From the IMG/VR virus record IMGVR_UViG_3300047548_000488, positions 1 to 32,766 of that record: 32,766 nt of DNA, one strand, 5' to 3'. The translations under genes were made by a program, and so were the position numbers. This document shows positions 1 to 32,766 of this stretch, one piece after another (positions within the stretch are counted from its first letter, which is position 1; each line of letters opens with the position of its first letter). The notes under the pieces were generated by a model. The model saw only the letters and a program-made list of their open reading frames with translations, did no database searches and was not told the DNA's origin. This stretch comes from a virus.

Positions 1-660
1 CGGGTGCTTACCTTCTCGTATGAGCATAGAATTTCGCTTGCCGGTGATGGTTTTATGTTCCTCTGATTTCCAGTAATGTAATCCTGATGCCACTAAGTCT
101 CGCTGATGCTGATCTAATCTTGCGCGGGAAGGGTGCCCTGACACCAGATGATGAGTTCCATTTTGTGATTTAATTTGTAATGGATGAATTCCTAGAGCGG
201 CTTTCTCTTTAGCTTTGGCTCTGCCGGCTTCGCCCCACTTAGAAAGGTCTTTGAACTTGTTAATACCATAGAATTGACTCCCCCAACCAGGATGATCGCA
301 TTCAACTAATCCAATGAACTGTTGATCCGAGTTAAAAGCAGGGGCCCTATTAGTGGTAGTAGCCGAGTTATTGTGTTTATTCAAGAAGTCTTCCCTAGCC
401 GCAGCGTTTATACGGGTCAACACTTTGGTTTCCCATTGTTCACAGGACTGGTAATCCTCGCCGAACACCTTTCGCACTTGTATTATATCTGGCTCTCCAT
501 ATTGCCCTCTAAATATACTAACATATTCCGAAGATGTAAAATAGGTGTTCCAAATATCATCAGGAGAGCAACCGAACGCGGTCCTTCTTCCGTAATACCA
601 AATGTTGTGTGCAGACCAACCGATTAAATAGGTGAAACAGTTTCTTGAGTAAATAGTCAT
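1..660 (-). CDS. GIY-YIG-like homing endonuclease, 3' end cut by window edge
   Basis: The minus frame is open for 220 codons from the ATG at 660 to base 1 with no stop, so the C-terminus lies outside the window. The N-terminus reads YLIGW then WYYGRRT, the spacing of a GIY-YIG nuclease core, followed by a KFKDLSKWG stretch and a basic tail with a KRNSM element typical of the NUMOD3 DNA-binding modules of phage homing endonucleases. A clear AAGGAG lies 8 bases before the ATG. A late-type GATAAATA sits about 60 bp upstream. Such enzymes cut cognate phage genomes and spread by recombination. The family call is from motifs; the catalytic Glu was not located with confidence. Confidence 0.6.
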   Translation of the reverse strand, partial: MTIYSRNCFTYLIGWSAHNIWYYGRRTAFGCSPDDIWNTYFTSSEYVSIFRGQYGEPDIIQVRKVFGEDYQSCEQWETKVLTRINAAAREDFLNKHNNSATTTNRAPAFNSDQQFIGLVECDHPGWGSQFYGINKFKDLSKWGEAGRAKAKEKAALGIHPLQIKSQNGTHHLVSGHPSRARLDQHQRDLVASGLHYWKSEEHKTITGKRNSMLIREGKHP

Positions 661-719
661 TACTGATGCTCCTTGTAAGCGTTAGAGTGAGTGGGAATTG
701 GCGTTCCGCGACTCACACT

Positions 720-727
720 TATTTATC
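720..727 (-). promoter_or_regulatory. late-type promoter GATAAATA
   Basis: The minus strand reads GATAAATA, one base from the T4 late consensus TATAAATA, about 60 bp before the endonuclease at 660. T4 late promoters consist of this -10 element only. Confidence 0.4.
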
Positions 728-734
728 TTTCTGG

Positions 735-763
735 TTGACATTCATTCCTTATTGTGCTATAGA
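735..763 (+). promoter_or_regulatory. sigma70-type promoter for the 770-2616 gene run
   Basis: TTGACA at 735-740 and TATAGA at 758-763 are separated by exactly 17 bp. The first gene starts at 770, so the leader would be very short. No gene lies between 661 and 769; the interval holds this promoter and the divergent late-type element. Confidence 0.6.
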
Positions 764-769
764 TAACAA

Positions 770-934
770 ATGACTGTAAAAGAACTCAAAGAACTGCTTG
801 ATAAATTGCCCGATGATGCTAAAGTATTCTACGAAGGCGGCGAATACAAGTATGATTATCGCGGTGTCTACAAGGTAGAATACAAAGAAGAGCTAGTTTT
901 TGCCACTTCTAGTCATGCAGTTTTAATTAGGTGA
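770..934 (+). CDS. small phage protein, 54 aa, unknown function
   Basis: The protein starts MTVKELKELLDKLPDDAKV and is followed by a predicted beta-rich segment (FYEGGEYKYDYRGVYKVEY). The opening helix with LLDKLPDD is a style I have often seen in small T4-like phage proteins of unknown role. It is the first gene behind the TTGACA/TATAGA promoter and is followed after 4 bp by the next gene, so it heads an operon. No catalytic or metal-binding motif is visible. Confidence 0.65.
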   Translation: MTVKELKELLDKLPDDAKVFYEGGEYKYDYRGVYKVEYKEELVFATSSHAVLIR

Positions 935-938
935 TAAA

Positions 939-1211
939 ATGATTATCTACAAGATTCGCAACAAGAACAATAGTGAGTTGTATCTTAAGGGTACGCCTAC
1001 ATATAATAGTTGGGATAAAGATGGAAGAATCTTTCAAACTCTTGGAAAACTTCGCACTTTTCTAACCAATTCATTAAATATGGATAGTAAGCGGGGCACC
1101 AATAAAATAGGTGATTGGGAAGTTATCGAATTTGAATTGATAGAACAGTCTGCTAAAGGAGTTCACGAAATGATTAAACCTGCACAATTGATAAAGATGT
1201 TAACACGATGA
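939..1211 (+). CDS. phage protein of unknown function, 90 aa
   Basis: The protein starts MIIYKIRNKNNSELYLKG and continues WDKDGRIFQTLGKLRTFLT. This pattern of a short beta hairpin, a tryptophan, and a 'GKxWxTLGxLxxxL' helix recurs in small T-even-like phage proteins that describe no known reaction. It follows the 54-aa gene by 4 bp and overlaps the next gene by 4 bp (ATGA), so translational coupling is likely. No function is proposed. Confidence 0.65.
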   Translation: MIIYKIRNKNNSELYLKGTPTYNSWDKDGRIFQTLGKLRTFLTNSLNMDSKRGTNKIGDWEVIEFELIEQSAKGVHEMIKPAQLIKMLTR

Positions 1212-1924
1212 GATACAAATATCACTCTGGACCAAAAGTAGATTTCAACTATGAGTTACTTAAAAATGTAGCTTATTGGCCAAGTGAATTTCCAGCTGAA
1301 TATGTCAATGATATGAATGCTAAAGAAGTCGGGAAATTGGCAATTCTAAAGACTTGGTATGAACCTTTTGAAACAAACAGCAAATTATCAATTGATTTAG
1401 CTGCTGAGTCGCTTAAGGAATTCAATATAGATATTGCAATAGAGATACTTAAAACCGAATGGGGAGTAGAATCTGTTTGTGATACTGCTGGAATTATATT
1501 CTCTGGAAATGGCACAGAACTAGCGACAACCAAAAGCCTCATCCCTCATTTACACGTTCCAAATCCAACATATAATAATAAATATGCTCCCACAATAACA
1601 GTTATAATGCCAATACGTGTCGTAGAACCTGTTATTGAAGAATTTTGCAATGTTCCTAATATTCATATTGATTGGGATCAATATGATGCCGACGATTTCT
1701 TCTATCGTAATGCTCTAGCATCACTTTCTCTAGATTTACTCAATAAAGTAGACGTTCATTCTGCTACTAGAATACCATATCCCAAAGAGGGAGAATACCT
1801 AGTGATAGAGTTTGATGGCAAGACAGATTATCATTGGGTGGAAAACCTAACCAACAATCACTATCTTTATTTAGTAGTGAATTCTCATTATCCATTCAAC
1901 CCAGGAAATAGCAATGAGCCCTGA
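1208..1924 (+). CDS. hypothetical protein, 238 aa
   Basis: I do not recognise this protein. The second half has an H-x-H (PHLHVPNP), a hydrophobic strand TITVIMPIRV, then VDVHSATRIPYP and a strand EYLVIEFDG. This alternation of strands and histidines loosely recalls double-stranded beta-helix (cupin/2-oxoglutarate oxygenase-like) folds that phages often carry, but the HxD...H metal triad is not clear. It overlaps its neighbours on both sides (4 bp and 11 bp), which fits an operon from 770 to 2616. Confidence 0.6.
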   Translation: MRYKYHSGPKVDFNYELLKNVAYWPSEFPAEYVNDMNAKEVGKLAILKTWYEPFETNSKLSIDLAAESLKEFNIDIAIEILKTEWGVESVCDTAGIIFSGNGTELATTKSLIPHLHVPNPTYNNKYAPTITVIMPIRVVEPVIEEFCNVPNIHIDWDQYDADDFFYRNALASLSLDLLNKVDVHSATRIPYPKEGEYLVIEFDGKTDYHWVENLTNNHYLYLVVNSHYPFNPGNSNEP

Positions 1925-2402
1925 ACTAGATCAACATATCAGAGAGAAGTATCCTCTCATCTTCGCTGAACGCTGTGAATTGAGTGTAGGCGACGGGTGG
2001 TTTGATATCATTGACAGACTATGCGCTAACATTCAAGGTCATATTGATAGTGTCGCTGATCAACGACAACGGACCATAATATGGAACGAAGAGGTAAATG
2101 ATCCTAATTATGATTGGTCTGATAAATCATCTTTCGTCAAAAGAGAAGAAAGAACAGTGCCTGATCTTATTGAACAGGTTGTTGCAACACAAATCAAGGA
2201 GAAGTTCGGTACTCTACGATTCTATTATTATGGCGGCGATGATTATATTAGAGGAGTAGTGGATATGGCAGATTCAATGTCTGCCGTAATCTGCGAAGAC
2301 TGTAGCAAGCCCGGTAAGAGTCGCCGTGGCGGTTGGATCAGAGTATTGTGTGATGAACACGCGGAGATGAAGGAGATCAATGATGAGCTTAACAAGCGTT
2401 GA
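1914..2402 (+). CDS. phage protein with C-terminal zinc-ribbon-like motif, 162 aa
   Basis: The C-terminal third contains CEDCSKPG followed about 15 residues later by CDEH, a C-x2-C / C-x2-H arrangement likely to bind zinc. Before it stands QIKEKFGTLRFYYYGGDD, a block I have seen in small conserved phage proteins of unknown role. The start overlaps the previous gene by 11 bp and the end overlaps the next by 23 bp. A nucleic-acid-binding role is possible but not shown. Confidence 0.65.
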   Translation: MSPELDQHIREKYPLIFAERCELSVGDGWFDIIDRLCANIQGHIDSVADQRQRTIIWNEEVNDPNYDWSDKSSFVKREERTVPDLIEQVVATQIKEKFGTLRFYYYGGDDYIRGVVDMADSMSAVICEDCSKPGKSRRGGWIRVLCDEHAEMKEINDELNKR

Positions 2403-2616
2403 AGAAGCATTAAATAAAATTGTTGAGGAACTTGTCATGCTCAAGCTTGAAGTTGAATATGAAGGATATATGCCGGATCGTATTAGCAATGAGAGGGGAA
2501 TAGGTACTCTTTGCGCAAAAGTAGTAGAACTAATTGAGATTATGCAAGATAGTGCCGATACTGCACTGACTGCCGAAGATTATGAAGCAATCTATGGGTG
2601 GGGAGGTCAAGGATGA
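2380..2616 (+). CDS. small helical protein, 78 aa, unknown
   Basis: The protein is mostly amphipathic helix (EEALNKIVEELVMLKLEVE) and acidic, ending in YGWGGQG. AGGAGATCA directly precedes the ATG at 2380, inside the end of the preceding gene. Its last 10 bp overlap the 3' end of the convergent homing endonuclease gene, which suggests that the endonuclease was inserted at the end of this operon. Confidence 0.6.
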   Translation: MMSLTSVEEALNKIVEELVMLKLEVEYEGYMPDRISNERGIGTLCAKVVELIEIMQDSADTALTAEDYEAIYGWGGQG

Positions 2617-3449
2617 ACCTTGAACCTACACCTATCACCGTGCCATCTCTTATACTGTGAAGAAGCGCACACTATACCACAATGGGGACATTCTAACTTA
2701 GGTCTGTTTTTAGCCCGCTGTGATTGTAGTTGTTTGGAACTCTCCTTGTGTTGGGTTCCAAACATCGGGTTATAAGAGCCAGAGTTGTTTTTTCCTTTTA
2801 AGTTAGTAGAACGCTTGTTTTTGAGTTCTATTGCTTTCTCGGTGCCATAGAGTTCTTCATATGACTTGCCCTTAAATCTATTTGATGCTTTTTCCGCAAG
2901 AATAGCTTTAACCTCTTCGGTGTGCGTTTTACCGAACATACTGTTCCTTTCACCGAACAACGCTTTCTTTGGATTGGGACCACGTAGCTTATCTTTAACT
3001 TGTTCGGGTAATGGACCCTTCACCTTTCCCTTATTTTTGCGTCCTCCCTTCTTATAAAATTCGTCGGTTAGTTTCAGTCCTTTATTCCATGCTACTCTAT
3101 TTTTAAGGTTTTTTCTTGTCCATGAAGAATGCTGCTTAAGAGTAAACTTTGCATTAGCATATGAACGGTTTATATACATGGGATTAGTTACTACCTTCCT
3201 TGCTTTTTGCAAATATTCTTCGTGTTCAAATGCCTTAGCACGAGTATTATGAATAGAAATTATTATGGTTTTGAACATGGTAGGATTAAATCGTAGTTCT
3301 TGTTTCCAAATCTTACCGTATTCTTTACTAGAAACTGATCCGCAGTAACCATTTCCGATATTTTTTGTGCTTGATGACCCTAAATAGAATTTGGGCATTT
3401 TATTCCCCGAATAAACAGTTAGATATACACAATAGCTTGACATTTTCAT
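2607..3449 (-). CDS. GIY-YIG-type homing endonuclease with NUMOD3 repeats and a zinc finger
   Basis: The N-terminus has YCVYLTVYSGNKMPKFYLGSS, a GIY-YIG-like core (strand, then FYLGSS), and an EHEEYLQKA helix that carries a conserved Glu in this family. Residues about 160-240 hold two copies of the NUMOD3 pattern (N-S/P-MFG-T-H/Q-E). The C-terminus has CPHCG ... HGDRC, a C-x2-C/H-x3-C finger as in several T4 Seg-type enzymes. It sits convergent to the 770-2616 operon and is free-standing rather than inside a visible intron. The start is uncertain: an in-frame Met lies two codons inside, and the ribosome site is weak. Confidence 0.8.
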   Translation of the reverse strand: MKMSSYCVYLTVYSGNKMPKFYLGSSSTKNIGNGYCGSVSSKEYGKIWKQELRFNPTMFKTIIISIHNTRAKAFEHEEYLQKARKVVTNPMYINRSYANAKFTLKQHSSWTRKNLKNRVAWNKGLKLTDEFYKKGGRKNKGKVKGPLPEQVKDKLRGPNPKKALFGERNSMFGKTHTEEVKAILAEKASNRFKGKSYEELYGTEKAIELKNKRSTNLKGKNNSGSYNPMFGTQHKESSKQLQSQRAKNRPKLECPHCGIVCASSQYKRWHGDRCRFKVHP

Positions 3450-3493
3450 AATCCCGTGTTAAAGTAAATAATAGTATTATAGAGAAAGTATTT

Positions 3494-4336
3494 ATGCCTA
3501 AGATAGCCGTCTGTTCGGATTTGCACCTTGAGTTTGAGACTATCACACTTCCCAACACGGAAGGTGCAAAGGTCCTCATCTTGTCCGGTGATATTTGTGT
3601 AGCACATTCACTACACGATCATCCTATTGATAAGCCTGTTCCTACTGACGCAATGAAGCCTGGTAGAAATCAGGCTGCTGCTGTAAAGTTTCGTGAGTTC
3701 TTTACCCACGTAAGCAATGAGTATGACCATGTGGTCTATGTTGCAGGCAATCACGAGTTTTACCACGGGCGCTATCCTGACACTATTGAGTGGCTTCGTG
3801 ATGAAATGAAGAATTATAATAACATTCATTTCCTTGATATGGATAGTGTTGAGATTGACGATATAACCTTTGTGGGAGGCACCCTCTGGACGGATATGAA
3901 TAGGCGTGACCCTGCCACACTGCATTTGATTGAGAATATGATGAACGACTTTAGGATCGTTCGCAACAGCCAGCGTAACTATGCTAGGTTCAGTCCTCTT
4001 GACACTGCTATCCATCATACTGCGACACTTGAATATATCAAAAGTGTAGTTGACAGCGACACTACTAAGAAGTATGTTGTGGTTGGTCATCACGCTCCTA
4101 CTCCTCTGAGCATTCACGAAATGTATAAGCAGGATTATTATATGAATGGCGGTTATCACAGTGACTTGTCAGAGTTCATTCTAGATCGTCCTCAGATTAT
4201 TCTTTGGACACACGGTCATACCCATCATCCATTTGATTATGTAATGGGTGATACTAGAATTGTGTGCAATCCTAGGGGCTATAAGGGTCACGATCCCGCT
4301 GCTGATTATTTTGAACTTAAGTTTTTGGAGATTTGA
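3494..4336 (+). CDS. calcineurin-like metallophosphoesterase, 280 aa
   Basis: The five signature blocks of the metallophosphoesterase fold are present in order: SDLHLEF (residues 8-14), GDI (about 32), GNHEF (about 86), GHHAPT (about 200) and THGHTHHPFDY (about 239). These bind two metal ions and hydrolyse phosphomonoesters or diesters; the substrate cannot be told from sequence. A 34-aa insertion between GDI and the GNHE block carries HDHPIDKPVP. The gene is followed after 1 bp by a membrane-anchored small protein. The window holds a second, unrelated-looking metallophosphoesterase at 22607-23218. Confidence 0.9.
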   Translation: MPKIAVCSDLHLEFETITLPNTEGAKVLILSGDICVAHSLHDHPIDKPVPTDAMKPGRNQAAAVKFREFFTHVSNEYDHVVYVAGNHEFYHGRYPDTIEWLRDEMKNYNNIHFLDMDSVEIDDITFVGGTLWTDMNRRDPATLHLIENMMNDFRIVRNSQRNYARFSPLDTAIHHTATLEYIKSVVDSDTTKKYVVVGHHAPTPLSIHEMYKQDYYMNGGYHSDLSEFILDRPQIILWTHGHTHHPFDYVMGDTRIVCNPRGYKGHDPAADYFELKFLEI

Positions 4337-4337
4337 T

Positions 4338-4667
4338 ATGAGTACCTTCACTATCGCTATTTTGCTTACATTTGTGTTTTTTGCAGGATATATGTATGGT
4401 ATTAGGAGAATTGGAAATAGTGCCATCCAATCATTTCAGAAGAATGCTAGCAAGCTTATTCCTATGTTTTACATAGAAGTTGAAGAAAACAACTATTATG
4501 TTTATGACAAGGAAACTAGCAATTTCATCTGTCAGGGAAAAACAATGGATGATGTAGCAAATGCATTAAATAATGCTAAGAAGACTTTTGCAATCGTAGC
4601 CACGCCAATTGGCAACGACTTTCAATTGCAATGGTTTGTGAATGGCAAGTTTAAGCAGTTTGATTGA
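4338..4667 (+). CDS. membrane-anchored protein, 109 aa, unknown
   Basis: Residues 3-22 (TFTIAILLTFVFFAGYMYGI) form one N-terminal membrane helix; the rest is soluble and contains two strand-helix units (YYVYDKETSNFICQGKTMDDVANAL, then FAIVATPIGNDFQLQWFVNGKF). The ATG at 4338 is chosen because TTGGAG precedes it and it starts 1 bp after the phosphoesterase stop; a longer frame exists but has no good start. Its stop overlaps the next start. Function unknown. Confidence 0.65.
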   Translation: MSTFTIAILLTFVFFAGYMYGIRRIGNSAIQSFQKNASKLIPMFYIEVEENNYYVYDKETSNFICQGKTMDDVANALNNAKKTFAIVATPIGNDFQLQWFVNGKFKQFD

Positions 4668-5197
4668 TGAAAGTAAACATTCGTAAGTATAACAAAGGTC
4701 CAAAAGAACGCAAAATTGATGTTCTGGTTGAACGCTGGGATACCTATAGCGTAGATCACACCTTAGCATTTATTATGTTGCCATTATTGTTGCAACTCAA
4801 AGATACTATGCAGGGTGTTCCCGGCGAGTTTACTCAATCTGTAGGCTCTGACACTGATGGTAATTATTGTTTTGACTTTATACAAGATGACCAAGATGAA
4901 GTGTTTGACACAAACTGCAAAAAGTGGTATGATACCTTAGACAAGATCATTTGGTCATTTCAGCAGATTATAGACGACGATTATAGCAACAAGTATCATC
5001 ACGGTGATATGAAAATCGGCTGGAAACCTATTACACTTCCCAACCCTATTACAGGAGTAGTGGAAGAAATGTACGAAATGGTAGACGAAAATCCCAACGA
5101 ACATTGGTATGATTACCTAGGTCACCAATTACACGAAGACAAGATCCAAGAAGGATTTGAACTGTTTGGCAAGTATTTTAGATCGTTGTGGGATTGA
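4667..5197 (+). CDS. conserved phage protein, 176 aa, unknown function
   Basis: The protein opens MKVNIRKYNKGPKERKIDVLVERWDTYSVDHTLAFIMLPLL, a combination (KVxIxKYxKGxxxRKIxVxIxxWDTxSxDxTLAxIIxPxL) that I recognise from many large-phage genomes without an assigned role. The middle is acidic (QDDQDEVFDTNCKKWYDTLDKIIWSFQQI). The ATG at 4667 overlaps the preceding stop, which favours it over the TTG three bases upstream. It sits immediately before dCMP deaminase. Confidence 0.75.
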   Translation: MKVNIRKYNKGPKERKIDVLVERWDTYSVDHTLAFIMLPLLLQLKDTMQGVPGEFTQSVGSDTDGNYCFDFIQDDQDEVFDTNCKKWYDTLDKIIWSFQQIIDDDYSNKYHHGDMKIGWKPITLPNPITGVVEEMYEMVDENPNEHWYDYLGHQLHEDKIQEGFELFGKYFRSLWD

Positions 5198-5198
5198 T

Positions 5199-5708
5199 AT
5201 GAAACCAAAGTTTATTGATTATTTTATGAACGTAGCAGAGCTTACTGCTTCTCTTAGTTATGCAAAAAGACTAAAGGTTGGCGCAGTAATCATCAAGGGC
5301 AATCAAACAATCGGCACCGGCTATAATGGTATGCCGGCCGGATGGGAGAATACTTGCGAATACAAAGAATACAAAGAACCATATTGGACTGGTATAGACC
5401 CAATAACACTTAAGCCTTTTGATGAACTATATCCACTTGAAGATGAAAATGGTCGTTATAGATTAGTTACTAAGCCCGAGGTCCTTCACGCCGAAAGCAA
5501 CGCCATTGCTAAAGTATCTCGTTCAACTGAGTCGAGCGACGGGTCTACTTTATTCTGCACACACGCGCCCTGCATTGATTGTGCAAAATTAATCTATCAA
5601 GCTGGTATTGTAACAGTCTATTATAAAGAAACATATCGCAGTGAGGATGGATTGAACTTCCTTAGAAAGAGCGGCATCAATGTCCATAAATATACCGACT
5701 GCGCATAA
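5199..5708 (+). CDS. deoxycytidylate (dCMP) deaminase
   Basis: This zinc enzyme converts dCMP to dUMP, feeding dTMP synthesis during phage DNA replication. The motifs are HAESNAIAK (catalytic HAE, residues about 101-103) and THAPCIDCAK (PCxxC zinc ligands, about 128-132). The N-terminal part has KVGAVIIKGNQTIGTGYNGMPAG, typical of T4-like dCMP deaminases. The length of 169 aa fits phage and bacterial forms. The ATG at 5199 starts one base after the previous gene's stop; a longer frame to 5157 would overlap that gene and is rejected. Its tail overlaps the next gene by 29 bp. Confidence 0.92.
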   Translation: MKPKFIDYFMNVAELTASLSYAKRLKVGAVIIKGNQTIGTGYNGMPAGWENTCEYKEYKEPYWTGIDPITLKPFDELYPLEDENGRYRLVTKPEVLHAESNAIAKVSRSTESSDGSTLFCTHAPCIDCAKLIYQAGIVTVYYKETYRSEDGLNFLRKSGINVHKYTDCA

Positions 5709-5880
5709 AGCAAATGTTAGTGTTCAGTATGGGCAGTTACAACCAATTGTAGATTGGTGTGAGCGTAATTGCACGAGTGACTGGCGGTATATGGAAGATG
5801 CAAACAATCAATATAATGGATTTGAATTCTTCTTTGAGTCCGACCGAGACTATGTAGCATTTTTGATGTGGAAGAAATAA
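5680..5880 (+). CDS. small hypothetical protein, 66 aa
   Basis: The protein contains LQPIVDWCERNCTSDWRYMED and ends FFFESDRDYVAFLMWKK; the latter pattern (F.F....D...F...W) is common in small phage proteins. Its start lies inside the end of the deaminase gene (29-bp overlap), so the exact start could be later. The stop overlaps the next ATG (TAATG). Confidence 0.5.
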   Translation: MSINIPTAHKANVSVQYGQLQPIVDWCERNCTSDWRYMEDANNQYNGFEFFFESDRDYVAFLMWKK

Positions 5881-6167
5881 TGAAACATATCGTATTCTAT
5901 AGAGAGAACAACAAGTTTGATGATATACTTACTGATAAGGTCATCAAAAAAGAAACATCCACTAAACTTCAATATTATCAACATCTAATAGTTGGTTACT
6001 ATGATTACAAGGGTGCTGGAGATAAGACAACATCTTATATATTATTGAAATATGGGGATGACATTAAGAACTTTGACAGTATTGTGCCGGATAGATCGCC
6101 TATTATGGGACAAGACTATGTTCCAGATCGTAGGGAAAAGTCTAGGCTAAAAATAATTTCAAATTAG
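5880..6167 (+). CDS. hypothetical protein, 95 aa
   Basis: I do not recognise this protein. It opens MKHIVFYRENNKFDDI and has a central QYYQHLIVGYYDYKGAGDKTTSYILLKYGDD with alternating strands. The ATG at 5880 shares bases with the previous stop. The following gap of 38 bp holds a late-type promoter. Confidence 0.6.
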   Translation: MKHIVFYRENNKFDDILTDKVIKKETSTKLQYYQHLIVGYYDYKGAGDKTTSYILLKYGDDIKNFDSIVPDRSPIMGQDYVPDRREKSRLKIISN

Positions 6168-6191
6168 GGGTTTACTTATTTCCTAAAGTAT

Positions 6192-6199
6192 GCTAAATA
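6192..6199 (+). promoter_or_regulatory. late-type promoter GCTAAATA, 6 bp before an ATG
   Basis: GCTAAATA ends at 6199 and the ATG of the nucleotidase is at 6206. With T4 late spacing the transcript would begin about one base before the ATG. No Shine-Dalgarno sequence is present in the gap. Confidence 0.4.
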
Positions 6200-6205
6200 T
6201 ATGAT

Positions 6206-6766
6206 ATGAAGATCGAAGAACTCTTTGAAGGCCGCATATTAGAAGGCCCTAGCAAGCCCATTGTCTATGTTGATATGGATGGTGTGTTGTGTGACCTATA
6301 TAATCACGCAGCCGAGATTCACGATGTTGAACACTATAATCAAATGACTAGCAGTGATTGGGAAAAGTTCTTCCGTGACAGTAACGCATATCACTTATTT
6401 CGTGATGCTCCAGCTTTCCCTACAGCAAACAAATTACTACAGCTTGTCAAGAGTTATGCAGGCGAATATACCATACTAAGCAGCCCGTTAGGATTTGATA
6501 AATCTGGTAGTATTAAAGGTAAGCGTGAGTGGTTAGCTAAGCATATCAATGTGAAGCCCGATAATGTCATTTTTGAACACGACAAATATAAGTATGCTGT
6601 TCAACCAGATGGAACACAGAATATATTAATTGACGATTACGGAGTCAATACTCGTGCTTGGGCTACTGCCGGTGGCATTGCAATCAAATATCAGGCTGAT
6701 GAAGATCCAATGAGCAAAGTATCCAATGTCCTTAAAAAGGTCTTCCCCAAAGATAGAAAAGAGTAA
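6206..6766 (+). CDS. HAD-family 5'(3')-deoxyribonucleotidase-like protein
   Basis: The core shows HAD motif I VDMDGVLCDLYNH (residues about 22-34; the first Asp is the nucleophile), motif II as TILSSP (about 93) and motif IV as NILIDDYGVNTRAW (about 138-151). This is the pattern of the phage/bacterial NT5C-type nucleotidases that remove phosphate from (deoxy)nucleotides. The first 13 residues (MKIEELFEGRILE) precede the fold and resemble a T4-style capsid-targeting peptide with an I-L-E cleavage-like site before Gly. A late-type promoter lies 6 bp upstream with no ribosome site, so the mRNA may be almost leaderless. Confidence 0.8.
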   Translation: MKIEELFEGRILEGPSKPIVYVDMDGVLCDLYNHAAEIHDVEHYNQMTSSDWEKFFRDSNAYHLFRDAPAFPTANKLLQLVKSYAGEYTILSSPLGFDKSGSIKGKREWLAKHINVKPDNVIFEHDKYKYAVQPDGTQNILIDDYGVNTRAWATAGGIAIKYQADEDPMSKVSNVLKKVFPKDRKE

Positions 6767-6770
6767 TACT

Positions 6771-6932
6771 ATGGGAAAAAAGTTACCATTGTGGAAAGAT
6801 CGTACTAATAGTGTCAACGAAACCACGGTGCCGATAACAGATGAAGATTTAGCCAATCGTGTAAATAAACACCACGCTGAATGTATGAATATATGCCGTC
6901 GGATAGAAAGATGGTTAAATGAGGATAAGTGA
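6771..6932 (+). CDS. small hypothetical protein, 53 aa
   Basis: The protein starts MGKKLPLWKDRTNSVNE and ends with an arginine-rich helix (NICRRIERWLNEDK). The ATG at 6771 follows the nucleotidase stop by 4 bp. Its last 14 bp overlap the next gene. Nothing in it identifies a function. Confidence 0.55.
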   Translation: MGKKLPLWKDRTNSVNETTVPITDEDLANRVNKHHAECMNICRRIERWLNEDK

Positions 6933-7230
6933 TATACTACGAGAATCAGCAAATTCAATTACAACTTATCTTGCCCTCATAGGGAGTGATATAGCTTATT
7001 ACGAGCAAAAATCACAAGAAATAAAAAACCAATATGAGTCTTCCCCTACCCCACTATATCGTAAAGCAGCACAGAATTACCTAAATGAAATTAACATTCG
7101 TATCTTACACCTAGTAGCCGATAACTCACTATGGGATAGATTTAGATCAGACCCTGAAATTTCCATTGTATATGACAGGTTCGTTAACCTGTACAATGCA
7201 AATGATGATTACCTAGAAGAAATAAGATAA
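6919..7230 (+). CDS. hypothetical helical protein with capsid-targeting-like N-terminus, 103 aa
   Basis: The protein is predicted all-helical (IAYYEQKSQEIKNQYESS, YRKAAQNYLNEINIRILHLV). It starts MRISDILRESANS, matching the short N-terminal motif (M-K/R-x2-(E/D)-(L/I)-(L/F)-x-E) shared with the nucleotidase and the kinase-fold protein in this window; an L-R-E site precedes Ser. I infer a possible internal head protein. No known family was recognised. Confidence 0.6.
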   Translation: MRISDILRESANSITTYLALIGSDIAYYEQKSQEIKNQYESSPTPLYRKAAQNYLNEINIRILHLVADNSLWDRFRSDPEISIVYDRFVNLYNANDDYLEEIR

Positions 7231-7233
7231 ATA
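7226..7233 (+). promoter_or_regulatory. late-type promoter GATAAATA
   Basis: GATAAATA lies 23 bp before the ATG at 7257; a CGGAG ribosome-binding site is present in the leader, unlike the late promoters that abut their ATG. Confidence 0.5.
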
Positions 7234-7256
7234 CTAGATATATTTTCGGAGACATT

Positions 7257-8294
7257 ATGGATACCAGAGACATTTACAAGCTAGTCAGAGAACTTGACGA
7301 AGAACGAGACAATGAAGTCAACCTATATGATAGTGTTGACATTGAGCTTACCGAAAGCTTTGTAATTGAGACCGGTATCGTTGGTTTTATGGAAGATGGA
7401 GTTGTCATTCATCTTGACGAAGATGCTATGGAAATGCTTGACTTGAATGGTCTATTACTTGAGTCTATTGACGAGCCATCTGAGCAAATGTCAGTTGACG
7501 AATTTATGAGAGAAGTAGCTGACACTTCTGATCCATTTGAAATGGTATATGACGCAATCAGTGGTGATTACGGTGAAGAAATACGCAAAGTAGTACAGGA
7601 AATGTACGACGGTGTAGTAATAGATAGTGAAGGTAGACTACACCCAGACGATGACTTTGAAGACATTATCTCTTATGTGGTTGCTCAAATTGAGAAAGAA
7701 CACGGTGTACACGAATCTAATTACGAACAATCAGAAGAACTTGATGAGATTAAGAGATTAGCATTAGGACAAGAAGAAGTTGATGAGGGCCTGGGAAAGG
7801 CGCTTCTAGGGGGCGCTGCATTGATCGCGGCAATCACCGGTATCAATAAGTATGAAGCTAATCAGTTGATGAAGAATGAGCCACAGCTAGTAAAGCTTGC
7901 TCAAATGCGTCAAGCTGCTGAACAGCAAGGTGATGAATACAAAGTTAAAGAGCTTGACGACCGCATTGAACAGACATTAGATCACCTTAGAGTAACAGGA
8001 CGTCCTGTTATGGGTCCTGACGGTAAGCCAGTCGTTCCAGGCGAACCAATTGGTGAAGCAGAATATCAAGGTCGTAAAGTTCCACTAGGCAAGCCGATGA
8101 AGGGTGATGTAGCCAAAAGCAAAGTATATGTAAAAAAACCAAACGGAAAAGTAGTCAAGGTTAACTTTGGTGATAAAAATATGCGTATTAAAAAAAGCAA
8201 TCCATCCAGACGAAAAAGTTTTAGAGCGAGACATCACTGTGAAAACCCGGGGCCTCGTTGGAAAGCGAGATATTGGTCCTGCCGGGCCTGGTAA
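7257..8294 (+). CDS. T4-like phage structural/prohead-associated protein with conserved C-terminal domain
   Basis: The N-terminal two thirds are acidic and helical, with a small Gly/Ala-rich hydrophobic segment (ALLGGAALIAAITGI) near residue 182. The last 80 residues form a conserved domain known from T4-like phages, recognisable by KVYVKKPNGKVVKVNFGD, then RRKSFRARHHC and a final YWSCRAW; the Cys/His positions suggest metal binding. The domain is complete to its usual end, so the endonuclease gene starting 5 bp downstream did not truncate it. A role in head assembly is inferred from context, not shown. GATAAATA and CGGAG lie upstream. Confidence 0.7.
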   Translation: MDTRDIYKLVRELDEERDNEVNLYDSVDIELTESFVIETGIVGFMEDGVVIHLDEDAMEMLDLNGLLLESIDEPSEQMSVDEFMREVADTSDPFEMVYDAISGDYGEEIRKVVQEMYDGVVIDSEGRLHPDDDFEDIISYVVAQIEKEHGVHESNYEQSEELDEIKRLALGQEEVDEGLGKALLGGAALIAAITGINKYEANQLMKNEPQLVKLAQMRQAAEQQGDEYKVKELDDRIEQTLDHLRVTGRPVMGPDGKPVVPGEPIGEAEYQGRKVPLGKPMKGDVAKSKVYVKKPNGKVVKVNFGDKNMRIKKSNPSRRKSFRARHHCENPGPRWKARYWSCRAW

Positions 8295-8298
8295 ATAT

Positions 8299-8934
8299 AT
8301 GGCTAAAGTTTATAAAATTACAAACTATGTAACACAAAAATCTTATATTGGTTACACTTCGTTAACTATTGAAGAACGATGGAAACAACATAAAACTCTT
8401 GCATTAAAACAAAAAACTAATAGAAAATTTTATAATGCAATTAGAAAACATGGTCCTGATGCTTGGAAGATTGAACTTTTGTTAGAAACACCCACAACAG
8501 AAGAAGCAAAAAAGAAAGAAATTGAATTTATTGAAATTCATAATACCTATTTTAAAGGTTATAACAGCACAAAAGGTGGAGATGGAAATAACGGTATTAT
8601 AATGTCGGAAGAATCCAATTTAAAAAGAAGTAAGGCATTAGCCGGCAAAAAGAAAACTGATTCTACTATAGCCAAATTTAAAGCAAGAAAGGCAACTGAA
8701 GAAACTTGCAATGCTATACGCAAATCCCATATAGGGATGAAGAAACCGTGGGTAAGGTGGGACAAGAATCAAATTATAAAAAGAGCGATGACAAGAAGAA
8801 GCTTGACTAAAAAGCAATACGACGACATTTATCAGCTACGAAGCCAGGGATTTTTAATCAAAGAAATAGCAATCAAAGTCGGAGCTAGCTGTGATTTAGT
8901 TAAAAAATGGTTAAAACGATCTTGGGAATTATAA
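8299..8934 (+). CDS. GIY-YIG homing endonuclease, 211 aa
   Basis: The start chosen is the ATG at 8299 (MAKVYKITN); a longer frame to 8167 overlaps the conserved end of the preceding gene and is rejected. Motifs: VYKITN ... SYIGYTS (GIY-YIG, residues 3-20), ERWKQHK, EIEFIEIHNTY with the catalytic Glu (about 75), and GYNSTKGGDGN. The C-terminus has a helix-turn-helix (LTKKQYDDIYQLRSQGFLIKEIAIKVGAS) for target recognition. It sits 5 bp after the structural-like gene as a free-standing insertion. Its A-rich codon use differs from its neighbours, which fits horizontal arrival. Confidence 0.9.
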   Translation: MAKVYKITNYVTQKSYIGYTSLTIEERWKQHKTLALKQKTNRKFYNAIRKHGPDAWKIELLLETPTTEEAKKKEIEFIEIHNTYFKGYNSTKGGDGNNGIIMSEESNLKRSKALAGKKKTDSTIAKFKARKATEETCNAIRKSHIGMKKPWVRWDKNQIIKRAMTRRSLTKKQYDDIYQLRSQGFLIKEIAIKVGASCDLVKKWLKRSWEL

Positions 8935-8953
8935 TTTTTAACCTACAACATAC

Positions 8954-8961
8954 AATAAATA
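8954..8961 (+). promoter_or_regulatory. late-type promoter AATAAATA
   Basis: AATAAATA lies 14 bp before the ATG at 8976, with an AGAGAGA ribosome site in between. It would restart late transcription downstream of the inserted endonuclease. Confidence 0.45.
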
Positions 8962-8975
8962 AAGAGAGACTTTAT

Positions 8976-9155
8976 ATGACCACAGAAACATTGAACAAAC
9001 CAAAAGAAGTAAAGGGCGGGACATTTGCTCCTGCTGATATCGACCTTATTAAGAGAGTGTTACTATCTCATTTAACTGATTCTAGCCTCACTCTTACGCC
9101 AGCTGAGGAGCAGCAGGCAGTCAATCTTGTTCATAGATTAGGACGCATAGCATAA
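8976..9155 (+). CDS. small hypothetical protein, 59 aa
   Basis: The protein runs MTTETLNKPKEVKGG then FAPADIDLIKRVLLSHLTDSSLTLTPAEEQQAVNLVHRLGRIA, a small two-helix domain. The start at 8976 has AGAGAGA upstream; a longer frame to 8907 lies within the endonuclease and is rejected. The stop abuts the ATG of the AbrB-like gene. Function unknown. Confidence 0.6.
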   Translation: MTTETLNKPKEVKGGTFAPADIDLIKRVLLSHLTDSSLTLTPAEEQQAVNLVHRLGRIA

Positions 9156-9338
9156 ATGTCCGTAGGACCAGGTAAAAATACTGCTAGGTATGAAGTTATC
9201 ACCCAAGAGGATTCTGAAACGGGAGATATCATCATACCTTTACCTATGCCTCTACTAAAAAGCTTAGGCTGGAAAGAAGGCGATGATCTAACAATAAGTG
9301 TTGATGATGACGGTAAGATATTTTTAAAGAAAGCATAA
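9156..9338 (+). CDS. AbrB/MazE (SpoVT-AbrB)-like protein, 60 aa
   Basis: The protein contains YEVITQEDSETGDIIIPLPMPLLKSLGWKEGDDLTISVDDDGKIFLKK, the swapped-hairpin AbrB fold pattern (strand, IPLP, helix 'LLKSLGWKEGD', then two strands). Members bind DNA as dimers, as regulators or antitoxins. No toxin gene is adjacent, so an antitoxin role is not supported here. It starts directly at the stop of the 59-aa gene and ends 1 bp before the structural gene. Confidence 0.75.
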   Translation: MSVGPGKNTARYEVITQEDSETGDIIIPLPMPLLKSLGWKEGDDLTISVDDDGKIFLKKA

Positions 9339-9339
9339 G

Positions 9340-9864
9340 ATGGGACTTTATAGCATTTTACCACAAGATGGAGACGATCAACTATCATTTGATTATAACC
9401 AAACATACAATTCACCATTATCTACCACATATAATATAACAGGAAATGTAACAGCGAGCCTACCAACTACTATGTCAACAACTAATATCACATACGGAGG
9501 AACAACTTCAGCCACAGTATCTATTACCGGAGCCGGTGGTGGCGGTGGCGGCTGGATAACTTCTAGCAATCTATCTCCCACTTACACTATTTCTGCCGGA
9601 GATACATATGCATATGCAAATGCTTGGGGAGTAAACAAAACACTCAAGGTCTACGGTGATGCAGAATTCAATGGCGATCTTAAAGTCGGCGGTGTAAGTT
9701 TAACAGAACGCTTAGACCAAATTGAACAGCGGCTTGGCATCCTCAGACCAAACAATGATCTTGAAGGCAAGTGGGAAAAACTAAAGAAGCTCGGTGAAGA
9801 GTATAGAGCTATGGAAAAGGAAATCCTAGAACAAGAGAAGATTTGGGATATCCTTAAGAAGTAA
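9340..9864 (+). CDS. phage virion-type protein, glycine-rich middle and coiled-coil C-terminus, 174 aa
   Basis: The N-terminal half is rich in Thr/Ser/Asn with [20 protein letters not shown], then a Gly run GAGGGGGGW. The C-terminal 75 residues ([30 protein letters not shown] then [28 protein letters not shown]) match a C-terminal unit that I recognise from T4-like phage structural proteins: a beta segment followed by a trimerising coiled coil. It is probably part of a fibre or decoration. It is followed after 2 bp by IF-1. Confidence 0.7.
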
Positions 9865-9866
9865 TT

Positions 9867-10082
9867 ATGGCTAAAGAAGATTTGTTAAAATTAGAGGGTG
9901 AAGTAGTAGATGTATTGCCTAACGCTACTTTCAAAGTTAAGTTAGAAAACGAAGTTGTAATTCTAAGTTATATTTCTGGAAAGATGAGACAACACGAAAT
10001 CCGTGTATTGATGGGTGATCGTGTTGAAGTAGAATTAACTCCATACGATTTATCTAAGGGCAGGATCGTTCGCCGTAAGTAA
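9867..10082 (+). CDS. infA: translation initiation factor IF-1
   Basis: The 71-aa protein matches bacterial IF-1 along its whole length: it starts [20 protein letters not shown], has the OB-fold core FKVKLEN and [18 protein letters not shown], and ends [17 protein letters not shown], nearly identical to proteobacterial IF-1 in the last 16 residues. IF-1 binds the 30S A site and, with IF-2 and IF-3, controls selection of initiator tRNA and start codon. An IF-1 in a phage is uncommon, although huge phages are known to carry some translation factors. The upstream ribosome site is weak (AAGAAG). The same window carries an initiator tRNA gene (27924-28002). Confidence 0.95.
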
Positions 10083-10083
10083 C

Positions 10084-10091
10084 GATAAATA
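10084..10091 (+). promoter_or_regulatory. late-type promoter GATAAATA, 5 bp before an ATG
   Basis: GATAAATA ends at 10091 and the superoxide dismutase ATG is at 10097. In T4 the late -10 element ends 6 bp before +1, which places +1 exactly on the A of this ATG. There is no Shine-Dalgarno sequence. Confidence 0.55.
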
Positions 10092-10096
10092 CTCTT

Positions 10097-10651
10097 ATGT
10101 TAGATTTCATTAAACTAATTGAGGGTAAAACAAAACCTAACGATATTGAGATTATTCCACTCAACTTCACGCCACGTGAGGTTGCCAGTGTTATGAGTAA
10201 CCAAACTATTCAATTGCACTATGAAAAGTTAGCAAAAGGTTACGCTAAACGATATAATAACAATGAAGGCGACAAAGACTTTAACTATGCAGGTGTATTT
10301 TTACACAATCTATGGTTCACTCAATTTAGAGAAGTCAGACTAAACAACAAACCAAACGGTCCTATCAAAAACTTCATTGACAAAAACTATGGTAATTTTG
10401 AGAGCTTTAAAAATAAGTTTGAAGAAGTTGCTATGGGAATACAGGGTTCCGGTTGGGTATATCTAGCATATGATGGAAATATCAAAACCATCAAAAATCA
10501 CGAAGTCAAAAGTGATATATTATTACTAATCGACTGGTGGGAACATTCGTTTTTGTTAGATTACGGATCAGACAAAAAAGCGTATTTGCGTAGCATTTGG
10601 AAAATTATTAACTGGAATGTCATCTCTACGAGATGGGGTAAAAGCCTATGA
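10097..10651 (+). CDS. Fe/Mn superoxide dismutase
   Basis: This enzyme dismutates superoxide to peroxide and oxygen. All four metal ligands are identifiable: His in IQLHYEKL, His in FLHNLWF, and Asp and His in DWWEHSFLLDY. GSGWVYLAY and the ending WKIINWNVI also match the family. Oddities: the conserved second-shell His after the first ligand (KHH in E. coli SodB) is Leu, and the residue aligned with the Gln of Mn enzymes is probably His (KNHE), as in some archaeal/cambialistic enzymes. About 17 extra N-terminal residues (MLDFIKLIEGKTKPNDI) precede the fold and resemble a capsid-targeting peptide with an L-I-E/Gly site. The mRNA may be leaderless. Confidence 0.88.
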   Translation: MLDFIKLIEGKTKPNDIEIIPLNFTPREVASVMSNQTIQLHYEKLAKGYAKRYNNNEGDKDFNYAGVFLHNLWFTQFREVRLNNKPNGPIKNFIDKNYGNFESFKNKFEEVAMGIQGSGWVYLAYDGNIKTIKNHEVKSDILLLIDWWEHSFLLDYGSDKKAYLRSIWKIINWNVISTRWGKSL

Positions 10652-10830
10652 CACCAGAAGACTTAAAAAGACTCGCAGGGATCGTTGACAGTAGAGGTAA
10701 GCCTACTCATATGGAGCCCATCAATCGCAGCGGAATCACTGCTAAACCCGGGACAGATGAATGGTTTAAAGCAATGTTCCCGGTAAACGATTTACAAATG
10801 CCAGTTGGCTTCAGAGGGCGCAAGAAATGA
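10648..10830 (+). CDS. small conserved phage protein, 60 aa
   Basis: The C-terminal half reads PGTDEWFKAMFPVNDLQMPVGFRGR, a 'GTxEWFxxxF' pattern seen in small T4-like phage proteins without known function; the N-terminus is a short helix TPEDLKRLAGIVDSRGK. It overlaps the dismutase stop by 4 bp and the next gene by 4 bp, so the three are translationally coupled. Confidence 0.6.
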   Translation: MTPEDLKRLAGIVDSRGKPTHMEPINRSGITAKPGTDEWFKAMFPVNDLQMPVGFRGRKK

Positions 10831-11819
10831 GGGCTAAAGAATTTATCAACGAATCACATAACAACGAAGTAGAAGATTTCTTATTCTCTTTAGGATCAGA
10901 TGATGTAGGCGTAGAAGAAATTGGCCCATATCGGATCCACTTCGAAGGATTCAGTGATTGGTGTCAACAGGATGCACAAGAAAGATGTGATCTTCCATCA
11001 GATGATCCAAGACACTTACCTAGCTATGAAGCAGTATATGATGAAGTGTTGAATGACTTCATTAAACGAGAAGGCGGGAAGCAGCCAATCGACAGCGGAC
11101 TAACAGGGGACGAAGATTATCCTGTATTCTATGCTATATTTAATAAAGAGCTTGATGAAATGGCTCTGCCTGCTGACTGGGATCCAACTATGCTCGGTCA
11201 TGATAAGACGTTTAAAAGCCGTCTAGAATACGCTAAGGAGCGTGCTGAGAGACTTGGTGGCGGCTCTAGTAGAGTTGCTTTCATTGTAACTGACAACGGT
11301 CGTCCTACGGCGCTTAAAATCGCTAAAAATCGTAAAGGAATGGCTCAGAACGAAGCTGAGGTTGATGTATTGACCGATGGGTATGTGGGTAAGCTAGATA
11401 TTGTTATTCCATTAATTGACTATGATAAGGAAAACCCACAACCCACCTGGTTACAAACCGAAGTAGCAAAGAAGGTCAGCAGAAAGCGACTTGAACAAAT
11501 GCTATTTTGCGATGAGTTAGAGTATTATGGTTTAGGAGATTTTATGAGCGCAGTGTCCAACATTTTAGGCCAACGAAAAAATTATATGCCCACTATCAAA
11601 CAAATCAAACAAGATTTAGAAGATGCCGGTTACTCTGACAGCGAAATAGATATCTTTATGGAGTATGCGACTGAGGTCGCTACATTAGTAAGTTCAACTA
11701 CTGTGTTGATTGATGATTTGTATAATGTTGGTAACTGGGGAGAATTTAATGGTCGTCCAGTCATCATTGATCTAGGATATACCGAAGCAGTCAAGCCATT
11801 ATATATGAGGAACAGATGA
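10827..11819 (+). CDS. protein-kinase-fold protein, possibly virion-packaged
   Basis: Residues about 146-175 (GGGSSRVAFIVTDNGRPTALKIAKNRKGMAQNEAEV) match a kinase N-lobe: a Gly/Ser loop, the beta-3 Lys in ALKIAKN and the helix-C Glu in NEAEV. Near the C-terminus, DDLYNVGNWGEFNGRPVIIDLGYTE resembles catalytic-loop plus DFG regions with DLG in place of DFG; a clear HRD is missing. Activity is therefore uncertain. The start MRAKEFINESHNN carries the capsid-targeting-like motif with an I-N-E/Ser site. The first 140 residues are acidic and unassigned. It overlaps the next gene by 4 bp. Confidence 0.6.
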   Translation: MRAKEFINESHNNEVEDFLFSLGSDDVGVEEIGPYRIHFEGFSDWCQQDAQERCDLPSDDPRHLPSYEAVYDEVLNDFIKREGGKQPIDSGLTGDEDYPVFYAIFNKELDEMALPADWDPTMLGHDKTFKSRLEYAKERAERLGGGSSRVAFIVTDNGRPTALKIAKNRKGMAQNEAEVDVLTDGYVGKLDIVIPLIDYDKENPQPTWLQTEVAKKVSRKRLEQMLFCDELEYYGLGDFMSAVSNILGQRKNYMPTIKQIKQDLEDAGYSDSEIDIFMEYATEVATLVSSTTVLIDDLYNVGNWGEFNGRPVIIDLGYTEAVKPLYMRNR

Positions 11820-12139
11820 TAACATTAACTGAGAACGCACAAAAGAAGGTATTATCAATTCTAGAGAAAGAAGGTCCTGATGCTCGTTTGCGTATGCTTG
11901 TTCAAGGAAAAGGATGTGCAGGACTTACATATGGATTCGAAATTACAGACGAAGTAGCAGAAGATGATACTGAAATTCAGCAGGGCGAGGTTCGCGTAGT
12001 CATTGACGAGTTTTCAGTTCCATATTTACAGGGGTCAGTTGTAGACTTTATCGATGGATTAACTGGCTCTAGGTTCGATATTACGAATCCCAATGCTCGG
12101 TCTAGCTGCGGATGCGGAGATTCTTTCAACCCTTATTGA
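11816..12139 (+). CDS. A-type Fe-S cluster carrier (IscA/ErpA/HesB family)
   Basis: These small proteins carry Fe-S clusters to apo-proteins. The three family cysteines are present: one in GKGCAGLTYGF (residue about 34) and two in SSCGCGDSF near the C-terminus. The opening ITLTENAQKKV and the VIDEFSVPYLQGSVVDFIDG middle are also family-typical. The length of 107 aa is normal. HesB-like genes are known auxiliary genes of cyanophages and other marine phages. The 4-bp overlap with the kinase-fold gene places it in the same operon as the dismutase. Confidence 0.92.
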   Translation: MITLTENAQKKVLSILEKEGPDARLRMLVQGKGCAGLTYGFEITDEVAEDDTEIQQGEVRVVIDEFSVPYLQGSVVDFIDGLTGSRFDITNPNARSSCGCGDSFNPY

Positions 12140-12145
12140 TAAATA
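12138..12145 (+). promoter_or_regulatory. late-type promoter GATAAATA for the tail-fibre genes
   Basis: GATAAATA lies 18 bp before the ATG at 12164; TAAGGA at 12152-12157 is a good ribosome site, so this late mRNA has a normal short leader. Confidence 0.55.
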
Positions 12146-12163
12146 CTATCATAAGGATTGAAT

Positions 12164-14842
12164 ATGAGTATATCAGGACAACAACAGATAAATGTTGGTT
12201 TGCCTAATGAGTCGGCAAACAGTGACAGCCTATACACGGCCTTTAATAAAGTAAACACCAACTTTAATAATCTATTTGACAACGCAAGTCCATACAATAC
12301 ATTTAATGCCGGGGATGGTATAAATGTAGAGGCCAATGCGAACATAGGCACCGTAACGATTACCAATGACGGTGTTACTAACATTATTGCCGGAACTAAT
12401 ATTGTAATAAATCGTTCAAGCGGAAATGTCACTATATCAGCTATTGCTGGCGGAAATGGAGGTGGCGGAACTTTATCAAGCGTCGGGTTAACACCCTCAT
12501 CTCGTCTTACTGTAACTAATAGTCCATTAGTTGCAGACGGAAATATGAGTATTGATTTAGCTACATCAGGTGTCACTTCAGGTACTTATAACAATCCAAC
12601 ACTTACAATTGACCAATATGGTAGAATTACATCAGCAAGTAACAACACTGTTTCTGGAACAGTAACTAGCGTTGGATTAACTGCTGGCTCAGGTATACAA
12701 ATTAATGGCGGTCCGATTACAAGTAACGGAAACATTACCGTAACAAATACCGGCGTCACAAGATTAAATCCTGGTCCTGGGATATCACTTTCCGGAAGCA
12801 ACGGAAATATAACTATATCAACGCAAGCGGGCGGCGGAACTATTACTTACGTTGGTATAATTAGTAACTCGTTAACCGTAACCGGAAGCCCTATAACATC
12901 TTCGGGTAGTATTTCAGTAGAACTTCCCGCAAACTCAACTTTCACCGGTAACATAACCGCAGCAAATGCTAATTTAGGAAATCTTGCTACTGCAAATTAT
13001 TTTCAAGGAGACGGAAGTTTACTTACTAATGTATCGGTAGCAGCAGGAACATCATTAGTAAACGGAACCTCAAATATATTCGTAGATGCTAGCGGCAATG
13101 TGCGAACTAGCGTAGCAGGTACAGCTAACGTTCTCGTAGTTCGAACAGCAGGCGCAAATATCTCAGGAACACTTAATGTTACAGGTAACGCTAACACTGG
13201 TAATTTAGGTACCGGTCGAGTAATTTCTTCTGGAAATATCTCTGCTACACAATTCATTTCTAATATAGCAACCGGAACTGCTCCATTAGTCGTAACATCA
13301 ACTACACAGGTGGCAAATCTTAATGCTGCTACATCAGGAACTGCCGGAACTGTAACAACAGCAGCACAACCCAATATTACAAGTGTGGGTACTTTAACTA
13401 CACTTGCCGTAACTGGCAACGCTAATGTAGGTAATTTAGGTACAACAGCACTTGTTGCTACTGGAAATATTACAAGCAGCAATGCTAATCTCGGTAACTT
13501 AGCTAAAGCTAATTATTTCCAAGGCGACGGTGGATTACTGTCTAATATTAGTGTGGGTGCAGGTACCTCTATTGTCAATGGAACTAGCAATGTTGCAGTG
13601 TCCTTAAATGGCAACGTCCAAATTAGCGTAGGCGGTACTCCTAATGTATTAGTTGTAACCTCAACTGGCGCAAACTTGTCAGGTGTTGCGAACATCACAG
13701 GAAACTTGATCGCTGCAAACGTATTCGCAAATTCCGGAACAGTTCGCGGTTCGTTGTTAACCGGCACATTAACCACTGCTGCACAACCGAATATAACAAG
13801 CGTGGGTACACTTTCTACATTATCAGTAACCGGTAATGTGACTGCCGGAAATGTATATGCGGTTCCAGGAATAATATCCGGAACAACATTAGGTGGTAAT
13901 TTAACGACTAATGCACAGCCAAATATTACGAGTGTAGGTACACTTATCAGTTTAAGCGTAACCGGTAATGCTAATGTTGGCAATATCGGTACTGCCCAAG
14001 TTCTAGCAACGGCAAATGTAACTGCTCCCCAGTTCATATCTAATGTCGCACAAGGTACTGCTCCGTTTGTTGTTACTTCATCTACGACGGTAGCAAATCT
14101 TACTGCTAATGTTGCGCTCTTGGCGCAAGCATTATTGCAAAACACCTCAACCGCAACAACAGTTTATCCTACATTTACTACTTCAGGTGCAAACGGAAAC
14201 TCAAGTGCAGTAATTAACACTTCAATCAGTGCTAACTTGGGCAATGCTTCTATCACTGCAACGACTTTCGTTGGTGCCCTATCAGGTGCAGCAACGAGTG
14301 CAACTACTGCAGGTACATTAACAACTGCATCACAACCAAACATTACGTCGGCTTCTAACTTAGTCACTGTGGGGAATATAACTTCCGGCACTTGGTCTGC
14401 TACCTTAGGTGCAGTATCAGGGGCTAACTTATCCTCGATAAATGCAGCAAATGTAACTGGCACTTTCTCAAGTGTAACTATTTCAGGTAATATGCAGGCT
14501 GCAAACGTTATATCAACGTCTTATAATATACGATCAATCAATGCATCTGTTGCTGCTGCCGGTTCAACTCAAGGAACAGCTACCGCACTAACTAAAGAAA
14601 TAAATGTTATATCTACTGTCACATCCGGTGCTAATGGCGTAGTTCTTCCTACCGCAGTTGCAGGTATGGTGTTAATCGTCAACAATACAAGTGCTAATAC
14701 ATTGAATGTATATCCGGCATCTGGGGGCGTAATTAATAGCGGGTCAACGAATGCTGCATATTCACACGTTTCTAACGCAAGCTTACAATATTATGCAACT
14801 AGTAGCACTCAGTGGTACACGGTTGGTGCAACGTATGTATAA
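12164..14842 (+). CDS. repeat-rich tail-fibre-like structural protein, about 892 aa
   Basis: The protein is almost wholly Gly/Ala/Asn/Thr/Ser/Val and built from repeats: three copies of AQPNITSVGTL followed by S/T-rich VTGN strands plus a fourth variant copy, two copies of a NYFQGDGxLLxN unit, and two copies of FISNxAxGTAPxVVTS. The C-terminal 100 residues (INVISTVTSGANGVVLPTAVAG through SSTQWYTVGATYV) form a distinct globular end seen on other phage fibres. Such beta-helical trimers usually contact the host. The ATG at 12164 has TAAGGA upstream; a TTG two codons earlier is ignored. A second fibre-like gene follows after 10 bp. Confidence 0.82.
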   Translation: MSISGQQQINVGLPNESANSDSLYTAFNKVNTNFNNLFDNASPYNTFNAGDGINVEANANIGTVTITNDGVTNIIAGTNIVINRSSGNVTISAIAGGNGGGGTLSSVGLTPSSRLTVTNSPLVADGNMSIDLATSGVTSGTYNNPTLTIDQYGRITSASNNTVSGTVTSVGLTAGSGIQINGGPITSNGNITVTNTGVTRLNPGPGISLSGSNGNITISTQAGGGTITYVGIISNSLTVTGSPITSSGSISVELPANSTFTGNITAANANLGNLATANYFQGDGSLLTNVSVAAGTSLVNGTSNIFVDASGNVRTSVAGTANVLVVRTAGANISGTLNVTGNANTGNLGTGRVISSGNISATQFISNIATGTAPLVVTSTTQVANLNAATSGTAGTVTTAAQPNITSVGTLTTLAVTGNANVGNLGTTALVATGNITSSNANLGNLAKANYFQGDGGLLSNISVGAGTSIVNGTSNVAVSLNGNVQISVGGTPNVLVVTSTGANLSGVANITGNLIAANVFANSGTVRGSLLTGTLTTAAQPNITSVGTLSTLSVTGNVTAGNVYAVPGIISGTTLGGNLTTNAQPNITSVGTLISLSVTGNANVGNIGTAQVLATANVTAPQFISNVAQGTAPFVVTSSTTVANLTANVALLAQALLQNTSTATTVYPTFTTSGANGNSSAVINTSISANLGNASITATTFVGALSGAATSATTAGTLTTASQPNITSASNLVTVGNITSGTWSATLGAVSGANLSSINAANVTGTFSSVTISGNMQAANVISTSYNIRSINASVAAAGSTQGTATALTKEINVISTVTSGANGVVLPTAVAGMVLIVNNTSANTLNVYPASGGVINSGSTNAAYSHVSNASLQYYATSSTQWYTVGATYV
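13365..13960 (+). repeat. internal repeats in the tail-fibre gene
   Basis: The unit encoding AQPNITSVGTL occurs near 13365, 13780 and 13915, with a diverged copy near 14330 and another in the next gene near 15065. DNA copies differ at many third positions, so the repeats are kept at protein level. Confidence 0.7.
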
Positions 14843-14852
14843 AGGTTAATTT

Positions 14853-16049
14853 ATGATTTCAGCGATTAAGATTACTAGTTTAACGAATATAGGAGCCAAC
14901 CTATCATACAATTCGGTATTCCCGATTGTGGATATCAATGGCACTGCCAATACGTATAAAGCTAATATTCAGTTACTAGGTAACTATATCTTAAACGGTG
15001 CAGGAGGATCATACTTTACTCGTGCAGCACAAGCTAACATAGCATTATCAGTTGCTAATGCAGCACAACCCAACATCACAAGCGTAGGCACTCTTACGTC
15101 ACTTGCGGTTACAGGAAACCTTAACGTAGATGTAGGGACAATGAAGATTTCCGGTGGCACAAACGGATATGTTTTGCAGACTGACGGATTAGGAAATCTA
15201 TCTTGGACTTCACAAACAGGCGGCAATGGCGGAAACGGAACGCCAGGAGGAAGCAATACACAAGTTCAATTTAATGATAGTGGTAGTTTCGGTGGAAATT
15301 CAGGATTCACTTATGATAAGGCAATCGGAACGCTAGCGGTACCGTATATATCAGGTGATGGTGGTAATTTGAGTAATATAAGCGGTGCTAATGTCAATGG
15401 AACTGTAGCTAATGCAAATCTTTCACAATTATTAACTGTTACTCCTGTAAGTGACAATTATAGTTATCACGTAGTGTTGACAGCCGGCGACGGTGACAAC
15501 AGCTTGCACATTGATCAAACTGATAACTTACAGTATAACCCAGAAGCAGGATTGTTAACCGCTACAAGAATGGATGCAGATTATTTCGTTGGTAATTTAC
15601 AATATTCATATGGATATCCGTTGTCCAATGTCGTTGGTATCGGTAACATAGCAAGTGTGAACTTAAGTGGTAGTTCGAGCAACGTTCTCTACGGTAACGG
15701 TGTATTTGCTCCTGCATCCGGTGCTGGAGGATCAATCATTGCAAATGTTAGTTCAAATGTTACTATTCCTACTGCAAACGGCAATGTTTATATCAATGCA
15801 AATGACGGCACGAACTATCAATGGAAATTTGATAGCACAGGTAACTTAACACTTCCGGGAAATACAGTAGCAATCAATTTTGCTAATGGTTTAGCCGCGT
15901 TTAGTAATCTAGTGCAGTGGACTACTGCTCCCGTGTCAAATACTTCTCCTGGAAACGCAGGTGAGGCTGCATATGACGCAGGTGGAAATCTTTATGTATG
16001 TGTGGCCGGAAATACCTGGTCTAAGTTTACAGGAACAGTCAACTGGTGA
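14853..16049 (+). CDS. second tail-fibre-like structural protein, 398 aa
   Basis: The N-terminus (MISAIKITSLTNIGANLSYNSVFPIVD) is a small domain unlike the first fibre. It then shares one AQPNITSVGTLTSLAVTGN repeat with it, followed by a Gly-rich GGNGGNGTPGGSNTQVQFNDSGSFGG linker typical of phage fibres and a C-terminal segment PGNAGEAAYDAGGNLYVCVAGNTWSKF, a small beta unit common at fibre tips. It lies 10 bp after the first fibre gene and 10 bp before the protease, so all three are probably one late transcript. Confidence 0.78.
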   Translation: MISAIKITSLTNIGANLSYNSVFPIVDINGTANTYKANIQLLGNYILNGAGGSYFTRAAQANIALSVANAAQPNITSVGTLTSLAVTGNLNVDVGTMKISGGTNGYVLQTDGLGNLSWTSQTGGNGGNGTPGGSNTQVQFNDSGSFGGNSGFTYDKAIGTLAVPYISGDGGNLSNISGANVNGTVANANLSQLLTVTPVSDNYSYHVVLTAGDGDNSLHIDQTDNLQYNPEAGLLTATRMDADYFVGNLQYSYGYPLSNVVGIGNIASVNLSGSSSNVLYGNGVFAPASGAGGSIIANVSSNVTIPTANGNVYINANDGTNYQWKFDSTGNLTLPGNTVAINFANGLAAFSNLVQWTTAPVSNTSPGNAGEAAYDAGGNLYVCVAGNTWSKFTGTVNW

Positions 16050-16059
16050 TAAATTAAAA

Positions 16060-16890
16060 ATGAAGCAAGATCCAAGAACCATACTTAATTTTGATCAACT
16101 GATTCATTATTCCAACCCCTTTAAGCCATTAAAACCTAGCATCGAAATTTCCAAGTTTCATTGGGTTCCCGACAAAGTTGATAAACGAGACTACATATAC
16201 AAGCTAAACGCCCCCAAAACGCCCCAAAGCGTGGATCTAAGAAGGTATGCAACACCTGTTGAAGATCAGGGAGAGCTAGGAAGCTGCACAGGAAACGCTA
16301 TTGCAGAGTGCATAGAGCTATTAAATAGCAAGAACCAGCGATTAGTCGAAATCAGTAGATTGTTCATCTACTACTATGAACGACTGATTATGGGCACAAT
16401 CAACTATGATAGCGGAGCCTACATCAGAGACGGGATTAAAGCGACTAATCATTGGGGCGCACCTTTAGAGACATATTGGCCCTATAATATATCAAAGTTT
16501 AAAACGCAACCGTCCCAAACAGCAATAAATGATGCACTGAAACGCAAGGTGACTCGTTACGAGAGGGCGACAAACTTTAATGCTTGCATTGATGCACTAA
16601 CGAATGGTTATCCTGTCATAATAGGATTCTATGTTTATACTAGCTTTATGTCTAATATAGTAGCACGAACAGGAATGATGCCATACCCAGATGTTAGCAA
16701 GGAATCATTGTTGGGAGGACACGCAGTGTTACTAGTTGGATACAACAACAGTACCCAAAGATTTATCGTTAAAAACAGTTGGGGAACAAATTGGGGTGAT
16801 CGTGGCTATTTTTATATGCCATATCAAGTGATTCAAAACCCAAGAATGTCAAGTGACTTTTGGGTTATAAAAGGCGTGAACAACCCATAA
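16060..16890 (+). CDS. papain-like (C1A) cysteine peptidase, 276 aa
   Basis: The complete catalytic set is present: the oxyanion Gln and nucleophile Cys in VEDQGELGSCTGNAIA (Cys about residue 76), His in GGHAVLLVGY and Asn in VKNSWGTNWGDRGYFYMPY. It lacks a signal peptide and a long inhibitory pro-domain; the first 60 residues (ending DKRDYIYKL) resemble the short lead-in of bacterial and viral C1A enzymes. Position behind the fibre genes suggests a late role, such as virion maturation or attack on a host surface protein, but the substrate is unknown. The ATG at 16060 is chosen over an upstream frame that overlaps the fibre gene. Confidence 0.88.
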   Translation: MKQDPRTILNFDQLIHYSNPFKPLKPSIEISKFHWVPDKVDKRDYIYKLNAPKTPQSVDLRRYATPVEDQGELGSCTGNAIAECIELLNSKNQRLVEISRLFIYYYERLIMGTINYDSGAYIRDGIKATNHWGAPLETYWPYNISKFKTQPSQTAINDALKRKVTRYERATNFNACIDALTNGYPVIIGFYVYTSFMSNIVARTGMMPYPDVSKESLLGGHAVLLVGYNNSTQRFIVKNSWGTNWGDRGYFYMPYQVIQNPRMSSDFWVIKGVNNP

Positions 16891-17119
16891 AGGAAGCCCC
16901 CGAAGGGGCTTCACGTTGCGAATCTTTAGGAAGTGTTTCTACTTCACTCAAGAGAGTGCTGACCTCATCAAGGTCCTTACACATAAGCTTTACTGAACAC
17001 CAGTTGTCCTTCTTGTCACGACCATTTGCTTCAACCATATATGCGTTGTCATAGAAATAGATATTAACGCATTCGCCTACCTTAGCAAGCTTATCACCAA
17101 TCTTAGTAGCCTTAGCCAT
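16865..17119 (-). CDS. small hypothetical protein, 84 aa, overlapping a terminator
   Basis: The protein starts MAKATKIGDKLAKVGECVNIYFYDNAYMVEANGRDKKDNW, a credible small beta domain, but its last 15-20 residues (APSGASFMGCSRLL) are encoded by a perfect GC-rich hairpin and by the 3' end of the convergent protease gene (26-bp overlap). The C-terminus may be an accident of stop-codon loss. GGAGG precedes the ATG, and the start overlaps the upstream gene by 8 bp. Confidence 0.55.
   Translation of the reverse strand: MAKATKIGDKLAKVGECVNIYFYDNAYMVEANGRDKKDNWCSVKLMCKDLDEVSTLLSEVETLPKDSQREAPSGASFMGCSRLL
16893..16912. terminator. hairpin terminator between convergent transcripts
   Basis: GAAGCCCC and GGGGCTTC pair perfectly (8 bp). 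On the minus strand the loop is UUCG closed by C-G, followed by CTTTAT, so termination of the minus transcript is the better reading. It lies inside the coding end of the minus gene at 16865-17119. Confidence 0.6.
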
Positions 17120-17471
17120 TCACTGCCTCCAAAATATCATCAACAGAAACATCCTTTCTAGGACGATTCTTAATCGCATCAATAGATGGCGTCTTTACCT
17201 TGACCTCACCCTTACGAGCTTCCTTTTCCTTGTCAGCAAGAGTGTCTTCGATAGTTGCCTGATCATCTTCTGACTGAAACTCCTTACAAGTAAGCATATA
17301 CTTGAGGGCATCAATCTTAGTCATTTCTGTAGGGAGTTCAACGAAATCGATACGAGTTGCGCCGCCCTTACTAAACTGCTTTACACGACGAACCATATCG
17401 TGAGTAAAACGAACCTTAGCATTACCATTTGATTCTGTAATACCAACCACCTTAAAAGTCTGTGTAGTCAT
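17112..17471 (-). CDS. hypothetical protein, 119 aa
   Basis: The protein opens MTTQTFKVVGITESNGNAKVRFTHDMVRRVKQFSKGGATRIDFVELP, a two-strand and helix unit, and ends in a Lys/Asp-rich tail with SVDDILEAVNG. AGAGG precedes the ATG. It overlaps the 84-aa gene by 8 bp. It belongs to the minus-strand early operon fed from the promoter at 18127-18155. No family recognised. Confidence 0.6.
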   Translation of the reverse strand: MTTQTFKVVGITESNGNAKVRFTHDMVRRVKQFSKGGATRIDFVELPTEMTKIDALKYMLTCKEFQSEDDQATIEDTLADKEKEARKGEVKVKTPSIDAIKNRPRKDVSVDDILEAVNG

Positions 17472-17528
17472 AGTTTCCTCTTATAGAGTTTAAGAGTGCA
17501 TAATTGCACATTATTGTTGTAACAGGTG

Positions 17529-17559
17529 TGGGCAACGAAGTCAATTGACTTGTTGCCCA
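17529..17559. other. 13-bp perfect-but-one hairpin after the 49-aa gene
   Basis: TGGGCAAC, then AAGTC-AATT-GACTT, then GTTGCCCA form one continuous stem with a single bulged G (17537). It stands 5 bp past the stop of the gene ending at 17565. No T-run follows on either strand, so it is not a classical terminator; RNA processing or stabilisation is possible. Confidence 0.6.
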
Positions 17560-17564
17560 AAATA

Positions 17565-17714
17565 TTAGTTATCGTAGTTAGCGCCTTCACTAATAAGACT
17601 CTTACCATAAAGAGCCCGGGCAACCTCGATAGCCTTATATGCATTTTCAGCAAAAACGTTGACCTTCATAGGCGCGCCTGCCGAATTACGAATCAAAACC
17701 CAAAACTTATTCAT
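17565..17714 (-). CDS. small protein, 49 aa
   Basis: The protein is MNKFWVLIRNSAGAPMKVNVFAENAYKAIEVARALYGKSLISEGANYDN. The strand-helix layout with FAENAYKAIEVARALYG is a common small phage module. AAGGAG precedes the ATG by 7 bases. It follows the 122-aa gene by 11 bp. Confidence 0.65.
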   Translation of the reverse strand: MNKFWVLIRNSAGAPMKVNVFAENAYKAIEVARALYGKSLISEGANYDN

Positions 17715-17725
17715 ACAACTTCTCC

Positions 17726-18094
17726 TTACTTAGTAACGATGTAGGGCTTGTTCCAACTGCCCAGGTTAATGTCAATGTAGTGACTAACGTGAAAATAGTC
17801 AGTCATAGAATCTGAATGATCAAAGAACTTCGGACCCTTCATCGCAGCAATGACTTCTGCGAAGAACTTCTTAGCCTTACCAGTGTAATGCGAATCGGTG
17901 TGATACGGATTGACCTGATAGTTGAAATTGTCGGAAGTCGAAAGCTTTTCGAAATCGATCTTACCCGACTTGATGTTGAGAACGAGAGTAGAGTGATGCC
18001 GAACAGCAAGCGAACCCTTGATGCCATACTTCTTGCAGATAGCCTTGATCGCGGGAGCAAGTTCACGCTTCATTTCTTGAGACACATAAGCCAT
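17726..18094 (-). CDS. conserved phage protein, 122 aa
   Basis: The protein runs MAYVSQEMKRELAPAIKAICKKYGIKGSLAVRHHSTLVLNIKSGKIDF and ends MTDYFHVSHYIDINLGSWNKPYIV. I recognise this pattern from many large phages; no function is established to my knowledge. It is the first gene behind the TTGACA/TATAAG promoter at 18127-18155 and has GAAAGGG as ribosome site, so it is an early gene. Confidence 0.75.
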   Translation of the reverse strand: MAYVSQEMKRELAPAIKAICKKYGIKGSLAVRHHSTLVLNIKSGKIDFEKLSTSDNFNYQVNPYHTDSHYTGKAKKFFAEVIAAMKGPKFFDHSDSMTDYFHVSHYIDINLGSWNKPYIVTK

Positions 18095-18126
18095 TTTAGA
18101 AACCCTTTCTTCGCTCTTGATATACT

Positions 18127-18155
18127 CTTATAACAAATTTGGGTAAGCTTGTCAA
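18127..18155 (-). promoter_or_regulatory. sigma70-type early promoter
   Basis: On the minus strand, TTGACA (18155-18150), a 17-bp spacer containing CCCAAAT, then TATAAG (18132-18127), followed by AGTATATCAAGAGC. A T-run directly precedes the -35. Confidence 0.85.
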
Positions 18156-18163
18156 CCAAAAAA

Positions 18164-18193
18164 TCGCCTTTTGGTAAAAAAAGTTATAGGCGA
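18164..18193 (-). terminator. probable terminator abutting the next promoter
   Basis: On the minus strand TCGCCT and AGGCGA pair across an 18-base loop and are followed by TTTTTT at 18163-18158. The stop codon of the lipoprotein gene lies inside the hairpin. The T-run touches the -35 region of the promoter at 18127. Confidence 0.45.
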
Positions 18194-18456
18194 CGACCGG
18201 TTGAGAGATTGATCACCTCACCGGGAGCGAACATCGCAGCAGTTGAATCCGGCACGATACAAGTCCTAGACACACCGTTTACGTTGACAGTGATGAATGA
18301 GTAAGTATACTGACTACATCCTCCACGACCACAGTATTTTTCTGTATCTGTAGTTGCACGAACTACGGTTCCCTTATCATTAGATTCCATACACTGCGGA
18401 CTATCCATACATCCTGCAATAAGCAGTAAAATCGGAAGAGTATAAAAAGACTTCAT
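18184..18456 (-). CDS. small phage lipoprotein, 90 aa
   Basis: MKSFYTLPILLLIAGCMDS is a type II signal peptide with lipobox LIAG-Cys16, so the mature protein should be lipid-anchored. The rest contains Cys residues (QCMES, YCGRGGCSQY, RTCIV) suited to periplasmic disulfides. Phage lipoproteins of this kind often block superinfection or receptors; that role here is inference. It follows the 120-aa gene by 13 bp in an early operon. The ribosome site is weak. Confidence 0.75.
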   Translation of the reverse strand: MKSFYTLPILLLIAGCMDSPQCMESNDKGTVVRATTDTEKYCGRGGCSQYTYSFITVNVNGVSRTCIVPDSTAAMFAPGEVINLSTGRRL

Positions 18457-18469
18457 TTTTCTACTTTCA

Positions 18470-18832
18470 TTAAATCCTAGTGAACACGAACTTACGGCCC
18501 GTCTTGGTCAGATAGCCTACCTTCTCACCCGGGGCTTCGGTATCATAGAAGCTAGTCAATGTCGGCTTAACACGGTAAACTTCCATCTTACCCTCACGAC
18601 TAAAATCATAGTCCTTCGGACTACCGAAAGTCACGAGAACGAGATTGGGGTTAGCATCACGGGCGCGTTCAGCAGAGGCGCGCTGACGGGCAACAAGTCG
18701 TTCATACCTGCCCCCTCCATTATAGGAGCACTTGTAAGCATAAGCAGTGATACCGATATCGATCGGCGCTCCAATATCATTGTCAATAGCCTTGATAGTG
18801 TTCTTACGAAGCGTATAGACATAAACACCCAT
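18470..18832 (-). CDS. hypothetical protein, 120 aa
   Basis: The protein starts MGVYVYTLRKNTIKAIDNDIG and has an Arg/Ala-rich helix (YERLVARQRASAERARDANPN) followed by a C-terminal beta part ending TKTGRKFVFTRI. AAAGGA precedes the ATG. It is the first gene after the promoter at 18868-18896. Not recognised. Confidence 0.65.
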   Translation of the reverse strand: MGVYVYTLRKNTIKAIDNDIGAPIDIGITAYAYKCSYNGGGRYERLVARQRASAERARDANPNLVLVTFGSPKDYDFSREGKMEVYRVKPTLTSFYDTEAPGEKVGYLTKTGRKFVFTRI

Positions 18833-18867
18833 CTGATAATTCCTTTTATCTGCTCTTGATATATACT

Positions 18868-18896
18868 CTTATAACAATTTTGGGCAAACTTGTCAA
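18868..18896 (-). promoter_or_regulatory. sigma70-type early promoter
   Basis: TTGACA (18896-18891), a 17-bp spacer with GCCCAAAA, TATAAG (18873-18868), then AGTATATATCAAGAGC. Nearly identical to the promoters at 18127 and 30395. Confidence 0.85.
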
Positions 18897-18904
18897 CCAA
18901 AAAA

Positions 18905-19159
18905 TCACTTAAGGTTATATTTTTTTGCCAATCTATTATGCCCTTCAATCGCTAACTCTTTAGAGTTATAACGACTAAGGACCTCACTTCCATCTTTAGT
19001 GAACAAGCAGCTTTCGTATATAAAAATATCATTATCTTCTCCATCTATCCTGCCCATATAGGGCAACCTGACGGTAGACAGATAGGTCTCTTCGCCGCGT
19101 AGGATACCGAAAACATCGTCGGTATCTCTACTGATTATTTGCCAGCGACTTTCAGTCAT
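18905..19159 (-). CDS. hypothetical protein, 84 aa
   Basis: The protein starts MTESRWQIISRDTDDVFGILRGEETYLS and ends with a helix SKELAIEGHNRLAKKYNLK. The ATG at 19159 overlaps the preceding stop (ATGACTGA), which favours it over a TTG at 19168. Last gene of the 19931-18905 operon. Function unknown. Confidence 0.6.
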   Translation of the reverse strand: MTESRWQIISRDTDDVFGILRGEETYLSTVRLPYMGRIDGEDNDIFIYESCLFTKDGSEVLSRYNSKELAIEGHNRLAKKYNLK

Positions 19160-19340
19160 TGCTGTCAATGAGCTTTCTTAGCTCCTGCCTATCCTGTGAC
19201 AACAGTTTAATAACTTGTCCCAGACCATCATATGCTTCTTGGTGTTTACCCTCCTTACGAAGCTTAAACACAGCAAGACAAATATCTGCGAACCCATCCT
19301 CAAAAAGCTGATTGGCAGGTTTAGACATTACTTTAGACAT
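19152..19340 (-). CDS. small helical protein, 62 aa
   Basis: The protein is predicted to be two helices (NQLFEDGFADICLAVFKLRKEGKHQEAYDGLGQVIKLLSQDRQELRKLI). TGGAG precedes the ATG at 19340; a second in-frame ATG lies four codons inside. It overlaps the next gene by 8 bp. Confidence 0.6.
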   Translation of the reverse strand: MSKVMSKPANQLFEDGFADICLAVFKLRKEGKHQEAYDGLGQVIKLLSQDRQELRKLIDSND

Positions 19341-19358
19341 TAATAATCTCCAGACAAC

Positions 19359-19667
19359 TTAGTAACGAGTGGGTTCGCGGACGATTTTACCATTCTCGTA
19401 GACGGTTAGGTCATAATTGTCATCTTCGGGGTCAGCAACAGTGCGGCTCCATCCGCCGCCGTTCTTGAATGAGCGAAACCAAGTCTTAATACCATACCAA
19501 GTCCACCAAAATTCATTGTGGTCCGGACCTGAATAGCAATAATCACGGGTATTACGGGCACCTTTCTGGTAACCGACGAAATCCATAACAATGGTAGCCA
19601 GAATGAAAAGTAATCCCAACCCAACGATAGAAGTGGTAATCAGCCCAATAATTTCAAAAAACGACAT
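19359..19667 (-). CDS. membrane protein, 102 aa
   Basis: Residues about 5-29 (EIIGLITTSIVGLGLLFILATIVMD) form a single N-terminal membrane helix. The remaining 70 residues are aromatic- and Gly-rich (EFWWTWYGIKTWFRSFKNGGGW) and end acidic. GGAG lies 7 bases before the ATG. It sits between two small soluble-protein genes of the same early operon. Function unknown. Confidence 0.65.
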   Translation of the reverse strand: MSFFEIIGLITTSIVGLGLLFILATIVMDFVGYQKGARNTRDYCYSGPDHNEFWWTWYGIKTWFRSFKNGGGWSRTVADPEDDNYDLTVYENGKIVREPTRY

Positions 19668-19682
19668 TTACTATCTCCAAAC

Positions 19683-19931
19683 TTAGTTAGGAATGCGAAT
19701 GATCAGCGAAGGCGGATAATAGCTGCTAATCGGTGAAAGCACCCTCACTGTAGCTTCTGGCAGGAGACGAGCAACGGCACCACGAATCTCATTTTCATAA
19801 TCGTCGCTCGTGATCCAGCACTTCACCGTGCGACAGTGCTTATACTTGTTAGTATAAATGTCCACATGCTGCTGGGAAATAGAGTTACGAATGATCTTGC
19901 GAGCGATCTTAGTAGCTTCAAGAACTTGCAT
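19683..19931 (-). CDS. hypothetical protein, 82 aa
   Basis: An N-terminal helix (EATKIARKIIRNSISQ) is followed by a segment with YTNKYKHCRTVKCWITSDDYENEIRGAVARLLPEATVRVL. First gene behind the promoter at 19957-19985, with AAGGAG before the ATG. Not recognised. Confidence 0.6.
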   Translation of the reverse strand: MQVLEATKIARKIIRNSISQQHVDIYTNKYKHCRTVKCWITSDDYENEIRGAVARLLPEATVRVLSPISSYYPPSLIIRIPN

Positions 19932-19956
19932 TTCATTATCTCCTTGCTATATATTT

Positions 19957-19985
19957 GTTATAGCATTTTGGGCAAACAATGTCAA
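19957..19985 (-). promoter_or_regulatory. sigma70-type early promoter
   Basis: TTGACA (19985-19980), a 17-bp spacer with GCCCAAAA, and TATAAC (19962-19957). A TTTTTTAG run precedes the -35. Confidence 0.8.
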
Positions 19986-20008
19986 CTAAAAAATGACCAG
20001 CCACAAAA

Positions 20009-20038
20009 AAAGGTAGGGCCATTTAAAGCCCTACCTTT
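20009..20038 (-). terminator. intrinsic terminator of the SleB-type hydrolase gene
   Basis: AAAGGTAGGGC and GCCCTACCTTT form a perfect 11-bp stem with an 8-base loop. On the minus strand the stem is followed by more T residues. It lies directly after the hydrolase stop at 20043. Confidence 0.88.
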
Positions 20039-20042
20039 CTTA

Positions 20043-20687
20043 TTAGGTTTTTGTATAGAAAATGTGAGCACCAATTTGGGTTAGTCTTTCTACGCGCCGC
20101 CATCTTGGATTGACATAGTTTGCGTGGTAGAAAATAGCATTTTGCATTCCCTTGACTCTAAAGCCTTCTTGTAATGCTTCTTTTGCTACTTCCAAACTAT
20201 CATTCCACATTTCATTTGGTCTCGGTCTGGTCCAACGCACTCTACGATTGTTAGCCCAAGAAAATTGATATGGCGCAAAAACCACATCACAAACCGACCC
20301 ACTGAAATCAGGGTGCTTCATTCTATTAATAGTAACTTGAGCGACAGCAAACTTACCTAAGCGACTTTGATTGCCGGCTTCGTGGTAAATGTTCTTAGCC
20401 ATACAGAATAGATCGTTTTGAGAATACCTGATCTTTTCAGGTGTCTCAACTACCGCTAGAAATCTAGCGTTGTCCCATTTTTCTCTGAATGTTTGTTGCT
20501 GTGCTTCTGCTGGTGTCTGTGTAGTTTTTTCTACAATTATATCTGAATCTGTCAGATTATCAAATTGTATACCAGCGTGTGATTGTGTAGTAAACACTTG
20601 CCATATAAAAATTAAAGAAAGTGCGGCAAGTAACATCTTCCAAGTTTTTGCTACATCAACTGTAGCGATAGTTTGAGAATAATACAT
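20043..20687 (-). CDS. SleB/CwlJ-type cell-wall hydrolase with N-terminal export signal (probable endolysin)
   Basis: The C-terminal 130 residues match the SleB/CwlJ hydrolase-2 family: LFCMAKNIYHEAGNQSRLGKFAVAQVTINRM (the Glu in HEA is the likely catalytic residue), then VCDVVFAPYQFSW and a final region with FYHANYVNPRW. Residues about 17-33 (KMLLAALSLIFIWQVF) are a hydrophobic export segment ending near SHAG, a possible signal-peptidase site. Export by Sec would place the enzyme at the peptidoglycan without a large holin pore. AAGGA precedes the ATG, and the gene has its own terminator. Confidence 0.85.
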   Translation of the reverse strand: MYYSQTIATVDVAKTWKMLLAALSLIFIWQVFTTQSHAGIQFDNLTDSDIIVEKTTQTPAEAQQQTFREKWDNARFLAVVETPEKIRYSQNDLFCMAKNIYHEAGNQSRLGKFAVAQVTINRMKHPDFSGSVCDVVFAPYQFSWANNRRVRWTRPRPNEMWNDSLEVAKEALQEGFRVKGMQNAIFYHANYVNPRWRRVERLTQIGAHIFYTKT

Positions 20688-20694
20688 TATTTTT

Positions 20695-20800
20695 CCTTAA
20701 TTGGGCCGCTTTATGATACGATCGGTTTGTTTTCTACCCTTCTTATGGGGACCTAATCTATCTACTAAAGTAGCACTTCCAATAGTATAATAAAAGGAAA
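20695..20800 (-). other. short intergenic stretch with a start-less open frame
   Basis: A minus frame reading ATLVDRLGPHKKGRKQTDRIIKRPN and ending in TAA near 20699 is open but has no ATG or GTG start with a ribosome site. It may be a gene remnant; I make no function claim. Confidence 0.25.
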
Positions 20801-20819
20801 ACCCTATCTAGGATAGGGT
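20801..20819 (-). terminator. intrinsic terminator after the 53-aa gene
   Basis: ACCCTATC and GATAGGGT pair perfectly across a 3-base loop; on the minus strand the stem is followed by TTTTCCTTTTATT. It ends the transcript from the promoter at 21036. Confidence 0.7.
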
Positions 20820-20864
20820 CTGTCATATCCTTTTAGAACACTATGTGGCAATTAACTGAAATAA

Positions 20865-21026
20865 TCAGTCAATGTAAGCTTGGTCTCGCTTAGGATGCTT
20901 AGTCTTACGCTTATAGCGATTCTTTACAGAAACCGCTTTAGGCTTAAAAGGAGTACCGTGAACATAGAACTCTATGGCTCTGGTCCTCTTATGACCTAGT
21001 GTGATATGAATAGTTTCTTTCTTCAT
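20865..21026 (-). CDS. small basic protein, 53 aa
   Basis: The protein starts MKKETIHITLGHKRTRAIEFYVHGTPFKPK and ends with the basic NRYKRKTKHPKRDQAYID, so it may bind nucleic acid. It has its own strong promoter (TTGACA/TATAAT) and a terminator, so it is a monocistronic early gene. The leader is about 4 bases, too short for a ribosome site. Confidence 0.65.
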   Translation of the reverse strand: MKKETIHITLGHKRTRAIEFYVHGTPFKPKAVSVKNRYKRKTKHPKRDQAYID

Positions 21027-21035
21027 AATACACAC

Positions 21036-21064
21036 ATTATACATCCATTAAGCTTGATTGTCAA
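21036..21064 (-). promoter_or_regulatory. consensus sigma70 promoter
   Basis: TTGACA (21064-21059), a 17-bp spacer, and TATAAT (21041-21036): both boxes are perfect. The next ATG is at 21026, so the mRNA would be leaderless or nearly so. Confidence 0.88.
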
Positions 21065-21141
21065 GCCCTTTGTCAGCATTCTCACAACTGACATATATAC
21101 TTAGCCCTTATGGACAGGTATAAAATACTTATATATCTATT

Positions 21142-21459
21142 TTACTCGTCATCTATCGTGAATGAAACACGCTTCACCGCGGAAATCGTGAAGCTTCGCC
21201 ATCCCTGTGCATCAAGATCATACACAGCAAGACTAGTTGTAGACTTCTTACGAGGAGTCTTATCTTCCTTGATTTCTACAACAGGGAGCATATCTGCACG
21301 AAGGGTGCAGTTCATAACACGCTCGGTGCCATCCTTCTTAGTGAAGGTAATAGTAGCAGGCTGCACTGTAAGCACACCCTTAACCCACTTTCCAAATACT
21401 TCCCAATCATTGTCATTGAAAGTAGCTTCGGGTTCATAAACATTCAAATTCGTAGACAT
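21142..21459 (-). CDS. Sm-like SH3 beta-barrel (DUF2693/WYL_2-type) phage protein, 105 aa
   Basis: The protein has WVKGVLTVQPATITFTKKDGTERVMNCTLRADMLP, then VEIKEDKTPRKKS, then LAVYDLDAQGWRSFTISAVKRVSF. This three-block pattern is that of the small SH3-like family often found in phages (DUF2693 type), whose role is unknown; an Sm-like fold suggests nucleic-acid binding. ACAAGGA precedes the ATG. The start lies within the end of the upstream membrane protein gene. Confidence 0.78.
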   Translation of the reverse strand: MSTNLNVYEPEATFNDNDWEVFGKWVKGVLTVQPATITFTKKDGTERVMNCTLRADMLPVVEIKEDKTPRKKSTTSLAVYDLDAQGWRSFTISAVKRVSFTIDDE

Positions 21460-21599
21460 TTTCTAATCCTTGTTACAAGTTCATCAAAAGTTACATATAA
21501 AAGCATTACTGTCCAATAGACAGCAAAAAACAATATTCCTACTACCCAAATGGATAATATGAACAAGATTGCTAAATATCGTTTAATTGAATCTAACAT
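21444..21599 (-). CDS. small membrane protein, 51 aa
   Basis: The protein is MLDSIKRYLAIL then FILSIWVVGILFFAVYWTVMLLYV and a charged tail DELVTRIRKCLRI. About 30 consecutive hydrophobic residues give one long or two tightly packed membrane helices. It is last but one in the 22565-21142 operon and overlaps its neighbour by 16 bp. A holin-like role cannot be excluded, but nothing proves it. Confidence 0.6.
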   Translation of the reverse strand: MLDSIKRYLAILFILSIWVVGILFFAVYWTVMLLYVTFDELVTRIRKCLRI

Positions 21600-21608
21600 T
21601 ACTTTGGC

Positions 21609-21938
21609 TTAAATTCTTGGCTTTGTGGGCTTGCGAAGCTTTAGTATCTTACGATCTTCTTCACTAAGACGATCCCAAGCATTCTGCTTGATTTCATAAA
21701 GCCGCCAAGCTTCCCTGCGCTTCTCTACCTTAGTAGCAGCTTCCTTTACAAGCTTGCCCCAGTAATTACGAGTTTCATCATCGCGGATGAACAAGAAGGT
21801 AGCCTTGCCATTCTTTACCAATTCAACCATAGTCTTACGCAAAATGCGCTCGTTCAAGTTGATAAAGTTCTTCTTATCAGTGTTACGCAAGATTTCAGCG
21901 TAAACATCCGGATCAATATTTTCAATATCTTCGGTCAT
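21609..21938 (-). CDS. charged helical protein, 109 aa
   Basis: After NIDPDVYAEILRNTDKKNF the protein is mostly charged helix (TKVEKRREAWRLYEIKQNAWDRLSEEDRKILKLRKP). GGAAG precedes the ATG, and the start overlaps the end of the 56-aa gene by 17 bp. No family recognised. Confidence 0.6.
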   Translation of the reverse strand: MTEDIENIDPDVYAEILRNTDKKNFINLNERILRKTMVELVKNGKATFLFIRDDETRNYWGKLVKEAATKVEKRREAWRLYEIKQNAWDRLSEEDRKILKLRKPTKPRI

Positions 21939-22092
21939 CTTTTTCTTCCAATACGATTGAAATAAACATTAATAATTCAGCGTTTGACATATTATTGAGT
22001 CTATCCTCAACGTATGATTCATAATCTTCTTTAGAAGCGTGTTGTGGGCCAGTTTCACCTATATAATAACGAACCCGTTCTTCAAATGTCAC
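21922..22092 (-). CDS. small conserved phage protein with GTG start, 56 aa
   Basis: The frame from GTG at 22092 reads TFEERVRYYIGETGPQHASKEDYESYVEDRLNNMSNAELLMFISIVLEEKDDRRY. The RVRYYIGETGPQHAS and MSNAELL blocks recur in small phage proteins. The GTG overlaps the TGA of the preceding gene (GTGA), which supports the start. It is too short for most gene callers. Confidence 0.72.
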   Translation of the reverse strand: MTFEERVRYYIGETGPQHASKEDYESYVEDRLNNMSNAELLMFISIVLEEKDDRRY

Positions 22093-22565
22093 TTACGCTT
22101 ACTCTTACCCGTCGTAGTTAAACCAAATGCTTCAAGCTCCTCAGGAGTAAGCTTTCTAGCTACTTCGGCTCTGGTTGCGTCTTCAATAGCCCTCTTTTCG
22201 GCAGCTAGGCGCCTACGCTCTTTCTCACGCGCGGCTTTTATTTTAGCAGCGTCACGCTCTTTAATGGTTTTGTTCCAATAAACACGAACATTAGGGTTCT
22301 TTTCAAGAAGCTGGTCGAGCGTTAGCCCTTGTTCTAAAGCATCAAGTGCATCCTTAGCTATTTTACTTGTCTTGTTAAGTTTGTCATAATCTTCATAAGA
22401 GATATAAGGCATATTTTGTTTCCTAACTTCTTGATTGTAAATGTTAACTAACTCGTCAATCTTTAGTGAATCTACATAGTCTGGCGTTTTCCAGGAATAG
22501 GAATTATCGCAGGTAACCTCGTAAATATATTCTTTTAAGTTATGTTGCCAAGTCTTGCTATTCAT
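22089..22565 (-). CDS. hypothetical protein with long basic coiled coil, 158 aa
   Basis: The N-terminal half (YIYEVTCDNSYSWKTPDYVDSLKIDELVNIYNQEV) is followed by a long Lys/Arg/Glu/Ala helix (KERDAAKIKAAREKERRRLAAEKRAIEDATRAEVARKL) and a short basic end GKSKRK. It heads the operon behind the promoter embedded in a terminator at 22574-22612. Function unknown. Confidence 0.65.
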   Translation of the reverse strand: MNSKTWQHNLKEYIYEVTCDNSYSWKTPDYVDSLKIDELVNIYNQEVRKQNMPYISYEDYDKLNKTSKIAKDALDALEQGLTLDQLLEKNPNVRVYWNKTIKERDAAKIKAAREKERRRLAAEKRAIEDATRAEVARKLTPEELEAFGLTTTGKSKRK

Positions 22566-22573
22566 AATAACTC

Positions 22574-22602
22574 ACTATAGCAAAAAATGTGAGGGATGTC
22601 AA
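22574..22602 (-). promoter_or_regulatory. sigma70-type promoter whose -35 lies in a terminator loop
   Basis: TTGACA (22602-22597), 17 bp, TATAGT (22579-22574). The -35 hexamer is the loop sequence of the terminator hairpin at 22587-22612. Confidence 0.82.
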
Positions 22603-22612
22603 CCCCTCACAT
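22587..22612 (-). terminator. intrinsic terminator of the metallophosphoesterase gene
   Basis: ATGTGAGGG and CCCTCACAT pair perfectly (9 bp) around the 8-base loop GTTGACAT (minus strand) and are followed by TTTTTT. The stop codon TGA (22609-22607) lies inside the stem. Confidence 0.85.
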
Positions 22613-23218
22613 AATAGGAGCATTCCCATTTCTGAACCCGATCTGACCACCTTGGTCCTTGATCTTTTGAACTACCTCATCAAAAGAGATAGGACGATAA
22701 TCAGTATGCTCAACACAGACCGAGAAGTAATCAGGGTCAATAACGTCAACCTCGTCATATCCCATATCACCAGCACCTGGATTAGAGTGAACAGTGATGG
22801 TCTTCATAACACGATTGCCGTGAGTGTGCCCGTGAATGTTGGCACCGAAACGAGCAATGCTATCCTTGTGAACAGGAATGTGACTCAGGATGCAACCATC
22901 CATAACGTGATAGGCACGAATGTCTCGGAAGTAATTCACATAATCTTTCAGCTTGAAGATATCGTGATTACCTTTGATCAGTACCTTGTCACCGTTCAGC
23001 CTATCCAGGATAGTCAGATACCTGCGATTAATGACAACATCACCCAGGTGGTAGACCTTATCCTTAGGACCAACAGTCTCATTCCACCTTTTGATCATTT
23101 CCTCATTCATCTCCTCAACATCATCCCACGGACGCACAGGACTACCGTCACTGTTGGTAAACTTACAGATACCAGCGTGACCAAAATGCGTGTCACTGGT
23201 CAGAAAAATGCTAGGCAT
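22607..23218 (-). CDS. metallophosphoesterase, 203 aa
   Basis: The motifs are SDTHFGH (residues 8-14), GDVV (about 59), KGNHD (about 81), LSHIP (about 107) and IHGHTHG (about 124). The compact form with SDTHFGHxxI, GDV and GHTHG is the YfcE/UDP-sugar-hydrolase-distant type often annotated in phages as phosphoesterase. The start is the ATG at 23218 with AAAGGAATTC upstream; a longer frame to 23269 runs through the promoter and is rejected. Preceded by its own promoter and ended by a terminator, it is monocistronic and early. Confidence 0.88.
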   Translation of the reverse strand: MPSIFLTSDTHFGHAGICKFTNSDGSPVRPWDDVEEMNEEMIKRWNETVGPKDKVYHLGDVVINRRYLTILDRLNGDKVLIKGNHDIFKLKDYVNYFRDIRAYHVMDGCILSHIPVHKDSIARFGANIHGHTHGNRVMKTITVHSNPGAGDMGYDEVDVIDPDYFSVCVEHTDYRPISFDEVVQKIKDQGGQIGFRNGNAPIM

Positions 23219-23240
23219 AATGAATTCCTTTCTATTATTC

Positions 23241-23269
23241 GTTATACAATATTTTGGGTAGATTGTCAA
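23241..23269 (-). promoter_or_regulatory. sigma70-type early promoter for the phosphoesterase
   Basis: TTGACA (23269-23264), a 17-bp spacer with ACCCAAAA, and TATAAC (23246-23241). Its -35 is only 2 bp from the divergent late-type element at 23272-23279. Confidence 0.82.
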
Positions 23270-23271
23270 GC

Positions 23272-23279
23272 TATAAATA
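23272..23279 (+). promoter_or_regulatory. late promoter TATAAATA, 5 bp before an ATG
   Basis: This is an exact match to the T4 late consensus. With T4 spacing, +1 falls on the A of the esterase ATG at 23285. No ribosome site is present. Confidence 0.65.
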
Positions 23280-23284
23280 TCGCT

Positions 23285-24208
23285 ATGGAAAGCGAATTAT
23301 TACCTGATGTAAGAAAATTTCTTGATGATTTGAACAAGAATGGGCCGTATAATTATGATGTAGAACACATACGTAGGGCTGCTGCATTTCTTCCGGCGAT
23401 GGATTGTCCTCCTAAGCCTCTTACTGTGATTAAAGATTTGGAAGCAGAATGCTCTATAGGTAAGATAAAATTTAGATTTTTTGATCGTAGAGAAACTAGG
23501 GCGCCTTGTCCAATTCTTATATATTTTCACGGCGGCGCATTTGTAGCCGGGAGTATCGTTTCTCATACTACGATATGCACTGAGCTTGCTGATTACCTAG
23601 ACATACCCGTTGTATTACCTGAATTTCGTTTAGCACCAGAATATACTTTTCCAGCAGCAATTGATGATTGTGAAGCATTTAGTAGGTTCATAGCAAATAG
23701 TCCTACCATCATAGACAGAGAAGTAACCGGGCTTGTAGTGGCAGGAGATAGTTCAGGCGGTACTACGGCTATTGTTATATCTCAAATATTAAGAGATAAT
23801 CCTGCTAGGGTGCCTGTTATTTTACAAGCTCCGTTATACCCATTACCAAATCCTGAAGGTGAATACTATAGCGTAGTTAAATTTGCTGAAGGATATTATG
23901 GAACTAAAGAAACTCACGAAATTTATAAAAAAGTTTACAACCCTATAATAGACGATCCGCGTTTCAGTCCAATATTAGGAAAACATCACGATATGCCAAA
24001 AACAGTAATAGTAACCTGTGAATATGATATGCACCGAGACTCAGGCAGAGATTATGCAACAAAACTGATTCAGCACGGGAACAAAGTTACTTTCCTAGAA
24101 TTCAAAGGGATGATTCACGCCTTTGCAGGATTTAGAAAATTGATTCCTTCTGCCGAACTTGCATTTGAGCAAGTTTTGTCACACATACGTACTAATCTGG
24201 AGGAATGA
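23285..24208 (+). CDS. alpha/beta hydrolase of the hormone-sensitive-lipase (HSL) family
   Basis: HSL-type esterases hydrolyse short-chain carboxyl esters. The marks are YFHGGAFVAGS (oxyanion-hole HGG, residues about 79-82), EFRLAPEYTFPAAIDD, GDSSGG with the nucleophile Ser (about 160), Asp in TCEYDMHRDSG and the catalytic His in GMIHAFAG. The length of 307 aa is normal and the triad complete. The start is placed at 23285: a longer upstream frame runs through two promoters and the antisense phosphoesterase. The stop overlaps the ligase start (ATGA), so the three genes to 26323 form one operon with a likely leaderless mRNA. Confidence 0.88.
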   Translation: MESELLPDVRKFLDDLNKNGPYNYDVEHIRRAAAFLPAMDCPPKPLTVIKDLEAECSIGKIKFRFFDRRETRAPCPILIYFHGGAFVAGSIVSHTTICTELADYLDIPVVLPEFRLAPEYTFPAAIDDCEAFSRFIANSPTIIDREVTGLVVAGDSSGGTTAIVISQILRDNPARVPVILQAPLYPLPNPEGEYYSVVKFAEGYYGTKETHEIYKKVYNPIIDDPRFSPILGKHHDMPKTVIVTCEYDMHRDSGRDYATKLIQHGNKVTFLEFKGMIHAFAGFRKLIPSAELAFEQVLSHIRTNLEE

Positions 24209-25725
24209 TGATATTTCCTGATATTGTCGAGAATTTCCCAAACTCAGTAGCTGTAATTGATGCTTCATCGAATAAGAGCATAACATATCGACAGTTAAGT
24301 GACTATTCGACTAAACTAGCGCACTATCTGAATAAGCATTTGAGTAAGGGAGATAGATTTGCTACTTTACAAAAGAACAACATACACGCATTTGTTACTT
24401 TAATGACTAGCATTAGGTCAAGCTTTAGAGTAGTGCCAATCAACTGGCACTTAAAACAGGAAGAAGCTAAACATATTATTAAAAATAGTCAATCATTGGG
24501 CCTAATTGTATCAAGTGATTTTAAAGAAATAGCATATGAGTTGTCCACTGAATTTGATTTCAAATTCAAGATGTTTGATGATTTTCCTATAAAAAACTTT
24601 TCGTCGCTCTATGACTCGATACTATTTGAACCAACAACTCCTAGTAATACTGATGAATTCGCATTCCCAATGTTTTACTCATCAGGAACTGCGGGCGCGC
24701 CAAAAGGAATATTGAATCCTCTAACACCTATTCCTATATATGACAACTCCATTTATGATACTGTTAAGGAAATGTACGGATACGATGCCAATGCAGTGAT
24801 ATATTCTCCTTGTCCTCTATATCATAGTACTCCGATCACTGCGCTTAATCTAGTATTGAATTCGGGAGGGTGTTGTATCGTATCAGATAGCTTTGATCCC
24901 GAAAAGACATTAGAGTACATAGAAAAATACAAAATAACACATATGGTAATGGTTCCTACTCATTTTGTAAGGTTATTAAAGCTGGATGAAAAGATACGAA
25001 ACAGATATGACGTTTCTAGTTTAAAGTTTGTGATACACGGGGGCGCTAATTGTCCCATAACAATTAAAGAGCAGATGGTAGAATGGTGGGGTAACATTTT
25101 TTATGAATTCTACGGATCAACTGAAAGTCTATATTTCGTAACTATGACTCCGGAAGATTATACTGACCACAAGGGGTCGGTTGGAAAAGTAATTAGTCAG
25201 TATGGTGATATATCAATAGTAAATGACGACGGCATAGAATTGCCGCGGGGTGAAGTTGGACATATCGTAGTATCCAACTCATACAGAACAATTTCATACC
25301 ATAATAGCAATGATTCCTTGTTTGTCACAAAGAATGGCAAATTAGGAATAGGTGACATAGGATATATGGACGATGAAGATTATTTGTATGTGACCGGCAG
25401 AACGTCTGATATTATCAATACTGGCGGGGTTAAAATATATCCTAAAGAGGCAGAAGATATTCTCATTACCCATCACAATGTGCAAGATGTAGCTGTAATA
25501 GGTATACCTGATATAGAGTTAGGAGAAAAAGCAATTGCCGTAGTTCAATTAGTTATTGGAACTGAACCTTCTACCTCGCTAAAGAATGAGTTGATAACTT
25601 TTTGTAAGGAAAGATTATCTTCGTTTAAATGCCCCAAAGAAGTATATTTTGCTAACGACTTGCCTAGGTTACCGTCAGGAAAACTACTAAAAAGAGAATT
25701 ATTAAACAGACACTACGATGACTAA
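24205..25725 (+). CDS. AMP-forming acyl-CoA synthetase/ligase (ANL superfamily)
   Basis: All core motifs are in order: the P-loop FYSSGTAGAPKG (about residue 155), YGSTES (about 303), GIGDIGYMDDEDYLYVTGR (about 388-406) and the C-terminal PSGKLLKREL with the catalytic Lys. The enzyme adenylates a carboxylic acid and usually transfers it to CoA or a carrier thiol; the acid cannot be named. The length of 506 aa is complete, so this is an intact gene. It overlaps the esterase upstream by 4 bp and the GNAT-like gene downstream by 8 bp. A full-length enzyme of this class is unusual in a phage. Confidence 0.9.
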   Translation: MMIFPDIVENFPNSVAVIDASSNKSITYRQLSDYSTKLAHYLNKHLSKGDRFATLQKNNIHAFVTLMTSIRSSFRVVPINWHLKQEEAKHIIKNSQSLGLIVSSDFKEIAYELSTEFDFKFKMFDDFPIKNFSSLYDSILFEPTTPSNTDEFAFPMFYSSGTAGAPKGILNPLTPIPIYDNSIYDTVKEMYGYDANAVIYSPCPLYHSTPITALNLVLNSGGCCIVSDSFDPEKTLEYIEKYKITHMVMVPTHFVRLLKLDEKIRNRYDVSSLKFVIHGGANCPITIKEQMVEWWGNIFYEFYGSTESLYFVTMTPEDYTDHKGSVGKVISQYGDISIVNDDGIELPRGEVGHIVVSNSYRTISYHNSNDSLFVTKNGKLGIGDIGYMDDEDYLYVTGRTSDIINTGGVKIYPKEAEDILITHHNVQDVAVIGIPDIELGEKAIAVVQLVIGTEPSTSLKNELITFCKERLSSFKCPKEVYFANDLPRLPSGKLLKRELLNRHYDD

Positions 25726-26323
25726 CATTATATTAATAGACAGCAATAGTCCCAAAGAGCTACTAATAGACTTGTGCAACGATGCAATGGAGGACACGTT
25801 AGCCGGATCAAAAAATATGTCATTAGAAAACTGGGAAAACAACCCTGCATCCTTAATGTATAAGATGTATGTCGAAAAAAATTACGACCCTGAAAAAAGA
25901 GGTCGATATTTCTGTCAGGTAGAAGATGGAAAAATTATATTAGGATTTGGAATAAATCAGTGGGACAAGGACCAATTGACTTGTCTGCTTGCTACTAGGC
26001 AATACCTAATACGAGATAAAAGAGAGTTGGGAAAAGGGAAAGTGTTCATCGAAAGATTTCCGGAGATTGTGTCTTATATGCATAGTTCTTGTAGAGAACT
26101 TGGGTATAAAGCAGGATTGATAACTCATAACGAATATAATGTTTGGCTAAGGAAATCTATGGAAAAAGATAACGAGCGTTATAAAAAAGAAATGAACCTA
26201 ACATTCAGGTATTATGAAAGTCCAATAGTTGTTAACTATACAAAGCAATATGCAAGTTACACCTTATATGATGAAAGTTACGAGACGGAACTTTTAGAGA
26301 TACTTAAAAATTATAAGTGTTAA
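25718..26323 (+). CDS. GNAT-like N-acyltransferase, 201 aa (tentative)
   Basis: The middle part, GRYFCQVEDGKIILGFGINQWDKDQLTCLLATRQYLIRDKRELGKG then FPEIVSYMHSSCRELGYKAGLITHNEYN, follows the strand-strand-helix-strand order of GNAT folds, with KRELGKG where the CoA-binding loop is expected. The match is by pattern, and the R/Q-x-x-G-x-G/A motif is not perfect. Its 8-bp overlap with the acyl ligase makes use of that enzyme's acyl-CoA product plausible. It converges on the GDPD-like gene with a 4-bp overlap. Confidence 0.5.
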   Translation: MTNIILIDSNSPKELLIDLCNDAMEDTLAGSKNMSLENWENNPASLMYKMYVEKNYDPEKRGRYFCQVEDGKIILGFGINQWDKDQLTCLLATRQYLIRDKRELGKGKVFIERFPEIVSYMHSSCRELGYKAGLITHNEYNVWLRKSMEKDNERYKKEMNLTFRYYESPIVVNYTKQYASYTLYDESYETELLEILKNYKC

Positions 26324-26811
26324 TACCACTCGCCTTCATTACGCATTCTGCGTATAAAGGTGCAATATACACTCGTGATGCCATAACAACGCAAGTTGAC
26401 TGTGCTAAGCATACCTCTATCTATGATTTCAGGAAGATAGACGATACTATTGTTGTCTATTGGCACAGTGCCTGGAACAATTGACTGTCCTCCCCTTGAT
26501 ATAGTGGGAGTTGATTCAGTCTCTATGTTAGAAAACTTGAAGACATTTGGATACAATTTAGCAGGTTGTGACATAAGATAATCGTATGCATCAAGATTCT
26601 GACAATTCAGCCAGAATCTAACACCTTGTAAATAACGATCAGTGACTTCTATCGGATCGTTTTCAGTTCCTAAACAGAGAACATCATTAATACGCCATAC
26701 ATCAGCCATAACGGAATACCCCGAATTGAAGGCTTTACCTATCTGATTCGGGGTATTGGCAGACTCAAAGTTCTGCCCATCATATATACCTTGATATGAA
26801 ATAATCAGCAT
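26320..26811 (-). CDS. degenerate glycerophosphodiester phosphodiesterase-like protein, 163 aa
   Basis: The frame of the protein follows a GDPD/PI-PLC-like family: IISYQGIYDG (usually I-x-HRG-N-x-DG), NTPNQIGKAFNSGYSVMADVW, LGTENDP (usually LGHDxP), WLNCQNLDAYDYL (usually W-x-HAKN), then SRGGQSIVPGT and SIVYLPE. The catalytic His of HRG is Gln, and the LGHD His is replaced, so the enzyme activity is probably lost and it may be a binding protein. A late-type element sits 4 bp before the ATG and no ribosome site is seen. Confidence 0.68.
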   Translation of the reverse strand: MLIISYQGIYDGQNFESANTPNQIGKAFNSGYSVMADVWRINDVLCLGTENDPIEVTDRYLQGVRFWLNCQNLDAYDYLMSQPAKLYPNVFKFSNIETESTPTISRGGQSIVPGTVPIDNNSIVYLPEIIDRGMLSTVNLRCYGITSVYCTFIRRMRNEGEWY

Positions 26812-26815
26812 AATG

Positions 26816-26823
26816 TATTTATG
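26816..26823 (-). promoter_or_regulatory. late-type promoter CATAAATA, 4 bp before an ATG
   Basis: On the minus strand CATAAATA ends at 26816 and the ATG is at 26811. The element lies between tRNA-Gly and the GDPD-like gene, so this gene may be transcribed separately from the tRNAs. Confidence 0.5.
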
Positions 26824-26831
26824 CTAGTGTT

Positions 26832-26906
26832 TGGAGCAGGCGAAGGGGGTCGAACCCTCGACATTCACGTTGGCAACGTGACGCTCTACCACTGAGCTAC
26901 GCCTGC
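26832..26906 (-). tRNA. tRNA-Gly (GCC)
   Basis: The gene folds as a normal cloverleaf: acceptor GCAGGCG/CGCCTGC, D arm with AGCTCAGTGGTAGAGC, anticodon arm TCACG-TTGCCAA-CGTGA and T arm with GGTTCGAACC. CCA is encoded. The anticodon GCC reads GGC and GGT. Confidence 0.95.
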
Positions 26907-26910
26907 ATTC

Positions 26911-26984
26911 TGGAGCGTATGAAGGGGATCGAACCCTCGTCATCTGGTTGGAAGCCAGAAGCTCTACCATTGAGCTACATACGC
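26911..26984 (-). tRNA. tRNA-Gly (TCC), first copy
   Basis: Cloverleaf with acceptor GCGTATG/CATACGC, anticodon arm TCTGG-CTTCCAA-CCAGA and T arm GGTTCGATCC. CCA is encoded. The anticodon TCC reads GGA and GGG. It lies 4 bp from the GCC gene. Confidence 0.93.
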
Positions 26985-26994
26985 ATTCTATGTT

Positions 26995-27067
26995 TGGTGC
27001 GGGAGTCGGAATCGAACCCGTCTCGTCAGCTTGGAAGGCTGTCATAATACCACTATACCAATCCCGC
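26995..27067 (-). tRNA. tRNA-Gly (TCC), second copy of a different lineage
   Basis: Cloverleaf with acceptor GCGGGAT, D arm GGTATAGTGGTATTA and anticodon loop CTTCCAA; CCA is encoded. It resembles the bacterial GlyT type more than the neighbouring TCC gene does. Its 5' end (27067) directly follows the TAA stop of the SGNH hydrolase gene. Confidence 0.92.
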
Positions 27068-27913
27068 TTATAGAACTTGTTTAATCTTATCAGCTAAAGA
27101 CAAATTAGTCAATCTGCCTGGATGAATTCTGTCTCTCGCTAAGTCATTCTTATTTATATCAGGATGAAACATCGCATCAATAATTTTTATATCTGACAAA
27201 GTAGATTGGGTTTCCACAAACTCAGAGAACCCGTCTACAACTATTAATTGACTATTCATCAATTTGCAGATTGTTGATACTATCTCTATGATTTGCAAGG
27301 TTTTCCACCTACCCATTCCTGTTGTATATAATAGTTCTACTAATGTTCCTACTTCGTCATCATTTGTAGGATTCCAAGAACCTACTGTCATTACAAAATT
27401 ATCTAATAGATTAGACGAAAGTTTCTTATTAAAGAAAAAGAATCTATCAATTGATGTTAATTGGAATATGACAAACTTAGGATAATGTTTTAATAGTTTT
27501 ACAAATGCTTGTAGATTATATAACGATTGCTCGTTTGATGCTCCACATAACGCTAAATTATAAACAGGCGTATCCAACTGTTGGTGATATATATCATTTT
27601 CATTAAGCCCCAGACCTTCTGAAAAAGAACAACCAACTACCAACCCGTAATTATTAGGTAATGATTCTACTTCTAATTTAGTTCTATGACCAAATGAATT
27701 ATAATCATATGTGATAGTAATTTGATTGTATTCCCATTCGTTTGGGAGCAAACGTTGATTAGCTTTAAAATTAACAATGTTATCTGTAACTTGCCACTCA
27801 GATTTGAGATTAGGAGTTCGCCCTATAATTTTAGTATCGGGATAGATAAACGTCCCGTAGGTTTTAATTCCCAAATCTTCTATAGCGTTAATTGTTTGTG
27901 TTGTTAAAGACAT
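27068..27913 (-). CDS. SGNH/GDSL-type hydrolase, 281 aa
   Basis: Block I is GLVVGCSFSEGLGL (Ser near residue 95), block III CGASNEQSLYNL (Asn), and block V DRIHPGRLTN (Asp and His). These make a full Ser-Asn-Asp-His set used to hydrolyse esters such as O-acetyl groups on sugars. In phages this family is found both in fibre-associated and free enzymes. The gene starts 11 bp after tRNA-fMet and its stop codon touches tRNA-Gly, so it lies between tRNAs in one transcript. The first 90 residues are an unassigned beta-rich part. Confidence 0.72.
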   Translation of the reverse strand: MSLTTQTINAIEDLGIKTYGTFIYPDTKIIGRTPNLKSEWQVTDNIVNFKANQRLLPNEWEYNQITITYDYNSFGHRTKLEVESLPNNYGLVVGCSFSEGLGLNENDIYHQQLDTPVYNLALCGASNEQSLYNLQAFVKLLKHYPKFVIFQLTSIDRFFFFNKKLSSNLLDNFVMTVGSWNPTNDDEVGTLVELLYTTGMGRWKTLQIIEIVSTICKLMNSQLIVVDGFSEFVETQSTLSDIKIIDAMFHPDINKNDLARDRIHPGRLTNLSLADKIKQVL

Positions 27914-27923
27914 TATACGAAAC

Positions 27924-28002
27924 TGGTTGCGGGGGTCGGATTTGAACCGACGATTTCCGGCTTATGAGACCAGCGAGGACAACCAGGCTCCTCTACCCCA
28001 CG
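27924..28002 (-). tRNA. initiator tRNA (fMet, CAT)
   Basis: Initiator marks: C1 opposite A72 (unpaired), D arm with AGCCTGG, anticodon loop CTCATAA and T arm GGTTCAAATCC; CCA is encoded and the 3' arm CCCCCGCAACCA equals the bacterial sequence. One oddity: of the three G-C pairs at the base of the anticodon stem that mark initiators, two are kept (29-41, 30-40) and the third is U-G (31-39). Phage-encoded initiator tRNAs are uncommon; here one accompanies a phage IF-1. Confidence 0.92.
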
Positions 28003-28008
28003 ATATAA

Positions 28009-28113
28009 ACTATTTTGAAGAACACACTATACTGGTGATATTAGAACGATTTATTCTCACATTCACAGCCCTACGAGTCGTTCAGTGGGTCGTAGTGTGT
28101 TCATCAAAATAGT
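28009..28113 (-). ncRNA. structured RNA element before tRNA-fMet
   Basis: The ends pair perfectly: ACTATTTTGA with TCAAAATAGT (10 bp), one internal mismatch region, then AACACACTA with TAGTGTGTT (9 bp). Inside, GAACGA (28044-28049) pairs with TCGTTC (28078-28083), or alternatively CTACGA (28071-28076) pairs with TCGTAG (28090-28095), so two folds compete. A late-type AATAAATA at 28121-28128 would start the transcript about 2 bases before the helix. The element would thus cap the 5' end of the tRNA-fMet transcript. No known RNA family was recognised. Confidence 0.5.
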
Positions 28114-28120
28114 CTACTAT

Positions 28121-28128
28121 TATTTATT
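28121..28128 (-). promoter_or_regulatory. late-type promoter AATAAATA before the tRNA-fMet transcript
   Basis: On the minus strand AATAAATA; T4-like spacing puts +1 near 28115, just before the hairpin element at 28113. Confidence 0.4.
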
Positions 28129-28177
28129 CCTATATCGTCTTGTAAAATAATTTAAACCCTGAGACTATTAGAAAAAA

Positions 28178-28185
28178 GATAAATA
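28178..28185 (+). promoter_or_regulatory. late-type promoter GATAAATA for the homing endonuclease
   Basis: GATAAATA lies 29 bp before the ATG at 28215. The leader holds AGGTAACAAG as a modest ribosome site. Confidence 0.4.
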
Positions 28186-28214
28186 CTTTATAATCTCAAG
28201 CATAGGTAACAAGA

Positions 28215-28853
28215 ATGATTAATGGAATAGTATATCTTATTATAAATCTTCACAACTTGAAGAATGAAGCATTACCATATCTGTATATTGGATCTACCAA
28301 ACGCACCCATCAATTTACTAAATATTACAGCAGTTCAGAAACTTTGCAGTCAGATGTAAAAAGCCTGGGTCAGGATTCTTTCAAAAAGATAATTCTCTTA
28401 GAGAGAGAATTTACATCAGTTGACGAGCTTCAAACAGTTGAAGCTGAATACCAAAAAGAATACAACGCTATTTCTAGCCCGGTGTTCTATAATAAATCTT
28501 TCGCTATAGGACCGTTCTACGATCTTAATGGATCATACACTAAAGATTCAATATGGATTACTGACGGTAAAATAAACAAGCGAGTGCCAGCAGACGAAGT
28601 TGATCAATATCCCGGATTCGTTAGAGGAAGAAGTAATGGAAAATACATGACCAATCGAATCTATATTAACAACGGGATTGAAACAAAAGCTATTTCTGCT
28701 AATGAGCGACACTTATACAAAGAATGGAGTGATGGGAAACTCAAAGGAAATCAAGCCGGAAAGATATGGATTAATAACCGAGTTTCAAGAAAACTTATTA
28801 AGCAAGAAGATCGTTCATCATTTCCCGATTGGGTCGATGGTTGGAAACTTTAA
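28215..28853 (+). CDS. GIY-YIG-like homing endonuclease with repeated C-terminal DNA-binding motifs, 212 aa
   Basis: The N-terminus has GIVYLIINLHN ... YLYIGSTKRTHQF (GIY-YIG core) and ELQTVEAEYQKEYNA, with the expected Glu. The C-terminal half holds three copies of a unit of the form I-W/Y-I-x-(D/N)-G-x2-x-(K/R)-x4-(E)-x5-(P/E)-x-(F/W)-x2-G (IWITDGKINKRV, RIYINNGIETKAI, KIWINNRVSRKL), known from T4-like phage endonucleases as DNA-contact repeats. It interrupts the tRNA/RNA gene region, between tRNA-fMet and the structured RNA stretch, on the opposite strand to both. Confidence 0.8.
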   Translation: MINGIVYLIINLHNLKNEALPYLYIGSTKRTHQFTKYYSSSETLQSDVKSLGQDSFKKIILLEREFTSVDELQTVEAEYQKEYNAISSPVFYNKSFAIGPFYDLNGSYTKDSIWITDGKINKRVPADEVDQYPGFVRGRSNGKYMTNRIYINNGIETKAISANERHLYKEWSDGKLKGNQAGKIWINNRVSRKLIKQEDRSSFPDWVDGWKL

Positions 28854-29040
28854 CTTTGATCAGGATGAGATTACTCCTGAATCCGAGAGTCTTTGGTCAT
28901 TACCGAATCCCTTGCGAGGACCGTTCTACCGTTATCCACTAACGCCTTTTACGGTCAGTTAGTAACTCTCAATGGTGCCTTTTTTAGAGTCTGGCGTTTG
29001 ACTCGTCGTAATATGCTATTCGACCTTCTATCTTTCGTTA

Positions 29041-29057
29041 GCCTTGCGGGCTACTCA
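29041..29057. repeat. 17-bp direct repeat, copy 1 (copy 2 at 29333-29349)
   Basis: The same 17 bases beginning GCCTTGCGGG occur at both sites, with a 12-base partial copy at 29101. Each forms a GCC-loop-GGC hairpin. A second repeat, CTTGTATTGCTAC, occurs at 29384 and 29626. Confidence 0.75.
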
Positions 29058-29188
29058 CAGTCGCTAAACCGTTACGCTTTCTTTCCGATCAACTACTTCT
29101 GCCTTGCGGGCTTCCGTAGACCACATTCCCTTGCGAGTGTGGTATTAACCACCTTTCACATATTACCGGAGCAGTCTTTCGCTTTTGT

Positions 29189-29259
29189 GTTACAAATTAG
29201 GAATTGAACCTAAATCGACTGTTTAAGAGACAGTTGCATTACCATTATGCAATTTGCGA
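29189..29259 (-). tRNA. tRNA-Lys (CTT)-like gene, acceptor stem imperfect
   Basis: D arm GCAT-AATGGTA-ATGC, anticodon arm ACTGT-CTCTTAA-ACAGT, a 4-base variable loop and T arm TTAGG-TTCAATT-CCTAA are all canonical, with U8 present. In the acceptor stem position 2-71 is C-A and position 3-70 is G-U, and no CCA is encoded, unlike every other tRNA here. The gene is embedded in the structured RNA region, so it may be degenerating or part of a larger RNA. Confidence 0.6.
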
Positions 29260-29718
29260 ACCTACCAAGATGTGCTGCTCCAGTTGCTCCATATCTTGTT
29301 AGATACAGAATACAACACACCTCATGTCTTTTGCCTTGCGGGCTACTCAACCATACTTCACGATTCCGGTCATCCCTTCGTCGCTTGTATTGCTACTTTG
29401 CCTTCCCTTGCAGGGTCAGACTTAGTAACTACCCGTTAACTTTCAGTATTCGTTAGTTTGGTTGATCGTAGTTCAGCCACCACAGCCTCTTTCGTCCTCA
29501 GCGTTGCCCTGGACTTTATCCTTTCAGACTACAACCCTAACTTACTACTTGCCGCCATCCTACTGACGGGAGTTGCTTTCGCATATTTCAGCGAGTCAAC
29601 CCTAGTTCGGGCTTGCATAGATGGACTTGTATTGCTACAAGCGCAAGTTTATAGGAAACCTTGCTTTGGTCAAGATTACTCTCGACTATCCTAGTGAGGC
29701 TATGCCCCCAATTCTTAT

Positions 29719-29841
29719 ATACTCATTAGAAGAATGCACGGGTGAGAGTCGCACTCCCCTAGTTCTCACACTAGGTTTACCACAAGGAGTTACACTGCGA
29801 TTGGGCACACCTGCGACACCATGCACTCATCTAATGAGTAT
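29719..29841 (-). ncRNA. 123-nt stem-closed structured RNA
   Basis: ATACTCATTAGA and TCTAATGAGTAT pair perfectly over 12 bp. On the minus strand the helix continues for about 10 more pairs (GTGCATGG with CCGTGCAT) using two G-U pairs, which point to a minus-strand RNA. Inside, GTCGCA pairs with TGCGAC (29748-29753 with 29812-29817), ACTCC with GGAGT, and CCTAGT with ACTAGG around a 6-base loop. It lies about 45 bases after the start expected from the promoter at 29895. It is not a tRNA: no D arm or T loop fits. Its apical loop shares TGTGAGAA (minus) with the element at 28009. Confidence 0.6.
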
Positions 29842-29894
29842 TTTTACTAACAATTTCAAAGAGCCTCAAGTCGATTTCTCGTCTTGATAAGTTC

Positions 29895-29923
29895 ATTATA
29901 CTTATTCTTGATACCAATGTCAA
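29895..29923 (-). promoter_or_regulatory. consensus sigma70 promoter for the structured RNA region
   Basis: TTGACA (29923-29918), 17 bp, TATAAT (29900-29895): both boxes perfect. The next credible minus-strand protein gene downstream is beyond 28.0 kb, so the product is most likely RNA. Confidence 0.85.
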
Positions 29924-29940
29924 GAACTTTTTTCACTTTT

Positions 29941-30123
29941 TCAAATTAATTCTATCGTAACTTTAACCGGAATAACTTGAACATCCTTTAAACCATACAT
30001 AGCAGATGACCTATTATGTCTAGCACTTCGTTCAGTGTTAAACACTCTAGCCTTATTAAGGTCAGTGGTCAAACTGCGATTTGATTTAGCAACATAACCG
30101 TGTTCTGAACGGATTACAAACAT
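29941..30123 (-). CDS. small phage protein, 60 aa
   Basis: The protein starts MFVIRSEHGYVAKSNRSLTTDLNKARVFNTERSARHN. This 'YVI.....YV......FT..L..ARVF.T...A' pattern is found in many short T4-like phage proteins that have a small alpha/beta fold and no known role. Its ATG overlaps the stop of the 78-aa gene. Together they form the operon behind the promoter at 30395. Confidence 0.65.
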   Translation of the reverse strand: MFVIRSEHGYVAKSNRSLTTDLNKARVFNTERSARHNRSSAMYGLKDVQVIPVKVTIELI

Positions 30124-30359
30124 TAGTCGTAAACTTCTTCACGAGTACCGTTAGCAAACTGTACTAGGGCAGCAGCCATTTCTAGCGCCTCTTCCTTACT
30201 CAGTTGCAGATACCAATAACCATAGTCAGGGCGATCACGCTCAAACTCAGGCTTACGGAAAGTCAACTGAACGCAGCTACCAACATCCTTACCACCGAAA
30301 TAACGAGTCATAGACATTTCACCAGTGCGGCAAGTAACGCCCTTGAGTTGAGTAGACAT
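30123..30359 (-). CDS. hypothetical protein, 78 aa
   Basis: The protein has MTRYFGGKDVGSCVQLTF and ends with a helix LQLSKEEALEMAAALVQFANGTREEVYD. The second half (xLxLSKEEAxxLAxxLxxFA) is a recurring small phage motif of unknown role. First gene after the early promoter at 30395-30423. Confidence 0.65.
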   Translation of the reverse strand: MSTQLKGVTCRTGEMSMTRYFGGKDVGSCVQLTFRKPEFERDRPDYGYWYLQLSKEEALEMAAALVQFANGTREEVYD

Positions 30360-30394
30360 TGTGTAAGTTCTTTCAATTGCTCTTGATATATACT

Positions 30395-30423
30395 CTTATA
30401 ACAAGATTTGGGAACAATGTCAA
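30395..30423 (-). promoter_or_regulatory. sigma70-type early promoter
   Basis: TTGACA (30423-30418), a 17-bp spacer with TCCCAAAT, TATAAG (30400-30395), then AGTATATATCAAGAGC. It shares AAAAAAGTTCTTGACATTG with the promoter at 29895. Confidence 0.85.
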
Positions 30424-30435
30424 GAACTTTTTTGC

Positions 30436-31569
30436 CTATCTGTAAATTAATTTTGTGGGATAAGGTACCATATTAGTATTGAAATTGTTTTTAAAATTTC
30501 CCCAAATATCACCCTCATTCTTATACTCGGATAACAAACACATAAGATCGGGTCTCAATCTATTGATTATGTTTTTCTGTATTTGACCAGTGACAGCATT
30601 GTGTGTTATATCCTCAATTGACATTCTGTGTACTAATTCAGGAATTCGTATATCTGCAAATGGACAAAAGAACATATTTTTATCTAAATGCCACATTTGA
30701 TGATCGTACCAAATTGTAGACCAAAGGAACCTTTTTAGGTCCTCATCGCTAGAGAACTCTAACATAGAGTCTCTGTATTTCTCAACGATGTTTGGTCTTT
30801 TCAGAAAAGGATACAAATAATCGTCAGGTGAAGCTAAAGTATCTATGGTTTTATTTTTAAATTTTGCCAATGCATTTATAGCCTCACCATCGCGATAAGT
30901 ATAAACTTCTGCATAATATCCACTAATGTTGTAGTTTAAAGCATCATAAAAACAAGCGTGTGTGTAACCCCAATATTTGTTTTCCACGAATTCAATCAAA
31001 TCAGTATGATATGTTCTTCTCGTTCCTAAAAACTCTTGAGTGGACTTTTCTAATCTAGTGGGCACATATATAGATATGTCATATTCTTTAATTACTTGAT
31101 CTAACACAACCCAAGAAGTCAGTGTGTCAAGACCAGCCGAAACTATACAGCTAATTCTCTTTGGATCATTGTAGCGAATAAAATTCTCAGTATTTGTTAC
31201 TAAGATAGTACTAATTTGATCCGAAACTTCGTCTATAGAAAGAATCTCTTGTTTTGTAATAGGAACTGTCTTGTACTTAATAGGGTGCAGTCCTTCTAAA
31301 TCTAGATTTGTTGCACAAGTATCATTACCTAATACAGGAAATCCCCTCAATATGGGATGATAAATGTGTTCTTTGTATATAACACACCACTTGCCTGCAG
31401 GCTGATAACCATCAACTATTGATATAAGAGAATCAGAAAGAACGCAGTCAGTGCTGTATCCTTTATACCAAATACCACTAGTTTCATTCCAACCGTCATC
31501 TAAAAACAGACGAGGTTCAACTTGCTTCATAGATTTGATAGGACAATCGTCACCGATGTAAAAGAACAT
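30436..31569 (-). CDS. PP-loop ATPase related to asparagine synthetase, 377 aa
   Basis: CIVSAGLDTLTSW (about residues 141-153) is a variant of the adenylating PP-loop SGGxDS, with Ala for Gly and Thr for Ser. FFCPFADIRIPELVHRMSIED near residue 310 and GQIQKNIINRLRPDLM match the C-terminal part of asparagine synthetases. The N-terminal part (DGYQPAGKWCVIYKEHIYHPILRGFPVLG) follows an N-terminal domain but has no catalytic Cys at position 2, so glutamine hydrolysis is unlikely; ammonia or another amine may be used. The product is unknown. A late-type TAAATA sits 5 bp before the ATG and no ribosome site is seen. Confidence 0.68.
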   Translation of the reverse strand: MFFYIGDDCPIKSMKQVEPRLFLDDGWNETSGIWYKGYSTDCVLSDSLISIVDGYQPAGKWCVIYKEHIYHPILRGFPVLGNDTCATNLDLEGLHPIKYKTVPITKQEILSIDEVSDQISTILVTNTENFIRYNDPKRISCIVSAGLDTLTSWVVLDQVIKEYDISIYVPTRLEKSTQEFLGTRRTYHTDLIEFVENKYWGYTHACFYDALNYNISGYYAEVYTYRDGEAINALAKFKNKTIDTLASPDDYLYPFLKRPNIVEKYRDSMLEFSSDEDLKRFLWSTIWYDHQMWHLDKNMFFCPFADIRIPELVHRMSIEDITHNAVTGQIQKNIINRLRPDLMCLLSEYKNEGDIWGNFKNNFNTNMVPYPTKLIYR

Positions 31570-31570
31570 A

Positions 31571-31756
31571 CGATTATTTAGTGACTATGTTTATAGTGGA
31601 AGAGAAAGAGTAAGTGATAGACAAAACAATCAACACCGACTAGCTTACAAAGGCATCGTCTTTCAAGCACTAAACACTGAACAAACTGCAAAAATAGCTT
31701 ATATCCGAGGCAAACAATTCACAAATCTGAATAAAGCCCGGTTCATACTATTATAG
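31571..31756 (+). pseudogene. start-less open frame, possible gene remnant
   Basis: A plus frame without ATG, GTG or TTG reads AYKGIVFQALNTEQTAKIAYIRGKQFTNLNKARFILL and ends in TAG. FTNLNKARF resembles the TTDLNKARVF block of the small protein at 29941-30123, so it may be a broken relative. It overlaps the late-type promoter of the PP-loop gene. Confidence 0.25.
31575..31582 (-). promoter_or_regulatory. late-type promoter ACTAAATA, 5 bp before an ATG
   Basis: On the minus strand ACTAAATA ends at 31575 and the PP-loop gene ATG is at 31569, so T4-type spacing puts +1 on the A of ATG. It matches six of eight consensus positions. Confidence 0.4.
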
Positions 31757-31855
31757 CGTTTCGAGCGCCAGCTATGATCGTAACAACCTGTTACACGGTG
31801 TCTATTCTAATCTCTCTTTCTCTCCCTGATAGCATCCGAAGTTGCTACCAAACTG
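31757..31855. other. intergenic stretch with small hairpins
   Basis: GTAACA and TGTTAC (31780-31794) form a 6-bp hairpin with a 3-base loop, and ATAGC/GCTAT lies just before it. A pyrimidine-rich run (CTCTCTTTCTCTCCC) follows. No gene is visible. Confidence 0.4.
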
Positions 31856-32416
31856 TTAGAGGATATCCTCTGCGGTCAGAGTTGCAACTGCCTGTTCAGA
31901 CAGATTGATGGTCGTGCGAACATTAAGTTCAAGCAACTCATCCTGCAACTTCTGCTTTTCCTTCTTGGCCTTGACAGCAAGACGATTAAGAGTCTTGATA
32001 TCTTCAAGCGTAAAGACAGAAGTTTCTACTTCCGCCTTAGCGTAGTAGCTATCTTCTGTGCGGTTGGCAATCTTTACAAGCTTGCCGTTAATGACTTCGC
32101 CGTCCAGACGTTCCTTTACCTTGCTATGCGTGGTAAAGAAGGTTACTTCCTTCTCTAGGAAAGCAAGATCGGCAAGGCGACTGTCAATGTCGTTAGCTGC
32201 ATTAGCAGATGCAGTTGCCTTGCGGATCTCATAGAGAGCGCGGAGCAGTGAATTACGACGATTGATGTTGTCAAAGAAAGTCTTTGACGCAGAAGCAATC
32301 GTAGCTTCTGGCTTCTGGAACTCGTTGATGCTGATTTCAGCCTTGAATTCAATACCCTTGAGGGCTTCGTTGATGGCAACCTGAATTGCGTTTGCCTTAC
32401 GTAGTGAAACTTGCAT
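31856..32416 (-). CDS. helical, coiled-coil phage protein, 186 aa
   Basis: The protein starts MQVSLRKANAIQVAINEALKGIEFKAEISINEFQKPEATIASA and is nearly all helix, with a second long helical part (LEDIKTLNRLAVKAKKEKQKLQDELLELN) near the C-terminus. The opening 'VSLRKANAIQxxINE' pattern recurs in phage genomes without a known role. The start at 32416 has AAAGGAAAAG upstream; a longer frame runs through tRNA-Asp and is rejected. It is cotranscribed with tRNA-Asp from the promoter at 32534. Confidence 0.7.
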   Translation of the reverse strand: MQVSLRKANAIQVAINEALKGIEFKAEISINEFQKPEATIASASKTFFDNINRRNSLLRALYEIRKATASANAANDIDSRLADLAFLEKEVTFFTTHSKVKERLDGEVINGKLVKIANRTEDSYYAKAEVETSVFTLEDIKTLNRLAVKAKKEKQKLQDELLELNVRTTINLSEQAVATLTAEDIL

Positions 32417-32436
32417 CTTCTTTTCCTTTCTAAAAA

Positions 32437-32513
32437 TGGCGACCTCGACCGGACTTGAACCGGCAACTTCCAACGTGACAGGCTGGTGCTCTAACCAATT
32501 GAACTACGAGGCC
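32437..32513 (-). tRNA. tRNA-Asp (GTC)
   Basis: Acceptor GGCCTCG, D arm AGTTCAATTGGTTAGAGC, anticodon arm CCAGC-CTGTCAC-GTTGG and T arm CCGGTTCAAGTCCGG. G73 is typical for Asp; CCA is encoded. Confidence 0.95.
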
Positions 32514-32533
32514 ATTTAACTCTTGATATATTT

Positions 32534-32562
32534 CTTATACTATATTCCAATACGATAGTCAA
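32534..32562 (-). promoter_or_regulatory. sigma70-type promoter for tRNA-Asp and the 186-aa gene
   Basis: TTGACT (32562-32557), 17 bp, TATAAG (32539-32534), then AAATATATCAAGAG. The CCCAAAA motif lies upstream of the -35 here instead of in the spacer. Confidence 0.75.
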
Positions 32563-32579
32563 TCGTTTTGGGTAAAATT

Positions 32580-32656
32580 TGGTAGCAGTAGCAGGATCCG
32601 AACCTGCGACCTTCCGGATATGAGCCGGACGCTCTGACCAACTGAGCTATACTGCC
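32580..32656 (-). tRNA. tRNA with CAT anticodon (elongator Met, or Ile2)
   Basis: Acceptor GGCAGTA, D arm AGCTCAGTTGGTCAGAGC, anticodon arm TCCGG-CTCATAT-CCGGA and T arm GCAGGTTCGGATCCTGC; CCA is encoded. There is no C1-A72 mismatch, so it is not an initiator. Met and lysidine-modified Ile2 cannot be told apart by eye. Position 38 is T where A is usual. Confidence 0.88.
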
Positions 32657-32665
32657 ACATTAACT

Positions 32666-32741
32666 TGGTGCCCTTACCAGGACTCGAACCTGGGCCTCGA
32701 CCTTAGGAGTGTCTTGCTCTATCCAGTTAAGCTATAAGGAC
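32666..32741 (-). tRNA. tRNA-Arg (CCT)
   Basis: Acceptor GTCCTTA with TAAGGGC, D arm AGCTTAACTGGATAGAGC, anticodon loop CTCCTAA and T arm CCCAGGTTCGAGTCCTGG; CCA is encoded. The anticodon stem has mismatches at its two ends (27-43 and 31-39), so it is less regular than its neighbours. Confidence 0.85.
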
Positions 32742-32766
32742 ATTAATCAACAAAAAGTCTTCAATT

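Follow-up and report, generated by a model that had tools for sequence, protein, structure and literature searches.

Comparison to described GOLLD RNAs

The env-38 GOLLD RNA was solved by cryo-EM as a cage of 14 RNA copies with the linkers inside, and tRNAs are sometimes located in the linker (PMC12286853). The presence of tRNAs in GOLLD linkers is already reported and not new here; the env-38 paper mentions them only as phage tRNAs (PMC12286853). For a pseudo-tRNA inside the GOLLD of Mycobacterium aubagnense, no expression was detected (PMC6582537), and in one Lactobacillus brevis prophage GOLLD is dispensable for phage production, as reported in PMC7567579.

The window analyzed here (the whole stretch of 32,766 nt) is a 32.8-kb virus record. 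The large RNA on its minus strand is GOLLD, a known family, and genes for tRNA-Met, tRNA-Gly, tRNA-Asp and tRNA-Arg are located nearby. The following features were annotated:

28862 to 29323, minus strand: conserved 3′ domain of GOLLD (RF02032 model positions 1 to 416, 210.6 bits)
29189 to 29259, minus strand: tRNA-like linker module with the anticodon loop CUCUUAA, anticodon CUU (tRNA model 55.8 bits; threading and controls)
29324 to 29709, minus strand: 5′ domain of GOLLD including a long-range helix, 29615-29620 with 29700-29705 (alignment and covariation of 18 homologues)
29719 to 29842, minus strand: optional 5′ cassette, an inverted-repeat stem with a putative degenerate class-II tRNA-like cap (inverted repeat and fold)
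29854 to 29864, minus strand: boxA-like antitermination site GCTCTTTGAAA (sole match in the window)
29866 to 29887, minus strand: boxB-like hairpin UCAAG-acga-GAAA-ucga-CUUGA with a GNRA-type loop (fold)
29895 to 29923, minus strand: sigma70-type promoter TTGACA-17-TATAAT (12 of 12 consensus positions; start presumably near 29888)

The search with cmscan covered all 416 positions of RF02032 (E = 2.1e-58, cut-off 150 bits). This model represents the GOLLD 3′ domain only; the extension in 5′ direction to about 29709 was derived from homologues and gives a conserved core of about 848 nt (28862-29709). The RNA therefore consists of a conserved 3′ domain and a more variable 5′ domain, with about 800 nt or more in total. 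Covariance models of ROOL and HEARO found no match at E values up to 1 in the region 28700-30000, and both identities were rejected. A GOLLD- or ROOL-like RNA enclosing a tRNA had been proposed from the sequence-only reading; it turned out to be GOLLD itself. The extent proposed there (28860-29888) agrees with the core up to about 29709, whereas 29710-29888 comprise the leader and an optional inserted cassette, which is missing from some relatives.

The two-domain core of 848 nt is comparable to the 833 nt of env-38 GOLLD, and the match to the complete 3′ domain model, the linker within the conserved 3′ region, the linker tRNA reported for some members and the adjoining phage tRNA genes are shared with the GOLLD RNAs described in PMC12286853. 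Different from env-38 GOLLD, the window has a boxB-boxA-like leader, a linker module with a truncated acceptor and an extra 5′ cassette, whose cap is a second putative tRNA-like fold.

Nine other viral contigs, including one of 361 kb, contain the whole GOLLD unit with an identity of 75-89%. Two working classes were distinguished: class A has an AU-rich linker without a tRNA fold, and class B is the class of the window. With up to 26 tRNA genes per phage, the related phages are tRNA-rich and apparently virulent; a strict class-B pattern gave no match among the genomes of 84,980 bacterial and archaeal species, and no prophage copy was found. The 3′ motif pattern is not reliable by itself, since the Rfam score confirmed only about 75 of 120 contigs as true GOLLDs, so that all counts given below rest only on Rfam-confirmed or linker-matched loci; the homologues are kin and the counts are not independent, so that the certainty is overstated by them.

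Covariation and strand of the RNA

For the verification of the RNA structure, 18 homologous GOLLD cores were aligned and base pairs were predicted with RNAalifold. Two-sided compensatory changes were observed for 121 of the 193 predicted pairs, distributed over both the 5′ and the 3′ domain, which identifies the minus strand as the RNA strand. The strand had been left in doubt by the sequence-only reading, as two hairpins pair better on the plus strand, and is settled by this covariation. The long-range helix that had been noticed before is present and nearly invariant, with one compensatory change from G-C to A-U in a related locus (L183). Repeated GCAA loops described in the same reading correspond to invariant CGCAAGG hairpins, and its two direct repeats are copies of hairpins of this type. 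An open reading frame of at least 60 amino acids is missing on the minus strand from 28862 to 29940, as had been stated. Due to the missing frame and the strong RNA covariation, a protein-coding reading was rejected.

The tRNA-like linker module

The tRNA-Lys-like gene that had been recognized inside the RNA is present at 29189-29259 and tRNA-shaped, but its acceptor end is not intact. The D, anticodon and T stems of the cloverleaf are complete, whereas acceptor pair 2 is a C-A mismatch, pair 3 is a G-U pair and no CCA follows. A module is located at the same place of the linker in relatives, with many different anticodons. In total 103 linkers were surveyed, of which 77 are unique and 69 could be threaded.

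The D, anticodon and T stems of the 69 unique modules are paired to 1.00, 0.99 and 0.99, respectively, and these stems together with acceptor pairs 4-7 are kept at 93-100%. In contrast, all seven acceptor pairs were found in only 3 of 69 modules compared to 620 of 823 free tRNAs of the same loci, and a CCA follows 1 of 69 modules compared to 795 of 823 free tRNAs; modules and free tRNAs were threaded with one program, and the contrast is conservative because some genes of the free set were mis-threaded. The missing CCA alone is not decisive, since it could be added by the host. The conserved stems and the loss of the outer acceptor pairs and of the CCA indicate that the fold is under selection and the charging end is not. 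A selected linker module that is apparently non-decoding was not found in the literature searchable for this analysis.

The linker tRNA might be a real phage tRNA, which would be excised from a GOLLD precursor and used in translation, so that GOLLD would partly be a tRNA carrier. The 55.8 bits of the window's module, the U33 present in 61 of 62 seven-base anticodon loops, the dominating NUU anticodons and annotated tRNA genes at this site in Caulobacter phages (see below) agree with this, whereas the broken acceptor and the missing CCA in nearly all modules, both kept by the free tRNAs of the same loci, argue against it. Furthermore, some modules have a Leu or Ser anticodon without a long variable arm, others an eight-base anticodon loop, and position 33 is G or A in the Caulobacter loops. 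Given its defective acceptor end and the missing CCA, the window's module probably does not act in decoding, and for the modules in general this explanation is very improbable. The loss of the acceptor agrees with the pseudo-tRNA in the M. aubagnense GOLLD, for which no expression was detected and which likewise is a tRNA-like gene within GOLLD; in that bacterium it is one pseudogene within a tRNA cluster, whereas the module described here is conserved across many phages (PMC6582537). It also qualifies the suggestion that the GOLLD linker carries phage tRNAs (PMC12286853).

Some loci contain free tRNAs next to an embedded module: L154 has a free tRNA-Lys(UUU) and a tRNA-Lys(CUU) called by ARAGORN alongside the embedded CUU copy, and L104 has a free tRNA-Asn(GUU) alongside an embedded GUU module. 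In the linkers of L127, L131, L167, L081, L130 and L156, the module is shrunken or the T arm is lost. Class-A GOLLDs and some of class B have no tRNA-like module, which therefore cannot be the basic function of GOLLD.

In two kinds of GOLLD the linker contains a circularly permuted tRNA (L083:7602-7720 and L042:4754-4860, the latter with the near-duplicate L191, which is the same element). The order is T arm, acceptor 3′ strand, CCA, short spacer, acceptor 5′ strand, D arm and anticodon arm. The acceptor strands pair at 7 of 7 positions in each, both kinds fold accordingly and three acceptor pairs are changed on both sides between them. A scan for more permuted tRNAs found only these two kinds, and a limited literature search did not reveal any phage for which a circularly permuted tRNA has been described. 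Their perfect acceptor stems and CCA would suit a processing signal, at which RNase P and 3′ nucleases would cut GOLLD into its two domains, as would the position of the module, which in the linker separates the first stem of the Rfam 3′ domain from the remainder. The CCA helps RNase P cleavage. The common form of the module lacks the CCA and the outer acceptor pairs, features that aid the cleavage, and many GOLLDs have no tRNA fold at all, which makes a processing signal quite improbable.

Variation of the anticodon loop

In 11 isolated Caulobacter phages, which are the best-sampled ones, variation of the module is confined to its anticodon loop (5 of the 7 loop positions compared to 0 of the 73 others), a pattern that suggests selection on the tip. 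In an alternative alignment the differences are one insertion, one deletion and one substitution, all within the loop, so that the change could comprise as few as three events. The module is annotated as tRNA-Lys in the phages Karma, Ccr5, Magneto, Swift and RBC57 and as tRNA-Gly in phiCbK, Ccr2, Ccr10, Ccr29, S2L and BL57; inside the module, both forms differ solely in the anticodon loop. These GenBank annotations appear to be the non-decoding linker module of GOLLD, and the Caulobacter phage records viewed have no annotation for GOLLD. Some phage tRNA annotations are thus suggested to be parts of GOLLD rather than decoding tRNAs, and laboratory phages of Caulobacter (phiCbK, Karma, Ccr2) carry both loop types. 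A change compensating that of the loop was not found in about 1 kb of the 11 phages, except for one distant base. A kissing partner of the anticodon loop inside GOLLD was rejected, as none co-varies in this region.

Compared to the free tRNAs, the embedded modules are enriched in NUU anticodons with UU at positions 35-36 (38 of 62 vs. 80 of 776) and in U36 (51 of 62 vs. 275 of 776), and A37 is present in 55 of 62.

Promoter and boxB-boxA-like leader

The perfect sigma70 promoter of the sequence-only reading is real (29923-29895, minus strand), and the window has only one other perfect match. It is kept upstream of GOLLD in L033, L133, L144 and L179. With up to two mismatches, 20 TTGACA-17-TATAAT sites were counted in the window compared to 7.5 expected, and this over-representation suggests that the phage uses host promoters of the sigma70 type. 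Further promoter-like sites on the minus strand are located, for example, at 30395-30423, 19957-19985 and 21036-21064.

In bacterial rRNA leaders, a hairpin is followed by GYTCTTTRAAA (boxB-boxA). The stretch 29854-29887 has the same layout, with a GNRA-type hairpin followed by a boxA of this type directly after the promoter; unlike in an rRNA operon, it precedes a noncoding phage RNA, where Nus factors would be expected to bind by analogy. The boxB-like hairpin of the window contains an A-A mismatch and reaches only 4 bp in the hairpin scan, and the lone boxA match in the window is not significant alone (0.37 expected). Among the relatives, a boxA precedes 35 of the 73 unique GOLLDs of class B and 23 of the 26 unique ones of class A, with a chance expectation of 0.023 per 470 nt; about half of the class-B GOLLDs have no recognizable boxA within the stretch searched. 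A hairpin of at least 5 bp is located next to boxA in 47 of 59 GOLLD contexts compared to 30 of the 92 matches located elsewhere in these loci. By regular expression, no boxA was detected in several Caulobacter and related isolates, and one is present in the isolate DSS3_MAL1.

A putative rRNA-type boxB-boxA leader before many GOLLDs was not found in the literature searchable for this analysis, and neither a leader nor antitermination is mentioned by Kretsch 2025 (PMC12286853). Host Nus factors probably bind the leader and cause antitermination; as on rRNA operons, the polymerase would then escape termination by Rho over about 1 kb of untranslated RNA.

The boxB-boxA leader also occurs ahead of tRNA genes or arrays (L154:3234, L146:259, L327:6036, L321:53). 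In DSS3_MAL1 it is followed by an array of tRNA genes, a GOLLD-like RNA and a tmRNA.

Optional 5′ cassette

The stem of the cassette is a 23-nt inverted repeat (29719-29741 with 29819-29841) with 87% complementarity, and the fold of 29715-29890 has a z-score of −5.0. The class-II tRNA reading of the cap in the window was made by eye. The cassette is absent from L179, L133, L144 and L146, and its contents differ in L154, L162, L125 and L161; the stem carries a tRNA-Thr-like fold in L154 and L162 and a hairpin in L125.

Proposed function of the module

From the solved GOLLD structure, we infer that the transcript of about 1 kb would assemble into a 14-copy cage with the linkers and their tRNA-like modules inside. 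There, the modules might be baits for host factors that recognize anticodon arms, most plausibly tRNA-cutting defense nucleases, and thereby spare the tRNAs of phage and host. No known nuclease was tied to the hosts of these phages. The anticodon loops of phage tRNAs have been proposed to evolve under tRNA-targeting defenses (PMC10264068), and a bait inside an RNA cage would be our own extension of this idea. In both cases the change is located in the anticodon loop of a phage-borne tRNA structure; the tRNAs of PMC10264068 are proposed to be working and resistant to cleavage, whereas the GOLLD modules have no usable acceptor end. The role as a decoy is put forward tentatively.

Alternatively, the tRNA fold could act only as a compact plug or as a spacer of the cage interior, repeatedly captured from the phage tRNA array with its up to 26 donor genes, and its loop would be unconstrained. 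Some GOLLDs have a short AU-rich or shrunken linker instead, and the site of the 5′ cassette likewise swaps its contents freely. A free loop, however, would not keep U33, U36 and A37 at the frequencies given above, and the loop change next to 73 unchanged positions in the Caulobacter phages looks like selection on the tip. A plug is conceivable, although doubtful. Tethering of ribosomes or translation factors to the cage via tRNA shape and anticodon is a further explanation: bacterial ribosomes bound GOLLD in pull-downs (Kretsch 2025, PMC12286853), and the anticodon and T arms are kept in the modules. The truncated acceptor and several loops without U33 argue against a use in the decoding site, and such a tether is unlikely.

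The decoy reading can be extended to the cages of tRNA-rich phages in general, which would be multi-copy anticodon decoys: antitermination would yield the RNA in bulk, each cage would present up to 14 non-chargeable modules and the loops would be exchanged to follow the tRNA-targeting defenses of the host. This generalization is rather speculative. The explanation as a whole, comprising a GOLLD gene, a non-decoding module, an antitermination leader, a cage and an anticodon decoy, has about an even chance of being correct. The boxA leader of many GOLLDs and the linker module, which is under selection, non-chargeable and hypervariable in its anticodon loop, offer two testable handles on the function of GOLLD.

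Neighboring genes

A GIY-YIG endonuclease-like ORF (28215-28853) is located on the opposite strand to GOLLD, between GOLLD and the tRNA-Met gene, and matches the SegE family just below the Pfam cut-off. In L125 the tRNA-Met gene is only about 100 nt away from GOLLD, so that the stretch 28215-28853 seems to be inserted in the window. For the GIY-YIG protein and an 894-aa protein of the window, no match was found in isolated phages. Adjoining genes for an alpha/beta hydrolase and an AMP-binding ligase are located at 22589-25725, and this pair possibly belongs to an auxiliary metabolism.
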